From Nonomuraea rubra (GTDB taxonomy: Bacteria > Actinomycetota > Actinomycetes > Streptosporangiales > Streptosporangiaceae), in contig NZ_JACHMI010000001.1 of NCBI RefSeq assembly GCF_014207985.1, positions 6,865,001-6,929,000 of the forward strand: a stretch of 64,000 nucleotides of DNA, written 5' to 3'. Positions 1-64,000 of the stretch are shown piece by piece. Below the pieces are notes generated by a model that saw nothing but the letters and a program-made list of their open reading frames with translations, did no database searches and was not told the DNA's origin. Made by a program: the position numbers and the translations under genes. Positions within the stretch are counted from its first letter, which is position 1, and every line of letters starts with the position of its first letter.

Positions 1-299
1 CCCACCCGCTCCCCCAGCCTGCGCTCCAGCGCCCGCACGGCCCGCTCCGGCTCGTCCCCGGCCGGCAACTGCTCGCCCAGCGCCGTCGTCGAACCCGCCA
101 GGCTGACCGCCACGCACAACGTGCCCGCCGCCAGCTCCCCGGCCGCCACCAGTTCAACACCCTGCCCGCCACCCTGCCCGACCACCGACGCGGCCCAGTC
201 GTAGGCCAGGTTGTACGACGACTGCCCCGCCCCGGTCGCGAACAGCCGCGACCCCGCCGAGAACCGGCCCAGCCCGTCGAGGTCGATCAGCCGGCCCAC
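1..299 (-). CDS. DUF917 family protein, N-terminal part (runs off the window)
   Basis: The reverse strand reads from a GTG at 299 as GRLIDLDGLGRFSAGSRLF and onward. This resembles the N-terminus of DUF917 / S-methyl thiohydantoin desulfurase-like proteins, which start with an (R)xIDxxDL stretch followed by a Gly-rich segment. The first 99 codons are present and the rest lies beyond position 1. The start overlaps the 3' end of the hydantoinase-like gene by 13 nt, so the two are probably translationally coupled. DUF917 proteins are commonly encoded beside hydantoinase/oxoprolinase proteins, which supports the call. The substrate is unknown. Confidence 0.7.
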   Translation of the reverse strand, partial: MGRLIDLDGLGRFSAGSRLFATGAGQSSYNLAYDWAASVVGQGGGQGVELVAAGELAAGTLCVAVSLAGSTTALGEQLPAGDEPERAVRALERRLGERV

Positions 300-1285
300 G
301 GCCGCCCGCCCGCCGTCACCCGCACCCGGTAGAGGCCGTCCGGCAGGTACGACAGCGGGTTCACGGTGATCTCCTCGATCCCGGCCGAGCCCGGCGCCGC
401 CCCCGCACTGACCACCCGGGTGAGCGCCTCGTCCCTGGCGTCCCGCAGCACCCGGTCCAGCTCCGCCCGCCCCCTGGCGAGCACGATCCGCTCCACGTGC
501 GCCTCCGGCCGCCCGAGCGCCGCCCCGTACGCGGCCGCCACCCCATCCGGAACCTCCACCGGCACCTCCGCTGATACCTCCGCTGACACCTCCGCCCCGT
601 CCGCGATCTCCACCCGCCCACCACCTCCGGAGAGCGCCGCCCGCCCCCGCGCCAGGCTCGCCGCCGCCCCCCGATCACAGGTCAGCGGAAAGCGCCGGAA
701 GTAGTGCGCCGACACCAGCCCACCCCCCGACCTCGCGAAGTACGCGGGCACCCCCGGCAGCTCCCGCGCCACCTCGTCCGCGATCCGCCCCGCCTCGGGC
801 CCGAGCGCCGCGTTCCGGATCGCGTCCGCCTCCCGCTCCCGCAACCCCGGGTACCCGAACTCGTACGACAACGTGATCCGCGCCCGCGGCACCTCGGCCG
901 CCACGATCGCCGCCACCTCCAGCTCGTGATCGGCCAGGATCGGCGACCCCGTCGCCGTCACGGCGAAGTCCACCAGCCCGCACGTGGCCGCGAACCGCCG
1001 CACCGCCTCGGTGTCCAGCGGAGCCAGCCGGCGCCCCGTCACGCTGTGGCCGCCCCGCACGATCGTGGCCGCCCCGGACCCGACGACGGGCCCCAGCGCC
1101 TCCGGGCACGGGCCGCCCACCCGGATCGCCGCCACCGGCGCCGTCCGCACCCCGCCCAGGTCCACCGCCACGCACGCGCGCGACGCGTGCCGGGCCGCGC
1201 CACGGGCCACCGGCCAGGTCGCGGTGCCGTCGTCGACGGCCACCATCGTGGGCGCGGCCTCCCCGAGGGCGACGCCGAGTATCAC
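287..1285 (-). CDS. Hydantoinase/oxoprolinase-like protein, short form
   Basis: 332 residues from a GTG that overlaps the MFS stop (GTGA), implying coupled translation. Residues around 100-215 match the N-terminal half of hydantoinase A / 5-oxoprolinase proteins: RRLAPLDTEAVRRFA, then LSYEFGYPGLREREADAIRN, then a YFARSGGGLVSAHYF segment. At 332 aa it is much shorter than the usual 500-700 aa and lacks the second hydantoinase_A domain. The C-terminal part carries a short tetrapeptide repeat (AEVSAEVSAEVPVEVP). With a DUF917 protein downstream and a transporter upstream, a role in uptake and breakdown of a hydantoin- or lactam-like compound is inferred. It could also be a partially decayed enzyme. 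Confidence 0.65.
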   Translation of the reverse strand: MILGVALGEAAPTMVAVDDGTATWPVARGAARHASRACVAVDLGGVRTAPVAAIRVGGPCPEALGPVVGSGAATIVRGGHSVTGRRLAPLDTEAVRRFAATCGLVDFAVTATGSPILADHELEVAAIVAAEVPRARITLSYEFGYPGLREREADAIRNAALGPEAGRIADEVARELPGVPAYFARSGGGLVSAHYFRRFPLTCDRGAAASLARGRAALSGGGGRVEIADGAEVSAEVSAEVPVEVPDGVAAAYGAALGRPEAHVERIVLARGRAELDRVLRDARDEALTRVVSAGAAPGSAGIEEITVNPLSYLPDGLYRVRVTAGGRPWAG

Positions 1286-2589
1286 TCCAGCTCGCGCCCT
1301 TCCGTCTCGGGCAGCGGCACCGCCAGCAGCGCGGTCGCCACCATGAACGCGTTGATGACCAGCATCGTCGCGGTGAACCCGGTGGCGTTCGCGAGCAGCG
1401 CGCCCACCGCCGACGGCGCCACCGTGGTCGCCACGAGCTGCGCCGCCGTGGCCCACGAGTAGCCGGTGCCACGCAGGGCGGTCGGGTAGAACTCGCCGTT
1501 CCAGGTGTTCCAGACACCCCACGCGCCCATGCTGAAGAACGCCAGCACGAAGTTGCCCGCGTACAGGCCGAAGGACGACTCGGCGGTGGCGAACCAGAGC
1601 CCGCCGAGCGCCGCCGCCACCACGAACACCAGGAAGACCCGCTTGCGGCCGAACCGGCCGGTCAGCAGCGACGCGCACACGTACCCGGGGATCATCATCA
1701 GCGCGCTCAGCGCGGCGAAGCCGAGCGAGGCCGACAGCGTCAGGCCGCGCTCCTGCAGCAGCGTGGGCAGCCACGTCTGCAGCCCCCAGTACCCCCAGTT
1801 GAAGACGAAGTTCAGCGCCAGCATCACCAGCGTGATGCGCGCCAGCCCGCCGCGGAACAGGTCCAGCGGGCGCCCCACCCGGTGCGTGGCCACCGTGAAC
1901 GTCGCCTCGGCGTCGGGGCTGCCCAGCGTGCGCAGCACCGCCCGCGCCTCCTCCTGCCGGCCGCGCGCGGCCAGCCAGTACGGCGACTCCGGCACCCACG
2001 CCCTGATCGCGAACGCCCACAGCCCCGCCACCGCGCTGGCGACCACCACCACGTGCCAGCCCAGGTCGCCCAGCGCCACCGACGCGCCGATCGCGGCCAG
2101 CATGCCGATCGGCCACCCGATCGACAGGTACACCGCCGCCCGGCCGCGGTGCCGGGTCGGCAGCAGCTCCAGGAAGAACGGGAACGTGATCGTGTAAACG
2201 CCGGCCAGCGCCAGCCCCGAGGCCACCCGCAGCGCCACCAGCACCTCCGCGTTCGGGGCGAAGGCCGAGGCCAGCGCGACCACCCCGTACGCCAGCAGCG
2301 ACCAGAACGCCGTCGGCCGCCGCCCGATCCTGTCGGCCACCGGCCCCCACACCAGCACCCCGGGGATCATGCCGAACGCCACCGCCGACAGCACGAGCCC
2401 GACGCCCGCCTCGTCGATGCCCAGCTTCGTACCGAGATCGCCGGAGACGTACACGAGGGCGAGCTGTTCCCACGACTCGATGACGAACGCGACGAACAGC
2501 GCGAGCGCGATGAGCACGTGCCTGCGCGTGAACGGCATGCGGTCGAACGCCGCGCCGATCGGCAGGGTTGGTGAGTCGATGGCCGTCAT
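1282..2589 (-). CDS. MFS transporter (sugar/aromatic-acid porter type)
   Basis: 435 residues. The start is the ATG at 2589 because GTAGGAG lies six bases upstream; an in-frame ATG 12 codons earlier lacks such a site. About 12 hydrophobic segments are visible. The loop between TM2 and TM3 has the MFS signature (GPVADRIGRRP), and the mid-loop has RHRGRAAVY. It is the first gene of a three-gene set with the hydantoinase-like and DUF917 genes, linked by overlapping stop and start codons. It is therefore the likely importer for their substrate, which cannot be named from sequence. Family membership is clear. Confidence 0.88.
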   Translation of the reverse strand: MTAIDSPTLPIGAAFDRMPFTRRHVLIALALFVAFVIESWEQLALVYVSGDLGTKLGIDEAGVGLVLSAVAFGMIPGVLVWGPVADRIGRRPTAFWSLLAYGVVALASAFAPNAEVLVALRVASGLALAGVYTITFPFFLELLPTRHRGRAAVYLSIGWPIGMLAAIGASVALGDLGWHVVVVASAVAGLWAFAIRAWVPESPYWLAARGRQEEARAVLRTLGSPDAEATFTVATHRVGRPLDLFRGGLARITLVMLALNFVFNWGYWGLQTWLPTLLQERGLTLSASLGFAALSALMMIPGYVCASLLTGRFGRKRVFLVFVVAAALGGLWFATAESSFGLYAGNFVLAFFSMGAWGVWNTWNGEFYPTALRGTGYSWATAAQLVATTVAPSAVGALLANATGFTATMLVINAFMVATALLAVPLPETEGRELE

Positions 2590-2779
2590 GGTGCTCCTAC
2601 GAAGGGGGGCGGAATCTGGCCGCACCCTACGGCGGGCGGGTGGCGCCGGGCCTGTGCGTACCGCCCTGTCCGGCCTCCCGGCCTGTGCGGACCGCCCGGG
2701 GTGTGCCGGGCGGTCCGGGCGATCGGGGTAATAACGGCCCCGGGGGTCTGCCGGGCCACAGTTTCACGGCCGGGCGCCT

Positions 2780-3760
2780 TTACTTAGTAGATTCCGTACC
2801 CAGCCACCGCCGCAGCGCGCCGGCCGCCAGCTCCATGGCGGTCCGGTTGGCGTTCGTGTCGCGCAGCAGGTCGACCATGGCGAAGTCGTGCACCATCCCG
2901 GCCAGCCGTACCGCGGTCACGTCGTTGCCCACCTCGCGCAGCCGCGCCGCGAACGCCTCGCCCTCGTCGCGCAGCACGTCCGCCTCGCCGTTCAGCACGA
3001 GCGCGGGCGGCAGGCCGCGCAGGTCCTCGTCCTTGGCGCGCAGCGGCGAGGCGTGCGGCTCGGCCCGCTGGGCGGGGTCGGTGGTGTACTGGTCCCAGAA
3101 CCACTTCATGCCGTCGCGGCTGAGGAAGTAGCCGGTGCTGAACTGCTTGTACGACTCGGTGTCGAAGCTGGCGTCGGTGACCGGGTAGAAGAGCACCTGG
3201 CCGAGCAGCCGCACGTCGCCGTGCTCCTTGGCCATCATGGCCAGCACGATCGCCATGTTGCCGCCGACCGAGTCGCCGCACACCGCCATCCGCGAGGCGT
3301 CGAGACCCTTCTCCGGGCCGTGCTTCATCACCCACTGGGCGGCGGCGTAGTTCTGCTCGATCTGGGTGGGGTACTTCGCCTCCGGCGCGCGATCGTACTC
3401 GGGGAAGACCACGGCGGCGCCGCAGCGTACGGCGAGCTCGCGGACGAGGCGGTCGTGGGTGTGGGCGGAGCCGAACACCCAGCCGGCGCCGTGGATGTAG
3501 AAGATCACGGGCAGCGTGCCCGTGGCGCCCTTCGGCCTGACGATCCGCACCGGGACGGCACCCGTCGGGCCGCCCTGCACCTGGATCCACTCCTCGTCGA
3601 TCTCCGGCTTGGGCACGGCCGGATCGGACTGGAGCTTCTCCAGCACCTCCCTGCCCTGCTCGGGCGGGAGCTCGTAGATGAAGGGCGGCTTGGCGTTCGC
3701 GTCGGCGAACCGCTGCGCCGCCGGCTCCAGTACGACGCGTCTGCTCATCATCGTGGTCAT
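2780..3760 (-). CDS. Alpha/beta hydrolase of the hormone-sensitive lipase (HSL) family
   Basis: 326 residues, of usual family length. It shows the HSL oxyanion motif as YIHGAGWVFGS (HGAG in place of HGGG), the nucleophile elbow GDSVGGN, the acid in LNGEADVLRDEGEAFA and the catalytic His near the C-terminus in GMVHDFAMVD. No signal peptide is seen, so it is a cytosolic esterase or lipase acting on small acyl esters. A GGGGAT stretch precedes the ATG; further in-frame ATGs lie three and four codons later. It is encoded 89 bp downstream of the sugar ABC operon on the same strand and may be cotranscribed. Confidence 0.88.
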   Translation of the reverse strand: MTTMMSRRVVLEPAAQRFADANAKPPFIYELPPEQGREVLEKLQSDPAVPKPEIDEEWIQVQGGPTGAVPVRIVRPKGATGTLPVIFYIHGAGWVFGSAHTHDRLVRELAVRCGAAVVFPEYDRAPEAKYPTQIEQNYAAAQWVMKHGPEKGLDASRMAVCGDSVGGNMAIVLAMMAKEHGDVRLLGQVLFYPVTDASFDTESYKQFSTGYFLSRDGMKWFWDQYTTDPAQRAEPHASPLRAKDEDLRGLPPALVLNGEADVLRDEGEAFAARLREVGNDVTAVRLAGMVHDFAMVDLLRDTNANRTAMELAAGALRRWLGTESTK

Positions 3761-3849
3761 GGCGATCCCCCGAGGCTGCTGGTCCCGAGGTGTTCGTACC
3801 TGCCCGCCGCTCCAGGCGACCGCCAGGACGCGTCAAGAGTCGGCCAAGC

Positions 3850-4617
3850 TCATTCGCGTCTCAGCTCGTGCGCCAGCTCCTCCAGCTCCGCGCCGCCCGC
3901 CATGAGGGCGGTCAGCTCCTGCGCGGTGATCTCGCCCTTGCCGTACTCGCCGAGGCTGGTGCCCCGGTTGAGCAGCAGGAACCGGTCCCCCACCGGGTAG
4001 GCGTGGTGCGGGTTGTGGGTGATGAAGACGACGCCGAGCCCCCGGTCGCGGGCCCGGGCGATGTAGCGCAGCACCACGCCCGCCTGCTTGACGCCGAGCG
4101 CCGAGGTGGGCTCGTCGAGGATGAGGACGCGGGCGCCGAAGTACACGGCCCTGGCGATGGCCACCGACTGCCGCTCGCCGCCGGACAGCGTGCCGACCGG
4201 CTGGTCCACGTCGCGGATGTCGATGCCCATGGCGCGCAGTTCCTCGCGGGCCACCCGCCGGGCCTTGGCCACGTCGAACGCGAGCCCCTTGCGCGGCTCC
4301 GAGCCGAGGAAGAAGTTCCGCCAGACCGACATGAGCGGGATCATCGCCAGGTCCTGGTAGACGGTGGCGATACCGCGGTCGAGCGCGTCGCGGGGGCTGG
4401 CGAAGCTCACCTCCCGCCCGTCCACCAGGTACGCGCCCGCGTCGTGCCGGTGCACGCCCGAGAGGATCTTGATGAGCGTGGACTTGCCCGCGCCGTTGTC
4501 GCCGAGCACGCAGGTGACCCGCCCCGCCTCCACGCCCATCGACACCTCGCGCAGCGCCAGCACCGAGCCGAACGTCTTGCCGATCCCCCTGGTCTCCAGG
4601 ATCGTCTGCGGGGTCAA
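3850..4617 (-). CDS. Sugar ABC transporter ATP-binding protein (RbsA-like, single domain)
   Basis: 255 residues. Walker A is GDNGAGKST, the signature is [11 protein letters not shown] and Walker B is [12 protein letters not shown], followed by the switch His in [10 protein letters not shown]. The start is a TTG overlapping the permease stop (ATTGA), with GGAGG upstream; no better in-frame start exists. One ATPase domain is present instead of the tandem pair of classical RbsA/XylG proteins, so it should act as a homodimer. It is the last gene of a binding protein-permease-ATPase operon and powers uptake of a ribose/xylose-class sugar or a related molecule. Confidence 0.92.
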
Positions 4618-5657
4618 TGCTTCACCTCCTCGGCGTACCGCCGCACCAGGCGGTTGGCCAGCGTCGCGAGCAGCAGCATGCCGCCCAGGAAGAACTTGAA
4701 CCAGTCGGCGTCCCAGCCCAGGAACACGATGCCCTTGTCGGCCATCCCGAAGATGACCGCGCCGATGGCCGCCCCGATGGCGGAGCCGTACCCGCCGGTG
4801 AGCAGGCAGCCGCCGATGACGGCGGCGATGATGTAGATGAACTCCTGGCCGATGCCGATGTTGGCCTGCACGGAGGTGTACCGCAGCGCCAGGATCGAGC
4901 CGACCAGCCAGGCGGCGAACGCGGTGGTCATGAACAATGCGATCTTCGTCCGCGCGGCGGGCACGCCCACCGCGCGGGCGGCCTGCTCGTTGCCGCCCAC
5001 CGCGAAGATCCAGTTGCCTGCCCTGGAACGCATGAGCACCCACGTGGCCACCGCGGTCACCAGGATCCACCACAGGATCGCCACCCGGAACGAGGTACCG
5101 CCGATCTCGACGGTCCCGGCGAAGATCGCGTTCGCCGGCTCGAACCCCTCGGCCCGCCGCAGCCCGCTGACCTGCACCGTCCCGGTGATCGCCTTCGTCA
5201 CGCCGAGGTTGACGCCCTGCAGCATGAGGAACGTGCCCAGCGTCACGATGAAGCTGGGCAGCCTGGTCCGCGTGACGACGAGCCCGTTGGCGAACCCGAC
5301 GGCCAGCGCCACGACCAGGCCCACCAGCATGGCCAGCCACACGTTGAAGCCGAACCGGGTGGCCAGCGTGACGAGGATCAGCCCGCTCGTCCCCGTCAGC
5401 ACCCCGGCCGACAGGTCGAACTCGCCGCCGATCATCAGCAGTGCGACCGCGACCGCCATGATGCCGAGCGTGGCGGCCGGGTCGAGCCAGTTGGCGATGC
5501 CGTCCGGCGAGCGGAACACCGGCGACTGCGCGGCGAAGAAGGCGAACACCACCACGAGCCCGACCACCGCGCCGAGCTCGGGCCGGATGAGCAGGCGGCG
5601 GGCCAGCCCGACCCGGGCGACGCGCTCGTCCGCCGCCACCTGAGCCGGCAGGGTCAT
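4614..5657 (-). CDS. Sugar ABC transporter permease (RbsC/XylH-like)
   Basis: 347 residues with about 8-10 membrane segments and the BPD_transp_2 pattern of ribose/xylose permeases: [17 protein letters not shown] near the first third, a central [19 protein letters not shown] and a late [15 protein letters not shown]. The ATG overlaps the TGA of the upstream binding-protein gene (ATGA). The 3' end overlaps the TTG of the ATPase gene. Products of the three coupled genes form one carbohydrate importer in the cytoplasmic membrane. Family assignment is secure; the exact substrate is open. Confidence 0.92.
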
Positions 5658-6637
5658 CGGGTGCCCGCCTCCGCCAGCTTGGCGACCTGGGAGGCGTTGT
5701 CCTTGGTCACGAACCCGGGCCCGGTGTTGACCGGCAGGCCGCCGCCGACCGTGTTCAGGTTCGCCTTGTACAGGTTGAGGAACGTGATCGGCAGGTAGCC
5801 CTGGAGGTACTGCTGCTGGTCGACCGCGAACAGGACCTCCCCGTCGTTGATCGCCGTCACCACGTCGGCCGACAGGTCGAACGTGGCCAGCTTCGCCTGC
5901 GAGCCCGCGTCCTTGATGGCGTCCCTGGCGGCGATCGCGATGGCCGGGTTGAGCGACAGCACGCCGTTGACCTGCTGGTCGGACTGGAGCTTGGCGGTGA
6001 CCTTGGAGGTGACGTCGGCCAGGTTGCTCACGTCCACCTGGAGCCGCTCGACCGTGCCGCCCAGCGTCTCCTCCGCGCCCTTGCAGCGCTGGTCGAGCCC
6101 GACGTTGCCGGCCTCGTGGATGACGCACAGCAGCTTGGTGACGCCGGCCGCCTTGAGCTGCTCGCCCGCGCCGCGCCCGGCCACGTCCTCGGACTGGCCG
6201 ACGTGCGTGATCGCGCCGAACGCCTTGGATGAGTCGGCCCCCGAGTTGATCGTCACGACGGGGATCTTCGCGGCGACGGCCTTGCCGATGGCCTCCTTCA
6301 GCGCGTCAGGGTTGGCCATCGATACGACGATGCCGTCCACCTTCTCGGAGACGGCCTGGTCGATGAGCTGCGACTGCTTGGCCGGGTCGCCGTCGCCCTG
6401 GTAGGTGACCTGCGCGCCGTACTGCTTGCCGGCGGCCTCGGCGCCGTTCTTGACCACGTCCCAGAAGGAGTCGCCCGGCGCGCCGTGGGTGATGACGGCG
6501 AAGCTCGCGCCGCTTCCCTGCGGGGCCGCGGAGGACGCCGGCGGGGCGGCGCTCTGCTCTCCCCCCGCTCCGGAGGAGGAGCAGCCGGTGACGGCAAGCG
6601 CGCCCAGCAGGGCCAGCACGATCGGGGTACGTCTCAC
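5654..6637 (-). CDS. Sugar ABC transporter substrate-binding lipoprotein (periplasmic-binding type 4)
   Basis: 327 residues from a GTG with GGAGG six bases upstream; an upstream in-frame start would add 22 residues before the signal peptide and is less likely. The N-terminus is a lipoprotein signal ([20 protein letters not shown]) with lipobox AVTGC. The mature protein follows the LacI/RbsB fold: [41 protein letters not shown] and [11 protein letters not shown]. It is the first gene of the ABC operon and delivers the sugar to the permease. A HutC-type motif lies about 57 bp upstream. Confidence 0.93.
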
Positions 6638-6693
6638 AGGACACCTCCAAGACCAACGGGCTAGCCCTGGTTGTACCTCAATGTCATCTGTTT

Positions 6694-6701
6694 GTATAGA
6701 C
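6694..6701. promoter_or_regulatory. Possible HutC/GntR-type operator (GTATAGAC)
   Basis: GTATAGAC fits the GT-N-TA-N-AC consensus of HutC-subfamily GntR repressors. It lies in the 130-bp divergent region between the sugar ABC operon (start 6637) and the phytase gene (start 6768), so it could control either. No GntR gene occurs in the window, so the regulator would be encoded elsewhere. Confidence 0.35.
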
Positions 6702-6767
6702 ATGCTGACTTATGCGAGGTACGTTCACTCCGCGTTCACGGTGATCGATGATCGTGAGGAGATGCCT

Positions 6768-8003
6768 GTGCGTGCTTTCTTATCCACGGTCCTCCTGCTT
6801 GTCACCCCTCTCGCGCCGGCGGCGTCCGAGCCCGCCGTCGTCACGGCGGCCGCGGAGACGCCCCCGCTGTACGACGACGAGGCGGGCGGCTACGCCAACG
6901 GCGACGACCCGGCGATCTGGGTGCACCCCACCCGCCCGGGCAGGAGCATCGTGATCACCACCGCCAAGGAAGGCGGCCTGTACGCCTACTCGCTGTCGGG
7001 CGCCCAGCTCCAGCACCTGCCGGCCCAGCCGCCGCCCGGCGACGGCCACGAGCCGGGACGCCTGAACAACGTCGACCTCGTCCGCGGCTTCCGCCTGTCC
7101 AGCGGCGCCAAGGTGGATCTCGCGGTCGCCTCCGACCGGGGCCGCGACCAGCTCCGCGTCTACGCCATCGACCCGGCCGCGGCCGCCGCCGGCCGGCCGC
7201 CGCTCACCGACGTCACCGACCCCGCGGTGCCGTTCGTCTTCAACGCCACCCAGGAGGAGGTGGACGAGGCGCGGACCGCGTACGGGCTGGCCGTCAGCGG
7301 CACCCGCGTCGTCGTCAGCCGCCGCCACCAGACCACGATCGGCCTGCTCCAGCTCACCGCCGCCCCCGGCGGCAAGGTCACCTACCACCGCGTCCGCACC
7401 CTCGACCTGCCCTCCACCTTCCCGCTCCCCGACGGCACCACCTGGGTCCCCTGCGGCGAGCCCGGCGAGCTGCCCCAGATCGAAGGCATGGTCGTGGACC
7501 GCGGCACCCTGTACGCGGCCCAGGAGGACGTCGGCATCTGGCGCCTGCGCGCCGACCTGACCGGCCGTCCCGCCCTGATGGACAAGGTCAAGGAATTCGG
7601 CAGGCAGGACACCTACGACCCGGCCACGGAGGAGTGCCTGCCCGGCCAGGACCGCGGCTACGGCGGCTCCCACCTCTCGGCCGACGCCGAAGGCCTGACG
7701 ATCTACCAGGACGGCGACGACGGCTACCTGCTGGCCTCCAGCCAGGGCGACGACACGTTCGCCGTCTACGACCGCGACGACAACGACCATCTCGCCCAGT
7801 TCCGCGTCGGGCCCGGGGCACGGGCGGACGGGGCGGAGGTCAGCGATGGGGCCATGGTGACCAGTGCTTCGCTGGGGGGCGCGTATCCCGAGGGGCTGCT
7901 GGTGGTGCACGACGGTGCGGACGCGCCGGGGGATGGTGATCGGGAGGTGACCAACTTCAAGTTCGTGGACTGGCGGAAGGTGAAGGACGCCATCGATCAG
8001 TGA
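6768..8003 (+). CDS. Secreted beta-propeller 3-phytase
   Basis: 411 residues from a GTG; GAGGAG lies six bases upstream, whereas the in-frame ATG at 6762 directly abuts that site. A Sec signal peptide (FLSTVLLLVTPLAPAAS) is followed by the beta-propeller phytase pattern: GDDPAIWVHPTRPGRSIVI, ASDRGRDQLRVYAID, a PQIEGMVVDRGTLYAAQEDV blade, and ADAEGLTIYQDGDDGYLLAS. Acidic loops are those that bind calcium in this family. Expected role: extracellular release of phosphate from phytate, possibly linked with the neighbouring sugar importer. Length and motif order fit an intact enzyme. Confidence 0.9.
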   Translation: MRAFLSTVLLLVTPLAPAASEPAVVTAAAETPPLYDDEAGGYANGDDPAIWVHPTRPGRSIVITTAKEGGLYAYSLSGAQLQHLPAQPPPGDGHEPGRLNNVDLVRGFRLSSGAKVDLAVASDRGRDQLRVYAIDPAAAAAGRPPLTDVTDPAVPFVFNATQEEVDEARTAYGLAVSGTRVVVSRRHQTTIGLLQLTAAPGGKVTYHRVRTLDLPSTFPLPDGTTWVPCGEPGELPQIEGMVVDRGTLYAAQEDVGIWRLRADLTGRPALMDKVKEFGRQDTYDPATEECLPGQDRGYGGSHLSADAEGLTIYQDGDDGYLLASSQGDDTFAVYDRDDNDHLAQFRVGPGARADGAEVSDGAMVTSASLGGAYPEGLLVVHDGADAPGDGDREVTNFKFVDWRKVKDAIDQ

Positions 8004-8071
8004 CTTGAGCTGCGAGTTCACCCGTTGCAGGCCGCAGGAGACGAGTGGCTTCCCGTTTCGTGGACGGGGCG

Positions 8072-8179
8072 CCCGATTTCCTTGCGGCCTGCCGCCAGGG
8101 TGTGGGCGTAGCTGGACAGGTAGGCGTCGCGGTTCAGTCCGGTCAGCTCACGGCCCAGGCGGACGGCCTCTTCCGAGAT
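8072..8179 (-). pseudogene. Tetratricopeptide (TPR) protein remnant
   Basis: The reverse strand encodes EEAVRLGRELTGLNRDAYLS, followed by SYAHTLAAGRKEIG. This matches the repeat unit of actinobacterial TPR proteins (EEAVRLxRELxxxNRDAYLPxLAxSL). Only about one repeat remains and no start is present, so it is debris of a larger gene. It ends about 10 bp from a MATE fragment on the opposite strand, which marks a deletion junction near 8180-8190. Confidence 0.5.
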
Positions 8180-8189
8180 GTTCAGCGCG

Positions 8190-8584
8190 GGCACTACGGG
8201 GTGATCACAGCGGCGCTCATCGCCCTGCTCGCGCGACCGCTCACAGGTCTGTTCGTCAGCGATCCGGAAACCACGGCCGTCACGGTCGATGCGCTGCGCA
8301 TCATCGCCATCGGCTTCGTCTTCGCCGGCATCCCGCCTCTGATCTCCGCCTACTTCCAGTCCCTCGGCAGAGCCACGCCCTCGTACCTCATCTCGATCGG
8401 CACGCTCCTGATCGTCAAGGCGCCGCTCGTCCTGGCGCTCGGCACGTACGGCCCCACAGGGATCTGGATCAGCCTGCCGATCGGAGAAGCGATCGCGGTC
8501 GTGGCCGCCGCCGGCCTGCTGTGGAAGTTCGGCCGGCCCAGGACGCAGCCGGTCAGGGCACCTCGACCAGGAGCATCTCGCTGA
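8190..8584 (+). pseudogene. MATE-family efflux transporter, C-terminal fragment
   Basis: From about 8190 the plus strand reads VITAALIALLARPLTGLFVS, then DALRIIAIGFVFAGIPPLIS and AYFQSLGRATPSYLIS, ending at a TGA at 8584. These are the last four or so membrane segments of a MATE (NorM/DinF-type) drug/sodium antiporter of about 450 residues. The N-terminal two thirds are missing and no credible start or ribosome site precedes the homologous part. The 3' end overlaps the convergent TetR gene by 32 bp. Confidence 0.75.
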
Positions 8585-9152
8585 GCCGCTGCCGCAAGCG
8601 GGCACCCATGTCCACGCTGGCCGGGTCGAGGAGCCACTGCACCTGCAGACCGTCGATCAACGCCATGAGATCCGAGTCAGCACCCGCGATGTCCGTCCCC
8701 GGCCGCACGAGTCCTCGGGCGTGGAGTTCCTCGAGCGCATCGCGGATATCCCGGCGGATGTGCGCATGCCGGTCGACGAAGTACGCGTGCGCGGGATGGG
8801 CCGGATCAGCGGCCTCGACCGACAGCACGGCGTACAAGCGCACCAGCTCCGGCACCGTCGCGTTGTACTCCACCAGTCGCGCGAGCCGGGAGAAGTAGTC
8901 CAAGCCGTCCGCTGTCGCGTCGAATCCGGCGAAGAACAACTCGCCGTTGACCCGATCCCGTTCTTCGAGCACCGCGGCCAGGAGTGCTTCCTTCGTCGGG
9001 AAGTGATGCGCCAGGCCCATGCGCGACACCCCGCAGTCCGCGGCGATCTGCACCATGCTCGCGTTGCGGTACCCGATCGAGGCGAACTTGGCGAACGCGG
9101 CCTCGACGATCTCCGCACGCCGCCGCCGCCCCTTCGGATAACCCGCACTCAT
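8553..9152 (-). CDS. TetR/AcrR family transcriptional regulator
   Basis: 199 residues; ATG at 9152 with GAGGGG upstream. The N-terminal HTH is clear: RRAEIVEAAFAKFASIGYRN, then IAADCGVSRMGLAHHFPTKE, followed by an all-helical ligand domain of the BetI-like C-terminal type. Length is normal. The nearest transporter remnant (MATE) is convergent and truncated, so the original target may be lost. No clear palindrome was found in the 540 bp upstream. Confidence 0.9.
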   Translation of the reverse strand: MSAGYPKGRRRRAEIVEAAFAKFASIGYRNASMVQIAADCGVSRMGLAHHFPTKEALLAAVLEERDRVNGELFFAGFDATADGLDYFSRLARLVEYNATVPELVRLYAVLSVEAADPAHPAHAYFVDRHAHIRRDIRDALEELHARGLVRPGTDIAGADSDLMALIDGLQVQWLLDPASVDMGARLRQRLSEMLLVEVP

Positions 9153-9689
9153 CGATCGCCCCCTCGGCTGCCTATCGGCTCGACTGCACAGCAAGGTGGG
9201 TAGCAACATCGAAGATACCCGCCGAACGCCGGCCTTCAGCAGCTCAAGGACGCCCAGGCCAGCGCGCCCGGCCTGTTCGGCTTGATTCGCCTTGCACGAG
9301 CCGGTATTCGCCCACCTCGGTGAAACGGTCGTCGAGGGTGGCGTCCTGCTGGACGACGGCCTGGCGAGGCTGCGCAGGTCGGTGTCGATGTCGATGTCGA
9401 CGCCGATGCCGATGCCGATGGCCAGGGTCACCGGGCCGGGCGGTAGCGGGCGGCCGGCCACCTGCTGGCGCAGCGGGCCGATCCTGGCGATCACGCGCAC
9501 GTGCCAGGACCCAGAAGGGCGACTTCGGCCGGCACCCAGGGTCACCAGGTGGTCCCGTAGATCTACGCCGAGCGCCTCAAGACCTGGAGCACGACCTGCC
9601 AGTGGAGGCACACGGACCCGCCTCCCGAGGCCCCGGCCGTCTGATGGTGCGGGGCTTCCAGGCCGGCGCGGGGTGTCGCAGGCGGCGCG
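9153..9689. other. Gene-poor spacer with no supportable gene
   Basis: No reading frame in these 537 bp has a convincing start, ribosome site or recognisable family. Open frames exist on both strands but look like high-GC shadow frames. A short hexanucleotide repeat lies inside at 9383-9420. The segment separates the TetR gene from the 3' end of the radical SAM gene and may be eroded coding DNA. Confidence 0.5.
9383..9420. repeat. Hexanucleotide microsatellite (TGTCGA / TGCCGA)
   Basis: About six tandem copies of a six-base unit: first TGTCGA-type, then TGCCGA-type units. In frame on the reverse strand it would give alternating Ile-Gly and Ile-Asp pairs, but no supported gene covers it. It is probably slippage-generated simple sequence. 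Confidence 0.7.
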
Positions 9690-10724
9690 CTAGGAGCCGG
9701 GGCGTGCCGTCAGCTGGAGCAGCTGAGGGCCCTGCCGGGTGAACGCCTCGTACGGGCAGGCGGTCAGCTCGGCGTCGCGTGACTCCCAGCCCTGCAGCCA
9801 GCGCCGGAACCGCGGGGTGTCCACCTCCAGCGTGCCGTCGGGGAGCAGGCGCCCGACGGTGTTGCCGGGTTCGGACAGGCCGACGGTGCACTTGCCGAGC
9901 CGCCCGTCCGCCCGCACCATCATCGAGTTGGCACGGGCGGCGTAGCACACCTGCTCCGCCTCGAACAGGCTCTCGCCCTGCCCGTCCGAGACGACGATCT
10001 CCTCCAGCGCGGCGATCCGCTCGTCCTCGGCGTCGAGCACCTCCATCGACGCGTCGCCGGCGCCGCCGAGTCGCACCACCCGCTTGAGAAACACCCGGAA
10101 TCTGCGGTCGTCCAGGAACGTGTCTCGCACCTGGGTGAGAAACGCGGGCATCACGTCCAGGTTGCCGGGAGTGAGGTGAACGCGCAGCAGTACGTGCGCA
10201 TCCACCGAACCGTCCCTGATCGACAGGAGGTTGCGCCAGATCCGGTCGAACGTGCCCTGGCCGTCGGCCCGTACACGCGTGTGGTCGTGGTGGCGGGCGG
10301 GTCCGTCCAGCGACACCTGGAACCTGCGGATCCCCAGCCCGGCCAGGCGCTCCGCCGCCGTGTGGTCGAGCAGGTAGCCGTTGGTGGTCATGTCGCTGCC
10401 GTACCCCAGGCCCGGTGTCCGCCTCTGTATCTCGCTCGCGTGGGAGGCCACGTCCTCGATGACGGAACGCGCCAGCATCGGCTCGCCGCCGAACCACGAG
10501 ATCTGCAGGTGCGACAGCTCCCCGTGGCGCCGGTCGATGAGGTTCTTCACGCCTTCGACGACCTCGGGACGCATGCGTCCGATGGCGAAGTCCTCATAAC
10601 AGTAGGTGCACCGGAAATTGCACTGCTCTGTGGGAAGCAGAATGAGGTGAAGCCGGTCGCTGCGGAACGAGGTGACCATTTCCCGATCGAACGCGGACAT
10701 GTCCGTAAGGGCGACTCCACTCAT
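9690..10724 (-). CDS. Radical SAM peptide maturase with a twitch-like C-terminal domain
   Basis: 344 residues. The radical SAM cluster motif CNFRCTYCYE gives Cys35, Cys39 and Cys42. FGGEP at 79-83 is the usual SAM-binding GGE-type motif, and TTNGYLL and FQVSLDGP follow as in SPASM-family peptide maturases. The C-terminal part has Cys260, Cys279 in a CX13GX4C arrangement and Cys323, but lacks the CX2CX5CX3C block of a full SPASM domain. A reduced twitch-type auxiliary cluster is therefore likely. The ATG overlaps the stop of a 66-residue Cys-rich peptide gene (ATGA), which makes that peptide the probable substrate. Predicted chemistry: C-S or C-C crosslinks in a RiPP. Confidence 0.88.
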   Translation of the reverse strand: MSGVALTDMSAFDREMVTSFRSDRLHLILLPTEQCNFRCTYCYEDFAIGRMRPEVVEGVKNLIDRRHGELSHLQISWFGGEPMLARSVIEDVASHASEIQRRTPGLGYGSDMTTNGYLLDHTAAERLAGLGIRRFQVSLDGPARHHDHTRVRADGQGTFDRIWRNLLSIRDGSVDAHVLLRVHLTPGNLDVMPAFLTQVRDTFLDDRRFRVFLKRVVRLGGAGDASMEVLDAEDERIAALEEIVVSDGQGESLFEAEQVCYAARANSMMVRADGRLGKCTVGLSEPGNTVGRLLPDGTLEVDTPRFRRWLQGWESRDAELTACPYEAFTRQGPQLLQLTARPGS

Positions 10725-10921
10725 TTAGGGGCACAGCCGCTGGAGCAGTTGCCGCCGTGGCAGTTGTTGGTGACATGACCTGGATGGCCCGGGTTGGGGG
10801 TGTACCTGGCCAGCGCCATCAGGGCCTGCGCTGTTTCCGGATTCTCGATCGTGACCCTGCCTGCGTCGTCGATGCTCACGTCGCTCGCCCGGACGAGCAC
10901 GCAGGATGACTCTTCGGCCAT
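10721..10921 (-). CDS. Putative RiPP precursor peptide with Cys-rich C-terminal core
   Basis: 66 residues; ATG at 10921 with AGGGGG nine bases upstream. A longer frame starting at 10993 lacks such a site. The first ~40 residues look like a leader (RASDVSIDDAGRVTIENPET). The tail is HPGHVTNNCHGGNCSSGCAP followed by a final Lys, with Cys54, Cys59 and Cys63 in a C-x4-C-x3-C pattern among Gly, Asn, Ser and His. The stop overlaps the maturase ATG, giving tight coupling. I do not recognise the precursor family. Sactipeptide- or ranthipeptide-like thioether crosslinking is the leading inference. No protease or exporter gene is adjacent. Confidence 0.75.
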   Translation of the reverse strand: MAEESSCVLVRASDVSIDDAGRVTIENPETAQALMALARYTPNPGHPGHVTNNCHGGNCSSGCAPK

Positions 10922-11264
10922 CGTGAAACCCCCTCTGTGTCGATGCCAGCCGGTCTTCGGCGATGACTGCGGGAACGGCAGAGCATGCGTCATCCGGTGC
11001 TGTCATCTGTGGCTAGCGGAGCATGTACCCGAGCGGCATTCGGGCGATAGCAAAGGCACTGCCAAAACGGGCGGCCCCGTGTCCGAGCGGCGCGTACGAA
11101 CTGGTGCCGGGCACGCCGCTCAACCCATTCGCCGGCCGGCCGGTGCCCACCGCCGGCCCCCTGCTCGACCGGCTGCCGCAGGCACCGCGCGGCGAGCCGC
11201 CCATCCGGAAGGTGCGGTCGCCACGTGCCCGTAGGGCGAGGTTGTGGTGACGTCGTCCTTTATC
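10922..11264. other. Upstream region of the RiPP cassette and TetR gene
   Basis: This 343-bp divergent region should hold the promoter of the peptide/maturase operon, read leftwards, and the TetR promoter, read rightwards. Short open frames are present but none has a ribosome site or a recognisable product. No -10/-35 pair can be called with confidence. Confidence 0.4.
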
Positions 11265-11281
11265 GTTGAGTTGAACTCAAC
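11265..11281. promoter_or_regulatory. TetR-type operator, 8-bp perfect inverted repeat
   Basis: GTTGAGTTGAACTCAAC consists of arms GTTGAGTT and AACTCAAC around a single central G. It ends four bases before the probable ATG of the TetR gene at 11286. Binding there would block transcription or translation of the regulator itself, so autoregulation of the TetR/PhyH pair is the simple reading. Confidence 0.7.
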
Positions 11282-11285
11282 TAAC

Positions 11286-11894
11286 ATGGGTGGGATGGAG
11301 CCCTTGTCCGAACGCGCCGCCGCCACCAGGAGCCGCATCCTCCAGGCCGCCGCCGCCGAGCTCGTGGAGACCGGCGACATCGAGGTCGCGGCCGTCGCCC
11401 GCCGCGCCGGGCTCAGCGTCGGCCTGCCGTACCGCTATTTCGGCACCCGCAGCGGCCTGATGAGCGCCCTGCTCGCCGACTTCTACGATCGGCTCGTCAC
11501 CGAGACCGTGCTCGGCCACTTCACCGGCCGCACCTGGCTCGAACGCTGGCGGGCCCAGCTCACCCGGTGGGTCGACTGGGTGTACGACGAGCCGCTCGCC
11601 CCTGTGGTGCTCGGGCGCATGGTCGGGGACGCCAGGGTCGCCGCCATGGAGGCCGACTGCGCCCGGCAGGTCATCGCCCTCGGCGCGAAACACGTCGCCG
11701 CGGGGCAGGCCGAAGGCGCCGTCACCCGGGGGCGGGACCCGGAGCTCATGTCGGCGGCCGTCGTCGGCGGCATGCGATCGATCCTGGCCGTCGTGCTCGA
11801 CCAGGATCCCCGTCCGGAGCGGGCCGCCGTCCTGGAGGAGATCTGGCAGTTCACCACCGCCGCCCTCGGCGCCAGGCCCGCGAGCGCGCCATGA
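11286..11894 (+). CDS. TetR family transcriptional regulator
   Basis: 202 residues from the ATG at 11286; a second in-frame ATG at 11295 is possible, and the message may be leaderless because the operator occupies the usual ribosome-site position. The HTH is RSRILQAAAAELVETGDIEV, then VARRAGLSVGLPYRYFGTRS. The rest is a helical ligand-binding domain of normal size. Its stop overlaps the ATG of the PhyH-like gene (ATGA), so the two products are made together. This suggests the regulator senses something connected with that protein. Confidence 0.9.
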   Translation: MGGMEPLSERAAATRSRILQAAAAELVETGDIEVAAVARRAGLSVGLPYRYFGTRSGLMSALLADFYDRLVTETVLGHFTGRTWLERWRAQLTRWVDWVYDEPLAPVVLGRMVGDARVAAMEADCARQVIALGAKHVAAGQAEGAVTRGRDPELMSAAVVGGMRSILAVVLDQDPRPERAAVLEEIWQFTTAALGARPASAP

Positions 11895-12952
11895 CCGGCG
11901 ACGAGCGCGCCACGACCGCGACCGGCGAAAGGCGCACCTCGGTCACCGCGACCGGTGGCGGCCGGACCGACGGCGCACCAGCAGAAGGCACGGCAGCCGG
12001 TGGCGAGTCGGCCCGGGGTGTGCCGACCACGGGCGGGCCGGCCGGGGGCGCGTCGGCCGGGGGCGCGTCGGCCGGGGGCGCGTCGGCCGGGCGTACGTCG
12101 GCCGGGGGCGCGTCGGCCGGGCGTACGTCGGCCGGGGGCGCGTCGGCCGGGCGTACGTCGGCCGGGCGTACGTCGGCCGGGCGTACGTCGGCCGGGCGTA
12201 CGTCGGCCGGGCGTGCGTCGGCTGGGGGCGCGTCGGCAGGAGGTGCCTTGTCCGCGCTGCACCGGGACGGCTACCTCGTCCTGCCCGACCTGCTCGATCC
12301 GGGCGAGTGCCGCCGGATCCGCACCGAGCTCACGCCGGTCCTCGGTCCCGCGGGACGCGATCCGTTCCGGTCACGCCACATCCGCCGCGTGTACGGCGTG
12401 CTCCACAACACCCGGGCCACGGACCCGCTCATCGACCACCCCCGCGTCCTCGCCCTCCTCGACCGCCTCCTGCTGCCCAACTACCTGCTGTCCCAGCTGG
12501 AGGTCGTCGAGGTGGGAGCCGGCGCGCCCGCCCGTCCGCCGGGCTACGACGACCGGCCCTACCCGCTGCCGCGCCCCCGCCCCGCCCTGTCCATCGCCGC
12601 CCTCTGGGCCCTCGACGCAGGCACCGCCCTCACCGTGTGGCCGGGCAGCCATCGCTGGCCCGCCGGCGATCCCACCGCACCGGGCGTCCCCCTGACTCCC
12701 CCGCCGGGCTCCTGCGCCATCGTCCTGGGCACCCTCTGGCACGCCCGCCCGCCGCAACCGTCGACGAGTCTCACCATCACCGCGCACTACTGCGAGCCGT
12801 GGCTGCGCACCCGGGAGGCGTTCGCCCTCTCCCCCGGCAGGCACGTGGCGCGGCAGCTCAGCAACCGGGCCCGCCGCATGCTCGGCTACAGCATCCATCC
12901 ACCGGACCTGGGCCTGGTGGACGGCGTGCACCCGTACCGCCTCTTCTCCTGA
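11891..12952 (+). CDS. Phytanoyl-CoA dioxygenase (PhyH)-like protein with a repetitive N-terminus
   Basis: 353 residues. Residues 1-50 are polar and low complexity, 51-119 are tandem pentapeptides (ASAGG / TSAGR), and the PhyH-like domain begins at about 121 (LSALHRDGYLVLPDLLDPGE). Recognisable blocks are PYPLPRPRPALSIAALWALD, VWPGSHRWPAGD and GTLWHARPPQPST with the distal His. The place where PhyH enzymes carry the His-x-Asp iron ligands reads PPGYDDRPY, so the His appears replaced by Gly. The insert after WALD is also shortened. It may be a non-catalytic or altered oxygenase. It is coupled to the upstream TetR gene. Confidence 0.7.
   Translation: MTGDERATTATGERRTSVTATGGGRTDGAPAEGTAAGGESARGVPTTGGPAGGASAGGASAGGASAGRTSAGGASAGRTSAGGASAGRTSAGRTSAGRTSAGRTSAGRASAGGASAGGALSALHRDGYLVLPDLLDPGECRRIRTELTPVLGPAGRDPFRSRHIRRVYGVLHNTRATDPLIDHPRVLALLDRLLLPNYLLSQLEVVEVGAGAPARPPGYDDRPYPLPRPRPALSIAALWALDAGTALTVWPGSHRWPAGDPTAPGVPLTPPPGSCAIVLGTLWHARPPQPSTSLTITAHYCEPWLRTREAFALSPGRHVARQLSNRARRMLGYSIHPPDLGLVDGVHPYRLFS
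12041..12247 (+). repeat. 15-bp tandem repeat encoding ASAGG/TSAGR pentapeptides
   Basis: About 14 near-identical 15-bp units built on GCGTCGGCCGGGGGC and ACGTCGGCCGGGCGT. They stay in frame and encode a Gly/Ala/Ser/Arg linker at the start of the PhyH-like protein. The near identity of the DNA units, not only of the peptide, indicates recent slippage or recombination. Copy number is likely to vary between strains. Confidence 0.92.
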
Positions 12953-12966
12953 GCCGCCGGCTCGGG

Positions 12967-12977
12967 TGAAAGTTTCA
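12967..12977. promoter_or_regulatory. Palindrome TGAAAGTTTCA, possible operator
   Basis: TGAAA and TTTCA arms flank a single G, about 200 bp upstream of the pectate-lyase-like gene. GAAAGTTTC-type palindromes occur upstream of actinobacterial secreted hydrolase genes as regulator sites. It is only a sequence resemblance here, and it could also act on DNA downstream of the PhyH-like gene. Confidence 0.3.
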
Positions 12978-13149
12978 TCGCGGCGGCCCTGCGGAGCACG
13001 GGCCCCGGCATCCGTGCTGGGCTGCGCGGATGCGCCCTGAGCCGCAGGCGGGTGCGGGCCGTGCGCGGCGGCCGGCCCGCGGTTTGCAGCCGGGTCGGCA
13101 GCCCCCTCTTCTCGTGCCCGGCCGTGCTGTGCTTGACTCGGCGCCGTTC

Positions 13150-13164
13150 GGGAAAGCGCTTACC
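13150..13164. promoter_or_regulatory. LacI-type operator (GGAAAGCGCTTACC core)
   Basis: GGGAAAGCGCTTACC is a near-palindrome around AGCGCT, the core seen in LacI-family sites that control polysaccharide-degradation genes in actinobacteria. It lies 14 bp before the ATG at 13178, next to the ribosome site, in a position suited to repression. A related AGCGCT-centred site occurs near the arabinanase gene at 61623-61638. Confidence 0.6.
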
Positions 13165-13177
13165 GAGGAGTTGGGCG

Positions 13178-14755
13178 ATGCGCCTCACCGCTGTCCTCGC
13201 GTGCGCCGGCCTGGTGGCCGGCTGCTACGCCGCGTTGTCACCCTCGCCCGCGTACGCGGCGCCGATCCGGTACGAGGCCGAGGCGTCGCCGGCGGTCTGC
13301 ACGGGCGTCATCGAGTCCAACTGGGCCGGCTACTCCGGCACCGGCTTCTGCAACGCCGACAACGCCGCCGGCGCCCACGCCCAGTTCACCGTGAACGCCT
13401 CCGCCGCCGGCACCGCCACCCTCGGGATCCGCTTCGCCAACGGAACGGCCACGTCGCGCCCCGCCGGCCTGATCGTCAACGGCTCCACCGTCCAGAGCCT
13501 GTCCTTCGAAGGCACCGGCGCCTGGTCCGCCTGGGCCACCAGGACCGCCACCGTCCAGCTGAAGGCCGGCTCCAACACCGTCAGGCTCGACCCGACCGGC
13601 TCCGCCGGCCTGCCCAACCTCGACCACCTCGACGTCGAGGCCGGCGGCCGGCAGCCGGCGACCGCGCTCTACGTGGCGACCAACGGCGACGACACCGGCC
13701 CCGGCACCCTGGCGGCCCCGCTCCGCACCATCCAGCGCGCCGTGGACCTGGCACAGCCCGGTTACACGATCTTCATCCGCGGCGGCACGTACGCTCCCGG
13801 CACGAACATCCAGCTCGTCAAGAACGGCACGCCCGGCCAGCCGATCACGATGACCGCGTACAACCGGGAACGGGTGGTCATCGACGGCGAGAACATGCCG
13901 TACACGCCGGGCGCGGTGGGCTCCAGCATCCCGCGCGCCGAGCGCGGAGCCGTGCACATCGAGGGCGACCACTGGCGGCTGATCGGGCTGGAGATCGTGC
14001 ACGGCCCGTACGGGATCTTCGGCCTCGACGCCAGCGGCAACGTCTTCGACCGCCTGGTCACCAGGGACAACTACGAGTCCGGGCTGCACCTGCAGGGCGC
14101 GTCCAGCGACAACCAGATCATCAACCTGGACAGCTACGGCAACCGGGACCCGCGCAAGAACGGCGAGAGCGCCGACGGCGTCGCGATCAAGGAGGGCTCC
14201 GGCGGCGGCAACGTGATCCGCGGCGCCCGGCTCTGGAACAACTCCGACGACGGCCTGGACTTCTGGATGTTCCTCGGCGCGGTGACCGTGGAGTCGTCCG
14301 TGGCCTGGGGCAACGGCTTCAACCGGTGGAACCTGCCCGGCTACACCGGCGACGGCAACGGCTTCAAGCTCGGCGGCGGCGACCCGGACCCGGCGGTCGC
14401 CCACGTCGTCCGCAACTCCATCGCCTACGACAACGCGGTGGACGGCTTCACCGACAACGGCAACCCGGGCCGCCTGGTGACCGACCGCGGCACCGCCTGG
14501 CGCAACGGCGGCACCGGCTTCGACTACGCCGACTCCGTTTCCGTCCTGACCAAGAACCTGTCGGTGGCGAACCAGACCCAGGCCGCGCCCGGCTCGTCGT
14601 CCGGCTCGGGCAACTCCTGGGATCTCGGCGGCACCTGGACGTTCACCAGCACCGACGCGAGCACGATCACCGGCCCGCGCACCGCGGACGGCTCGATCCC
14701 GTCCTCCGCCTTCCTGCGGCCCAGCAACGGCGCCGACCTCGGCGCCCGCTTCTGA
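13178..14755 (+). CDS. Secreted CBM6/35-type plus right-handed beta-helix protein (pectate lyase-like)
   Basis: 525 residues; ATG at 13178 preceded by GAGGAG and seven bases. A signal peptide runs to about AYA-AP. Residues ~29-152 form a carbohydrate-binding module (IRYEAEASP, a GYSGTGFCNADNAAG segment, LPNLDHLDVEAGG). From ~160 the parallel beta-helix begins with LYVATNGDDTGPGTLAAPLR, continues with TIQRAVDLAQPGYTIFIRGG and later SADGVAIKEGSGGGNVIRGA. The layout resembles PL9-type pectate lyases, which use Ca2+ and a Lys base for beta-elimination of polygalacturonate. The LacI-type operator upstream fits sugar-dependent control. PL9 membership needs alignment. Confidence 0.82.
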   Translation: MRLTAVLACAGLVAGCYAALSPSPAYAAPIRYEAEASPAVCTGVIESNWAGYSGTGFCNADNAAGAHAQFTVNASAAGTATLGIRFANGTATSRPAGLIVNGSTVQSLSFEGTGAWSAWATRTATVQLKAGSNTVRLDPTGSAGLPNLDHLDVEAGGRQPATALYVATNGDDTGPGTLAAPLRTIQRAVDLAQPGYTIFIRGGTYAPGTNIQLVKNGTPGQPITMTAYNRERVVIDGENMPYTPGAVGSSIPRAERGAVHIEGDHWRLIGLEIVHGPYGIFGLDASGNVFDRLVTRDNYESGLHLQGASSDNQIINLDSYGNRDPRKNGESADGVAIKEGSGGGNVIRGARLWNNSDDGLDFWMFLGAVTVESSVAWGNGFNRWNLPGYTGDGNGFKLGGGDPDPAVAHVVRNSIAYDNAVDGFTDNGNPGRLVTDRGTAWRNGGTGFDYADSVSVLTKNLSVANQTQAAPGSSSGSGNSWDLGGTWTFTSTDASTITGPRTADGSIPSSAFLRPSNGADLGARF

Positions 14756-14905
14756 GCGTCCGCCGCGGCCGCCGTCAACCGGGCGTCCGCGCTCCGAGGC
14801 CTGCCCGCGTGCTCAGCCTCTTCGCAGCTGGGCGGTCTGTTCTGTGCCGGCCTCGGTGGGGCGTCGCAGGTGCCGCTCGATCACGACGAGCGCCGGTCGT
14901 GGCGT

Positions 14906-17428
14906 TCAGCGTCCTGACGGCGGACGTCCGCCGGGCAGGTGGACCGACGCCACGGAGCAGGCCGCGGCGGCGAAGAGCACCGCCACGAACACCGGCGAGC
15001 TCCGGACCAACGCCAGGTTGTGCACCAGTCCCGCGATCACGGCGAGCTGGACCGCCGCCGTCAGCTCCGGCCGGTCCTCGACCGCCTGGGAGGCCACGAA
15101 CAGCAGCACCAGCACGGCGGGCAGGTACGCGGGGATCTGCGGGTAGTCGGAACCGCCCTCCCACAGGTAGACGCCGCACACGTCCACGACGACCAGCAGC
15201 GTGGCCGCCGCTCCCAGGACCAGCGGCGGCCGCGCCTCGCCCGCTCGCCGGCGCTGAACAACCCGTGCCAGAAAGAACCCGAGCAGGAGCAGAACCCCCG
15301 AGAACACCACCAGCCAGGGCGTCTCCTCGCCGGGATCGTCCCTCATGTCCCGAGGGAACCGCAGGATGATGACGATCATGATCAGCGTCAGCGCCCCGCC
15401 CACGGCCCCGGCGACTCTCCACCGCAGGCCGCCCGGCTGGGCCAGGGTCGCCTCGGTGCACGCGACCAGCAGGAGCAGCAGCCCGGATATCGTGATGACG
15501 ATCAGTCCGGCGCCGCTGAAGGCCGACTCGAAATGGGCGAACACCCCCAGGTGCACCGCCGACAGGCCGGCGGCCGCGCCGAGGCTCGCAGTGCGCCATC
15601 GGCCCTCCGGCAGCAGGCCGGCCGCGAACGCCGCTGCGATCAGGAGCCCCAGCCAAATGGTGTAGTCGGCGACCACGACCGTGTTGAGCATGGCGGCGAA
15701 CTGGGGGGTGTACCCGGGGCCGACCATCAGCAGCAGGCCCGCCAGCAGCGCCAGCCCGCGCGACGCGAGGAGCAGCCACGCACCTGCGCCCGGCGTGCCG
15801 CTGTCCCCGCCGGACGGGGCGACGGCGTCCGGCGGCACGGCGCGGCCGACGTCCGCGGGTGTCGCGTCGCGGGCATCATCGGGCGAGACATCGGGCACAC
15901 CCTCGGACCGAACCGCGCGCACGACATCGGGCACACCCTCGGACCGAACCGCGCGCACGACGTCGGCCACACCCTCGGACCGGGCTGCGGGCACGATATC
16001 GGCCACGCCCTCGGACGGAGCCGCAGGCACGACGTCGGGCATGACCGCCGGCCGGACCGCGGGCACGGCGTCGGGGTGGGCGAGGGCGCGTGACGCCGCC
16101 GCCGAGACGGACCGGCTGTCGTCGTCGGCCAGCTCCTCCAGGGCCAGCCGCGCCGCGAGCGCGAGCCCGGCGTGGCGGCTGTGCCGCAAGCGCGCCAGCT
16201 CGCCGATCGCCCCCTCCCTGATCTTGGCGATCGGGTGGTCGACGGCCTCCTGAAGTTCGGTGGGCAACGGCGCGGGCCGATCCACGGGACGGCCACGCCG
16301 GGCGATGATCAGATCTCCCTGAACGTCGAACGTCCACTTGCCCGGCGTCTGACTGGGCGTGACCGCCCGTACCTTGTCGTAGACGAAGTCGTACAGCTCG
16401 TGGATGCCCACGAAGCCGTCCTGGTCGCGGTCGGCCTCGCCGGTCTCGAGCCCTTCCACCAGCGCTCTGGTGAACACCGAGGGCGAGGTCGTCTCCTGCG
16501 CGTCGGCGAGGTCGGTCCCGTCGAAGGCGTACTCCAGGGCGTTGGAGGCCGTGATGACCACTCGCCCGCGCCCGCCGAACTGCTCCTCGACGTGCACGTC
16601 CGTGCCCGCCCTCGGCAGCGCGCCGCGGGCGAAGGCGCCCGCGTAGCAGCAGTCGAGCAGCAGGACGATGCGCCGGCAGCGGCTGCGGCCCATCCGCCGG
16701 TTGACGAACTCCGCCGACACCGCGGTGGCGGCGAGCCTGTTGAGCTTGGTGCTGGGCGTGGCGAAGTACAGCTCGCCGTTGTCGTCCTTGACCCCGTGGC
16801 CGGAGAAGTGCAGCAACAGCAGATCGTCAGGATGGCGGTCGGCGAAGAACTCCTCCACGGCCTCGCTGACGACAGCGGTGGGCTCGTTGAGCATCGTGCG
16901 CACGTCGAAGCCGCCGATCGCCTGGTCGCCCAGCACCCTAGCCAGCGCCTCGGCGTCCAGGGCGGGCGCCCGCAGCCGCCGCAACCCGGGATCGCCGAAC
17001 TCGTCGCCGGCCACGATCAGCGCGAGGCGGCGCCCGGGCCGGGGGGATGCGTCCGGCCGCCCGCGGCGGCGCAGCCACACGTCGGCGAACTCGCGCTGCT
17101 CCTTCGACGGGATGCCGGTCAGCTCCAGCACGTCGCCGTCGATCTCCAGCTTGACGGAACGATGCTGGTGGCGGTTGAGCCAGGCGGTCACGGCGTTCAC
17201 GATCGAGGCCAGCAGTTCCGTACCGGCGAGCGCGATCACCAGGCCGCCGACCGTGAACGACAGCACCGCCCTGGCGCCTTCCGGGATCTCCCCCGCCTCG
17301 GCGGTGCCGGCCACCACGTCCAGTTCGAGCAGTTCCTCCCTCAGCCTGGCGGTGGCCTCGTCCAGTTCCTGGGGATCGGCGGCCGCGTCGACCACCCGTA
17401 GCCGCAGCTGCACCGTCTCGCTCACCAT
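14906..17428 (-). CDS. EACC1-caspase-HEAT-transmembrane protein (conflict-system type)
   Basis: 840 residues; ATG at 17428 with GGAGG upstream. Residues 1-125 resemble the effector-associated constant component EACC1: an N-terminal helical part, a hydrophobic segment at 58-82 and VKLEIDGDVLELTG. Residues 132-300 are a caspase-like peptidase with His211 in HFSGHG and Cys261 in LLLDCCYAG. An EF-hand-like loop DRDQDGFVGIHE spans 333-344. Residues ~385-455 are HEAT-like (EGAIGELARLRHSRHAGLAL). A 12-residue repeat linker (465-515) follows, then about 8 membrane segments from 550 to the end. Family knowledge suggests a membrane-anchored suicide or immune protease. The trigger and substrates are unknown. 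Confidence 0.85.
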   Translation of the reverse strand: MVSETVQLRLRVVDAAADPQELDEATARLREELLELDVVAGTAEAGEIPEGARAVLSFTVGGLVIALAGTELLASIVNAVTAWLNRHQHRSVKLEIDGDVLELTGIPSKEQREFADVWLRRRGRPDASPRPGRRLALIVAGDEFGDPGLRRLRAPALDAEALARVLGDQAIGGFDVRTMLNEPTAVVSEAVEEFFADRHPDDLLLLHFSGHGVKDDNGELYFATPSTKLNRLAATAVSAEFVNRRMGRSRCRRIVLLLDCCYAGAFARGALPRAGTDVHVEEQFGGRGRVVITASNALEYAFDGTDLADAQETTSPSVFTRALVEGLETGEADRDQDGFVGIHELYDFVYDKVRAVTPSQTPGKWTFDVQGDLIIARRGRPVDRPAPLPTELQEAVDHPIAKIREGAIGELARLRHSRHAGLALAARLALEELADDDSRSVSAAASRALAHPDAVPAVRPAVMPDVVPAAPSEGVADIVPAARSEGVADVVRAVRSEGVPDVVRAVRSEGVPDVSPDDARDATPADVGRAVPPDAVAPSGGDSGTPGAGAWLLLASRGLALLAGLLLMVGPGYTPQFAAMLNTVVVADYTIWLGLLIAAAFAAGLLPEGRWRTASLGAAAGLSAVHLGVFAHFESAFSGAGLIVITISGLLLLLVACTEATLAQPGGLRWRVAGAVGGALTLIMIVIILRFPRDMRDDPGEETPWLVVFSGVLLLLGFFLARVVQRRRAGEARPPLVLGAAATLLVVVDVCGVYLWEGGSDYPQIPAYLPAVLVLLFVASQAVEDRPELTAAVQLAVIAGLVHNLALVRSSPVFVAVLFAAAACSVASVHLPGGRPPSGR
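15890..16036 (-). repeat. 36-bp tandem repeat encoding a 12-residue unit in the caspase linker
   Basis: About four copies of a 36-bp unit encode variants of DVVRAVRSEGVP (for example DIVPAARSEGVA and DVVPAAPSEGVA). Adjacent copies are almost identical at DNA level. They form a Pro/Val/Asp linker between the HEAT-like region and the membrane domain. Length variation would alter reach, not catalysis. Confidence 0.88.
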
Positions 17429-17654
17429 GGGCCGCCTCCGAGGCGCGAACGCAGGACACCGCGAGGACGGCCTGCCGCCAGGGGCTCTGCCGTCACGTAC
17501 CGATATCGCCGACGATCACCCTGCCGCTACGCGCAGTCGCCACCGGATGCGTGGCCCCGCACCCTCCAGCAGCTTGTCCGGGGTGTTCGGCAGGTCGCGG
17601 ACGCGTTCGCCCCAGGATCCCGCGCGGGCCGGCGAAGAGGCCGCGGCACCCCGG

Positions 17655-17812
17655 ACGCCGTGGGTGTGATCTTCAGGCCGGCCGCCGACACCGTGGTCAC
17701 GAGGTGGCCCTGCCCTGCTCGCGGAACACCGGCAGCGCGACGGCGATGCCGCGCAGCACGCCGCGCAGGTCGCCGTCGATCATCGCCGACCAGCCGGCCA
17801 CGTCGAGGACAG
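17655..17812 (-). pseudogene. Short-chain dehydrogenase (SDR) remnant
   Basis: The reverse strand reads DVAGWSAMIDGDLRGVLRGI, AVALPVFREQG and, one frame shifted, GHLVTTVSAAGLKITPTASG. This is the middle of a classical SDR (helix alpha-E and the strand with the catalytic Ser region). The Rossmann N-terminus and the YxxxK region are absent and there is an internal frameshift. It is clearly non-functional. The rest of 17429-18006 shows no other recognisable coding sequence. Confidence 0.65.
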
Positions 17813-17906
17813 GCCAAACGCGGGGGCTTCACAGCCGTCGAGGCGGGGTGGGGCAGGACCTCTGAGGGCACCATCCGCCCCGACACCGACGCACGCGACC
17901 GGGCAC

Positions 17907-17917
17907 TAGACTGTCTA
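17907..17917. promoter_or_regulatory. Palindrome TAGACTGTCTA, possible TetR-type operator
   Basis: TAGAC and GTCTA arms flank a central T, about 90 bp upstream of the PPOX/F420 gene. The same half-sites (TAGAC and GTCTA) occur in the longer palindrome at 54989-55010. No regulator gene is adjacent, so the assignment is tentative. Confidence 0.35.
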
Positions 17918-18006
17918 CAACAAAACCATCTGCTACGGTCCTTACCTGGCAAGCGCACTTTCCGTGGCACGCCTCCCTGGCGCCGCACCGTCTGATGGAG
18001 ACCAAC

Positions 18007-18438
18007 ATGAACGAGAACCAGTCGGGCCCCGCCCCCCGGCCGCTGAGCGAAGAAGAACTGCTGAAGCTGCTCGGCGGACAGCAGTTCGGCGTGTTGTCGA
18101 CGGTCAGGCGCAGCGGTCACCCCGCCCTGTCCACGGTCCTGTACCGGTGGGACCCGGCCGCGCGGATCATCAGGATCTCCACGACGGCCGACCGGCTCAA
18201 GGCGCGCCAGGTGCGCAACAACCCGCACGTCGCCCTGCACGTGCAAGGCCCCGACGTGTGGTCGTTCGCCGTCGCCGAGGGCGAGGCCGAGGTGTCCGGC
18301 GACGCCGCCGAGCTCCTGGCCTTCGCCGGCGAGCAGCCGGATACCGCCGCCTTCCTGGAACAGCAGGCCAGGGAACGCCGCGTGGTGATCAGGATCAAGG
18401 TGTCCCGGCTGTACGGCACCGCCCTGGACCTCCCGTGA
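18007..18438 (+). CDS. PPOX-class F420-dependent oxidoreductase-like protein
   Basis: 143 residues from the ATG at 18007, with GGAG eight bases upstream; an ATG four codons earlier lacks a site. The split beta-barrel pattern is present: LLKLLGGQQFGVLSTVRRSG, HPALSTVLYRWDP, IRISTTADRLKARQVRNNPH and VALHVQGPDVWSFAVAEG. This matches Rv1155-type PPOX/FDOR proteins that bind F420 (or flavin) and reduce or bind small planar substrates. It is cytosolic and monocistronic here. The exact cofactor cannot be decided by eye. Confidence 0.85.
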   Translation: MNENQSGPAPRPLSEEELLKLLGGQQFGVLSTVRRSGHPALSTVLYRWDPAARIIRISTTADRLKARQVRNNPHVALHVQGPDVWSFAVAEGEAEVSGDAAELLAFAGEQPDTAAFLEQQARERRVVIRIKVSRLYGTALDLP

Positions 18439-18859
18439 GCCGGCCCCGCCCGGCTCCGGCCTCCGGCGCCGCGACCAGCGGGCGCCCGCTTGTGTCGCGG
18501 GACGACCGGACCGCCCGCCAGGAAGAGCTGTCGCCGAACGGGCGGGGGACGCCCCGCGGATGCAGTCATTGACGTTCCCTCCGCTCAGGCAGAAGACCGC
18601 GCGGCGGGAGAAACGGCGGCCCGGTCCGGCGAACAAGCCGCACGACTACCGCCCGCGGCTGGGAGGACCTGCGCGGGACGCCGGCCGGGTGACGCCGACC
18701 ACGAGTGGCGGCACGCCGGACGAGCCACGCAAACCACTCCCCTACGTCCGCCTGCACCTCCCCGATGCGCGGTCGCGCGGCGCAGACGCAGGCGGCGGCA
18801 GTGATCAATAGTTGATCGTGTCCCACAACTTTTGCCGGCGTTTCGCAGTCCAAGCAGAC
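18439..18859. other. Spacer without a supportable gene
   Basis: 421 bp between the PPOX gene and the small secreted protein. Short frames on both strands are Arg/Pro-rich shadows with no ribosome site and no recognisable family. The last ~60 bp are less GC-rich and probably hold the promoter of the following gene. Confidence 0.4.
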
Positions 18860-19351
18860 ATGATGAAGACGATGATCGGGGCTTCGCTCCTCGCCGGCTC
18901 GCTGATGGTCTCCGGTGCCACCGCCGCAGTGGCGCAGACGAAGCCGACGTTGGGGCCGTACGGTTACGGTGCTGTGAAGCTCGGCATGACCGTCAAGCAG
19001 GCCAAGGCGACAGGGGACGTGGTCAGCAAGATGCCGGGCGGAGGCGGCTGCTCCGGCTGGGACTTGAAGAAGTTCCCAACCCCCAAGAACGAGGCTGGCG
19101 TCTACATCTCACCGCGCGTGGGGCTGGCCGCCATCTTCGCCGCCAAGGGTATGCAGACCCCGGAAGGCATCAAGATCGGCTCCACCGTCAATCGGCTGAA
19201 GGGGGCCTACCCGAAGATCAAGAAGGACATCCACGGGTACTATGTGATCACGGTCCCTGGCAACAAGAAGGCTTACTACACCTTCGGCGTCATGCACGGC
19301 AAGGTCACCGAGTACGGCGTCGCGCTCAAGAAGCAAGACTGCTTCAACTGA
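18860..19351 (+). CDS. Small secreted protein of unknown function
   Basis: 163 residues from tandem ATGs at 18860/18863; no strong ribosome site is visible. A Sec signal peptide (IGASLLAGSLMVSGATAAVA) precedes a mature domain of about 135 residues: GPYGYGAVKLGMTVKQAKAT, a GGGGCSGWDL loop and a Lys/Tyr-rich C-terminus ending QDCFN. Two Cys could form one disulfide. The LGMTVKQA pattern resembles short repeats in small secreted actinobacterial proteins, but no function can be assigned. Codon use and GC fit an expressed gene. Confidence 0.7.
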   Translation: MMKTMIGASLLAGSLMVSGATAAVAQTKPTLGPYGYGAVKLGMTVKQAKATGDVVSKMPGGGGCSGWDLKKFPTPKNEAGVYISPRVGLAAIFAAKGMQTPEGIKIGSTVNRLKGAYPKIKKDIHGYYVITVPGNKKAYYTFGVMHGKVTEYGVALKKQDCFN

Positions 19352-19914
19352 GCACCCCCGGCATCTCGGCGTAGGCCAATCCCTTGTCGACCGTCTCCGA
19401 CGGCGTGCTGCCGGCCCGCACACGGGCCGCCCGCGTGGTGGCGGAGTACGGCGACATCGAACCGAGCGCGGCGGCGGTGGCGGGTCACGCTGTTCGTCAC
19501 GATGGCCGTGGCAGCCGGGGGACGTGCTGCTGGCCGCCGGGCTGATCCCTGGGTCCGGCGCCTCCCCGCCGTGATGCCCGGCCTTGCCGGTGGCCGCTGG
19601 GGCGGCCGCCAGGCAGGTTGTGCCCAGGTCTTCCGGGGCAGCGCAAGCGATCACTCGCGAACCGCCCTCTAGCCAACGGAAGCAGTGCGCCCGAACTCCC
19701 GGAATCCGTTCACTCGACGTGACGCAGGATGGACGCCTTCAGTCCCGTTCGAATCCACTCATCAGAGCAATCTCGCCGCTTGCCGGGGCCGTCCAGACCA
19801 TGGCCAACGCGAAGCCCAGATCATCGAAGCGAGCCCCAGGAAAGACGCTCCCGTAGACGTCCCGGAACTGCTCGCGTGTTCTGCCCGGGGGCAGCAGGAG
19901 CAGCTCTGCGAGAT
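19352..19914. other. Eroded region without an intact gene
   Basis: Fragments are open on both strands but change frame repeatedly. The reverse strand at about 19740-19920 reads FRDVYGSVFPGARFDDLGFA, then LAMVWTAPASGEIALMSGFE; it looks like the C-terminus of a real but unidentified protein. Nothing here has a start plus ribosome site. It appears to be the left edge of a decayed zone running to about 24990. Confidence 0.45.
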
Positions 19915-20065
19915 GGCCGGTGTTGGACCGCAAGACGATCAATCGGATCGAGAACGGCATGTACAGCCCACACCTGGACAAGGTCGTCCAGATCGCCGGC
20001 GCACTCGCAGTACCAGCCAAGGAGCTCTTCGACTGGAGCAGCGCGCGCCCTCCAGCACCTGAGCG
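19915..20065 (+). pseudogene. XRE-family helix-turn-helix remnant
   Basis: The plus strand encodes LDRKTINRIENGMYSPHLDK, then VVQIAGALAVPAKELFDW. This is the recognition helix and last helices of an XRE/Cro-type HTH domain. The N-terminal helices and any effector domain are missing, and the frame ends shortly after. It overlaps a P450 remnant on the other strand at its 3' end, suggesting two gene ends joined by deletion. Confidence 0.6.
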
Positions 20066-20172
20066 GCGATGTCGGCAGCGCCCGGCCCGGGATCGTTGAG
20101 CAGTTCCCTGGCCTCGGTGTACCTGGTGACAAGCCAGATCCTGAGCCGCCGGTGTGCGGGCCCGGGCCGCAC
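20045..20172 (-). pseudogene. Cytochrome P450 N-terminal fragment
   Basis: The reverse strand reads IWLVTRYTEARELLNDPGPG, followed by AADIAAQVLEGA. The WLVTRYxEARELLxDP segment is characteristic of the beta-1/helix B region of bacterial cytochromes P450. No heme-binding Cys region or helix I occurs nearby, so only about 40 residues of a ~400-residue enzyme remain. Confidence 0.5.
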
Positions 20173-20304
20173 CGGTCCGCCTCGCGAACGCGCCGGTAGA
20201 CCGGATGCGGGGTCCTGGAAGAAGGCCCGTCCAGGTTGAGTGCCGGGTTCGTGGCCGGTTCGCCTTACCGCGACATTCGCCCTTTCCAGCTCGCCGGGAT
20301 CTCC

Positions 20305-20994
20305 CTACCGCCGGGCGGGCAGGGCCTCGGTCACCTCGTCGATGAGGCCGGCCAGCTCGCCCGGCCGCGACAGGAACGGAGAATGGCTCCCCGGCAGGTG
20401 CCTGACGACCTCGGCCATCGTGAGCTGCCGCTTGATGAACAGCTCGGGCATGCTCCGGTCATCGTCGCAGACGATGAGCGCGGAGGGCACCGTCCGCCAC
20501 GAGGCCCGCGTCTGCTGCTCGGTGAAGGCACGCGCGCTCTGCGGCCTGAGCCGGGCGACGGCCGCCTCCGCCCACCGCGCGGGTACGTCGTGGTACAACG
20601 CCTCGACCGGCGGCTCGGGAGCCGGCACCAGCTCGGCGTCCTGGGGGAACCACGGCCCGCCGACCGGCGTGACCACCGCCTCCCCGGCCTCCAGCATGTG
20701 GGCCGCCAGGTAGACGAGCCGCCGCACGTTCGGCACGGTCTCGGCCACCTCGGTGACGGGGACGCCGCCGTAGGAGTGCGCGAGCACGGTGACCGGTCCC
20801 TCAAGGGCACGCAGATGGTCCCGTACGGCCCGCGCGTCGTCGTACATCCCCGCACGTGGATCCCCCGACGTGCTCGGCAGGTCCACCGTGGACGTGGCCC
20901 AGCCGCGCTCTTCCAGCTCCGGCACGAGCCGATCCCAGCACGACGGTCCGTGCCAGGCGCCGTGCACGAGCACCAGCGTCTCCTTGTTCACCAT
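20305..20994 (-). CDS. Alpha/beta hydrolase (esterase/methylesterase-like)
   Basis: 229 residues; ATG at 20994 preceded by GGGGGAG. The N-terminus has LVLVHGAWHGPSCWDRLVPE, the nucleophile elbow is LAHSYGGVPV, the acid lies in LIVCDDDRSM and the catalytic His in LPGSHSPFLSRP. This pattern (short lid, SYGG elbow) matches the plant MES-like and bacterial EstC-type small hydrolases. It is an intact gene inside an otherwise decayed stretch. The natural ester is unknown. Confidence 0.88.
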   Translation of the reverse strand: MVNKETLVLVHGAWHGPSCWDRLVPELEERGWATSTVDLPSTSGDPRAGMYDDARAVRDHLRALEGPVTVLAHSYGGVPVTEVAETVPNVRRLVYLAAHMLEAGEAVVTPVGGPWFPQDAELVPAPEPPVEALYHDVPARWAEAAVARLRPQSARAFTEQQTRASWRTVPSALIVCDDDRSMPELFIKRQLTMAEVVRHLPGSHSPFLSRPGELAGLIDEVTEALPARR

Positions 20995-21138
20995 GTTCTC
21001 CCCCTGCATTCGCGTGTCACCCGGCCAGGGTGCCAGGGCCGCATATACGGACCCCATATGCGGCATCGACGGCGGTGTCACCGATGACGGCACGGGCCCG
21101 GGCCGCCGACGAGTTCGGCGGGCTGGGCGATTCGATGC

Positions 21139-21793
21139 TCAGCTCCCTCGCCGTGCACACGGGCGAACCGGACACCAGTCCTGCGCGCACCGCCCGGCGG
21201 GGAAGGCGCCCAGGCACAGCGGGTGGTCCTCGGCCAGCGCGCCGCGGCCCTCGCGGGAGGTGACCACCGGCGCCTGAGCGGCCTCGGCGAGCCGGGTCAG
21301 CTCGGCGGTGGCTCCCGCGCCCACGACGCCGCCGCCCGGTGAGCACGTCCCTGGCCAGCCGGATGACCTCGGCGCCGAGGTCGCCGGCGCGGCGGGCCCG
21401 CGCGACGGTGCGGCACACCGCACGCAGCATGTCCGGCCGGCTGTCGGCCTCGTGGATGTAGCCGCGGCCCCGGCCCAGATGGGCGCTTTCCACCTGGCCG
21501 GTGATGAGCAGGACGCGGGAGGAGGCGAACGACGCCTCGTACAGGCCGGCCATGGCCTTGGCGGTGCCCGAACCGGTGCTGACCAGCGCGACCCCGAACG
21601 TCCCCGTGGTCCTGGCGTAGCCGTCGGCGGCGTGCACGGCCGTCTGCTCGTGCCGCATGCCGACGATGCGGATGCCGCCCCATACCCGCAGGGCCCGCAG
21701 GATCGGCAGGTTGTGGATGCCTGCGATGGCGAACACGTGCCGGACGCCGAGCGTGTCCAGCGCCGCCGCGACCTGATCGGCCCCAGTGGTCAT
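21139..21793 (-). pseudogene. Thiamine-pyrophosphate enzyme (acetolactate synthase-like), frameshifted and truncated
   Basis: From ATG 21793 the reverse strand gives [40 protein letters not shown] with the HEQxA motif, and [20 protein letters not shown]. This is the N-terminal TPP pyrimidine domain with the conserved Glu. A frameshift near 21340 moves the central domain ([20 protein letters not shown]) into another frame, and the whole TPP pyrophosphate domain is missing. The enzyme cannot be functional. The start lies in frame with, and directly after, the ALDH remnant. Confidence 0.8.
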
Positions 21794-21796
21794 GAA

Positions 21797-22717
21797 ATAT
21801 CCCCATTGATCGGCATTTGGATGCTCGGTGAACTCCTCGAGGCCGTACCGCCCCTTCTCCCTGCCGATTCCCGAGCCCTTGTAGCCGCCGAACGGCGCCA
21901 CGGGGTTGAAGTTGACGCTGACCTGCCCGGTCCGCAACCGGCGCGCAACCGCGAGCGCCCGCTCCTGATCGGGCGACCACACCGCTCCCGACAGCCCGTA
22001 CGGCGATCCACACGGCCTCATCGAGGTCGTCGTAGCCGATCAGGACCAGCACCGGCCCGAAGATCTCCTCCTGGGCGACCGCCATGCCGGGATCGACGCC
22101 GGTGAGCAGCGTGGGCGAGACGTAGAACCCGCGGTCCAGCGGGCGGTCCGGCCCGCCCACACGAGCCGGGCTCCGTCCAGGACGGCCGCCGGGATGCAGG
22201 CCGCCACCCGCTCGCGCTGCCGGGCGCTGATCACGGGCCCGAGGTCGGCGACCGCGGAGTCGCGATCGCCCGGCCGCGCGGCCGACAGCAGGCCCGCCGC
22301 GCATGCCCCGGCCTCGGCCGGCAGCGACCTCGGCACGACCAGGCGGGTGAGCGCCGTGCAGGTCTGCCCGCTGTTGACGATCACCGTGCGTAGGCAGTGC
22401 GCGACCGCGGTGGCCAGGGTGGCGCCGTCGAGATCGTCCAGGAGGATCGACGCCGACTTGCCGCCCAGCTCCAGCAGCACCCGGGCGACGTTCGCCGCCG
22501 CCAGGGCCGCCACCTGCTGTCCGATTCGCTGGCAGCCCGGCGCAGCACCGCGGCGCGCTCGGCCACGGGTACGCGGGCCCAGCCCTCGCCCGCCCGTGCG
22601 GCGGCGACGGCGGCGGCGGCGGCGGCGACGGCATCGCCCACGTCGGCCGCCGAAGCCGCGGGGATCTCCGCGAAGACCTCCTCGGTGCACGGGTCGACGA
22701 GCCTCAGTCCTTCCCAC
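21797..22717 (-). pseudogene. Aldehyde dehydrogenase, with internal deletion and frameshifts
   Basis: Pieces in order: LVDPCTEEVFAEIPAASAAD (N-terminus), VLLELGGKSASILLDDLDGA, VNSGQTCTALTRLVVP with the catalytic Cys, [40 protein letters not shown] and [20 protein letters not shown]. They lie in three frames. Roughly 150 residues of the NAD-binding domain are missing after the N-terminus. The last frame runs without a stop into the TPP-enzyme ATG. It was an NAD(P)-dependent ALDH and is now dead. Confidence 0.88.
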
Positions 22718-22878
22718 TGCCGCGCCTCCGCTTCGACGGCCTTCTCGTCGAACGAGTTGTACGTGGCGGCCGGCCCGAAGTCGAACAGCCCGCTGGACTT
22801 GACGTCGATCGGCGAGGTGATCATGGCGTGCCGGGCGAAGGCGCCGACGGTCGTCTGGAGGGCGGCGTCGTCGATCAC
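22718..22878 (-). pseudogene. Unidentified N-terminal gene fragment fused to the ALDH remnant
   Basis: A GTG at 22878 with GGGGAGG upstream begins VIDDAALQTTVGAFARHAMI, then TSPIDVKSSGLFDFGPAATY and NSFDEKAVEAEARQWEGLR, and continues in frame into the ALDH N-terminus. It looks like the true start of another gene whose 3' part was deleted. I could not assign a family. Just upstream the same strand holds ALAQAVRILKLRLDITGGAA, the end of yet another frame. This suggests a lost operon. Confidence 0.4.
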
Positions 22879-23051
22879 GCCGTACCTCCCCGAGGGGCCG
22901 CGCCGCCGGTGATGTCGAGGCGCAGCTTCAGGATCCGTACGGCCTGGGCCAGCGCCTCGTCCCCTGCATATAAGTAGGGGGCTACTCACGACAGTCCGCG
23001 AGCGGTAGCCGAATCTGAAGAGGCCTTAGCTTCGGACCGGAAGGAATAGCC

Positions 23052-23504
23052 ATGGCCGAGAAGTTGTACGCGTCCTGGGCGTCGGGATACGCAGCATTCC
23101 CCGAGACCGCCAATCTGCGAACGCTCCGCCAGGGTTTCGGGGTGACCTTCACCATCCCGGCGGGCCGGGCCGAATGGATCCACCTGCCGATCCCCACACC
23201 GGTCATCGCGGAGGGCGACCGCGCCACCCTGGACAAGGTACTGGTCCTGTTCCATGCACGCCAGAACAGCGAGATCATCGAGGTCCACGTCTTCGACGGG
23301 CCCCGCCGAATCTCCAGGTTCTCGGAAATGCGACTTTCAGGCGATCACGCGCAAGGAGTCGATGCGAGAAACGTCTTCGTCGTCCGCCAGGCGGATATCG
23401 CCTTCGGGATCGGCGTCACACTACGCGTCAACAACATTTCGGCCTCCACCGACAGCGAGTTCTTCATCAGCAGCTTCGGCGGAGACTTCTTCCACAACGT
23501 GTGA
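23052..23504 (+). CDS. DUF6623-like protein of unknown function
   Basis: 150 residues; ATG at 23052 with AAGGAA upstream. No signal peptide. The sequence starts MAEKLYASWASGYAAFPETA and includes IPAGRAEWIHLPIPTPVIAE, a LVLFHARQNSEIIEVHVFDG segment and RLSGDHAQGVDARN. It resembles a family of small beta-rich actinobacterial proteins (DUF6623 as I recall it). No catalytic residues are evident. It is intact and stands alone, surrounded by remnants on both sides. Confidence 0.65.
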   Translation: MAEKLYASWASGYAAFPETANLRTLRQGFGVTFTIPAGRAEWIHLPIPTPVIAEGDRATLDKVLVLFHARQNSEIIEVHVFDGPRRISRFSEMRLSGDHAQGVDARNVFVVRQADIAFGIGVTLRVNNISASTDSEFFISSFGGDFFHNV

Positions 23505-23589
23505 GCCCCGTGCGCCACGTACGCACACTTTCCGGGAGTATGTTCATGCGTCCGCAGGGTCGTCCTGATCATCTCCTCGCGGGGAGCGC

Positions 23590-24170
23590 CGGCCGGCTTC
23601 CTGACCGCCCGGCGCGCCGCGGTCACCGCGGCCGGACACGGCCTGCCCGAACCGGCCTGCCCTCGGCGGGTCGCCGGCCTGCGCCGGGAGGAAGTGGCCC
23701 AGCTCGCCGGGATCAGCGCCGGCTACAGCCCGGCGAGTCCGGACAGCGCATCACCCGCAATCCGTGCGGGCTGCTGGCCAACCGCATCGGCACCCCCGCC
23801 GTGGTGCTCGGGCGTACCCTCGACATCCTGTCCCGGAACCGGCTCGGTGCCGCTCTGCCCGGCGACCCGGCCGCCATACGCCCGGCCACCGTAACCACGT
23901 GCGCATGCTCTTCCTCGGCCAGCGCGTCCGGGCCCTGGAAACCGACTGGCCGGCCCGCGCCCGCGAAGCCGACTTCCGCGCCTGAAGGAGCCAGCACCTG
24001 ATCACGCTGCACCCGTTCGGCCACAGCACCGTCCACCACCCCATCACCGGCCCCGTCAGTCTCGGCTGGCACATCCTGACGAGCGTCGACGAACAGTCCA
24101 TCGTGCTCATTACGGCTCCGCCCGGCAGCGCCGACCACGCCGCCCTCCGGCAGCTGGACCCCTGGGCGGT
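23590..24170 (+). pseudogene. MmyB-type helix-turn-helix regulator, frameshifted and eroded
   Basis: Segments across frames: RRVAGLRREEVAQLAGISAG (HTH of the GLRREEVAxLAGIS type), GLLANRIGTPAVVLGRTLDI, LSRNRLGAALPGD, and finally FGHSTVHHPITGPVSLGWHI with LRQLDPWAVEQ. This is the HTH plus MmyB-like ligand-binding domain of a common actinobacterial regulator of about 270 residues. It carries several frameshifts and deletions of 20-60 residues. Confidence 0.75.
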
Positions 24171-24304
24171 GGAGCAATCACTGCGACCCCGCCATCCTCA
24201 GGCAGTTTCGGGACGGCGGTTCGAGGCCCGGGTCAGCTTGAAGTGGGCGCACGATTTCCGGAAGGCACCTTGAAATCGGCCGGCCATTTACGGCAAGTCG
24301 CTTG

Positions 24305-24475
24305 GTCGCTGACCGCACCGAGTCGATCCATGTGGCGGACGTGTCCGGCGACGGGTCTCACCGGCCTGGCACGGATCCGCAACGGCGAGATCTGCTCCTG
24401 GCCGAGTCTCGGCCACGGCAGGTTCGGGCCCAAGGTCACCATGGACGGCTCGCCGTGGTGCGATCACGAGGAGTT
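24305..24475 (+). pseudogene. Tc-toxin TcB/SpvB-like fragment
   Basis: The plus strand reads VADRTESIHVADVSGDG in one frame and LTGLARIRNGEICSWPSLGH, then GRFGPKVTMDGSPWCDHEEF in the next. This corresponds to the VCBS/FG-GAP-like stretch of SpvB/TcaC-type (TcB) insecticidal toxin subunits, where DMSGDGLTDLVRIRNG and YWPNLGYGRFGxKVTMDNAP are typical. Only about 55 of more than 1400 residues remain, with a frameshift inside. Confidence 0.7.
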
Positions 24476-24477
24476 TC

Positions 24478-24800
24478 GTCGACTACTCCGGCGCCGTGCA
24501 GACCATCGCCACCAGCTCCGGCAGCGGGCTGTTCGAGACCAGCCTGCGAGACGAGCGCTCCCTGCCGTTCGAGGGGCATGAGCCGGCGGATCGAACTGCC
24601 CGTCGACTTCGGCAGTTCGACTACGACACGGTTTCCGACGTCATCCTGCACCTGCGGTACACGGCCGGGGAGGGCGGCGCCCAGTTGTGTGACAAGGCGG
24701 TTGAGCGGGTCCGCGACCTGGCCGGGGCGGCGGAGGAGTCGGGGCCGGTGCGCCTGTTCAGCCTCCGGCACGATCTCCCCGCCGGCTGGCGGCGACGTCG
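24478..24800 (+). pseudogene. Tc-toxin subunit A C-terminal fragment
   Basis: The plus strand encodes VQTIATSSGSGLFETSLRDE, RSLPFEG and, after local frame disturbance, RQFDYDTVSDVILHLRYTAG. This matches the extreme C-terminus of TcA (SGLFELNFRDERYLPFEGAG ... DFRQFDYDTISDVILHLRYTAREGG). It directly follows the TcB-like fragment, so a whole Tc locus appears collapsed into about 500 bp. No intact toxin gene is nearby. Confidence 0.75.
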
Positions 24801-24919
24801 TCGTTGGCCGCTGTGCCGCGCGTGCCCAGGACGTGATGCGCGTCGGCTTGTGTGAACGGCGGCGCGGCACCAAGAATCAGCGGTGGGCTATATAAGCGAA
24901 GGCCGGTATAGTCGCTGCC

Positions 24920-24988
24920 GTGCACGCCTTCGACATACTCGGCGACCCCGTGCGCCGGCGCGTTCTGAAGCTACCGAAGGAGACATGA
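24920..24988 (+). pseudogene. ArsR-type regulator reduced to its first 22 codons
   Basis: A GTG at 24920 opens VHAFDILGDPVRRRVLKLPK ET stop. The VHAFDILGDPVRRRVL start is that of ArsR-family regulators which normally precede AHSA1/SRPBCC genes. The remaining ~80 codons are gone and the stop falls one base before the next ATG. A TATAGT box at 24907-24912 suits a leaderless transcript from this GTG. It may now serve only as a leader peptide for the SRPBCC gene. Confidence 0.6.
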
Positions 24989-24989
24989 C

Positions 24990-25634
24990 ATGAAGGATGT
25001 TCTCGACGAGCTGGCTGCCGTGCGCCGGGCGATGGGCACCGGCAGCGTGCCCGCCGGCGAGGCGTACACCGTGGAGCTGCGGCGTCGATACGACGCGGAG
25101 ATCGATGACGTCTGGGACGCCATCACCAACCCCGAGCGGCTGCAGCGCTGGTTCAAGCCGGTCACCGGGGACCTTCGGCTTGGCGGGCAGTTCGCTCTGG
25201 ACGGCGGAGAGCACGGCGAGATCCTCCGGTGCGAGCCGCCGCGTCTGCTGAAGGTGTCCTGGCTCTACGGGCCGGACGCCGACGCCTGGCCCGGCACCAG
25301 CGAGGTGGAAGTGCGCCTGGCCGCGGGCCCGGCCGGCGACACCGAGTTCGAGCTGATCCACGCAGCGGTCGTCGGCGAGCCCATGTTCCCTACGTACGGC
25401 CCCGGCGCCGGAGGTGTCGGCTGGGACCTGGCCCTCCTCGCCCTGCGACGGTTCCTGGCCGGCGACGAGATCACCGGTCACGAGGAGTTCGAGAAGTCGC
25501 CCGAAGGGCGCGAGTTCGGCCGCCGTAGCGCCGCAGCCTGGGGTCGGGCCCACCTGGCCGCCGGCGGCGAACCGGAGCACGTCGCGGCCGCGGTCGAGGC
25601 CACCACCAAGTTCTACGTACCCGACCCGGCCTGA
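24990..25634 (+). CDS. SRPBCC (AHSA1/START-like) domain protein
   Basis: 214 residues; ATG at 24990 with GAAGGAG upstream. The AHSA1 pattern is clear: RRYDAEIDDVWDAITNPERL, QRWFKPVTGDLRLGGQFALD and GEILRCEPPRLLKVSWLYG, followed by helical segments and ATTKFYVPDP. Such proteins bind hydrophobic ligands in a helix-grip cavity and often pair with an ArsR repressor. Here that partner is reduced to a 22-codon remnant directly upstream. It is probably cotranscribed with the second SRPBCC gene 96 bp downstream. Confidence 0.85.
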   Translation: MKDVLDELAAVRRAMGTGSVPAGEAYTVELRRRYDAEIDDVWDAITNPERLQRWFKPVTGDLRLGGQFALDGGEHGEILRCEPPRLLKVSWLYGPDADAWPGTSEVEVRLAAGPAGDTEFELIHAAVVGEPMFPTYGPGAGGVGWDLALLALRRFLAGDEITGHEEFEKSPEGREFGRRSAAAWGRAHLAAGGEPEHVAAAVEATTKFYVPDPA

Positions 25635-25730
25635 CACTCCAGCGGCGGCGGACTGACCGGCTTCCTCGGCGCCCCACGACCAGCAGGACTGCAGCACGTC
25701 GTCCCACACCACGAGAAGGAGCGATATCCC

Positions 25731-26222
25731 ATGAAGTACACCGTCTCGACCGAGATCGCCCTGCCGCGGGAGACAGTGGTCCAGCTCCTGGCCGACCCGG
25801 CACACCTGCCGAAGTGGCTGCGGGGCCTGGTGCTGCACGAGCCGCTGAACGGGAAGCACGGGGAGCTCGGCACCAAGTCGCGCGTCGTGATGCAGATGGG
25901 GAAGCGGAAGATCGAGTGCACCGAGACCATCACCCGCCGGGAACCGGCAGACCTGCACGAGATCCCGAAAGGCGGCGTCGTTCACTTCGACCGCGAGATC
26001 GTCAGCAAGGGCACGTGGAGCGCCGTGCGCGATCGGCTGGCCGAAGCCGGTCCGGAGACGACACTCTGGGAGAGCGAGAGCGAATACCGGTTCAGCAGCG
26101 TGATGATGCGGCTGGTGGGACTTCTGATGCCCGGTGCCTTCCGCAAGCAGTCGGAGCAGCACATGCAGGACTTCAAGCGTTTCGCCGAGCAAGGCAAGGA
26201 CGTCCGGGAAGAGACGGACTGA
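25731..26222 (+). CDS. SRPBCC family (polyketide-cyclase/START-like) protein
   Basis: 163 residues; ATG at 25731 with AAGGAG upstream. The start MKYTVSTEIALPRETVVQLL, then PAHLPKWLRGLVLHEPLNGK, TKSRVVMQMGKRKIECTETI and a C-terminal amphipathic helix (FRKQSEQHMQDFKRFAEQGK) match the START-like helix-grip fold. No catalytic residues can be named. Together with the preceding AHSA1 gene it forms a small two-gene unit of unknown ligand. Confidence 0.82.
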   Translation: MKYTVSTEIALPRETVVQLLADPAHLPKWLRGLVLHEPLNGKHGELGTKSRVVMQMGKRKIECTETITRREPADLHEIPKGGVVHFDREIVSKGTWSAVRDRLAEAGPETTLWESESEYRFSSVMMRLVGLLMPGAFRKQSEQHMQDFKRFAEQGKDVREETD

Positions 26223-26432
26223 TCTGCCGTCACGCTCGGCGATGGCCATGGAGGCGGGTTCTGTGCGGTGGACGATGAGGACATGATCTTCGAGGAAGAG
26301 GCCATCGAGACGTCGACTTGGCGGGGATGGTTGCGGCGGGTCGGGGCCAGTGGCCGCCTTCCCCGGTCCAGGCGGTGGCGGTCTCGGGGCTGATGCCCAA
26401 GAGGTCCGTGAGAACGGCAGCGAGCGACTAAT

Positions 26433-26450
26433 TTGACAGCAATCTAATCA
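26433..26450. promoter_or_regulatory. ArsR-type operator copy 1 (TTGACAGCAATCTAATCA)
   Basis: This 18-bp element shares TCTAATCA with sites at 31178-31215 and is related to the element before arsR (29417-29435). It lies about 50-70 bp upstream of the flavoprotein ATG (26501). TTGACA could also serve as a -35 box, so repressor binding would cover the promoter. The preceding 26223-26432 holds no gene. Confidence 0.6.
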
Positions 26451-26471
26451 ATGAGGCATGCTTCCTGCTAC

Positions 26472-26490
26472 TTCGACAATCGTCTAAGCA
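26472..26490. promoter_or_regulatory. ArsR-type operator copy 2 (TTCGACAATCGTCTAAGCA)
   Basis: It resembles TTCGACAAGCTTCGAATCA before arsR and sits just ahead of the AAGGAG ribosome site of the flavoprotein gene. Two spaced copies at this promoter suggest tight, possibly cooperative, repression. Confidence 0.55.
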
Positions 26491-26500
26491 AGGAGCCATG

Positions 26501-27898
26501 ATGAGTGACGGATGCTGCGGCACCACCACGCCCTCGGAGGCGGAGCAGTTCACCGCCGGCCCGGAGACCAGCACACTGCCGGTGGTGGTCATCGGGGCGG
26601 GTCCGATCGGCCTGGCCGCCGCCGCCCACCTGGCCGAGCGGGGCCTCGGCTTCCTGATCCTGGAGGCGGGCGGGCAGGCAGGCGCGTCCATCGCCAAGTG
26701 GGGTCACGTACGGGTGTTCAGCCCGTGGCGCTACAACATCGACCCCGCCGCCCGCCGCCTGCTGGAAGAGGCGGGCTGGCAGGCGCCGGACGAGGACTGG
26801 CTGCCGACCGGCGCCGAGCTCGTCGACGACTACCTCGCCCCGCTGGCCAAGGCCCTCGGCGACCGGGTACGGCTGAACGCCGAGGTCACCGCGATCACCC
26901 GGCTGGGCTTCGACCGGGTCCGGACCAACGGCCGCGAGGACGTACCGTTCCTGATCCGCCTGCAGGACGGCGAGGAGCTGTACGCCCGCGCGATCATCGA
27001 CGCCTCCGGCACCTACACCAGCCCCAACGTGCTGGGCGCGAGCGGCCTGCCGGCGCACGGCGAAGCGGAGGTGGCACAGCTCATCGACCACGCGCTCCCC
27101 GACGTCCTCGGTGCCGACCGCGCCACCTACGAAGGTAAGCACACCCTCGTCGTCGGCGCCGGCCACTCGGCCGCCACCACGCTGCTGGCCCTGGCCCAGC
27201 TCGAGAACACCCCGATCACCTGGGCGATCCGCGCGGGCAACGCCAGCCGCACCTACGGCGGCGGCGACGCCGACGCGCTTCCCGCGCGCGGGGCGCTGGG
27301 CAGCCGCCTGCACGCCCTGGTGGAGTCCGGCCGGATCACCCTGCTGACCGGCTTCTACACCCACCGCGTCCGGGGAACCGGCCAAGGCGTCGAGGTGGTC
27401 AGCCGCGACCCGTCCGGCGCGGAGCGGACAATCGCCGTGGACCGGATCGTGTCGGCCACCGGCTACCGCCCCGACCACTCCATCGCGAGCGAGCTGCGCC
27501 TCGACCTGGACCCGGTCCTCGGCTCCACCCGCGCTCTCGCCCCGCTGATCGACCCGAACCAGCACTCCTGCGGCACGGTCCCGCCGCACGGCGCGGACGA
27601 GCTGGCCCATCCCGAGCCCGGCTACTACGCGATCGGCGTCAAGAGCTACGGCCGCGCGCCCACCTTCCTCATGGCCACCGGCTACGAGCAGGCCCGCTCG
27701 GTCGTCGCCGCACTGGCCGGCGACTGGGAGGCCGCACGCGACGTGCAGCTCGACCTGCCCGAGACCGGTGTCTGCTCCTCCAACCTCGCCGAGGCCCAGG
27801 AGCAGCGCGTCGGCCTGGCCACCGGCATCAGCGGCGGCCTGCTGTCCGCCCCGCTCCCTTTGGTGACCGCCTCGACCGGCGGCGGCTGCTGCGGCTGA
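26501..27898 (+). CDS. NAD(P)/FAD-binding flavoprotein with CCG motifs at both termini
   Basis: 465 residues; of two adjacent ATGs, 26501 is better spaced from AAGGAG. FAD motif VVVIGAGPIGLAAAAHLAER near the start, a second dinucleotide motif LVVGAGHSAATTLLALAQ in the middle, and SATGYRPDHSI near the C-terminus mark a flavin monooxygenase/thioredoxin-reductase-like fold. Unusually it begins MSDGCCG and ends GGGCCG, with vicinal Cys pairs at 5-6 and 463-464 that could bind As(III). It is preceded by two ArsR-type boxes and followed by other arsenic genes. A role in arsenic redox or sensing is inferred; the reaction is unknown. Confidence 0.82.
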   Translation: MSDGCCGTTTPSEAEQFTAGPETSTLPVVVIGAGPIGLAAAAHLAERGLGFLILEAGGQAGASIAKWGHVRVFSPWRYNIDPAARRLLEEAGWQAPDEDWLPTGAELVDDYLAPLAKALGDRVRLNAEVTAITRLGFDRVRTNGREDVPFLIRLQDGEELYARAIIDASGTYTSPNVLGASGLPAHGEAEVAQLIDHALPDVLGADRATYEGKHTLVVGAGHSAATTLLALAQLENTPITWAIRAGNASRTYGGGDADALPARGALGSRLHALVESGRITLLTGFYTHRVRGTGQGVEVVSRDPSGAERTIAVDRIVSATGYRPDHSIASELRLDLDPVLGSTRALAPLIDPNQHSCGTVPPHGADELAHPEPGYYAIGVKSYGRAPTFLMATGYEQARSVVAALAGDWEAARDVQLDLPETGVCSSNLAEAQEQRVGLATGISGGLLSAPLPLVTASTGGGCCG

Positions 27899-27913
27899 AC
27901 GAGGAGGAGCACG

Positions 27914-28174
27914 ATGTCCGACGGCTACCCCACCGCGGCGCAGAAAGAGGCGCTGAGCCTGATCCGCGACCACGAGCCGATGCCCACAGCCCGGCTCGCG
28001 GAGCGGCTGCTGGCCGCCCGCGAACCCAGCACCAACCCCGGCTACGCCCGCGCCGTCACCCGCATGGCCGGAACCCTGGCCTGGCGACTGCAAGCACAGG
28101 GCTTCATCACCGCCAACGGCACCGACACCTGGCGCACCACCTCCTCCGGCCGCGCGCTGATCTCATGCGCCTGA
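27914..28174 (+). CDS. Small winged-helix-like protein, arsenic island
   Basis: 86 residues; ATG at 27914 behind GAGGAGGAG. The sequence PTAAQKEALSLIRDHEPMPT, ARLAERLLAAREPSTNPGYA, GTLAWRLQAQGFITANGTDT and TWRTTSSGRALIS suggests three helices and a wing, as in small MarR/wHTH-like DNA- or protein-binding modules. No Cys sensor except one near the end. It overlaps the MFS start by 10 nt, so it is in the flavoprotein-MFS operon. I do not recognise a named family. Confidence 0.65.
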   Translation: MSDGYPTAAQKEALSLIRDHEPMPTARLAERLLAAREPSTNPGYARAVTRMAGTLAWRLQAQGFITANGTDTWRTTSSGRALISCA

Positions 28175-29415
28175 GCTCCGGCGATACCAGCGACCCGGCC
28201 GTCGCCTCCGTCAGCGAGCGCGGCGGCCAAGGCCGTTTCCACCAGGGCCGGCGCATCGTCGCCGCCCTGGCCGTCACCCAGACCATCGGCTACGGCGTCC
28301 TCTACTACGCCTTCTCCGTCTTTCTCGCTCCGATGACCCGCGACCTGCGCGCCGGCGGCACGCAGGTCGCCGCCGCGCTCACCCTCGCCGTCCTGACCAC
28401 CGCTCTGTGCGCGCCGCTGGTCGGCCGGTGGCTGGACACCCACGGCGGCCGAGGCCTGATGACCGCCGGGTCGGTGCTCGGCGCGCTCGCCGTCCTGGCC
28501 TGGTCCCAAGCTCACAACCTGCTCCAGCTGTACGGGGTGTTCCTCGCCATCGGCATCGCCTCGGCCATGGTGCTGTACGAGCCGGCCTTCGCCGTCATCA
28601 TCGCCTGGTTCGACGGCCCGGCCCACGGGCACGGCCGGGCCGGCGCGCTGCTCGCGCTGACCATCGTGGCCGGGTTCGCCTCCTCCATCTTCCTGCCGCT
28701 GACCGGCCTGCTCGTCGAGCACTACGGCTGGCGCCAGGCCCTGGTCATCCTCGGCCTCGGCTACGGCGTGGCGGCGATCCCGCTGCACGCCCTGGTCCTG
28801 CGCCGGCCCGCCCACCACACCGCCAAGGCCAAGGCCGAGGCACGCGGCGAGCTGGTCAAGGCCGCCGTACGGGCGCGTCCGTTCTGGTTGCTGGCGGCGG
28901 CCTTCACCGCGCATGGCGGCGCGGTGGCCATCATCGCCGTCCTGCTGGTCACCTACCTGACCCACCTCGGCCATCCCCCGGTCTTCGCCGCCACCATCGC
29001 CGGACTGCTCGGCGTGCTCTCGGTGACCGGCCGCCTGGTCACCACCGGCCTGCGCCGCCGCTGGTCCGCCGCGCCGGTCGCCGCGGGTGTCTTCGCCCTG
29101 CAAGGCGCAGGCGCGCTGCTCCTGCCGGTCGTCGGAGCCGGCGTGCCGGGCGCGATCGGATGCGTCCTGCTCTTCGGGATCGGCTTCGGCGTCGGCACGA
29201 TCACCCTGCCGCACCTGCTCGCCGAACGGTACGGCACCGCCGCCTACGCCAGCCTGTCCGGCCGGATCGCCCTGTTCTCGGTCGCCGACAAGGCCGCCGC
29301 TCCGCTGGCCGCCGTCGCCCTGGCCCAGGTGGCCGGCTACGGCTGGGTCATGGGTGCGGTGGCCGCCGCCTGCGCGATCGCGGCATTGGCCCTGCTCGCC
29401 TATCACCGCCTATAA
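28165..29415 (+). CDS. MFS transporter of the arsenic island
   Basis: 416 residues with about 12 membrane segments: RIVAALAVTQTIGYGVLYYA first, GRWLDTHGGRGLMTAGSVLG for the TM2-3 loop, and SLSGRIALFSVADKAAAPLA near TM11. It overlaps the small wHTH gene by 10 nt and lies immediately before arsR, in an operon with the CCG flavoprotein. MFS proteins in such settings export arsenicals (ArsJ- or ArsK-like in role), but direct orthology is not claimed. It probably exports the product of the flavoprotein or of ArsO. Confidence 0.85.
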   Translation: MRLSSGDTSDPAVASVSERGGQGRFHQGRRIVAALAVTQTIGYGVLYYAFSVFLAPMTRDLRAGGTQVAAALTLAVLTTALCAPLVGRWLDTHGGRGLMTAGSVLGALAVLAWSQAHNLLQLYGVFLAIGIASAMVLYEPAFAVIIAWFDGPAHGHGRAGALLALTIVAGFASSIFLPLTGLLVEHYGWRQALVILGLGYGVAAIPLHALVLRRPAHHTAKAKAEARGELVKAAVRARPFWLLAAAFTAHGGAVAIIAVLLVTYLTHLGHPPVFAATIAGLLGVLSVTGRLVTTGLRRRWSAAPVAAGVFALQGAGALLLPVVGAGVPGAIGCVLLFGIGFGVGTITLPHLLAERYGTAAYASLSGRIALFSVADKAAAPLAAVALAQVAGYGWVMGAVAAACAIAALALLAYHRL

Positions 29416-29416
29416 T

Positions 29417-29435
29417 TTCGACAAGCTTCGAATCA
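29417..29435. promoter_or_regulatory. ArsR-type operator (TTCGACAAGCTTCGAATCA)
   Basis: The site contains a TTCGA...TCGAA inverted repeat and begins just after the MFS stop, 15 bp before the arsR ATG. It resembles known actinobacterial ArsR boxes and the copies at 26472-26490 and 31198-31215. Autoregulation of arsR-arsO is inferred. Confidence 0.7.
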
Positions 29436-29449
29436 GCAGGGGGAGCCGG

Positions 29450-29827
29450 ATGGCCGCCACCACGACCCCGTGCTGCGCACCGATCGCACGCGAGCCGCTG
29501 TCCGAGACCGACGCGGCCGACCTCGCCGTCATGCTCAAGGCGGTCGCCGACCCGGTCCGGCTGCGCCTGCTGTCGATGATCGGATCTCACGCGGGCGGCG
29601 AGGCGTGCGTGTGCGACCTCACCGACGCGTTCGACCTGACCGCCCCGACCATCTCCCACCATCTCAAGGTGCTCCGCACGGCAGGGCTGATCGACGGCGA
29701 ACGGCGCGGCACCTGGGTGTACTACCGGATCATCCCCGAGGCGGTGAACAAGCTGGGCGCCCTGTTCGCACCGCTGACCCAGCCTTCACCCGGCAGGCCG
29801 GGAGACCTCGAGCTCCTGCCCGTATGA
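29450..29827 (+). CDS. arsR: ArsR-family arsenic-responsive repressor
   Basis: 125 residues; ATG at 29450 with AGGGGGAG upstream. The winged-helix core is LKAVADPVRLRLLSMIGSHA, then CVCDLTDAFDLTAPTISHHL, KVLRTAGLIDGERRGTWVYY. A Cys pair near the N-terminus (TTTPCCAPI) and CVCDL in the HTH region supply thiols for As(III). This arrangement is seen in several actinobacterial ArsR proteins. Its stop overlaps the arsO start (ATGA). It should repress the flavoprotein, arsR-arsO and CCG-peptide units through the shared operator family. Confidence 0.92.
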   Translation: MAATTTPCCAPIAREPLSETDAADLAVMLKAVADPVRLRLLSMIGSHAGGEACVCDLTDAFDLTAPTISHHLKVLRTAGLIDGERRGTWVYYRIIPEAVNKLGALFAPLTQPSPGRPGDLELLPV

Positions 29828-30888
29828 CCCGAGCTCCCCGCCCGGTCGACGTCCTGGTCATCGGCGGCGGCCAGGCAGGTCTGGCCGCCGGCTACTACCT
29901 GCGCCGCGCCAGGGCCGACTTCGTCATCCTGGACGCCCAGGAGGAGCCCGGTGGGGCGTGGCGGCACGCCTGGCCGTCGCTCCGGCTGTTCTCCCCCGCC
30001 CAGTACAGCTCGCTGCCCGGCCGCATGATGCCCACCCCGCCCGGCGGCGGCTACCCCAGCGCCACCGACACGGTCGCCTACCTCGCCGACTACGAACAGC
30101 GCTACCAGTTCCCGATCGTCCGGCCCACGACCGTGCATGCGGTACGGCGAGAGGAGCGGAGCCTCCTGGCCGACACCGACGCCGGCACCTGGCAGGCCCG
30201 CCACGTGATCAGCGCCACCGGCACCTGGTGGCGGCCTTACGTGCCCTACTACCCTGGCATCGGCGACTTCCAGGGGAAGCAGTTGCACGCCGCCGGCTAC
30301 CGTGGCCCGGAGCCGTTCCACGGCCGGCGCGTCCTGATCGTGGGCGGCGCCAACTCCGGCGCGCAGATCCTGGCCGACGTCTCCACCGTCGCCGACACCA
30401 CCTGGGTCACCCTGCGCCCACCTCGCCTGCTGCCCGACGAGGTCGACGGCCGGGCCCTGTTCGCCCTGGCCACCCGCCAGACCCAGGGCGCGGACGGCGT
30501 GGGCTCGCTGGGCGACATCGTGGCCGTCCCACCGGTCCGGGAGGCCCGCGACCGCGGCGTGCTCAAGGCCCAGCCGATGTTCGACCGCATCACCAGCACG
30601 GGCGTCACCTGGCCGGACGGCACCAGCCTCGACTGTGACGCCATCATCTGGTGCACCGGCTTCCGCCCGGACCTGAGCCATCTGGCTCCGCTCCGGCTGC
30701 GCGGCCCTGACGGGCTCATCCCGGTGGAGGGCACCCGCGCCGTGGGCGAGCCTCGCCTGCACCTGCTCGGTTATGGCGACTGGACAGGCCCCGCCTCCGC
30801 CACTTTGATCGGCGCGAGCCGCACGGCCAGAGACACCGTCGCCGAAATCGTGCGAGCCATGAGCCCCGGCGAGGTTGCCAGCCGGTGA
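29824..30888 (+). CDS. arsO: ArsO-like flavin-dependent monooxygenase
   Basis: 354 residues, ATG overlapping the arsR stop. Motifs: VDVLVIGGGQAGLAAGYYLR (FAD), GGAWRHAWPSLRLFSPAQYS, HVISATGTWWRPY (ATG motif), RRVLIVGGANSGAQILADVS (NADPH) and AIIWCTGFRPDLSHL. This is the ArsO/CzcO-like class of single-component flavin monooxygenases found in ars operons, whose exact substrate is debated. Unlike the 26501 flavoprotein it has no terminal CCG motifs. Coupling to arsR implies induction by arsenic. Confidence 0.88.
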   Translation: MTRAPRPVDVLVIGGGQAGLAAGYYLRRARADFVILDAQEEPGGAWRHAWPSLRLFSPAQYSSLPGRMMPTPPGGGYPSATDTVAYLADYEQRYQFPIVRPTTVHAVRREERSLLADTDAGTWQARHVISATGTWWRPYVPYYPGIGDFQGKQLHAAGYRGPEPFHGRRVLIVGGANSGAQILADVSTVADTTWVTLRPPRLLPDEVDGRALFALATRQTQGADGVGSLGDIVAVPPVREARDRGVLKAQPMFDRITSTGVTWPDGTSLDCDAIIWCTGFRPDLSHLAPLRLRGPDGLIPVEGTRAVGEPRLHLLGYGDWTGPASATLIGASRTARDTVAEIVRAMSPGEVASR

Positions 30889-31177
30889 ACGGGGCGTCGG
30901 GAGGCATCCACTGCGCCACGATCCGGCCCGTGGGCTCGGGATGATTCTGCCATCGCGCATAGAAGCGGTGGGACTGCGACACATCCACCGCTCGGGCAAG
31001 TAACGGCGCCCCTCCCACTCCAGCGCGCCCGAGCGTGGGTAGTCCCAGAACGTCGATGGCCACGGCGTGCACCTCATCCAGCGACTTCCCCGAGTATCCG
31101 AGAAGTCCCACAGCATCGAAGTGAACCTGCTGGTCGCCGACCACGAGTTCGCGATCGCGCTGCGCAACCTTCGACGG
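30889..31177 (-). other. Spacer with a possible eroded reverse-strand gene
   Basis: The reverse strand reads HFDAVGLLGYSGKSLDEVHA, then VAIDVLGLPTLG, and in a neighbouring frame SGALEWEGRRYLPE. The texture is protein-like but frames shift and no family is recognised. It could be an old remnant between arsO and the CCG-peptide operon, or chance. No promoter is assigned here apart from the operator block at its right edge. Confidence 0.3.
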
Positions 31178-31215
31178 TGATTAGATTGCCGTCTATCTTG
31201 ACGAGCTTCTAATCA
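31178..31215. promoter_or_regulatory. Double ArsR-type operator with inverted TGATTAGA / TCTAATCA arms
   Basis: TGATTAGA (31178-31185) and TCTAATCA (31208-31215) form a perfect 8-bp inverted repeat 22 bp apart. The right half, TTGACGAGCTTCTAATCA, matches the box family. The left half read on the reverse strand (TAGACGGCAATCTAATCA) closely matches copy 1 at 26433-26450. The block precedes the CCG-peptide gene by about 60 bp and includes a TTGACG that may be the -35 box. Confidence 0.65.
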
Positions 31216-31273
31216 GCGTGCCAGGATGGCCATTGTTTAGAAGTTCATCGAAATAAGGGGAAAGGACCGCAAG

Positions 31274-31522
31274 ATGACGCAAGAGACGCGTGGGGGCTTC
31301 ATCGGCAACCCGGCCGAGGCATTCGCTCCGGCGGCAGCCGGAGGTTGTTGCGGTGCCCCCGCCCCGCAGGCCGTCTCGCCGGCCGGAGGAGACACCTCCG
31401 CAGGCTGCTGTGGCGACCCGGCACCCGTCGCGCAAGCAAGCGAGGGCGGCGGTTGCTGCGGCCAGGCACCGGCCTCGAGCCGGGAGCAGGCGGTTACCGC
31501 CACCGCGGCATGCTGCGGATGA
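31274..31522 (+). CDS. 82-residue protein with four CCG motifs (putative metalloid-binding peptide)
   Basis: ATG at 31274 with AAAGGA upstream. Cys pairs occur at 25-26, 45-46, 61-62 and 80-81, each followed by Gly: AGGCCGAPAP, AGCCGDPAP, GGCCGQAPA and the C-terminal ACCG. Spacers are Ala/Pro/Ser/Gly-rich and probably disordered; there are no other Cys and no signal peptide. The stop overlaps the M28 peptidase ATG (ATGA). ArsR-type boxes upstream place it in the arsenic regulon. I infer binding of As(III) or a related metalloid, or a modified peptide processed by the peptidase. I do not know a described family. Confidence 0.75.
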   Translation: MTQETRGGFIGNPAEAFAPAAAGGCCGAPAPQAVSPAGGDTSAGCCGDPAPVAQASEGGGCCGQAPASSREQAVTATAACCG

Positions 31523-32757
31523 CGTCCTCCAGCCCGGTGCCGGCGCGCTCCACGCCGGCACCGGCGTCCGCCCTGGAGCAGCTCTCCTCCGCACACATGC
31601 TCGCCACCGTGCGGGAACTGGCCGGCGATCGCTACGCCGGGCGGCGTGTGGGCACGCCCGGCGGCCGGGCCGCCGGCGTCTGGCTGGCCGGCAGCCTTCG
31701 CGAACTGAACGCAGAACCCGAGACGATGCGCTTCCCCGTTTCCGGCGTGCGTGAGTTGTATGAGACGCCGGTCCTGCAATGGCGGATCGGCGGGCAGCTG
31801 AGACGCTTGGAACATCGCCGGGACTTCGTCGAGCACCTCGCGTCGGCCGAGTTGCCCATGGCACGTACTGCTCCCCTGGCCACGATCGAGGACGCCGACC
31901 TGCACGGCCGCTGGATACTGGCAGGTGCCGAGCAACTGGGACAGGCGTGCGAACGGGCCGCAGCAGGCCAGGCAGCCGGGATTCTCACCACGCGCGGCAC
32001 CGATGCCGAGGGCTGGATGCCCAAGATGATCGCGGGGCCGGCCGTTCAGCCCGTGCCGATCCTGGCCTTGCGTACCGACCTGCACCAGCAGCTGTCCGGC
32101 GCCTCCCGTGACGCCGCAGTGCAGGTGACGGCATCGATGCCGATGAGAGTGGTCTCCACCGGCGGGATCAACGTCGTGGGCCGCCTGCCGGGCAAGGCTC
32201 ACCCCAACGGCACCACGCGAGTGCTGCTGACCGCGCACTTCGATGGCGTCGGTGACGATCCGGCGCGCCGTCTGCCCGCCGCTGCCGACAACGCCTCCGG
32301 CGTGGCCGTCGTCCTCGAGGCCGCCCGGGCCTTGGTGACGGTTGGCATCCCAGACGGACTGGACGTGCGGGTCGCGTTCCTGGACGGGGAGGAAGCAGGG
32401 GCGCTGGGATCAGCGCACCACGCCGCGGCCGTCCCGGCAGGCACGCTGGTGATCAATATTGATGGGGCGGCGCAACTTCACGAAGCCGCCTCGGTCGAGG
32501 CGGGTGGTCCCGCCCATGCTCTTCTGGCCACTCTGGACCAGGCCGCTCGTGCAACCGGAGTGCCTCTGCGGGCCGGCGCGATGGCCTCGGACAACCGCCG
32601 CTACGCCGCAGCAGGGCTGGCGGCGATCGGCATCGGCATGGGCATGCCCGGCTACCAGACCCCGGCGGAAACCCCGGACCGCGTCGAGGAGGACACCCTC
32701 CTCGCGGCCGCCCGCCTGCTGATCGCCACCGTCCTGGGACTGGCTTCCCCTGGATGA
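31519..32757 (+). CDS. M28-family metallopeptidase-like protein coupled to the CCG peptide
   Basis: 412 residues, no signal peptide. Zinc-ligand pattern of M28 aminopeptidases: His240 and Asp242 in LLTAHFDGVG, Asp257 in AAADNASGVA, Glu291/292 in FLDGEEAGALGS and Asp315 in VINIDGAAQ. The last ligand position, normally His in a YxHTPxDT motif, reads GYQTPAETPD, so Gln380 replaces His. A PA-like insert precedes the catalytic part. The ATG overlaps the CCG-peptide stop. It may trim or release the Cys-rich peptide, or act on arsenic-containing peptides. Activity is uncertain given the Gln. Confidence 0.78.
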   Translation: MTSSSPVPARSTPAPASALEQLSSAHMLATVRELAGDRYAGRRVGTPGGRAAGVWLAGSLRELNAEPETMRFPVSGVRELYETPVLQWRIGGQLRRLEHRRDFVEHLASAELPMARTAPLATIEDADLHGRWILAGAEQLGQACERAAAGQAAGILTTRGTDAEGWMPKMIAGPAVQPVPILALRTDLHQQLSGASRDAAVQVTASMPMRVVSTGGINVVGRLPGKAHPNGTTRVLLTAHFDGVGDDPARRLPAAADNASGVAVVLEAARALVTVGIPDGLDVRVAFLDGEEAGALGSAHHAAAVPAGTLVINIDGAAQLHEAASVEAGGPAHALLATLDQAARATGVPLRAGAMASDNRRYAAAGLAAIGIGMGMPGYQTPAETPDRVEEDTLLAAARLLIATVLGLASPG

Positions 32758-32801
32758 CCTGCCTGCCCGGTCCGGTTACGGAACGCACCGGGCAGGACGA
32801 A

Positions 32802-33225
32802 AGACAGCTCACCCTGGCCACCCCGCGCGACCTCGTCGCCGGGCCGGAAGATCCCTACTACGCCCACCAGACGTTACGGGTGTGGGAGCCGCTGGTGACG
32901 GTGGACGACAAGCTGCGGCCCGTCCCTGCCCTGGCCGCGTCCTGGGCCTACAGCATGGTGCAGCCGCCGAAGGCGTTCACCGGCTCGGGCGGCTTCGCCG
33001 GCAAGCCGATCGGCACGGGCCCGTACACGCTGGCGAGCTGGACCAGGGGCCAGCAGGCCGTGCTCACCGCCAACCCGCGCTACCACGGCGCCACCCCCGC
33101 CTGCGACACGATCGTGGTCAGAGTGATCCCGGACGCCAACGCCCGCGTCGCCGCGTTGCGGGCCGGCGAGGTGGACGGGCTGATCGACAAGGGCGCGCTG
33201 CCGGCCGGCACCGCCACGCCGGGCG
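32802..33225 (+). pseudogene. Peptide/nickel ABC binding protein (SBP family 5), internally deleted
   Basis: The plus strand reads RQLTLATPRDLVAGPEDPYY, HQTLRVWEPLVTVDDKLRPV, PALAASWA, then jumps to FAGKPIGTGPYTLASWTRGQ, ANPRYHGATPACDTIVVRVI and AALRAGEVDGLID. These are the N-terminal and central parts of an SBP_bac_5 protein; about 80 residues between SWA and FAG are missing and so is the C-terminal third. No signal peptide remains. Confidence 0.75.
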
Positions 33226-33391
33226 CGGGCTTCCTGCCGCCGGTCTTCGGCGACCTCGCCGACCCCGGCATCCACGCCGCCCACGATCCCGCCCGAACAC
33301 GTGAGCCGGTGGCCGCCGCGGGAGCGCCGGCGCGGCCCGTCACCATCCTGACCTCCTCGGCCGGGACCGGCGAGCCGGCGGATGGACGGGT

Positions 33392-33665
33392 TCATGCCAC
33401 GGTCTCCAGAAGGGTGCCGTTGTCCAGGGTCACCGCGTGGCCGCCTGGTGGACGGTGCCGGGCCGGTGGGCGATCACCAGGCAGGTGCGGCCTCGCCGCA
33501 CCTCGGACAGGGCCTGCTCGGTGCGCGTCCACGTGCGAGGTGGCCTCGTCGAGCACCAGGACGGGGGCGTCGCCAGCAGCGCCCGCGCGATGGCCCGGCG
33601 CTGCCGCTGCCCGCCCGACAGCGTCGGCCGCGCAGGTTCTCGGCGACCGTGCCGTGAAGGAGGCA
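33392..33665 (-). pseudogene. ABC exporter ATPase C-terminal remnant
   Basis: The reverse strand shows TLSGGQRQRRAIARALLATP, then TRTEQALSEVRRGRTCLVIA with HRPGTVH, and in the next frame TLDNGTLLETVA before a TGA. It carries the signature motif and switch-His region of an ABC exporter nucleotide-binding domain. Walker A and the membrane domain are absent and there are frameshifts around Walker B. It converges with the SBP fragment. Confidence 0.7.
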
Positions 33666-33965
33666 GGTGTCCACGACTTCCACGGCGACGTCGCCGCGAT
33701 CGAGCTCGAGATGATTCGACAACCAGGGCGTGTTCTGCGTCGGCAAGTCCACGCAGAAGCTGGTCGACGAGGTCTACGGCGAGTTCGAACTGCTCGGGCG
33801 ACATCGAGCTCACCGACGAACCCGCGGGCCGGGCAAGGCAGGAAGCCAAGGCTCAGACTCGCACCTTGACTGCACCCGTGTTCTTTTTGTTACCAAAGTG
33901 CAATGTGATGCTTTTGTGACAGGTTCAGGCTTTGATCAGCAACCCTGTTCCTACCGAGGTGATCA
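33666..33965. other. Spacer and promoter region of the subtilase gene
   Basis: The left half has eroded reading frames, including a reverse-strand SPEQFELAVDLVDQLLRGLA stretch of unknown origin. The right part (about 33880-33945) is markedly AT-richer, with TTTTTGTTACCAAAG and GATGCTTTTGTGACAG, and is the likely promoter of the secreted protease. No exact -10/-35 pair is claimed. Confidence 0.4.
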
Positions 33966-36900
33966 GTGAAGAAACGCCTGCTTCTCACCGCGCTCGCGTC
34001 CGCGGGCCTGGTGCTTCCGTTAGCCGTGACGCCGGCGATGGCGAACACGGAGCCCGCCCGGCCCGACCGCTTCCAGCATCTGGACGGCGCGTTCGGCTAC
34101 ACCGGCTTCAAGCCGGCCACGCTGGATCCCGCCCGCCGGCTCAAGGTCCTCATCCAGGTGGAAGGCGCGCCGGTCGGCGACGCCGCCGCCGACGCCGCCG
34201 AGGACGGCAAGACGGTCGACCGGCCCGCCCTGCGCGCCGGGCTCCGCCAGAAGCAGCACGACGTCGAGAAGAAGGTCCAGGCCGAGGGCGGGACGGTGCT
34301 CACCGCCTACACCGACAGCTTCAACGGCATAGCCGCCTCGATCCCGCGCCGCAGCCTGCCGGCGATCCAGCAGACCCCGGGCGTCCTCTCGATCCACCCG
34401 GTACGCACGTTCAAGCCGGACAACAGCGCCGGCGTCCCGTACATCGGCGCCCCGCAGTCCTGGCAGGACCTGGGCAAGACCGGCACCGGCATCAAGATCG
34501 CGGTCATCGACAGCGGGATCGACTACACGCACGCCAACTTCGGCGGCCCCGGCGATCCGGCCGCCTTCGAGGGCAACAACGGCACCGTGATCGAGCCGGG
34601 CAGCTTCCCGACGGCGAAGGTGATCGGCGGCTACGACTTCGTGGGCGACGCCTACGACGCCAACGACCCCGCCTCGGTGCCCCAGCCCGACCCCGATCCC
34701 CTGGACTGCGACGGCCACGGCTCCCACGTGGCGGGCAGCTCGGCCGGCTTCGGGGTGAGCGCGGACGGCAAGACCTACTCGGGCCCGTACGACTCCACCA
34801 CCCACACCCAGACCTTCAAGGTCGGGCCCGGCGTCGCTCCGGCCGCCTCGCTGCTGGCCTACCGGGTGTTCGGCTGCGGGGGCTCGGCCAGCGAGGACGT
34901 CATCGTCTCGGCCATGGAGCGGGCGCTGAAGGACGGCGCCCACGTGGTCAACATGTCGCTCGGCTCGCCCTACGGCCGCGTGGACGAGCCGTCGGCGCAG
35001 GCCGTACGGACGCTGACCCGCGCCGGGGTGACCGTGGTCGCCTCCGCCGGCAACTCAGGGCAGAACGCCTACCTCGTGGGCGCGCCCGCCATCGCGCCGA
35101 CGGCCATCTCGGTCGCCGCCCTCGACGCCGCGCGCGCCCAGCTTCCCGCGGCGAAGATCGCGGTGGACGGCACCGAGATCGTCGCGCAGAACTCCAACGA
35201 GGCGCCCCTGCCCTCGGGCAGCCTGCCGATCGCGGTGCTGCGCACCAGCTACCCGTCCGGGCCCCTGTCGCTGGGCTGTGACCCCGCCGACTACGCCGCC
35301 TACCCCGGCGGGGTGTCGGGCAAGCTCGTGATCACGCTGCGCGGTTCCTGCGCCCGGGTCAAGCGGGCCATCCTCGGGCAGAAGGCCGGCGCCGCCGCGG
35401 TGGCGATGGTCAACACCGACACCGCCTACCCGTCGCTGGAAGGGCCGATCACCTCCGACCCGGACACCGGGGAGGCGTACACGGTCACCATCCCGTTCCT
35501 CGGCATCAGGAGCACCGACGGCGCCGCCGCCGCGGGGCTGGACGGCAGGAGCACCACGCTGGCCGCGCTGACCGTGCCCAACCCCAGCTACGCCCGGCTC
35601 GCCTCGTTCACCTCCGGCGGCCCGGCCAACGTCGGCAGCGCGCTGAGGCCGGACGTGACCGCGCCGGGCGTCGCCGTGGTCTCGACCGGGGTGGGCACCG
35701 GCTCCGGCCCCGCGACGATCTCCGGCACCTCGATGGCCTCCCCCATGGTCGCCGGCGTGGCCGCGCTGACCAAGCAGGCCCATCCGGCCTGGCGTCCGAA
35801 CCAGATCAAGGCCGCGATCATCAGCACCGCCGACGCCACCTCGAAGATCGCGGGTCACACCGCCAGGGTCGCCGGTTCCGGGGTCGTCGCCGCCCGCCAG
35901 GCGGTCGGCGCGTCCGTGATCGCCGAGGGCAGGGACGGCTCGGCCAACCTGTCGTTCGGCCTGAAGCCGCTGACCGGCGCCTACCGGCAGAGCGAGTCCT
36001 TCACCATCCGCAACACGGGCCGGCACCCGGTCACCTACGACCTGGCCGCCGCCTTCTCCGGCGAGGCCTACGGCGCGCAGGTGTCCGTCTCCCCCAAGAC
36101 CGTGACCGTGGGCCGGAACAGCGGCCGCGACGTCCGCGTCACGCTGTCGCTCAGCGCCCAGGCGGTGGCCGCGCTGCCCGCGGCCGAGGCCTCCAACTTC
36201 GGCACGGTCGTGCACATCCAGGGCGCGGTCACCGCCACGCCCCGGGCAAGCGCCGAAGGCGTCCACCCGCTGCGGGCGGCGTTCCTGCTCGTCCCCGACG
36301 CCGAGTCCGAGGTGCGCTCCTCCCGGCCGGGCCGGTACACCGCGGGGGACGGCGGGCTCGTCACCTCCGTCAACGTACGCAACCACGGTGTGCACGCCGG
36401 CGCCGCGGACGTCTACGCCTGGGGCATCACCGACGCCGACGACGTCAAGGGTGCCGAGGACTCGATGGACATCAGCGCGGCAGGGGTGCAGACGCTCCCC
36501 GGCCCGGCTCTCGGAGGGGCCGACACGGACCGGGCGCTGGTCTTCGCGGTCAGCACCTCCGGCCGCTGGTCCAACGCCGCGACCAACGAGTTCGACATCG
36601 CGATCGACTCCACCGGCGACGGGGCGCCCGACCACATTCTGGTCGGCGCGGACTACGGCCTGGTGACCACGGGCGATCTCGACGGGCGGTTCGGCACGTT
36701 CGTCTTCAAGGCCGACGGGACGCTCGTGGACGCGTGGGTCGCCACGGCCCCGATGAACGGCGGCACGCTGCTCATGCCGGTACTCGCCTCCCAGGTGGGC
36801 CTGGCCGAGGGCGCCTCGCGCTTCACCTACGCGGTGACAGGGTTCTCCCAGGTGCCCGACGGGCTCGTGGACGAGACCGAGTCGGCGGCGTTCGACGCCT

Positions 36901-37097
36901 TCGCCCCGGCGATCTCCACGGGCGCGTACGCACCGCTGGCCCCCGGCGCCTCCGCCACCATCCAGCTCACCGTCGACCAGGCGCGGCTCGCCGCCACGCC
37001 GGCGAAGGGCTGGCTGGTCGTCAGCCTGGACGACCGCGCCGGCCGGCAGGAGGCCGACCAGGTCGGCTTCGGCAGGCTGCCCGCCGTACAGCCATGA
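33966..37097 (+). CDS. Large secreted S8 family serine peptidase (subtilase) with PA insert
   Basis: 1043 residues from a GTG with GAGG six bases upstream. The signal peptide ends near VTPAMA-NTEP. An I9-type propeptide (about 55-150) includes VLIQVEGAPV and AYTDSFNGIAASIPRRSLPA. The catalytic triad is Asp182 (IAVIDSGIDYTHANFGG), His251 (DCDGHGSHVAGSSAG) and Ser589 (SGTSMASPMVAGVAAL). A PA domain (about 420-530: LVITLRGSCARVKRAILGQK) is inserted before the Ser. A Fn3-like and further beta-rich C-terminal region follows, with no sortase motif. Role: extracellular protein degradation. A strong terminator hairpin lies 30 bp after the stop. Confidence 0.93.
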   Translation: MKKRLLLTALASAGLVLPLAVTPAMANTEPARPDRFQHLDGAFGYTGFKPATLDPARRLKVLIQVEGAPVGDAAADAAEDGKTVDRPALRAGLRQKQHDVEKKVQAEGGTVLTAYTDSFNGIAASIPRRSLPAIQQTPGVLSIHPVRTFKPDNSAGVPYIGAPQSWQDLGKTGTGIKIAVIDSGIDYTHANFGGPGDPAAFEGNNGTVIEPGSFPTAKVIGGYDFVGDAYDANDPASVPQPDPDPLDCDGHGSHVAGSSAGFGVSADGKTYSGPYDSTTHTQTFKVGPGVAPAASLLAYRVFGCGGSASEDVIVSAMERALKDGAHVVNMSLGSPYGRVDEPSAQAVRTLTRAGVTVVASAGNSGQNAYLVGAPAIAPTAISVAALDAARAQLPAAKIAVDGTEIVAQNSNEAPLPSGSLPIAVLRTSYPSGPLSLGCDPADYAAYPGGVSGKLVITLRGSCARVKRAILGQKAGAAAVAMVNTDTAYPSLEGPITSDPDTGEAYTVTIPFLGIRSTDGAAAAGLDGRSTTLAALTVPNPSYARLASFTSGGPANVGSALRPDVTAPGVAVVSTGVGTGSGPATISGTSMASPMVAGVAALTKQAHPAWRPNQIKAAIISTADATSKIAGHTARVAGSGVVAARQAVGASVIAEGRDGSANLSFGLKPLTGAYRQSESFTIRNTGRHPVTYDLAAAFSGEAYGAQVSVSPKTVTVGRNSGRDVRVTLSLSAQAVAALPAAEASNFGTVVHIQGAVTATPRASAEGVHPLRAAFLLVPDAESEVRSSRPGRYTAGDGGLVTSVNVRNHGVHAGAADVYAWGITDADDVKGAEDSMDISAAGVQTLPGPALGGADTDRALVFAVSTSGRWSNAATNEFDIAIDSTGDGAPDHILVGADYGLVTTGDLDGRFGTFVFKADGTLVDAWVATAPMNGGTLLMPVLASQVGLAEGASRFTYAVTGFSQVPDGLVDETESAAFDAFAPAISTGAYAPLAPGASATIQLTVDQARLAATPAKGWLVVSLDDRAGRQEADQVGFGRLPAVQP

Positions 37098-37126
37098 CGA
37101 CCTCCGCCGTACGGCCGTGAGCACCC

Positions 37127-37161
37127 GGGCGCTCATTCCTGAACGTCAGGAATGAGCGCCC
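37127..37161. terminator. Perfect 16-bp hairpin terminator
   Basis: Arms GGGCGCTCATTCCTGA and TCAGGAATGAGCGCCC pair perfectly around an ACG loop. The hairpin begins 30 bp after the subtilase stop and is followed by TCTTCGATC rather than a long T-run, as is usual in high-GC actinomycetes. Between the stop and the hairpin there is a short direct duplication of the gene's last bases (GCCGTACAGCCATGA / GCCGTACGGCCGTGA). Confidence 0.85.
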
Positions 37162-37270
37162 TCTTCGATCAACCTGCCGGGACGGCGCGCCCAGGGTGAC
37201 CGGCGGGCCGTGCTCGAAGCCGACCGGCCACGAGACGGGATCAAGGGCTCAGAGTGGCTGTCGAGCATCG

Positions 37271-37417
37271 TCAGGACGGCCCGAACGGCACCACCAGGTT
37301 CGGCAGGCCGTAGCCCGGCGACACCCGCCCCCGCCCGAGGGCGAGCCCGTGCGCGTGCAGCGTACGTTCCGCTTCGTCACGGCTCCGGGCCGCGAGCACG
37401 ACGTGATGGATCTCCAC
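37271..37417 (-). pseudogene. VOC (glyoxalase-like) N-terminal fragment
   Basis: A reverse-strand GTG at 37417 opens VEIHHVVLAARSRDEAERTL, HAHGLALGRGRVSPGYGLPN and LVVPFGPS before a TGA. This resembles the first beta-alpha-beta unit of a glyoxalase-like domain (metal-ligand-bearing IHHVVLA). It is 48 codons long, whereas complete proteins have 120-250. Truncation is likely. Confidence 0.45.
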
Positions 37418-37892
37418 GGCGCCCCGCAGATCTCAGTCGGAGGCTTGGTGATGACGGCGGATCTGCTCAGTCAGCAGCTGGTCCTGCCGGGCCGCGCCGC
37501 CCAGGCGTAGTAGCTCTGGCTCGACCCACCCAGCCTCGCCTCCATCGACAACCTCATCCAACGCATAACTGACAAAACAAACCCAACATGGCGATTCACA
37601 CAACTCGCAATCAACCACAAACTCCGCTTTTCAGACACCCTCTTACATGGCCACGGACAGGCCATCGGATGTTGCCCCTGAAGAAGTGACCTGGACGAGG
37701 GCGCTCGAACGGTGGAGGGTCTGCGCGATGCGCTGATTCGCGGCCGAGCCGCGAAGCACGCGGGCACCGGGCAGATCAAGGCCGGCCAGCCTTGAAGTCG
37801 ATCGCGACACCGCTGTCCGCCGGACCACAGGGAGTCTCCGCTCCCCCGGAGCCTCCTGCGCCGCCTCGGTCATCTTGAACAAGGGGAACTCA
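37418..37892. other. Spacer, partly AT-rich, without a supportable gene
   Basis: The section 37550-37670 has clearly lower GC than its surroundings and reads on the plus strand LASIDNLIQRITDKTNPTWR, then FTQLAINHKLRFSDTLLHGH, without start or known family. The remainder up to 37892 has only shadow frames. The base composition suggests foreign or mobile-element-derived DNA. Confidence 0.4.
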
Positions 37893-38528
37893 TCAGAGTG
37901 ATTTCAGGTAGGCCAGGACGGCCAGAACCCGGCGATGATGCTCCGTCGAGTCCAGGATATGAAGCTTCTGGAAGATTGAGCGCATGTGAGCCTCCACGGT
38001 GCGCTCGGCGATGACCAGGCGGGTGGCGATGGCGGTGTTGGAGTGCCCCTCGGCGACGAGGGCGAGGACGTCGCGCTCGCGCTCGGACAGGCGCGCGATC
38101 TGTGTGTTCTGCGCCTGGATCAACGCCGCCACCACCTCCGGGTCCAGGGCCGAGCCGCCGTCCGCGACTCTGATGAGGGCGGCGAGGAAATCGTCGACGC
38201 GCAGCACCCGGTCCTTGAGCAGATAGCCGAACGCCCCGGTGCTGACCAGCGGCACCGAGTTGGCCGTTTCGACGTGCTGGGACAGCAGCAGTATGGGGAA
38301 GCCGGGCAGTTCCCGTCGCAGGAGCCGGGCTGCCTGTACGCCGTCGTCGGTCATCGTCGGCGGCATCCGGACGTCGATGACCGCGATGTCGGGCCGATGG
38401 GCGCGAACCGCGTCGACCAGGGCACGGGCGTCGCCGACGGCGGCGACCACGTCGTGGCCGGCGTCCTCGAGCAGCCGGACGATGCCCTCGCGGAACAGCG
38501 CCGAGTCTTCCGCCACTACGACACGCAC
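37893..38528 (-). CDS. NarL/LuxR-type response regulator
   Basis: 211 residues from a GTG inside the 3' end of the kinase gene (13-nt overlap). The receiver domain has acidic pocket VVAEDSALFREG, the phospho-acceptor Asp in IAVIDVRMPPTMTDDG, Ser/Thr in ILLLSQHVE and Lys in GYLLKDRV. The C-terminal LuxR HTH is LSERERDVLALVAEGHSNTA, then IATRLVIAERTVEAHMRSIF. It is paired with the adjacent histidine kinase, which is frameshifted. It might therefore be orphaned or fed by another kinase. Confidence 0.93.
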   Translation of the reverse strand: MRVVVAEDSALFREGIVRLLEDAGHDVVAAVGDARALVDAVRAHRPDIAVIDVRMPPTMTDDGVQAARLLRRELPGFPILLLSQHVETANSVPLVSTGAFGYLLKDRVLRVDDFLAALIRVADGGSALDPEVVAALIQAQNTQIARLSERERDVLALVAEGHSNTAIATRLVIAERTVEAHMRSIFQKLHILDSTEHHRRVLAVLAYLKSL

Positions 38529-39995
38529 GGCATGACCGCCTCGATGGTGGTGCCCTCGTGCGACGCGCTGGTCACCGAGAGGGTCCCGCCGACCGCGCCG
38601 ACACGATCGCGCAGGGTGGTCAAGGACAGCTGGGACGGGGCAGAGCCGATGCCGTCGTCGGTGACGGCGATGTGCAGGTGCTCCTCGGCCTGGCGCACGC
38701 GTATGCGGATGCCGGTCGCCTGGGCGTGTTTCAGCACGTTGGTCATCGCCTCGGCGACCAGGAAGTACGCGGTGGCGGCCACGACGTCGCTGGTCTCCAC
38801 CGTGCCGGCGCGCAGGTCGACCGGCAGGGCGCTGTGTGCGGCGAGCCGGCGCAGCGCGGCGACGAGCCCGTCGTCGAGGCTGGCGGGGCGCAGGCCGTGT
38901 GCGAGCCTGCGCAGTTCGCCGACGGTGTCCTCCAGCCGGTTGACGGCCCGGTCCAGTTCGATGGACAGGGGGTCGGCCGGGTCGAGGTTGCGCTGGGCGG
39001 AACGGAGCTGCATGCCGACCGCCAGCAGGTGCTGCTGCGCACCGTCGTGCAGGTCGCGTTCCAGCCGTTTGCGTTCGGCGACCGCGGCTGACACCAGGCG
39101 CCGCCGGCTCTCGGACACCTCGGTGAGAGCCCTGCGCAGGCCGAGGCGTAACCGGCTCACCTCGATCGGCAGCGCGGCCGCGGAGACCGCGAGGCGGACG
39201 CGTCTGAGCTGGCGGGCGGAATTGGATGGCCACGGCCACCGCGGATGGCACGAGCACCACGATGCCGAGGAGAAAACCGTCATAGGCGGTGGGCCCCGCC
39301 CAGCCGAGCGTGGTGATCGCCCAGCTGCCCGCCATGAGAATCACGACAAGCCCGGCGGCCAGGACGAGCCATCGCGTCTGCAGGCGGACTCGCTCGTCAC
39401 CGCGGCGATAGCGAACCACCACGGCGCTCACACTGACGACCGCCACCAGGAGCAGCACGGCCAGCGCGACCATCATCAGCGGCATCCACATCCCCTGCGG
39501 CACCGCGATCGGCGAGCGCACCACCGGCGGCGGATCGTAGTGGTTCATGGTCAGCGTCATCGCCACCGTCACGCCGAGCGCGGACAGGGGCACCGCGGCC
39601 GCCGCCAGCCGCCACCGCCTCCCGGGCAGGAGGCCGTCAGGGAAGACCAGCAGCAGGATCAGGAACCCCACCACCTGCCACGACCAGATCGTCCCGCTCC
39701 ACCAGGCGTCGCGCCCCCAGGCCTCCAGCGCGGGCACGCCCAGCATCGACACGGCGATCCCCGCGAGCGCGCCCGACGCCGGAGTGGCGGGCGCCCGGAT
39801 CGCGACCAGCCAGCCGAGCGCCAAGGGCACCAGCCCCAGCAGGTAGACGGCGAACGCCCAGCCGCCGATCCCCGCGACGGCCAGTCCAGTCCATGCGCCG
39901 ACGCAGGCGATCGTCGCCGTCGCCATCCACCAGCGCATGCGGGTCACGGCGACATTGTCCACCGCGGGAGGCCGTCCGGGCATCAGTGCCAGCAC
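38516..39995 (-). pseudogene. Sensor histidine kinase (NarX/DesK-like), frameshifted
   Basis: The 5' part (39290-39995) encodes 6-7 membrane segments (GGWAFAVYLLGLVPLALGWL, VGFLILLLVFPDGLLPGRRW). Near 39215-39290 the frame changes; the rest reads LRRVRLAVSAAALPIEVSRL, ERKRLERDLHDGAQQHLLAV with phospho-His, and AEAMTNVLKHAQATGIRIRV with VTDDGIGSA of the HATPase. All expected domains are there, so a single indel separates sensor and kinase halves. It may be a real recent mutation or a sequence error. The GTG/ATG start near 39995/39983 is not certain. Confidence 0.8.
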
Positions 39996-40104
39996 CTACC
40001 GGCCGGCACCGAGCGGAATTCAGCGCTGGCGTCGATGTGGGGCCCAGATCACTCCGGAGACAGTGGACGTGTTCCGATCCGCCGATTCACCAGGGAGACA
40101 CACC

Positions 40105-40440
40105 TTGATCGCCATCGTCGTCGTTCTGCTGGCCCTGCCGATCGGGCTGCTGATCCGTGATCGGCTCGGTGCCTACCTCGCATTCTCCGTTGTCTTCGCC
40201 CAGGTCTACACCTTCCAGACCGGACTGCTGGTCATGGAGTGGACCAACGGCGCCACCGCCGCCTTCCCGCGTAGTGACGCACAAGAGCTGCTCGACGGCA
40301 GCCTCGGCTATCTGGCCTTCACCTCGACGGTCTGCCTCGCCGGCTTCGGGCTGGTGACGCTGGCCATTGGCTGCGCGACCGCCGGCGCCAGTCCGCCGCC
40401 GAGGTACGGCTCGATCGCTGATCAGCCACCCACGACCTAG
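40105..40440 (+). CDS. Small integral membrane protein
   Basis: 111 residues from a TTG with AGGGAG seven bases upstream. Three hydrophobic segments are visible: IAIVVVLLALPIGLLIRDRL, AYLAFSVVFAQVYTFQTGLL and LAFTSTVCLAGFGLVTLAIG. The C-terminal tail is polar and Pro-rich. No motif identifies a function. It is divergent from the kinase gene and might be related to it, but that is inference. Confidence 0.6.
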   Translation: MIAIVVVLLALPIGLLIRDRLGAYLAFSVVFAQVYTFQTGLLVMEWTNGATAAFPRSDAQELLDGSLGYLAFTSTVCLAGFGLVTLAIGCATAGASPPPRYGSIADQPPTT

Positions 40441-40562
40441 GAGCTCGACCGCACCCGCACCGGGAAATCCTCCCGGCCGCCTGGCCGCGCACTCCCTCGT
40501 CACGAGGAACGACGGCACCGCACGCTCATACTCTGCCCACCCTTCACCTCTGGAGAAAGCAC

Positions 40563-41069
40563 ATGGACAAGCGTTCACCCGCCGTGACCGGGTTCATCGC
40601 GGCGGCGCTCCTGGCCTCGCCCACCCTGCCCGCCGCCGCCACCGCGCACTCCTCTCCAACCGCTCAAGCCACCGCGTCGGCGTTGACCTGGGGACCGTAC
40701 TACTCCCCCGGCGGCAAACGCGCCAAGGCGTTCGGCACCATCACCCCGATCGGCGAGGACCACGAGACGCTGCCCTCCGCCGCCACGCTGACGGTCTCCG
40801 GAACGGTGTCCGACCTGACCAGGGGTTCCGCCTGCGGGTGGGCGGTGTTCGGCATCGCCACGATCAACGCCGCCGGCACCCGGGTGGCCTGGACGCATCA
40901 CCCCGTCCGCACCTGTGCCTTCCGCGCCGCCAGGAAGTTCTCCTTCACCTACCACCGCGTCTACCAGGTGGATCTGAAGGTCTGCTCCGAACGCCGGGCG
41001 GGCAAGCCCTCGATCCAGTGCACCGCCGGCAACCCCGCATGGCGGACCCTCTACACCTCCCCGCACTAA
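40563..41069 (+). CDS. Secreted protein of unknown function with four cysteines
   Basis: 168 residues; ATG at 40563 with GGAG upstream. The signal peptide ends near LPAAATA-HSS. The mature part is beta-rich (ALTWGPYYSPGGKRAKAFGT, SAATLTVSGTVSDLTRGSAC) with Cys in SACGW, RTCAF, KVCSE and IQCTA, probably two disulfides. No family is recognised. It precedes the tandem-repeat protein by 80 bp on the same strand and may share its transcript. Confidence 0.72.
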   Translation: MDKRSPAVTGFIAAALLASPTLPAAATAHSSPTAQATASALTWGPYYSPGGKRAKAFGTITPIGEDHETLPSAATLTVSGTVSDLTRGSACGWAVFGIATINAAGTRVAWTHHPVRTCAFRAARKFSFTYHRVYQVDLKVCSERRAGKPSIQCTAGNPAWRTLYTSPH

Positions 41070-41149
41070 CCCCTCTGAGCCTTCCCACGCCGACCCCCAC
41101 GGCATCCACCGCACCGGCCCGATCATCCTTCACCCGAGAGGACCGTTCC

Positions 41150-42049
41150 ATGAACACGATGATCCGCAGGACCGCCGCCGTCGGCATGACCACGGCCGCG
41201 CTCGCCCTCGCCGCCGCCGTCCCGATGGCGGCCCCCGCAGTGGCGGCCGGAGACACCACCTCGCCATCCGCCGTGACCGCGTGGACGGCGCCACCGTTCG
41301 TCTCCTACCACGCGATCAGCTCCGCCCAGCAGAGCGCCCGGTTCGCCACCCTGCGAGCGAAGGGCTACCGGCCGATCACGGTCAGCGTCACCCTCGACGC
41401 CGCCGGCCGCAGCCGCTACTCGGCGACCTGGTCGACCTCCGGCCGCGCCCTCGGCGGCGACCTGCCCTGGGCCTTCTACCAGGACATGTCCCCCAGCGGC
41501 TACCAGACGCGCTTCGAACAGCTCGCCGCCCAGGGCTTCCAGCCCGCCGTGGTCAGCGCCACCGGCACCGGCACCGGCGCCCGCTTCGCCGCCATCTTCG
41601 TGAAGAAGCCCGGTTCCCCGTTCATCGCCAAGCACGGCATCACCGCCGCCGAACTGCTCAGCACCTCCCGCACCGCCCGCGCGCAGGGACTGATCCTCAC
41701 CTCGGTCGACGTGTACGGCACCGCCGCCGCCAGACGCTACGCCGCGGTCTGGTCGGCCAACCCCGGCCGGGTGAACTGGCTGGTCAAGGTCGGCCTGTCG
41801 CAGGCACGGCACGAAGCCGAGTTCAAGCGCCAGGTGGCCAAGGGCTACCGCGCCGCGGCCATCACGATGAGCACGACCGGCCAGTACACCACCGTCTGGC
41901 GCGACGACAAAGCCGGCCCCTGGTACTCCTACGTCAACATGACCGCCCCGGTCTACCAGAGCCGGTTCGACGAGCTCGGGGCCAAGGGCTTCTACCCGGT
42001 CCACATCAGCACCGAGCTGGGCCGATACGCCGCCATCTGGACCCAGTGA
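41150..42049 (+). CDS. Secreted tandem-repeat protein (BTRD1-like, five repeats)
   Basis: 299 residues; ATG at 41150 with GAGAGGA upstream; signal peptide to about PAVAA-GDT. Five repeats of about 40 residues lie at 53-95, 110-151, 160-202, 213-251 and 261-298. Each has a helix (ARFATLRAKGYRP, TRFEQLAAQGFQP, SRFDELGAKGFYP) and a strand ending in an aromatic (YSATW, FAAIF, YAAVW, YTTVW, YAAIW). This matches the bacterial tandem repeat domain BTRD1, which in polyglycine-hydrolase-like proteins is fused to a serine hydrolase. Here that hydrolase is the next gene, 10 bp away. Confidence 0.8.
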   Translation: MNTMIRRTAAVGMTTAALALAAAVPMAAPAVAAGDTTSPSAVTAWTAPPFVSYHAISSAQQSARFATLRAKGYRPITVSVTLDAAGRSRYSATWSTSGRALGGDLPWAFYQDMSPSGYQTRFEQLAAQGFQPAVVSATGTGTGARFAAIFVKKPGSPFIAKHGITAAELLSTSRTARAQGLILTSVDVYGTAAARRYAAVWSANPGRVNWLVKVGLSQARHEAEFKRQVAKGYRAAAITMSTTGQYTTVWRDDKAGPWYSYVNMTAPVYQSRFDELGAKGFYPVHISTELGRYAAIWTQ

Positions 42050-42059
42050 GGATCACGCC

Positions 42060-43089
42060 ATGCAGCGCTCCGTCAAACTCGCCCTCCTCTGCGCGGCCGC
42101 TCTGCTGGGCCTGCCCCCGGTAGCCGCCGTCGCCACGTCGGAGAGCCAGGCTCCGGTCCAGGAACGCATCCGGCACGCCCTGGACAGGTGGATGTACGCC
42201 AACGGGGTCAGCAACGCCGGCCTCGCCGTGATGCGGGACAACACTGATCGGCCACTACGGCCGCAACTCGATCGGCGCCGAGTCCCCCACCAACGTCGCC
42301 TCCCTGTCGAAGGCCATCACCGCGGTGTGCGTCACGTCCCTCGTGGACAAGGGCAAGCTGACCTTCAACACCCCGATCGCCGCCCTCCCGGGCTTCCAGA
42401 AGAAGACCGGGCCGTGGCCCCGCGGCTCCGCCAGCAGCATCACCGTGGGACGCCTGCTCCGGCACACCAGCGGCATCACCTTCGACCCCACCCAGTACGG
42501 CATGTCCTTGCTGCCCAAGACCTCCACAGCGGAGCGGGTGCTGATCCGCCGTGCCCTGTCCCGGCCGCTGGGCGCCACGCCGGGCACGAAGGAGGTCTAC
42601 AACAACGTCAACTACGCCATCCTCGGCGCTCTCATCGCGCACGTCAGCGGCGAGTCGTACGAGAAGTACTGCCGCCGCGAGGTGCTGGTCCCGCGCGGCG
42701 CGCCCACGGCCAGGATCGGTCCGGGCACCCGAGCGATGGGCGCGTTCGGCGGATGGGAGATCTCCGCGGCCGAGTACGCGAACTTCGCCCGTGCCTTCGA
42801 CCGCCGCTCCACGTTGCTGAGTCCCGCGGGTCACCAGTTCATCGACGCCTTCGCCGTCCCGGGCAGGGCCACCGCCGCGCTCGGCGTCTACGTCGTACGC
42901 ACACCTGGCGGCCGCAACGTGTTCCACCACGGCGACTGGCGCTCGGTGAGCACCCGGCCACGCGAGTTCAGCGCCTTCTTCGCCCTGTGGGACAACGGCG
43001 TCTCCGTCGTGGTCACCTACGACAAGCGCCTCACCGACGACGCCCGGCGCTCGCTGGACAACAGCCTCCGGCAGGCGGCGTACGCCTGA
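42060..43089 (+). pseudogene. Secreted serine hydrolase (beta-lactamase/class C-like), one-base frameshift
   Basis: ATG at 42060 begins a signal peptide (LALLCAAALLGLPPVAAVAT) and reads to GLAVMRDNT at about 42243, where the frame breaks. In the next frame it continues LIGHYGRNSIGAESPTNVAS and SLSKAITAVCVTSLVDKGKL, with the SxxK nucleophile motif. LLRHTSGITFDPTQYG, YNNVNYAILGALIAHVSG (YxN) and a HHGDW near the C-terminus (KTG-equivalent) follow, to a stop at 43089. Restoring one base gives a complete enzyme. It is either a recent mutation or a sequence error. Confidence 0.82.
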
Positions 43090-43101
43090 GATCACCGGGC
43101 C

Positions 43102-43127
43102 GGGCCTGGATGGCGCCATCCGGGCCC
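43102..43127. terminator. Hairpin terminator after the serine hydrolase
   Basis: Arms GGGCCTGGATGGC and GCCATCCGGGCCC pair over 13 bp with one mismatch, starting 13 bp after the stop at 43089. No T-run follows. The rest of the gap up to 43423 shows only shadow frames; a TAATCT at 43382-43387 may be the -10 box of the phosphatase gene. Confidence 0.65.
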
Positions 43128-43423
43128 AGCCTCGTCGTGGCACTGGAGCGCCGGCCAGCTGGCTGTCGGACGTCTTGCCGACTCGCGGCGAGACGGGCCG
43201 CTGCTTTCGTACCGAGCGGGAGTACGGCGAATGGGTCACGGGGTGTGCGGGGCTGGTGCGCGCGAGCACGCACGGAGCATGCACGGAGCACGCGACCGCT
43301 CAACGGCCGCGAGGCATCGCATCGCCCTATGTATCACGACAAACCTTGGTCAAGGTGTGAATAACTGCAGGTAGATGCGGCTAATCTGAGAGGTTCTGGC
43401 AGCGAACTCATCCGCCACCGGAG

Positions 43424-45445
43424 ATGGGTGATGGCATGGAGGCAGCCGGCAGCGTCAGTGGAGGGGTGACTCCAGCGGTCGCCGTTGCCGACGGCGCGGG
43501 CACGGTGATCGGCTGGACCGAGGCCGCCGAGGAGCTCACTGGCTACTGCGCCGCCGACATTCTCGGCCGCCCCATCGGTACGCTCCTCCCGCTCGACGGC
43601 CACGACCGCGGCGGCGAACGCGCGGACCTGCCCCGTACGGGATTGACGGAGGTGCGGCGGCGGGACGGCGAGGTGGTCATGGTGCGCGCCGAGGCCGCCC
43701 CCCTCTCTCTGGGCGACGACGCCGGGGGCCGGCAGGAATTCTGGCTGGTGTCGGCGATCCCTGCCGCCACCGACGTGGCCACCGGCACCGGTCCCCTGCT
43801 GGAGTCGCTCATGAGCAGCTTCCCCGTCGCCATGGCCATCTGGGACAGGAACCTGCGCTGCGTCTGGTTCAACGAGGCGGCCGAGCAGCTCAGCGACGGC
43901 TACCCGTACTACCGGATCGGCCGCTCCCTGGCCGAGGTCGTTCCGGGGATCGACACGCAAGCGCTGCAGGACGCGATGCGCGAGGTGCTCGCCGACAGCC
44001 GGCCCACGATCGATCGTGAGGCCCGCTGGTCCCACGGGGATCAGGAGCGGGAGCTGTCGGTCTCGCTGCTGCCCTTGGCGGGCGCGGACGGCCGGCCGCT
44101 GGGCGTGTGCTCGGTGGCTCTGGATTTCAGCAGCAGCAAGGCGCGTGACCACCTTGACCTGCTGCGCGAGGCCAGCGTCCGGCTCGGGAGCACGCTGGAC
44201 GTCATGGAGACCGCCCAGGAGCTGGCCGAACTGGCTGTTCCGGTCCTCGCTGACTACGTGACCGTCGACCTGCCGGAGGCGATGCTGCCTGGCACAGAGC
44301 AGCTGCAGCGGCCGGCCGCGGCAGAGGCCGGCATCCCCGTCTTGCGGCGGGCCGGCGTGGCCTCGGTGCACGACGGGGCTCCCGAGTCGCCCTGGAAGCG
44401 CAAGGAGACCGTGTCCGTGCCGCCGGGATCCCCGTTCATGGAGGTCCTGCACTCGCGCCGGCCGCACCTCGAGCGCGTGCTGGACACCTCGCCCGGCACC
44501 TGGCTGGATCTGGACCCCGACCGGGCGCGGACCACCCACGCCACCGGCATGCACTCGCTGATCGTCATTCCCCTCCAGGCGCGCGGCGACGTGCTCGGCG
44601 TCGCGACGTTCGCGCGCACCTCCAACCCGGCGCCGTTCACCGGAAACGACCTGCTGCTAGCCGAAGAGCTGGTCATGCGGGCCGCGCTGAGCCTGGACAA
44701 CGCACGCCGCTACACGCGCGAACGGATGACCGCCCTCGCGCTCCAGCGCGACCTGCTGCCGCACGACCTGCGCGGAACCGGCACCGTCGAGGTCGCCTCG
44801 CATTACCTGCCCTCCGACACGCACGGAGGAGTAGGAGGCGACTGGTACGACGCCATCCCCCTGCCCGGCGACCGGATCGCCCTGGTCGTCGGCGACGTTA
44901 CCGGGCACGGCATCAACGCCGCGGCCACCATGGGACGGCTGCGCACCGCCGTACGCACCCTCGCCTACCTGGACCTGCCACCAGACGAGCTGCTCACCCA
45001 CCTCGACCACCTGATGGCGAAGGAGGCCCGCGGCTTCGACGCCACGGCCGCTACCTGCCTCTATGCGGTCTATGATCCGCAGTCCGGCCGCTGCACCATG
45101 GCCGCGGCCGGGCATCCGCCACCGGCGATCGTGACCCCGTCCGGCGACGTGACGTTCCCGGCACTGCCCGCCGGCACCCCGATCGGCGTGGAGCTGGGCG
45201 CCTTCCAGTCGCACGACCTGCACCTGCCGGCCGGGACCCTGCTGGCCCTCTACACCGACGGCCTGATCGAGACGCGGCAGGCCGACCTCGACGCGGGCAT
45301 GGCCAGGCTCGGCGACGCCCTCGCCCACGCGGCGCCGCAGTCGCTGACGCTCGAGCGCATGTGCACGGCCGTGATCGGCTCCATCGTGGGCGACGCGCCC
45401 GCCGAGGACGACATCGCCCTGCTCATGGCCCGCATCCGAGCATGA
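43424..45445 (+). CDS. PAS-PAS-GAF-PP2C (SpoIIE-type) serine phosphatase
   Basis: 673 residues; the ATG at 43424 abuts GGAG, so the in-frame ATG at 43436 is an alternative. PAS 1 spans about 15-90 (AAEELTGYCAADILGRPIGT), PAS 2 about 125-230 (AIWDRNLRCVWFNEAAEQLS), GAF about 240-440 (LAEELVMRAALSLDNARRYT). The PP2C/SpoIIE domain starts at about 455 with ALQRDLLP, then GGVGGDWYDAIPLPGDRIAL, VVGDVTGHGINAAATMGRLR and LALYTDGLIETR. Metal-binding Asp residues are retained. There is no RsbW-like kinase domain. It probably dephosphorylates an anti-sigma-factor antagonist in response to light, redox or ligand signals. Confidence 0.93.
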   Translation: MGDGMEAAGSVSGGVTPAVAVADGAGTVIGWTEAAEELTGYCAADILGRPIGTLLPLDGHDRGGERADLPRTGLTEVRRRDGEVVMVRAEAAPLSLGDDAGGRQEFWLVSAIPAATDVATGTGPLLESLMSSFPVAMAIWDRNLRCVWFNEAAEQLSDGYPYYRIGRSLAEVVPGIDTQALQDAMREVLADSRPTIDREARWSHGDQERELSVSLLPLAGADGRPLGVCSVALDFSSSKARDHLDLLREASVRLGSTLDVMETAQELAELAVPVLADYVTVDLPEAMLPGTEQLQRPAAAEAGIPVLRRAGVASVHDGAPESPWKRKETVSVPPGSPFMEVLHSRRPHLERVLDTSPGTWLDLDPDRARTTHATGMHSLIVIPLQARGDVLGVATFARTSNPAPFTGNDLLLAEELVMRAALSLDNARRYTRERMTALALQRDLLPHDLRGTGTVEVASHYLPSDTHGGVGGDWYDAIPLPGDRIALVVGDVTGHGINAAATMGRLRTAVRTLAYLDLPPDELLTHLDHLMAKEARGFDATAATCLYAVYDPQSGRCTMAAAGHPPPAIVTPSGDVTFPALPAGTPIGVELGAFQSHDLHLPAGTLLALYTDGLIETRQADLDAGMARLGDALAHAAPQSLTLERMCTAVIGSIVGDAPAEDDIALLMARIRA

Positions 45446-45470
45446 CCCCCGGCGTGCCGTCCGGCCCGCG

Positions 45471-45493
45471 CCCACCGTGCTCGGCACGGTGGG
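45471..45493. terminator. Hairpin terminator after the PP2C gene
   Basis: CCCACCGTGC and GCACGGTGGG form a perfect 10-bp stem with a TCG loop, 26 bp after the stop, followed by GTCTGTT. Confidence 0.8.
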
Positions 45494-45709
45494 GTCTGTT
45501 CGCATGACGTGCCTGACCGCCCTCCAAGCGGCTGACCAGCCGGGCCGTTGACAACCCGCCGTCCCGATGACGACCGGCCCGGGCAGAAGCCGTTCCCGAT
45601 GGCGGGTGCGGCGCCGACGGCGCCGCGGCGATCGACGGATGCCCGGCCGAGGCGATCAGTCGTCACCTCCGCTGCTGGCACCGGCACTGACGCGGCTGAT
45701 CAGGGGCCG

Positions 45710-45920
45710 GCTCGACGGCATCCGGGTGGTCGGCGCGGACGAACATCTCTGGCGTCACACCCGTAAGGGCGACAAGGACGTCACCGTGATCACCGATCTC
45801 ACGCCCGTGCGTGCCGCACCGGCCCAGCCAGGTTGCCGGACATGGTCGAGGATCGCTCCAAGCAGGCCTTCCACGTCGGCCTGTCGGTGAGGACGGCCCC
45901 ACCAGCCGCCATCTGAGCGG
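45710..45920 (+). mobile_element. ISL3-family transposase remnant
   Basis: The plus strand encodes GIRVVGADEHLWRHTRKGDK, then DVTVITDLTPVRA, and in the next frame MVEDRSKQAFHVGLSVRTAP. This is the conserved DDE region start of ISL3 transposases (GVDEHVWRHTRxG, VTVIIDLTPVR, DMVxGRSK). Only about 60 of ~400-500 residues remain, with a frameshift and no inverted repeats seen. The surrounding 45494-46000 holds no other recognisable gene. Confidence 0.75.
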
Positions 45921-46000
45921 TCGCCCGCAGGCGGGCAGTGGCCGGGCTGCGCGGGAGGCGATGATCGTGTCGGCGAGGCGTGGGCAGGGAGAGCCGAGTC

Positions 46001-46843
46001 TCAGGAGAGGAAGGTGCCCACCCGCTTGACGGTGCGGATCACGGGTGCGGTCTCCAGCTCGCGCACGCCGTGGAGTGGCGCCACCCGCTCGGTGAGGTAG
46101 CGGTAGAGGTCGTGCGTGTCGCGGCAGGTCACACCGGCCATGAGGTTGGTGGGGCCGGTGGTGGCCGCCACCACGTCAGCCTCGGGGCGGGCGGCCATGG
46201 CTTCGCCGACCGAGGCCAGGGCCGAAGGCTCGACCTTCATCCACAACCAGGCCTCGGCGTGGAAACCCAGGGCCTGCGAGGAGATTTCGACGTCGAACCT
46301 GAGCGTGTCGCTGGATCGCAGTTCGCCGAGGCGGCGTCGCACGGCCGTCTGCGACCATCCGCCGGCCGCCGCCAGCACGCCGTACCCGGCCCGCCCGTCC
46401 TGGGCCAGCACGCGCGCCATGGCGTGGTCCTGCGCGCTCAGAAAGACCTCCTTCTCGTACGGCAGAGCGGGCCGGATCCGCTCGGCCTGCTCGTCGGTGA
46501 GTACCGCGACCCGGCTGCGCCACCCGGCGAACACGTGCAGGGTCGCGTGCGCGGACATGGCCACGATGCGCGGGGTCCGCGGCAGCTTCTTCAGCAGCAG
46601 TTCGTCGCCGTCCTGGTCGCCGCCCGCCTGGACCCCGCAGGCGATCTCGGTGCCGCCGGACAGCAGGCGGACCCAGACGGTGTCGTCGCGCCGGGCGATG
46701 GCCTCGGCCACTCGGCCGGCCGCATCCGGCGTGCACACGAGCCGGACCGACCAGGAGATACGGCCGAAGCGCCGGCCATCGAGCAGGCCGACCACGCGCA
46801 GGACGCCGGCCTCGCCATGCCCGGTCGGAGTCCCATCCATCAT
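46001..46843 (-). CDS. Lrp/AsnC family regulator lacking its first HTH
   Basis: From ATG 46843, 280 residues. The protein starts almost directly in GVLRVVGLLDGRRFGRISWS, which in two-module Lrp/AsnC regulators follows the first HTH. Then come ligand domain 1 (AHATLHVFAGWRSRVAVLTD), the second HTH (GVLAAAGGWSQTAVRRRLGE) and ligand domain 2 (ATTGPTNLMAGVTCRDTHDL). The expected N-terminal LDxxDxxLLxAL helix set is absent in all frames upstream, and no ribosome site is visible. It is probably a 5'-truncated gene; expression is doubtful. Confidence 0.7.
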   Translation of the reverse strand: MMDGTPTGHGEAGVLRVVGLLDGRRFGRISWSVRLVCTPDAAGRVAEAIARRDDTVWVRLLSGGTEIACGVQAGGDQDGDELLLKKLPRTPRIVAMSAHATLHVFAGWRSRVAVLTDEQAERIRPALPYEKEVFLSAQDHAMARVLAQDGRAGYGVLAAAGGWSQTAVRRRLGELRSSDTLRFDVEISSQALGFHAEAWLWMKVEPSALASVGEAMAARPEADVVAATTGPTNLMAGVTCRDTHDLYRYLTERVAPLHGVRELETAPVIRTVKRVGTFLS

Positions 46844-47034
46844 GGGCGTGGCACTTCGTCGGCCGGTGCCGGCTGCCACTGTGGCGTTCGAGCACGTCAC
46901 TGCCAGGGATGCGGTGGTGCCGGGCCACCCACGGCCCGTCCACCGGGGATACCTTTGGACGCCGCATACCGAATGGATGCTTGTCGGGTCCGGGGCCGTC
47001 CTGGCGGGTGTGTTTACCTGACAGGGGGACGATC

Positions 47035-48411
47035 ATGAACGCCTGGAACCACTTCTCGATCACCACTCGCGTCACCTTGTTCACGGCGACCGCGGCGGCG
47101 TTGTTGTGTGCGCTTCTGGCCGCCACGGTGATGATCGCCATCCATCGGTACGCCACCGAGCATCTCGTGGCGGAACTGGCCGCGGCCGGCGGCAAGATGG
47201 CGTACAAGGTCGAGAACGACGGATGGTCCTATCCGCTGGTCGAGCATGAGGGCCGTAACGTCCAGGTGGTCACCCCCACGGGATCGGTCGCCACGTCGAC
47301 GCCGACGCTCGTGGGCAAGCCGGTCATGGCCGCCTTCGTCCCCAAGGACATGGAGATCGCCATCGGCGAGGTCTGCGGCGGCGTTTTCCCTCCCGGCCGG
47401 TGCGAGCAGGTGGTGGCGCAGCCGGCCTACCGAGACGGGCAGAATTGGGCGATCTATACGTCCCTGCCGTCGGTTCCCTGGTACGTCGAGCCGTGGCTGG
47501 CCGCAACGGTGGTCGGCGGAGCAGCGTTGCTGGCGCTGGCCATCGTCGGGCTCGGACGGGGGATCGTCATCGCCTCGCTCAGGCCGGTCAACGCCGTCAG
47601 GGCGGAGCTCGACAAGATCACGGAGACCTGTCCCGAGCGACGTGTCGCCATGCCGCAGAGCCGGGACGAGATCCGAGACCTGGCCGGCAGCGTCAACCAG
47701 ACGCTCGCTCGTCTCCAGGCCGCGATGGAGCAGCAGCGCACCTTCACCACCGACGCCTCTCACGAGTTGCGCACCCCGATCGCCGCGATTCGCGCCGAGG
47801 TCGAGGACGCGCTGTACGCGCCCGAGGACACCAGCGTCAGCAACGTGGGCAACGCCATCTTGCCCAGCCTTGACCGGCTTGAGCGCATTGTGGGAGATCT
47901 GCTGACCCTGGCCCGGCAGCACCAGGAAGACGTTCAGTGCGAACCCCAGCAGATCGACCTCGCCCAACTCGTGACCACGGAACACGAGCGGCGCGCGGAA
48001 ACCGACAAGAGTGTCGAGACCATCCTCGAACCCTCTGTCATGGTCATGGGCAACCGGCAGAGGCTGGCGCGGCTGCTGTCGAACCTGCTCGACAACGCCG
48101 AGCGGCACGCCGACCGCGCCATCACCATCCAGGTACGCCAGGCCCCCAGCTCCAAGCGCGACCTGCAGCGCTTCCCGCGCGGGGTCGCGATCCTGGAGGT
48201 GATCGACGACGGACCCGGCATCGATCCGGACAAGCGCGAATTCGTCTTCCAGCGCTTCGCCCGGCTGGACAGCGCCCGTGGCAGGCTCGCCGGGGGAACC
48301 GGTCTCGGCCTGCCCATAGCACGGCAGATTGCCGAGCAGCACGGCGGCTCTCTGAGCATAGAGGACAGCGCTCAGGGCACGCGCATCGTCCTGCGCCTGC
48401 CCATGGCGTGA
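47035..48411 (+). CDS. Sensor histidine kinase (HAMP-HisKA-HATPase), orphan
   Basis: 458 residues; ATG at 47035 with CAGGGGG upstream. Two membrane segments (residues ~12-38 and ~160-185) flank an extracytoplasmic sensor region with two Cys (GEVCGGVFPPGRCEQ). HAMP-like linker, then HisKA H-box TFTTDASHELRTPIAAIRAE, N-box RLLSNLLDNAERHADRAITI, G1 EVIDDGPGIDP and G2 GGTGLGLPIARQIAEQHGGS. All catalytic boxes are intact. No response regulator is encoded on either side, so its partner is elsewhere in the genome. Confidence 0.92.
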   Translation: MNAWNHFSITTRVTLFTATAAALLCALLAATVMIAIHRYATEHLVAELAAAGGKMAYKVENDGWSYPLVEHEGRNVQVVTPTGSVATSTPTLVGKPVMAAFVPKDMEIAIGEVCGGVFPPGRCEQVVAQPAYRDGQNWAIYTSLPSVPWYVEPWLAATVVGGAALLALAIVGLGRGIVIASLRPVNAVRAELDKITETCPERRVAMPQSRDEIRDLAGSVNQTLARLQAAMEQQRTFTTDASHELRTPIAAIRAEVEDALYAPEDTSVSNVGNAILPSLDRLERIVGDLLTLARQHQEDVQCEPQQIDLAQLVTTEHERRAETDKSVETILEPSVMVMGNRQRLARLLSNLLDNAERHADRAITIQVRQAPSSKRDLQRFPRGVAILEVIDDGPGIDPDKREFVFQRFARLDSARGRLAGGTGLGLPIARQIAEQHGGSLSIEDSAQGTRIVLRLPMA

Positions 48412-48564
48412 GCCACGCGAACGCCGACCACTTCGCTCCCGAATGCTCCGCCTGACCCGCGGATCACCAACCTTCAACAGGGAAGTTGTCGTGCCGGCCG
48501 AAGCCACCGCGAGACGGTCAGGCGGCGGGCTGCCGGCCCTGGTCGTCGAGGTGGCGACGGGCGG

Positions 48565-49214
48565 TCAGGCGTCAGGGTCGACTTCGGGGTGTGTGAACCG
48601 CACGGGCTTGCCCAGCGACCGGGCGTAGGCGATTTCGGCCCGGGTGCTGTCTCCGATGTAGTCGCCGACCACGAGCACCTCATCAGCGAGCCGGATCTTC
48701 GCCCGGTGCAGCTCGTCGAGTCGAGCCTTCAGCGCCTCGGCCTCGACAGGATCGGACCGAAGTTCGTGCGGCGACTTCATGTCACAGCCCGGTTTGACGA
48801 CAATCCTGCCGGCTTTGGTCTCCCGCAGATCGGCCTCGTTCATCTCGGTCATGAAGCGGGTGGAGCCGCAGATCACGACGATACCCGGGAGGCTCAACAG
48901 CTTCTTGCTTGAGATCAGGCGGCCGCCCCAGGTGCCGCGGGCGAAACTGTGCCGCTGCACGAGGGCGCGTTGGGTGGGGTTGGGATGATCCCAGGTCTCG
49001 TAGTCGCCCGGTTCCCAGCGGCGGTGCGGGGCGAACATCACGCGTACTCCGGCCTTCCGTGCGGAGGCGATCGCGGCGCGCAGGTTGTCCAGCAGCCCGG
49101 CCTGCCCCGCTACGGCCTGCACGCGCGGCCAGACCTTGCCCCCTCCGACAAGAAATCGTTGTACGGGTCGACCAGCAGCACGGCCGTGCGACGAGGCTCA
49201 TACGCCTGGGTCAT
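48565..49214 (-). pseudogene. Isochorismatase-like N-terminus fused to a nucleoside-deoxyribosyltransferase-like protein, frameshifted
   Basis: ATG 49214 begins MTQAYEPRRTAVLLVDPYND FLSEG, a cysteine-hydrolase/isochorismatase start. At the G-run near 49138-49142 one base is missing; the next frame continues KVWPRVQAVAGQAGLLDNLR, VMFAPHRRWEPGDYETWDHP and HSFARGTWGG. It then passes directly into LPGIVVICGSTRFMTEMNEA, GRIVVKPGCDMKSPHE and ADEVLVVGDYIGDSTRAEIA to the stop. The second half is a complete-looking DUF4406/deoxyribosyltransferase-like domain. The isochorismatase C-terminus with its Cys is missing. It looks like a deletion fusion plus a homopolymer frameshift. Confidence 0.75.
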
Positions 49215-49312
49215 GGCTGCGTCGCCCGAGGAAAGGTCAGGATCGCCTCGGAGCCGCCGCGGGACGGGGCGACGAGCGGTGCTCGTGTAACCGGCCGTGG
49301 CCGGCCACCGCA

Positions 49313-50011
49313 TCAGGGCTCGGGCGGCGCTTCGACCGGCTTCGACAGTGCCGCCTTGATCTCGCGGGTCCGCTCGTCGGCCAGGACTTCGAGCTGGTCA
49401 CGGATCAGCGCGTCCATGGTCAGCTCGGCCACCGTGGCGGCGTCGATCTTCGGCGCGTCGGTCCAGGCGCTGAGATCCGTGTCCACGAAACCCGCGTGTA
49501 CGCCGACCACCAGGGTTCCCTGCCCGCTCAGCCCCTTGCGCAGGGCGTCCGTCAGTGACCACTGCGCGGCCTTCGAAGCCGCGTAGCCGGGCAGCTCCGG
49601 CCGGCTGGACCAGGATGCGAGCGACAGCATGTTGACCAGGGCTCCCCCGCCGTTGCGGGCCAGGATGGGAGCGAAAGCGCGAGCCACCGCCCAGGTGCCG
49701 AAGTAGTTGACCTCCATCGCCTGGCGGGCACCCTCGAACGTGCCCTCCATCAGCGTGGTGCCCGCGCCGCCGACCCCCGCGTTGTTGATCACGATGGAGA
49801 CGTCACCCGCGATGGCCGCGGCCGCGGCCACGCTCCGCTCGTCGGTGACGTCCAGCCGTACGGGTACGACGTCGGAATCCCGCACGCCGCCCGGGTCGCG
49901 GACGCCGGCGTACACCTTCTTCGCACCGTGGTCGACCAGCGCGCGGGCGAACGCGCGGCCGATACCGCGGTTCGCGCCCGTCACCAGAGCGGCCGATCCC
50001 TTGATCTCCAT
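49313..50011 (-). CDS. SDR family oxidoreductase
   Basis: 232 residues; ATG at 50011 behind GAGGAGGAAAAG. Cofactor motif ALVTGANRGIGRAFARAL, NNAGVGG, catalytic Ser in LSLASWSS and Tyr-x-x-x-Lys in GYAASKAAQWSL. The Arg after TGAN and Asp in RLDVTD fit NADP(H) preference. It is the distal gene of a four-gene redox cluster read leftwards from 52452. Its substrate is unknown. Confidence 0.9.
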   Translation of the reverse strand: MEIKGSAALVTGANRGIGRAFARALVDHGAKKVYAGVRDPGGVRDSDVVPVRLDVTDERSVAAAAAIAGDVSIVINNAGVGGAGTTLMEGTFEGARQAMEVNYFGTWAVARAFAPILARNGGGALVNMLSLASWSSRPELPGYAASKAAQWSLTDALRKGLSGQGTLVVGVHAGFVDTDLSAWTDAPKIDAATVAELTMDALIRDQLEVLADERTREIKAALSKPVEAPPEP

Positions 50012-50024
50012 CTTTTCCTCCTCG

Positions 50025-50723
50025 CTACGCAGGTGTCATGCCCCGTGCGTCGAGCACCTCCCGTCCGCGCCGCGACTCGGCGAAACGGTCGAGCATGGCG
50101 CGCAGTCCGGCCGCCTCGACGTTCGCGCCGAACGGCTCCGTCCCCGGCTCCATGCGCACGCCCTCGGCGAGCGGGCCGGCGATCACCGGATCGAAGCCGA
50201 GCGCGTTCACGATCGAGGCGGCCACTTCGACGTCGTCCGGGTCGTCGCCGGCGACGGCGATCGCGCGGCGGCCGGGCGCGCCGGCGGGACGGGCGCTCTC
50301 TTCCAGGTCGTGGTAGCCCATGTGGTTGAACGCCTTGACGACCCGGGCATGAGGCAGGAACGCCTGGACGATCTCGCTGGAGGACGTACGCGGGTCGGTG
50401 AGGTCGTCACGCGCCCCGTCCACGTCCTGCCAGTAGTTCATCGCGTCGAGCACCAGCTTGCCTCTCAGCGCCTCGGCGGGGACGTTGCGATACATGCCCA
50501 GCGGCAGGGCCAGCACCACGACGTCCGCCTCGGACGCGGCCTCCACGGCGGTCACCGCGACCGCGCCGGGCGTGACGATCTCGACGAGAAGGGAGATCCG
50601 CGCGGCCTCCCCGGAACCCGAGATCAGGACGCGGTAGCCGGCCGCGACGGCGAGGCGGGCCAGGACGGTGCCGACCTTGCCGGCGCCGAGGATGCCGATG
50701 GTACGAACGTCGCCGGGTCTCAT
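50025..50723 (-). CDS. NADPH-dependent F420 reductase-like / NAD(P)-binding oxidoreductase
   Basis: 232 residues, ATG overlapping the LLM gene stop (ATGA). The N-terminal Rossmann motif is [20 protein letters not shown], followed by [44 protein letters not shown] and [20 protein letters not shown]. These fit the F420_oxidored (NADP:F420 oxidoreductase-like) family. Placement next to an LLM enzyme, a family that includes F420-dependent members, is consistent with supplying a reduced deazaflavin. FMN use in the cluster is equally possible. Confidence 0.87.
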
Positions 50724-51799
50724 GCTCGCTCCAGGCTGCCAGCGGGCTCCGCGGCCAGCAGCTCGCGTACCCGCGGGGCGACCTCGCGGCCGAGCAGCTC
50801 GATCGTGCGAGCGCGGGCGTCGCGGGGAAGGTGCATGATGTCGTACTTGAGGTCGAAGCGGCTCAGGTGGAGGTCACGGGCCATCTGGACGATCTTGCGG
50901 GCGACCGTCTCCGGCGATCCGACGAAGAGCGCGCCGTGCTCCAGCTCGGCTTCGTACCGCCGGCGGTCCGGCGCGTAGAAGCCGCGCTCGGCCGCCAGCG
51001 CCTGGACGACGGGCTGCCAGTACCGCCACCAGGTCTCCGCGGCCTGCTCGTCGGTGTCCGCGACGAGACCGAGCGAGTGCTGGCCGATCGGCAGCCCGGG
51101 GTGGCCGAAGCGTTCCAGCGCCGTGAGGTACAGCTCGACGTTCCTGGCGAAGCGCTGGGGTCGTCCGCCGATGATGGCCATCATGAGGGGCAGGCCGTGG
51201 CGGGCGGCGCGCAGCACCGAGTCCGGGCTGCCGCCCACCCCGATCCAGGTGGGGATGCCTCCCGGCCGCATGCGGGGGTGCAGCCGCTGCCCGGTGAGCG
51301 GCGTCCGCACCGTTCCCGACCAGGTCACCTCCTCCTCGCGCTCCAGCCGCAGGAAAAGATCGAGCTTCTCCTCGAACAGCCGCTCGTAGTCGGCCAGGTC
51401 GTAGCCGAACAGCGGGAACGACTCCGCTGCGGAGGCCCGGCCGAGCACGATCTGCGCGCGGCCGCCGGAGACCGCGTCGAGGGTGGAGAACTGCTGGTAC
51501 AGCCGGACCGGGTCGTTCGTGCTCAGGACCGTCACCGACGTGCCCAGCCCGATGCGCCGGGTGGCGGTGGCGATAGCGGCGAGCAGCACCGGGGTCGCGG
51601 AGTCGTTGTGCCCCTCCCGGTAGTGCTCCCCCACGCTGAAGACATCCACCCCCGCCGCCTCGGCCAGCCGGGCCTCCTCCACGAGCAGGCGCACGGTCTC
51701 GTCGTCGCCGAGCACCCGTCCGCCGTCCGTCGCCACCTCCCCGAACGAGTTGAGCCCCAGCTCGAAGCGTGGGGGTTCGATCCTGTCGTCGTTGGTCAC
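50720..51799 (-). CDS. LLM class flavin-dependent oxidoreductase (luciferase-like)
   Basis: 359 residues from a GTG preceded by CAGGGGAAAA. Luciferase-like TIM-barrel motifs: [80 protein letters not shown] and [20 protein letters not shown]. It needs reduced FMN or F420; an FMN reductase gene lies just upstream and an F420-reductase-like gene just downstream. It may oxidise an aldehyde, sulfonate or similar substrate. Confidence 0.9.
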
Positions 51800-51888
51800 G
51801 GTTTTCCCCTGCTTGCATCGTGGGTGTGGAGTGCGGAGATCGCCGCGCCGGCCGGGGAAGCCTGGGACCGGCCCCGGCCGGCACGGGG

Positions 51889-52452
51889 TCAGGCGGCCTG
51901 GCGCAGCGGGGCCAGGGCGCGACTCCAGGCGATGACCTCGTCCAGCATGGTGGTGAGAGCCGCCACCTGGTGCTCACCGGCCGCGAGCGTGCTGAAGTCG
52001 CGGAAGTCGGTGAACAGGGACAGGGCCACGTTGGTGCGTACGTCGGCGAGCTTCAGCTCGCCGCCGATCAGCCGCAGGTGCTCCGCCGCCCGGGCACCGC
52101 CGACGCTCCCGTAGGACACGATGCCGAACGCCTTGTGGTTCCACTCGGCGAACAGGTAGTCGATCGCGTTCTTCAGCACACCCGAGGTGGAGTGGTTGTA
52201 CTCCGGCGTCACCATGACGAAGCCGTCATAAGAGCCGATCTTGGCGGCCCACGCCCTGGTGTGCTCGTTCTGGTACTGGCCGTAGGCCGGCGGCATGGGC
52301 TCGTCCAGATGCGGGAGCGGGTAATCCAGCAGGTCCACGAGCTCGAAGACGGCGTCGTTGCGCCGGGAGGCATGCTCCAGCACCCAGCGCGCCACCTGCG
52401 CGCCGTTGCGGCCGGGGCGGGTGCTGCCGAGGATGATGCCCATACGGATCAT
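51889..52452 (-). CDS. NADPH-dependent FMN reductase
   Basis: 187 residues; ATG at 52452 with AAAGGA upstream. Flavodoxin-like fold: GIILGSTRPGRNGAQVARWV (FMN phosphate loop), YDGFVMVTPEYNHSTSGVLK with the family PEYN motif, and GIVSYGSVGGARAAEHLRLI. It likely supplies FMNH2 to the LLM oxygenase 90 bp downstream. The HxlR gene upstream on the same strand is the likely regulator. Confidence 0.92.
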   Translation of the reverse strand: MIRMGIILGSTRPGRNGAQVARWVLEHASRRNDAVFELVDLLDYPLPHLDEPMPPAYGQYQNEHTRAWAAKIGSYDGFVMVTPEYNHSTSGVLKNAIDYLFAEWNHKAFGIVSYGSVGGARAAEHLRLIGGELKLADVRTNVALSLFTDFRDFSTLAAGEHQVAALTTMLDEVIAWSRALAPLRQAA

Positions 52453-52683
52453 TGCGGGGTCCTTTCAACACGGATGCGGCTTGGGAGCCAGGAGTTGCCG
52501 CCCGGTGCCGGGAGAGGCCCGGTCAGGGCAGGGTGAACCGCGAGCTCTCCACCGTGACGGCGTGAGGGATCCGCGTTCCTCGCCTTGCCGCCCAGGCCGG
52601 CGGCGGCTTCCCCGTATTGACTACACGGCGATGATCGGTAACTTCAATTGAACCCAGGTCACATGAAGTGAACCGGCCGGATC

Positions 52684-53106
52684 TCAGCCGAGATCGTCGG
52701 TGTCGAGGCCGGCCGCCTGGTCGAAGGCATGGCGGTTGGCGCGGATCGTGTCCTGGTGGTCGGCCGCCCACCGGGTGAGCGCCAGGACCGGCTCGGACAG
52801 CGTGCGCCCGAACGGAGTGACCTCGTACTCGACCCGGGGTGGGATCTCCGCGTAGACCACCCGCTTGACGAGCCCGTCCCGCTCCAGGTTGCGCAACGTC
52901 AGGGTCAGCATGCGGCGGGAGATGCCGGGCGCCGTCCGCAACAGGCCGGTGAAGCGCATCGGCTCCTTGTCGAGCAACCCGATGAGGATCAGGCTCCACT
53001 TGTCGCCCACCCGGTCCAGCACGGACCGCAGAACATCCGGGTCGTGCTCCAGACACGTCCGGCCCAGCGAACGCAGCACCCTGTCCGCCTCAACCTGGTG
53101 CGACAT
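52684..53106 (-). CDS. HxlR-family transcriptional regulator
   Basis: 140 residues from ATG 53106 (GGAGGAGG upstream); a GTG seven codons earlier is an alternative. The HxlR winged helix is SVLDRVGDKWSLILIGLLDK, MRFTGLLRTAPGISRRMLTL, TLRNLERDGLVKRVVYAEIP and PRVEYEVTPFGRTL. A Cys near the N-terminus (RTCLEHD) could sense electrophiles or disulfide stress, as in YodB/HypR types. It precedes the redox cluster and is divergent from a TetR gene. Confidence 0.9.
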   Translation of the reverse strand: MSHQVEADRVLRSLGRTCLEHDPDVLRSVLDRVGDKWSLILIGLLDKEPMRFTGLLRTAPGISRRMLTLTLRNLERDGLVKRVVYAEIPPRVEYEVTPFGRTLSEPVLALTRWAADHQDTIRANRHAFDQAAGLDTDDLG

Positions 53107-53152
53107 GGCCCCCGCCTCCTCCGTCACCCGAAGGTGACCAAGTCACGTGCTC

Positions 53153-53192
53153 ATAACGGTTATCGAAGAGTACATCAGTAAGCAAAAGTAAC
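53153..53192. promoter_or_regulatory. Divergent HxlR/TetR intergenic operators
   Basis: ATAACGGTTAT (53153-53163) is a 5-bp-arm palindrome. AGTAAG (53177-53182) and AGTAAC (53187-53192) repeat directly at a 10-bp, one-turn spacing. They lie between the hxlR-like start (53106) and the TetR start (53303), where binding could control either gene. Confidence 0.4.
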
Positions 53193-53302
53193 CTTCTGCG
53201 GAGCGTCGCCGTGATCGTGCCGGAGATCCGGGCCGGCGCCGGCGTGGCCGTGGTAGCCGACCGGTCAGGTATTCGGGAGCCGCCGGGTCGTACGCTGGTG
53301 GC

Positions 53303-53923
53303 ATGGGACGGACCAGCGATGCCAGGGAGAAGATCCTCGACGCCGCGCGCACGCTCATCGAGCTGCGCGGCTACTCCGCCTTAGGCGTAGCGGAGATCTG
53401 CAAGGCGGCCGGCGTGCCCAAGGGCAGTTTCTACTACTTCTTCGCGTCCAAGGAGGCCCTCGCCCTGGCGGTCATCGACGAGCACTGGGCCGCCCAGGAA
53501 CGCGACTGGAAGCGGATCCTGAGCGGTCAGGCGCCGCCGTTGCAGCGGTTGCGGCGGCTGTTCGAGGCGACGGAGGCCACCATGCGCACCGGGCAGCGCA
53601 GCTGCGGCAGCGTCGCGGGGTGCCTGTTCGGCAACCTGACGCTGGAGCTGAGCAACCAGACCGAGGCCATCCGCGTACGGCTGCAGGAGATCTTCGACGT
53701 GCAGGTCGAGATGATCGAGGCGGTCATCGCCGAGGCCGTCGCGCGGGAGGAGGCCGGCGTGTCCGATACCCGGCAGGCCGCGCGGTCGGTGGTGGCGCAG
53801 TTGGAGGGACAGGTCCTGTTCGCCAAGCTGTACAACGACCCGCAGCGGATGGGCGCCCTGTGGGCCGGCTGCCTGGCGCTGCTCGGCGCCGACGCGCCCG
53901 GCGAGGTGGCCGCCGGGCTCTGA
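53303..53923 (+). CDS. TetR/AcrR family regulator
   Basis: 206 residues; ATG at 53303 has no ribosome site and a TACGCT about 10 bp upstream, so a leaderless message is likely. HTH: AREKILDAARTLIELRGYSA, EICKAAGVPKGSFYYFFASK. The C-terminal domain contains the QRSCGSVAGCLFGNLTLELS segment, which marks the TetR_C_16/AcuR-like group with two Cys near the ligand pocket; such members respond to acrylate, aldehydes or quinones. Divergent from hxlR and followed by a LysR gene. Confidence 0.9.
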   Translation: MGRTSDAREKILDAARTLIELRGYSALGVAEICKAAGVPKGSFYYFFASKEALALAVIDEHWAAQERDWKRILSGQAPPLQRLRRLFEATEATMRTGQRSCGSVAGCLFGNLTLELSNQTEAIRVRLQEIFDVQVEMIEAVIAEAVAREEAGVSDTRQAARSVVAQLEGQVLFAKLYNDPQRMGALWAGCLALLGADAPGEVAAGL

Positions 53924-53974
53924 CGTGCTCCGCTGGTAGCCGCAGCCTCCTACGTGGCCCAGTAGCATGACGGA

Positions 53975-54895
53975 GTGGAGCTGCGTCAGCTGCGATACTT
54001 CGTCGCGGTCGCCGAGGAGCTGAACTTCGGCCGTGCCGCCGGGCGGCTGCTGATCGCCGGGCCTTCGCTGTCCCAGCAGATCAAGGCGCTGGAACGGGAT
54101 CTGGGTGTGCGCCTGTTCGACCGGGATCGCCGTTCGGTGTCGCTCACCCCGGCCGGGGCCACGCTGCTCGCGGACGCGCGGGCTCTGCTGGAGCGTGCCG
54201 ACGAGCTGCGCCACCGGGCCCGGCGGCTGTCCGGCTCCGAGCCGGTCCGGCTCGGCTACGTGAACTGGCTGCCGCCGGACCTGGGCGCTCGCACCGCGGC
54301 GGTGGCGCAGGTGCACCTCGACGCGTGGGTGGCGCCGTCCCACACGCAGGCGGCCCGCGTCGCCGACGGCGGTCTTGATCTGGCGGTTTGCTGGGTGCGC
54401 GCCGCCGACCTGGCGGAACGCGGGCTGCGCGCGCAACTCATCGGCGCCGATCGGCTGTATGCGGTAGCCACCGGTCACGACACCGGCGACGTCTCCGCCC
54501 GGGAGACCGCGATCCTGCTCGATGACGACGTCACGTCCTGGTCGTCGTGGAACGTCTACGCCGAGGAACTGGCCGCCCGGACCGGGGCGCGCGCCGTGCG
54601 CATCTCCGACGGCGGGATCACCGGTCCGGCCTTCTTCGACCACGTACGCCGCTGCCGCCGCCCGGTGATCAACTCGCCCAAGGGCCAGGCCGCGCCGCTG
54701 CCGCCGGATCTGGTGCGGCGGCGGATCGTCGCGCCGGAGGTCTACTGGACGTGGTCGCTGGTGTGGCGGCGAGGAGAGGATCGCACCTCGGTGCTCGACG
54801 TCGTGGAGGCCCTGCGCGCCGACGGCCACTTCGGCATTCACGACCCTGGCTCCTGGCTGCCCGAGGACGACCCGCACCGGCGCCGACGTCTCTAG
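53975..54895 (+). CDS. LysR family transcriptional regulator
   Basis: 306 residues from a GTG at 53975; TAGCAT about seven bases upstream suggests a leaderless transcript. The LysR HTH is MELRQLRYFVAVAEELNFGR, AAGRLLIAGPSLSQQIKALE, GVRLFDRDRRSVSLTPAGA. The effector domain is somewhat short and starts at PVRLGYVNWLPPDLG. It lies between the redox cluster and the SDR operon starting at 55043, with which it is codirectional. Either could be its target. Confidence 0.92.
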   Translation: MELRQLRYFVAVAEELNFGRAAGRLLIAGPSLSQQIKALERDLGVRLFDRDRRSVSLTPAGATLLADARALLERADELRHRARRLSGSEPVRLGYVNWLPPDLGARTAAVAQVHLDAWVAPSHTQAARVADGGLDLAVCWVRAADLAERGLRAQLIGADRLYAVATGHDTGDVSARETAILLDDDVTSWSSWNVYAEELAARTGARAVRISDGGITGPAFFDHVRRCRRPVINSPKGQAAPLPPDLVRRRIVAPEVYWTWSLVWRRGEDRTSVLDVVEALRADGHFGIHDPGSWLPEDDPHRRRRL

Positions 54896-54988
54896 GAGCC
54901 TGAGGCTCTCAGCTGAGAGGATGCCGGTCCTGGCTCCACCGGCATGGAGCCTGGCCTTCCCCGCGTTAGCAGCCTACGTTGGCACACG

Positions 54989-55010
54989 GATAGACGACCG
55001 ATCGTCTATC
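54989..55010. promoter_or_regulatory. Perfect palindromic operator, arms GATAGACGA / TCGTCTATC
   Basis: Two 9-bp arms, GATAGACGA and TCGTCTATC, are separated by CCGA. The palindrome is 33 bp before the SDR ATG at 55043 and overlaps the expected promoter. Shape and size are typical of a TetR-family site. The TetR gene at 53303 is the nearest candidate ligand-responsive repressor. Confidence 0.7.
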
Positions 55011-55042
55011 ACGATGATCGGCACGCAGGAGAAGGGTTCATC

Positions 55043-55765
55043 ATGAGCATTCAGCAGCAGCAGCGGGTCGCTGTGGTGACGGGGGCGTCGCAGGGCCTCG
55101 GTGCCGGAGTGGTGGAGGGTTACCGCAAGCTGGGTTACGCGGTGGTCGCGGTCTCCCGCACCATCGCCCCCTCCGCCGATCCCCACGTCGTGACCGTCCA
55201 GGGCGATGTGGCCGACCGGGCCACCGCCGAACGCGCGGTCACCGCGGCCGTGGAGCGGTTCGGCCGCCTGGACACCCTCGTCAACAACGCGGGAATCTTC
55301 ATCGCCAAGCCGTTCACCGACTACACGCTCGACGACTACACCGCCGCGCGCGGGGTGAACCTCGACGGCTTCTTCCACATCACCCAACTGGCCATCGCCC
55401 AGATGCTCGAGCAAGGCAGCGGCCACGTCGTCACGATCACCACCAGCCTGGTCGACAACGCCGACGGTCGCGTCCCATCCGTGCTGGCCTCACTGACCAA
55501 GGGCGGCCTGCAGTCCGCCACCAAGTCCCTGGCCATCGAATACGCCACCCGCGGCATCCGGGTCAACGCCGTCTCACCCGGCACCATCAAAACCCCGATG
55601 CACCCACAGGAGAACCACCAGACCCTGGCCGCACTCCACCCCATCGGCCGGATGGGCGAACCCAGCGACATCACCGACGCCATCCTGTTCCTGGAGAACG
55701 CACCCTTCATCACCGGCGAAATCCTGCACGTCGACGGCGGCATGAGCGCCGGACACCGATCATGA
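55043..55765 (+). CDS. SDR family protein with non-canonical active site
   Basis: 240 residues; ATG at 55043 with AGGAGAAGGG upstream. Rossmann start VAVVTGASQGLGAGVVEGYR, NNAGIFIAKPFTDYTLDDYT, C-terminal VNAVSPGTIKTPMHPQEN and ILHVDGGMSAGH. Where classical SDRs have YxxxK the protein reads VLASLTKGGL: Lys is present but the Tyr position holds Leu or Ala. It may be a divergent SDR using another acid or acting as a binding protein. First gene of a five-gene operon; the stop overlaps the next start (ATGA). Confidence 0.88.
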   Translation: MSIQQQQRVAVVTGASQGLGAGVVEGYRKLGYAVVAVSRTIAPSADPHVVTVQGDVADRATAERAVTAAVERFGRLDTLVNNAGIFIAKPFTDYTLDDYTAARGVNLDGFFHITQLAIAQMLEQGSGHVVTITTSLVDNADGRVPSVLASLTKGGLQSATKSLAIEYATRGIRVNAVSPGTIKTPMHPQENHQTLAALHPIGRMGEPSDITDAILFLENAPFITGEILHVDGGMSAGHRS

Positions 55766-56127
55766 ACACCAGCACCGAAGCAGCGCTCCAGGACATCCTG
55801 GACCGGTGGAAGGCCGGCGTCGACGCACACCGGCCGCAGCAGGTCGCCGACCTGTTCACCGAAGACGCGATCTTCCAGGGGCTGCGCCCCTACAGCGTCG
55901 GCCGGCCCGGCATCGCCGCCTACTACGACTCCCAGCCGCCCGGCCTGGCCGCCCACTACCGCATCGTCGAGACCCGGACCCTCGCCGACGACCTCGTCCT
56001 CGGCTACCTCGCCGTCGACTTCACCTTCACCGACCGGCGCACCCTCCACGTGTGGCTGAGCGTGCTCGTGAAACGAACAGAAGACGGCTGGCAGATCGCC
56101 CACTACCAGGTCTCCCACCTCGACTGA
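55762..56127 (+). CDS. SnoaL/NTF2-like small protein (SgcJ/EcaC type)
   Basis: 121 residues, ATG overlapping the SDR stop. Cone-shaped NTF2-like fold pattern: LQDILDRWKAGVDAHRPQQV, ADLFTEDAIFQGLRPYSVGR, PGIAAYYDSQPPG and VLVKRTEDGWQIAHYQVSHL. SgcJ/EcaC-like members act as small oxygenases, isomerases or ligand-binding subunits in secondary metabolism and detoxification. Substrate unknown. Confidence 0.85.
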   Translation: MNTSTEAALQDILDRWKAGVDAHRPQQVADLFTEDAIFQGLRPYSVGRPGIAAYYDSQPPGLAAHYRIVETRTLADDLVLGYLAVDFTFTDRRTLHVWLSVLVKRTEDGWQIAHYQVSHLD

Positions 56128-56152
56128 GAACCAGGCGCAGGAGGCGCACATC

Positions 56153-56770
56153 ATGGACATGAAACTCGAAGTGATCGTCGTGCCGGTCACGGACGTCGAC
56201 CGGGCCAAGAGCTTCTACACCGGGCTGGGCTGGCGGCTGGACGCCGACCTCGCCACCGGCGAGGGCTTCCGGGTGGTACAGGTGACCCCGCCCGGCTCAC
56301 CCGCCTCGGTCATCTTCGGCACCTCGGTCACGTCCCAGACCCCGGGCTCGGCACAGGGCCTGCACCTGATCGTCGACGACATCGCAGCCGCCCACGACGA
56401 GCTCAAGCGGCTCGGCGCGAACCCGAGCGAAGTCTTCCACGACGCCGGCGGCGTCTTCCACCACGCCGGCACCGACGCCCGCGTGCCCGGCCCGGACCCG
56501 CAACGCCGCAGCTACGGCTCGTTCCTGTCGTTCAGCGACCCCGACGGCAACGGCTGGATCCTGCAGGAGGTCACCACCCGGCTCCCCGGACGGCTGGACC
56601 CGTCCGTCACCACCTTCGCCTCAGCCCCGGACCTCGCCGCGGCGCTACGCCGTGCCGCAGCCGCGCACGGCGAGCACGAGGCCCGCACCGGCGCCGAGGA
56701 CCCCAACTGGCCCGACTGGTACGCCGACTACCTGGTACGCGAACAAGCCGGAAGCGATCTCCCGAGATGA
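56153..56770 (+). CDS. VOC (glyoxalase/bleomycin-resistance) family protein with C-terminal extension
   Basis: 205 residues; ATG at 56153 with AGGAGG upstream. VOC pattern: KLEVIVVPVTDVDRAKSFYT, GLGWRLDADLATGEGFRVVQ, GLHLIVDDIAAAHDELKRLG and FLSFSDPDGNGWILQEVTTR, with His in LHLIV and Glu in LQEV as likely metal ligands. A 50-residue tail (EDPNWPDWYADYLVREQAG) is shared by a subgroup of actinobacterial VOC proteins. Its stop overlaps the ADH start. Confidence 0.88.
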   Translation: MDMKLEVIVVPVTDVDRAKSFYTGLGWRLDADLATGEGFRVVQVTPPGSPASVIFGTSVTSQTPGSAQGLHLIVDDIAAAHDELKRLGANPSEVFHDAGGVFHHAGTDARVPGPDPQRRSYGSFLSFSDPDGNGWILQEVTTRLPGRLDPSVTTFASAPDLAAALRRAAAAHGEHEARTGAEDPNWPDWYADYLVREQAGSDLPR

Positions 56771-57618
56771 ACAACCCCGCCCACCACGCCTCCACCTACC
56801 GGGCCTTCACCGTCACCGGCAGGCGGCAGTTCGCCCTCGTCGAGCGCGAGCGACACGAGCCGGCACCCGGGCAGGTCCGCATCCGGGTCGAAGCCTGCGG
56901 AATCTGCCACACCGACGCCCTCGCCGTGGAGGGGCTGCGGCCGGACCCGTCGGCGCCGATCGCGCCCGGTCACGAGATCATCGGCGTGATCGAGGCCGTC
57001 GGCGCCGGGGCCGATCCGACGTGGCGGCCCGGCGACCGCGTCGGCGTCGGCGTCGGCTTCCTCGGCGGGCAGGACAACACGTGCGAGCCGTGCCGGCGCG
57101 GCGACTTCGTCAACTGCTCCGACCAGCCGCAGACCGGCACCGCCGTGGACGGCGGCTACGCCGAAGTGACCTACGCGCGGGCGACCGGCCTCGTTCGGAT
57201 CCCGCCCGGCCTCGACCCTCTCGCCGGCGCACCTCTGCTGTGCGCGGGCCTGACCATGTACAACGCGCTGATCTCGGCATCCGCGCGGCCCGGCTCCCTG
57301 GTCGCCGTGCAAGGCCTGGGCGGCCTTGCCACCTCGGCATCCAGTACGCCCGCGCGCCCGGCCACCGGGTCGTCGCCATCGCCCGGGGCACCGCCAAGGC
57401 CACGCTCGCCGCAGAACTCGGCGCCCACCACTACGTCGACAGCGCGCAGACCGACCCCGGCGCCGCCCTGCGACGAGGTGTTCCCGCTGAGCGAGGCGCC
57501 CAAGGCCTACGAACGCGTGATCAACGGGGACGCCCGCTTCCGCATCGTCCTCGCCGGGTTCGTTCACCAGGAGATCGGAACACGCGAAGGAAAGCCATGT
57601 CCTGCTACCGCACGCTGA
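56767..57618 (+). pseudogene. Zinc-dependent alcohol dehydrogenase, frameshifted and internally deleted
   Basis: ATG at 56767 overlaps the VOC stop. The catalytic domain is intact: RIRVEACGICHTDALAVEGL, PGHEIIGVIEAVGAGADPTW and four-Cys structural zinc loop region CEPCRRGDFVNC. At about 57322 (GGCGGCCTTG) one base is missing; the Rossmann part GHLGIQYARAPGHRVVAIAR then lies in another frame. After GAALR about 80 residues are lost and frame one resumes with EVFPLSEAPKAYERVINGDA RFRIVLA. The NAD-binding domain is broken, so the enzyme is inactive. Confidence 0.85.
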
Positions 57619-58451
57619 CGGTCGACGGCCTCGACATCTTCTATCGCGAGGCGGGGCCGGCCGATGCGCCGGTCCTGCTCCTGCTGCATGGCTTCCCGTC
57701 CTCCTCACGGATGTACGAGCCGCTGCTGCGGCACCTGGCCGACCGCTGGCGGCTGGTCGCGCCCGACTATCCGGGATTCGGGCACAGCAGCGCTCCCCCA
57801 CCGGCCGGCTTTGCCTACACCTTCGACCACCTGGCGGAGGTGATGAACCGCTTCGCGGACACGCTCGGCATCGACCGCTACACGCTCTTCGTGCAGGACT
57901 ACGGCGGCCCGGTCGGGTTCCGGATGGCCATGGCGCACCCCGACCGACTCGACGGGCTCATCATCCAGAACGCCGTGGCCCACGACAGCGGGCTCGGGCC
58001 GCTGTGGCAGACCAGGCGCGCGTTCTGGGCCGACCGCGCCGCCCACGAACCGGCGCTGCGGGAGACCTTCCTCTCCCTCGACGCCACCCGGGCCCGGCAC
58101 CTCGGCACCGATCCGTCGGTCGAGTGCTACGACCCGGACCTGTGGACCGACGAGTACGCCTTCCTGACCCGGCCCGGGCAGGCCGAAATCCAGGTGGAAC
58201 TGTTCTACGACTACCGCACCAACGTAGCCGCCTACCCCGTCTGGCAGCGGTGGCTACGCGAGCATCAGCCCCGCACGCTGGTGCTCTGGGGACGCTACGA
58301 CAGCTCGTTCCAGGTCCAGGAGGCCGACAACTACCAGGCCGATCTCCCGGAGGCGCGGGTGCACGTGCTCGACGGCGGCCACTTCGTCCTCGACACGCGC
58401 GCCGACGAGGCGGCCGAGCACATCAGAGCCTTCCTGGACCAGCGGGGATAG
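57597..58451 (+). CDS. Alpha/beta hydrolase (haloalkane dehalogenase/epoxide hydrolase-like)
   Basis: 284 residues; ATG at 57597 with GAAGGAAA upstream. LLLLHGFPSSSRMYEPLLRH carries the oxyanion HGFP motif. The nucleophile is Asp in LFVQDYGGPVGF, the acid lies in LVLWGRYDSSFQVQEA and the His in LDGGHFVLDTRADEAA. An Asp nucleophile indicates a dehalogenase or epoxide-hydrolase mechanism rather than an esterase. It overlaps the tail of the broken ADH frame by 22 bp and is the last gene of the operon. Confidence 0.9.
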   Translation: MSCYRTLTVDGLDIFYREAGPADAPVLLLLHGFPSSSRMYEPLLRHLADRWRLVAPDYPGFGHSSAPPPAGFAYTFDHLAEVMNRFADTLGIDRYTLFVQDYGGPVGFRMAMAHPDRLDGLIIQNAVAHDSGLGPLWQTRRAFWADRAAHEPALRETFLSLDATRARHLGTDPSVECYDPDLWTDEYAFLTRPGQAEIQVELFYDYRTNVAAYPVWQRWLREHQPRTLVLWGRYDSSFQVQEADNYQADLPEARVHVLDGGHFVLDTRADEAAEHIRAFLDQRG

Positions 58452-58589
58452 GCAGGTGACCACAAGGGGCTGTGCCCGTCAAGCCGCGAGATCGAGCCCT
58501 GGCGAAGCTTTGACGACTCATGGCGTGCAGGCTACCTGCGCTGAGGATTGGACGACCCGATCGCCTCATAGCGTGACCCCATGGGGTGA

Positions 58590-58706
58590 AAAAGGCGGCA
58601 ATCAGGCCTGACCAGCGGCGAGAAGGCTGAGCCGGCCGCTGCCAGGCGCCGCATCGCCGAGCTGGAGACCGAGCTGCAGGCCACCCGGCGCGACGCCGGC
58701 GCACTA
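58590..58706 (+). mobile_element. Possible IS3-type OrfA/helical fragment
   Basis: The plus strand reads SGEKAEPAAARRRIAELETE, LQATRRDAGALR. This leucine-zipper-like texture resembles the C-terminal helix of IS3-family OrfA proteins, but it is only about 35 residues with no other IS feature. The rest of 58452-58703 contains nothing recognisable. Confidence 0.25.
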
Positions 58707-59267
58707 CGCTCCAGCCTGCCCCAGCGCGGCCAGCACGCCCGGCAGGACGGCCGCGCGGAAGGCGGCGTCCAGCTCCGCAGGCGAGGCATCGGTCTCACCG
58801 TCCACCCACGCCCGCAGCAGCCCCATGAACGCGCCCACCACACAGATCACCAGCAGATCGAGCACGGCCGACTCCCGGCCGCCCGCCGCGATCAGCTCGC
58901 CCTTCACCGCGGCGGCGAGCAACCGCTCACCCCGCGCGTGCACCAGCCCGCCACTGCGCCGGCCCATCAACGCCCGCACCAGCCGCTCCTGCTCCCGCAC
59001 GTGCTCGAACATCGGCCGGCTGAACGAGAACAACTCCCCCGCGCCCTGCGCCGACGGCATCGGATGGAGGAAGGTCAGCTCCTCGACGTTGCTGAACAGC
59101 ACGTCCTGCTTGTCGGTGAAGTGCGCGTAGAACGTGGAGCGGCCCACGTCCGCCCGGCTGATGATGTCGCTGACGGTCACCCCGTCGTACCCCTTGTCCA
59201 GAATCAGCTCCACCAGCGCCTGCTGGATCAGCCGCCGCGTCCGCCGCACCCGCCGATCTCCGGACAC
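58704..59267 (-). CDS. TetR/AcrR family regulator
   Basis: 187 residues from a GTG at 59267 with AGAGGG upstream; a GTG at 59294 would add nine residues. HTH: TRRLIQQALVELILDKGYDG, DIISRADVGRSTFYAHFTDK, with C-terminal helices (AVLDLLVICVVGAFMGLLRA). It is divergent from the methyltransferase gene at 59383 and likely controls it through the inverted TGTTCGGT/ACCGAACA sites between them. Confidence 0.9.
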   Translation of the reverse strand: MSGDRRVRRTRRLIQQALVELILDKGYDGVTVSDIISRADVGRSTFYAHFTDKQDVLFSNVEELTFLHPMPSAQGAGELFSFSRPMFEHVREQERLVRALMGRRSGGLVHARGERLLAAAVKGELIAAGGRESAVLDLLVICVVGAFMGLLRAWVDGETDASPAELDAAFRAAVLPGVLAALGQAGA

Positions 59268-59279
59268 TTTCCCGCCCTC

Positions 59280-59355
59280 TGTTCGGTACGGCACACCTCA
59301 CCCGATCTGCTCGTTGACCGCGTCCCATCCTGAACGCATGCTTCATAACCGAACA
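59280..59355. promoter_or_regulatory. Divergent TetR operator halves TGTTCGGT / ACCGAACA
   Basis: TGTTCGGT (59280-59287) and ACCGAACA (59348-59355) are perfect inverted 8-mers flanking the 115-bp region between the TetR gene and the methyltransferase gene. TACGG follows both (GGTACGG and CGTACGG). They may be two sites, one at each promoter. Confidence 0.45.
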
Positions 59356-59382
59356 CATCGTACGGAAAAGGAGTCGACCATC

Positions 59383-60030
59383 ATGGGTCTGGGCAAATTG
59401 CTCCACAGCCACCACGAGCACGCCGACGAGGGCGGCACCATCGACCGGCCGCGCGCCTACGACGTCTTCGCCTCGATCGGCTTTCTCGGCGGCCGGCGCA
59501 CCGTCTTCACCCGCCTGGCCACCGCCGCCCGGCCCCGTGCGGGCGACCGCGTCCTCGACGTGGGCTGCGGCACCGGCTACCTCACCCGCATCCTCTCGCC
59601 CGTCATCACCCCCACCGGCCACATCACCGGCCTCGACCCGTCCCCGGCGATGATCGACCATGCCACACGGCAGGCTCCCGCCAACTGCACCTACCTCACC
59701 GGCGTCGGCCAGGACCTGCCCTTCCCGGACGGCTCGTTCGACCTGGTCGTCTCCAGCCTGGCCATCCACCACATGCCCGCCGCCGCACGACCCGAGGCGC
59801 TGCGGCAGATGTTCCGCGTGCTGCGCCCGGGCGGACGGCTGCTGATCGCCGAGTTCCGCCCACCGGCCAACCCCGCCGCACGACACCTCATCGGCCTGCT
59901 CTCCGGCCCGGCCATGCGGCACGACCCGCACGACCTGCTCGGCACCATGATCCCTGACGCCGGGTTTCAGGTGGAGTCCGAAGGCCGGTTGCCCCATCTG
60001 ATGTACTACGTCCGCGCGACCCGCCCCTGA
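59383..60030 (+). CDS. Class I SAM-dependent methyltransferase
   Basis: 215 residues; ATG at 59383 with AAAAGGAG upstream. UbiE/Methyltransf_11 motifs: DRVLDVGCGTGYLTRILSPV (motif I), GLDPSPAMIDHATRQAP, LPFPDGSFDLVVSSLAIHHM (motif II-III) and RVLRPGGRLLIAEFRPP. The N-terminal His-rich LLHSHHEHADEGG is common in a group regulated by adjacent TetR proteins. Substrate unknown; a small lipophilic acceptor or resistance-type methylation is plausible. Confidence 0.92.
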   Translation: MGLGKLLHSHHEHADEGGTIDRPRAYDVFASIGFLGGRRTVFTRLATAARPRAGDRVLDVGCGTGYLTRILSPVITPTGHITGLDPSPAMIDHATRQAPANCTYLTGVGQDLPFPDGSFDLVVSSLAIHHMPAAARPEALRQMFRVLRPGGRLLIAEFRPPANPAARHLIGLLSGPAMRHDPHDLLGTMIPDAGFQVESEGRLPHLMYYVRATRP

Positions 60031-60410
60031 CAAGCGCGTGAGGAGCGTCAGCAGAGGACGTCACTCGACTCAACGCATCAAGTTCCATCCGCCGGAACCC
60101 GCCGTCACAGGCAGAACGCTCGGCCCGGCCGGCCCCGAAGTGACGGCGAAATTCCGCATCACCGTGTTCAAGCTGTGCGGAAGACGCACGTTCGGCAACT
60201 GCCGCCCCTCCGTCTGGGTCTCGCGAAACGGTTACCTGGGACAAGCCCTTCGAAGCTGAACGGTGCCGGCAGCCTGCTGTCAACGGCTGGTCAGCGCGTC
60301 CATCAGCCGCTGAAACACCGAACCGTTCAGGGAACTGGACACCATCGCGGTGTTCGCGGTGCGGGTTGTTGCCGACACCTCAACCTGCTACGCGGGGTGG
60401 ATCGCAGAGC
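60031..60410. other. Spacer without a supportable gene
   Basis: 380 bp downstream of the methyltransferase. A plus-strand frame of 73 codons from 60038 has no ribosome site or known family. No terminator is obvious apart from the palindrome at 60411-60432. Confidence 0.4.
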
Positions 60411-60432
60411 GGGGCGACCGATCGGTCGCCCC
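60411..60432. terminator. Perfect palindrome terminator downstream of the arabinanase
   Basis: GGGGCGACCGA and TCGGTCGCCCC form an 11-bp perfect palindrome, located 24 bp after the arabinanase stop (reverse strand). It could terminate both converging transcripts. Confidence 0.7.
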
Positions 60433-60456
60433 GTCTGGTGCCGTGTGGCGTGCCCG

Positions 60457-61473
60457 TCAGTAGACGACCGGCCAGCCCGCGGAGTCGTACCTCATCAGGT
60501 TGATGCCGAGCTGAGGACGGCCGCTGTCCGTGTAGTAGTGGTAGAACAGCACGTCGGCGTCGTTGTCCGCCAGGACCGCCTGGTGGCCTGGGCCGTGGAT
60601 GCTGCCGTGTCCTGCCAGGATCTCGGTGCCGCCGCCGGCTGTCATGGGCACGCCGTTACGGTCTACGTAGGGGCCGGTGACGCTGGTGGATCGGCCTACC
60701 ATGACGCGGTAGGTGCTGGCTGCGCCGGCACAGCACCGGTCGAACGAGACGTACTGGTACCAGTACGAACCACGCTTGAAGAGGGTCGGCGCCTCGATGG
60801 CGCCGCCGTTGCGGCCGGCGATGCTGCGCAGGGCGGTACCCGACCGCAGTCCCGTACCGGGGTTCAGGTCGATCATCTTGATGCCGGACCAGAACGAGCC
60901 GAAGGCGAGGTACCACCTGCCGCCGTCGATGACCAGGTTGGGGTCGATCGCGTTGAAGTTGTCCGTCGTCCTGGACTCGACGACCAGTCCCCGGTGGGTC
61001 CATGACCCGGACGCTCCGGTGGGACTGGTGGCGAGGAAGATGGCCGATCGGTTCTCCCCGAAATAGGACGCCGAGTAGTACAGGTAGTACTGGCCGTTGA
61101 CGTAGGTGATGTCCGGAGCCCACAGGTCCTGACCACCGCGGGTGTAGGTGTCGGCCCAGGGCGTGCCGTTGGGGAAGACCGAGCCGGCGTTGCGCCAGGC
61201 CGTACGGTCGCTGGACGTCTTGATCGACAGGCCCCGGCCGGTGTGCACGAGGAGGTAGCCCCCGGCCGGGGTCTTGGTGATTTCCGGGTCGTGCACGTCG
61301 ACGATGTCCCCGGTCACGATGCCGGGCCCGGGGTAGGCGGCCGCCGAGGCGGTTCCCACGGTCAGCGGGATGGTGATGGCCGCGGCCAGGACGACGCCGA
61401 GGCCGGCCACCAACGCGGCGATCCGGCGACCCCGGAGCCGGTCGGTAGGGGGCTTGTTTCGTGTGAGTCGCAC
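60457..61473 (-). CDS. Secreted endo-1,5-alpha-L-arabinanase (GH43)
   Basis: 338 residues from a GTG with TAGGAGAG upstream; an ATG-initiated frame 30 codons longer lacks a site. Long signal peptide (RRIAALVAGLGVVLAAAITI ... ASAAA). GH43 five-blade propeller: catalytic base in VDVHDPEITKT, pKa modulator in FNAIDPNLVIDGG, acid in GAIEAPTLFKRGSYWYQYVS; GPGHQAVL near the end matches arabinanases. It degrades arabinan outside the cell; arabino-oligosaccharides would enter by the ABC importer of the same locus. A LacI-type operator is 150 bp upstream. Confidence 0.92.
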   Translation of the reverse strand: MRLTRNKPPTDRLRGRRIAALVAGLGVVLAAAITIPLTVGTASAAAYPGPGIVTGDIVDVHDPEITKTPAGGYLLVHTGRGLSIKTSSDRTAWRNAGSVFPNGTPWADTYTRGGQDLWAPDITYVNGQYYLYYSASYFGENRSAIFLATSPTGASGSWTHRGLVVESRTTDNFNAIDPNLVIDGGRWYLAFGSFWSGIKMIDLNPGTGLRSGTALRSIAGRNGGAIEAPTLFKRGSYWYQYVSFDRCCAGAASTYRVMVGRSTSVTGPYVDRNGVPMTAGGGTEILAGHGSIHGPGHQAVLADNDADVLFYHYYTDSGRPQLGINLMRYDSAGWPVVY

Positions 61474-61622
61474 TACTTCTCTCCTAGGTGTACTCGAGCC
61501 GACCTCTCGGCTGGGGTGCCGCATGGGAGCGGTCGCCGTCGAGGTCTCCGAATGGGGGAACACCTGGCCATTCGCCGCAGCCGAGATCGGCGCTCATTTC
61601 GAACGAATCGGATCGGCCAATA

Positions 61623-61638
61623 ATGTGAGCGCTAACAT
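61623..61638. promoter_or_regulatory. LacI-type operator (ATGTGAGCGCTAACAT)
   Basis: Palindrome around AGCGCT with two mismatches (ATGTnAGCGCTnACAT), typical of LacI-family sugar repressors. It lies 150 bp upstream of the arabinanase start. AT-rich promoter-like DNA is adjacent, with TATATA and TTGATA on the reverse strand. The core is shared with the site at 13150-13164. Confidence 0.65.
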
Positions 61639-61878
61639 CTCGCGAGTAACTCATGAATGACCTATATAGGATCTATCAAGAAATGCACATCTCCGTCAAT
61701 ATGATTTGCCGGGATAAATCTTGGCACTGGAAGTTCCTCATTCGCGTGTGCACGTTCGCGTTTAACCTGTCCGATGGCGCGAGCCAGCGACCATCTGACA
61801 GGTATCAACGGCCGACAAAATAGCGGCATAAACGCCTTGCGATAACGCTTCTGCGGCACCCTCCAAATACCGTGCCAA
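61639..61878. other. AT-rich intergenic region upstream of the arabinanase gene
   Basis: About 240 bp with clearly lower GC than the rest of the window. On the reverse strand it holds TTGACG and TTGATA, with TATATA near 61662-61670, consistent with the arabinanase promoter. A reverse-strand frame (PRFIPANHIDGDVHFLIDPI) has no start and no family and is not called a gene. Confidence 0.5.
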
Positions 61879-63405
61879 TTACTGGATGGGTCGGTGCGGG
61901 CTGACGGACAGCCGGATCGCGGTCCAGGACACCGGCGGCAGGCTTGCCCGCAGGATGCCGTCGGTGACGTCCGCGTCCTTCGCTGGGCTGGGGACGACGC
62001 GGTCGGGGTCGTCCAAGGTGTTCGTGGCATACAGGTCCTCGTCGGCGAGGGTGTACGATTCCGACACCTGCAGGCCCGGGCCGAAGCCGGCCAGTGAGAC
62101 CGCCAGGTCGATGCCGTCGGTGAGGTGCCGGTTCACGACGAAGACCGTGACGTCGCCGGTCTCGGCGTCATGGGTGGCCACGGCGTCGAGGACGGGCACC
62201 GAACCGTACCGCGCGGTCGGGTAGCTGGGCGCCTGGGTCTCTACGCGCAGCACCTCGCCGCGGGCGAGGCGGGAGGTCAGTGCGAACGGGTGGAAGATCG
62301 TCTGCCGCCACGCGGGACCGCCGGGCTCGGTGCGGATCGGGGCGATGACGTTGACCAGCTGGGCCTGGCAGGCGGCGGTCACTCGATCGCTGTGCCGCAG
62401 CAGTGAGATCAGCAGGTTGCCCACCACCACGGCGTCGACAACGTTGTAGCAGTCCTCGATGACCCGGGGGGCGACCTGCCAGTCGGTCTCCTGCTTGGCC
62501 TGGAAGGCGCTCTGGTACCAGACGTTCCATTCGTCGAAGGAGATCTTGAGCTGCTTGGGGCTCTTCAGCTTGGCGCCGACGCTGTCGGCGGTGGCGGCGA
62601 CGCTGTTGATGAAGTGGTCCATGTCGACCGCCGAGGCGAGGAAGCTGCCCAGGTCGCCGTCGATCGGTTCGTAGTAGGCGTGCGCCGAGATGTAGTCGAC
62701 CGCGTCGTAGGTCAGCTCGAGGACCTCTGCCTCCCAGGCGGCGAAGGTCGGCATGGAGGAGCTGGAGCTGCCGCAGGCCACCAGCTCCAGCCACGGTTCG
62801 GCGCTGCGCAGTGCCCGGGCCGTCTCCATGGCGAGCCGGCCGTACTCTCGGGCGGTCTTGTGCCCGGTCTGCCAGGGGCCGTCGAGTTCGTTGCCGAGGC
62901 AGAACAGGGTCACACCGTACGGTTCCGCGGATCCGTTGGCCTGGCGCATGAGCGCCAGACGGGTCCGGTCGGGATGGTTGAGATATTCCTGTACGTCCAG
63001 GGCCTCCTGCACGCCGCGGGTACCGAGGTTGACCGCGTACATGATCTCGACGTCGGCCTTGCGCGCCCAGCGCATGAACTCGTCGATGCCGACCTCGTTC
63101 GTCTCCAGGCTGTGCCAGGCCAGGTCGCGCCGCACAGGCCGGTCCGCGACCGGGCCGACGCCGTCCTCCCAGCGGTAGCCCGAGACGAAGTTGCCGCCGG
63201 GGTAGCGCACGAGCGAGACGCCGAGTTCGCGGGTCAGTTCGAGCACGTCAGCACGGAAGCCGTCGGCGTCCGCGGTGGGGTGCGAAGGCTCGTAGATGCC
63301 GGTGTAGACGCATCTGCCCATGTGCTCGACGAAGGAGCCGAAGGTGCGGCGGGAAACCGGTGCGATGGTGAAGGCGGGGTTGAGGGTGAGGGTCGCGGAG
63401 AGCAC
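61879..63405 (-). CDS. Intracellular alpha-L-arabinofuranosidase (GH51)
   Basis: 508 residues from a GTG at 63405 with GGGAG upstream; no signal peptide. GH51 hallmarks: FGSFVEHMGRCVYTGIYEPS, VRYPGGNFVSGYRWEDGVGP, the acid/base Glu in FCLGNELDGPWQTGHKTA and the nucleophile Glu in LKISFDEWNVWY. It releases terminal arabinose from imported arabino-oligosaccharides in the cytosol. It lies 53 bp downstream of an ABC sugar permease gene on the same strand, so it is probably the last gene of that importer operon. Confidence 0.95.
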   Translation of the reverse strand: MLSATLTLNPAFTIAPVSRRTFGSFVEHMGRCVYTGIYEPSHPTADADGFRADVLELTRELGVSLVRYPGGNFVSGYRWEDGVGPVADRPVRRDLAWHSLETNEVGIDEFMRWARKADVEIMYAVNLGTRGVQEALDVQEYLNHPDRTRLALMRQANGSAEPYGVTLFCLGNELDGPWQTGHKTAREYGRLAMETARALRSAEPWLELVACGSSSSSMPTFAAWEAEVLELTYDAVDYISAHAYYEPIDGDLGSFLASAVDMDHFINSVAATADSVGAKLKSPKQLKISFDEWNVWYQSAFQAKQETDWQVAPRVIEDCYNVVDAVVVGNLLISLLRHSDRVTAACQAQLVNVIAPIRTEPGGPAWRQTIFHPFALTSRLARGEVLRVETQAPSYPTARYGSVPVLDAVATHDAETGDVTVFVVNRHLTDGIDLAVSLAGFGPGLQVSESYTLADEDLYATNTLDDPDRVVPSPAKDADVTDGILRASLPPVSWTAIRLSVSPHRPIQ

Positions 63406-63458
63406 GGATCTCCCAGAGATCGAGGGGATGTGGTGATGAATGGCGCCGGACGGGAGGT

Positions 63459-64000
63459 TCACTTGAGGCTGCCGACGGTCAGCCCGCCCTGCCAGTACTT
63501 CTGCAGGGTGAGAAAGGTGATGATGAGCGGGATGACGGACACCAGGGAGCCGATGATGATCAGGCTCCATAGCGACTGACCGCCGCCGTTGTTCGCGCTG
63601 GCCAGCTGCGACCACAGGCCGATGCCCACGGTGAGCGGGTACAGCTTCGCGTCGGACAGCATCGTCAGCGGCAGGAAGTAGTTGTTCCAGGTGGAGACGA
63701 CCGACAGCAGCAGCACGGTCACGACCGCGGGCCGCATCAGCGGTAGCGCCACCTGGAAGAAGGTACGCAGTTCCCCGGCACCGTCGATGTGGGCCGCGTC
63801 GAGCAGGTCGTCGGGCACGGACGCCGCGGTGTAGACGCGCATGAGGTAGACGCCGAACGGGCTGAGCAGCGAGGGCAGAATGACCGCCCACACCGTGTCG
63901 GTCAGCCCGGCGTTGGACATCATGACGAACGTCGGGATCACCAGGGCGGTCAGCGGCACCATGACCGAGCCGAGCACCAGGGCGAAGACGACGTTGCGCC
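63459..64000 (-). CDS. Carbohydrate ABC transporter permease (MalG-like), 5' part beyond the window
   Basis: The visible 180 codons contain about five membrane segments and the EAA loop DAAHIDGAGELRTFFQVALP LMRP. The C-terminus is ITFLTLQKYWQGGLTVGSLK, the usual end of MalG-type permeases. The frame is open at 64000 (RNVVFALVLGSVMVPLTALV), so the N-terminus and probably the second permease and binding-protein genes lie outside. With GH43 and GH51 it most likely imports arabino-oligosaccharides. Confidence 0.92.
   Translation of the reverse strand, partial: RNVVFALVLGSVMVPLTALVIPTFVMMSNAGLTDTVWAVILPSLLSPFGVYLMRVYTAASVPDDLLDAAHIDGAGELRTFFQVALPLMRPAVVTVLLLSVVSTWNNYFLPLTMLSDAKLYPLTVGIGLWSQLASANNGGGQSLWSLIIIGSLVSVIPLIITFLTLQKYWQGGLTVGSLK

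Follow-up and report, generated by a model that had tools for sequence, protein, structure and literature searches.

A tandem Cys-Cys-Gly peptide and a co-encoded M28-family peptidase in a predicted ArsR regulon of Nonomuraea rubra and related actinobacteria

The stretch of DNA analysed here (64 kb, hereafter the window) belongs to the 12.88-Mb genome of Nonomuraea rubra, and near its middle a short gene for a cysteine-rich peptide (the CCG peptide) is followed by a gene for a peptidase of the M28 family, in a neighbourhood that also encodes an ArsR/SmtB repressor, an ArsO-family monooxygenase, a transporter and a flavoprotein (Table 1). An earlier sequence-only reading of this DNA had described an 82-residue protein with four CCG motifs whose stop overlaps the start of an M28 gene, and this arrangement was confirmed: the peptide frame is preceded by a Shine-Dalgarno-like AAAGGA, and its TGA overlaps the ATG of the peptidase. 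Directly behind the peptidase gene, and overlapping its stop, lies an SBP_bac_5 fragment (32754-33300) that looks like a gene remnant; its best NCBIfam name is NikA with 61.6 of 393 bits, and a metallophore link, which this frame had suggested, was not retained, given its fragmentary state and the lack of any match to an SBP query in 48 relatives. The 86-residue protein has only a sub-threshold MarR match, and relatives of it stand between flavoprotein and MFS genes in other loci.

Table 1. Genes and operator-like sites around the CCG peptide, in window coordinates.
Feature	Position	Strand	Remarks
Operator-like site	26430..26449	.	20.9 bits, before flavoprotein
Operator-like site	26470..26489	.	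24.3 bits, before flavoprotein
FAD-dependent oxidoreductase (flavoprotein)	26498..27898	+	466 aa; CCG near N terminus and at C terminus
86-aa protein	27914..28174	+	between flavoprotein and MFS
MFS transporter, ArsK-like	28165..29415	+	NF033733 168.5 bits, below ArsK cut-off of 400
Operator-like site	29415..29434	.	22.4 bits, before arsR
ArsR/SmtB repressor	29450..29827	+	N-terminal vicinal Cys pair C8-C9; best solved relative 6j0e
ArsO-family flavin monooxygenase	29824..30888	+	NF040505 534.1 bits, above cut-off of 425
Operator-like site	31179..31198	.	24.0 bits, before CCG peptide
Operator-like site	31195..31214	.	15.1 bits, overlaps TTGAC -35-like hexamer, before CCG peptide
Operator-like site	31235..31254	.	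26.4 bits, just before CCG peptide
CCG peptide	31274..31522	+	82 aa; N-terminal GGFIGNPAEAF module, four CCG units, CCG end
M28 peptidase	31519..32757	+	412 aa; Gln380 at a position held by His in structurally solved relatives

Four CCG units were reached in none of 200,000 shuffles of the peptide's 82 residues. Among 47 homologous peptides (that of the window and 46 from relatives), four CC pairs are present in 46 and three in one, unpaired cysteines occur in none (0/47), and a CC pair stands at or adjoins the C-terminal end in all 47; GGF is kept in 46/47, and Trp, Tyr and His are all absent from 41/47. The consensus reads GGFxGDxxEAFxPPaaGGCCG, followed by more CC units and a CC or CC(G) end, with GGF as the sole invariant non-cysteine motif of a 27-row alignment. 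Several synonymous codons are used at the conserved Cys and Gly columns, which argues that selection acts on the peptide as a protein, and over 689 pairs with pS of 0.05-0.6 the median pN/pS of the whole frame is a modest 0.64, so that the linkers appear weakly constrained and drift while the four CC pairs are kept. A second small frame with a four-cysteine motif resembling FCDSCxQVCTxxCRA precedes the peptide, at 600 bases or less, in 11 of the 47 upstream regions (L021, L024, L025, L026, L028, L031, L032, L033, L035, L044 and L046), and the one member that was checked has no Pfam match.

A profile of the peptide family matched 453 protein clusters at E≤0.01 (7995 candidates scored); no Pfam domains are found in the 120 listed of these clusters, and the names shown there are hypothetical or uncharacterized. 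The window peptide matched none of the families of Pfam and NCBIfam and the profile had no match in the PDB, on which grounds membership of a known small-protein family was rejected. More specifically, the metallothionein profile was matched neither by the window peptide (Pfam, NCBIfam) nor by 27 family members (Pfam), and the ArsD profile (PF06953) gave no Pfam match to the window peptide or its 27-row family. The only Pfam matches among the 27 members are Galaxin_repeat (seven members, best E 0.00045), which probably reflects the spaced CC pairs, and NICE-1 (one member). It could be argued that the small frame is no functional protein at all and is simply a leader that couples translation of the M28 gene, as the stop/start overlap and the high pN/pS in the linkers would allow; however, with conserved residues that keep the amino acid while varying the codon, and with so many protein clusters matching the family profile, this explanation has a negligible chance of being right and was rejected.

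The association of peptide and peptidase recurs across genomes. A contig scan with the window peptidase as query gave 48 loci in Nonomuraea, Streptosporangium, Microtetraspora, Herbidospora, Amycolatopsis, Kribbella, Catelliglobosispora, Longispora and others, including one MAG, and a homologous peptide lies just upstream of the M28 gene in 46 of them, down to 39% peptidase identity. The earlier interpretation had been made to depend beforehand on conservation of the small frame in relatives, and conservation is what was found. As for the two misses, the peptide is split between two frames in L041, and L047 matches only peptidase residues 351-405 and has no peptide. In 15 of the 47 rows, the window's among them, the stop of the peptide and the start of the peptidase share 4 bases; for the remaining rows the distance was taken to the start of the tblastn match and not to the gene start. 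In the reverse search, whose genome counts are lower bounds since 38 or 14 candidates were scored per genome, the peptide profile alone gave 10 places in 9 of 150 family genomes (window's own included), with an M28 relative beside the peptide at all 10 in the fetched loci, and in 396 phylum genomes it matched the window's own peptide and one 533-residue FemAB-like protein, in whose locus no M28 match stands beside it. At two of the 10 places (L060, L061) the peptide is divergent and the peptidase beside it reaches only 36-37% identity, which points to an association of long standing. The peptidase itself is rare, being found at E≤1e-60 in one of 396 phylum genomes, the window's own (4 candidates scored per genome). 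The expected co-occurrence with arsR was also found, a relative of this gene being present in most of the 48 loci, divergent from the pair in those of Amycolatopsis, Kribbella and Micromonosporaceae. One copy of the pair (L040:6674-7977) stands behind an ArsP_1-family permease gene, which suggests a link to organoarsenical efflux.

By its domain the window peptidase belongs to the M28 family (Peptidase_M28, 94.9 bits, cut-off 21.3); its closest named relative comes from N. rubra (96%), and its AF2 model (pLDDT 92.0) has PaAP, 2ek8 and BSAP, all M28 aminopeptidases in the PDB, as best solved fold relatives. No signal peptide is visible by eye in its N terminus, and the enzyme is apparently cytosolic. 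In an alignment of 121 peptidases (the window's and 120 listed of 640 matches), His240, Asp257, Glu291, Glu292 and Asp315, to which we assign the metal-ligand and catalytic roles of M28 enzymes, are invariant (121/121), and position 380, which we take to be that of the last zinc-ligand His, holds Gln in 118, His in two and Arg in one; a 50-row alignment has 45 Gln, four His and one Arg there. With Gln380 the window peptidase lacks the full set of co-catalytic metal ligands. The sequence-only reading had noted that M28 enzymes are aminopeptidases; the M28 domain and fold stand, and aminopeptidase activity is not to be assumed, because Gln replaces the last ligand in nearly the whole alignment; judged from these residues, the protein may not be an ordinary M28 enzyme. 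The peptidase tree is compatible with one change between the His and Gln groups, moderately supported (79/92); among the four His rows, three (L045, L060, L061) sit on long branches. All three carry the peptide as well, and hence, if His is ancestral, the pair would be older than the change. A peptide encoded in this position might alternatively regulate the peptidase, its GGF module keeping the M28 enzyme switched off as long as no As(III) is bound by the CC pairs; the translational overlap would fix the ratio of the two products and GGF is, as noted, the only invariant motif outside the cysteines, but four dithiols exceed the need of a switch and we know of no such peptide inhibitor of M28, so that this scheme seems improbable to us.

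Upstream of the peptide genes lie palindromes of the type TTAGA-N6-TCTAA, from which an operator matrix was built with 70 sites of 42 out of 46 relatives, the window left out, although the seed pattern had been chosen after viewing upstream regions, window's included. In the window six sites exceed 15 bits, all before the pair, arsR or the flavoprotein operon, and the next best reaches 7.0 bits; across 400 kb of control DNA from this genome (twenty stretches of 20 kb) there was one site, of 16.6 bits, and ten shuffled windows gave one site. The scan in this genome covered the window, the 20 control stretches and the stretch of a separate arsR-acr3 operon, where a site of 21.4 bits stands just before arsR. 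This operon starts with an ArsR-family gene (HTH_5, 63.0 bits), includes acr3 (435.9 bits, cut-off 282.8) and has behind it a gene of the low-molecular-weight phosphatase type, in our reading arsC. In the relatives, sites above 15 bits precede 44 of 46 peptides, a count that is not independent because those regions supplied the seeds, and sites precede 40 of 44 arsR genes tested (absent before four) and 25 of 31 flavoprotein genes tested (absent before six), where arsR and a pair divergent from it have one common upstream region in these counts. By this computation the pair, arsR, the flavoprotein operon and the acr3 operon have an operator-like site in common, and the predicted regulon reaches upstream to about 26430, beyond the interval of the earlier reading (31274-32757), which takes in the pair. 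The earlier proposal that the pair lies behind ArsR-type boxes gains support from the three predicted sites above 15 bits before the peptide.

The repressor of the window is a member of the metalloregulators (NF033788, 93.4 bits, cut-off 55) and stays below the cut-off of the Rv2640c type (NF041413, 107.5 of 155 bits); its CC pair aligns with the CC of 6j0e, a structure whose entry name is arsenic responsive repressor ArsR. What looks like a second ArsR-like family, of small proteins with CC, often FCC, at the end, was seen in the window's own genome (L123:11538-11885) and in L001, L003, L011, L019, L027, L032 and L039, the Pfam check (HTH_5) covering L001.

The peptide is not alone in its cysteine pairs, since the flavoprotein of the same predicted regulon bears similar CC units on its tails. 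The C-terminal tail contains CC in all 30 aligned homologues (window and 29 of 37 homologues above 250 bits in called genes), and over the 37 it lies within the last 90 residues in 35 and within the last eight in 24; of the two exceptions, one is an additional copy in L004 and the other a fragment truncated where L007 ends, and the L017 copy, counted here as having CC, carries a frameshift close to its end. In the model of the window flavoprotein (pLDDT 73.7 overall) both CCG tails are of low confidence, and they are read as disordered. The model matches FNR, TrxR, YpdA and N-hydroxylases alike with low TM-score, and assignment as a YpdA-like disulfide reductase was rejected as weak (47.4 of 339.9 bits). 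Furthermore, a match was present in 121 plasmid records, and the six distant homologues chosen from these, on plasmids of Actinomycetota, Pseudomonadota and Bacillota, all have CC tails (6/6). An ArsR-family gene lies near each of the five annotated ones, three of which also have an arsenic transporter or arsC nearby, and M28 is absent from the features listed near these five in the incomplete feature tables. The flavoprotein does not need the pair, since its CC-tailed form occurs without the pair nearby, and the GGCCG units common to peptide and flavoprotein make thiol exchange between the two plausible.

CC tails appear again in clusters related to organoarsenic biosynthesis, of which the bisenarsan cluster is described as needing the EPSP synthase bsnM and the mutase bsnN for its product (PMC12159101). 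At 17 loci with such a mutase (bsn-type loci), CC stands in the last six residues of 24 of 268 complete called genes, in 13 of the loci, vs 0/335 control genes from the genome of the window; the Fisher P of 2e-9 overstates independence, because the 24 genes form six homologous groups (6 ATP-grasp, 6 FemAB-like, 4 glyoxalase, 3 CMD, 3 GNAT and 2 flavoprotein, names partly assigned by homologous group). Three of the loci (L063-L065) had first been found via the peptide profile, and the 14 chosen by mutase alone give 14 of 226 genes in 10 loci. Operator-like sites are found in 9 of the 17 loci and absent from 8, and the CCG peptide is present in three (L063, L064, L093). L060 and L061, the places of the divergent pair, fall within the stretches L063 and L064, which, like the bisenarsan cluster, have EPSP-synthase, iPGM and glutamine-amidotransferase family genes and in each of which four biosynthetic proteins (CMD, GNAT and two ATP-grasps) end in CC.

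Further proteins of these loci are worth recording. L063:11181-16476, L064:2915-8259 and L093:826-6115, in loci with bsnM/bsnN-like genes, encode ATP-grasp, GNAT and CMD proteins whose last two residues are CC. In six bsn-type loci (L065, L083-L087) a FemAB-like protein contains 7-9 CC pairs and finishes in CCG (L062 and L083 were checked against Pfam), and L088-L091 encode glyoxalase-family proteins with an added CC tail (Pfam checked for L088), which we read as ArsI/CadI-like. L065 and L083-L092 belong to the genus of genome G331, which we take to be Streptomyces. Between an ATP-grasp gene and ABC transporter genes of L063 stands a further short, very cysteine-rich frame (16443-16631; MDDDMAGMGCCDTCGC...).

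Such surroundings invite the thought that the peptide is a precursor, cut by the M28 enzyme into small CCG-bearing peptides or an exported arsenical metabolite in the manner of a ribosomal natural product. A small gene with a peptidase and a conserved GGF part before a variable remainder would agree with it, as would the two clusters where a divergent form of the pair accompanies genes of EPSP-synthase-like, iPGM-like, ATP-grasp and GNAT type. However, four CC pairs kept amid drifting linkers are unlike a defined core, and no BsnN-like mutase was found in the window's genome (63/63 candidates scored, the same query matching in other genomes). We consider the precursor scheme unlikely, though the least so of the alternatives, and organoarsenic biosynthesis for the window itself was rejected on account of the missing BsnN-like gene.

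Our preferred reading, with a probability of about 0.6, is that the pair forms an accessory module of an ArsR-controlled arsenic regulon, in which the peptide would act as an As(III) sink or shuttle and the peptidase would turn the peptide over. It builds on the gene, its conservation, the pairing, the common operator-like sites and the CC tails, which the computation establishes. As(III) would release ArsR from the operators and the pair would be expressed, a response to arsenic that the operator, the type of ArsR and the neighbouring genes point to. A small, probably disordered peptide with four vicinal dithiols would then be made and, since vicinal dithiols bind As(III), could hold the metalloid as a short-lived sink. 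Thiol exchange could pass As(III) to CC-bearing partners, first of all the flavoprotein with its CCG tails, and efflux would follow through the ArsK-like MFS transporter in the window or Acr3, encoded at another place in the genome. The peptidase, translated together with the peptide, would recognise the GGF module or the CCG end and trim or degrade the peptide, whereby arsenic would be released and cysteine recovered; this trimming or recycling role is the weakest step of the explanation. Counted against the module are also that CC pairs bind Sb, Bi, Hg, Cd and Cu, that most of the peptidase clade has Gln at a metal-ligand position, that the peptidase is rare, that the flavoprotein occurs without the pair nearby, and that operator-like sites are absent before some arsR and flavoprotein genes and from nearly half of the bsn-type loci. 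One could indeed see in the peptide a general buffer of thiol or soft-metal type, akin to a metallothionein (for Sb, Bi, Hg, Cd or Cu), that sits in an ars regulon only by coincidence, for which its cysteine content and the common lack of Trp, Tyr and His would speak; but the operator-like site in common with the acr3 operon, the arsR relative in most loci and the CC tails in arsenic clusters leave this with little probability. In sum, the sequence-only reading is partly supported: the peptide is conserved, almost always paired with the peptidase, found repeatedly beside arsR, placed behind a common predicted operator and outside the named families.

If the accessory-module reading is right, the peptide would be a gene-encoded, recyclable bacterial As(III) carrier. 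A wider and tentative idea, which we think somewhat more likely wrong than right, is that of an actinobacterial arsenic-trafficking system in which CC(G) serves as an address, and a tandem-CC carrier recycled by M28 delivers As(III) to CC-tailed enzymes for detoxification (flavoprotein, ArsI-like glyoxalase) and for the building of organoarsenicals (ATP-grasp, GNAT/FemAB and CMD in bsn-type clusters). The CC tail would then be one visible feature that links detoxification operons with actinobacterial organoarsenic natural-product clusters, and a handle on how toxic As(III) is moved to enzymes while the cell's own proteins are spared.

Several known systems resemble parts of this one. ArsD is an As(III) metallochaperone with a thioredoxin-like fold and ArsA as partner, whose vicinal cysteine pairs are As(III) sites; it is likewise small, part of an arsenic regulon and endowed with such pairs, but it has no sequence match to the peptide, no counterpart of its fold and ArsA partner was seen, and ArsD was found in none of 10 genomes searched (9 with the peptide and G331), one of 14 control genomes having a match. 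Bacterial metallothioneins and plant phytochelatins are also short, cysteine-rich metal sinks, and the Cys-Gly end of the peptide resembles phytochelatin; here, in contrast, cysteines come in CC pairs only, no Pfam metallothionein matches and a peptidase is coupled. PaAP, BSAP (YwaD) and 2ek8 agree with the window peptidase in fold and in five of six metal or catalytic positions, whereas the latter has no visible signal peptide, Gln for the last His (as in 118/121) and a fixed partner peptide. The bisenarsan cluster finds its likeness in L063 and L064, where bsnM/bsnN-like genes adjoin CC-tailed enzymes and the divergent pair, and differs in that the window's genome is without a BsnN-like gene; the word "cysteine" does not occur in the review on these clusters (PMC12159101). 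The ars cluster of Rhodococcus BCP1, induced by arsenic, includes arsR, arsO and efflux genes (PMC6514093), all of which are also found in the window's regulon, and "peptidase" is a word absent from the main text of that article. Searches of open-licence PMC papers listed no account of the CCG peptide-M28 pair, in agreement with the earlier remark that no described ars operon was known to have it, and the pair would be a component of bacterial arsenic defence not described before, with a carrier whose role would be comparable to that of phytochelatin or ArsD.
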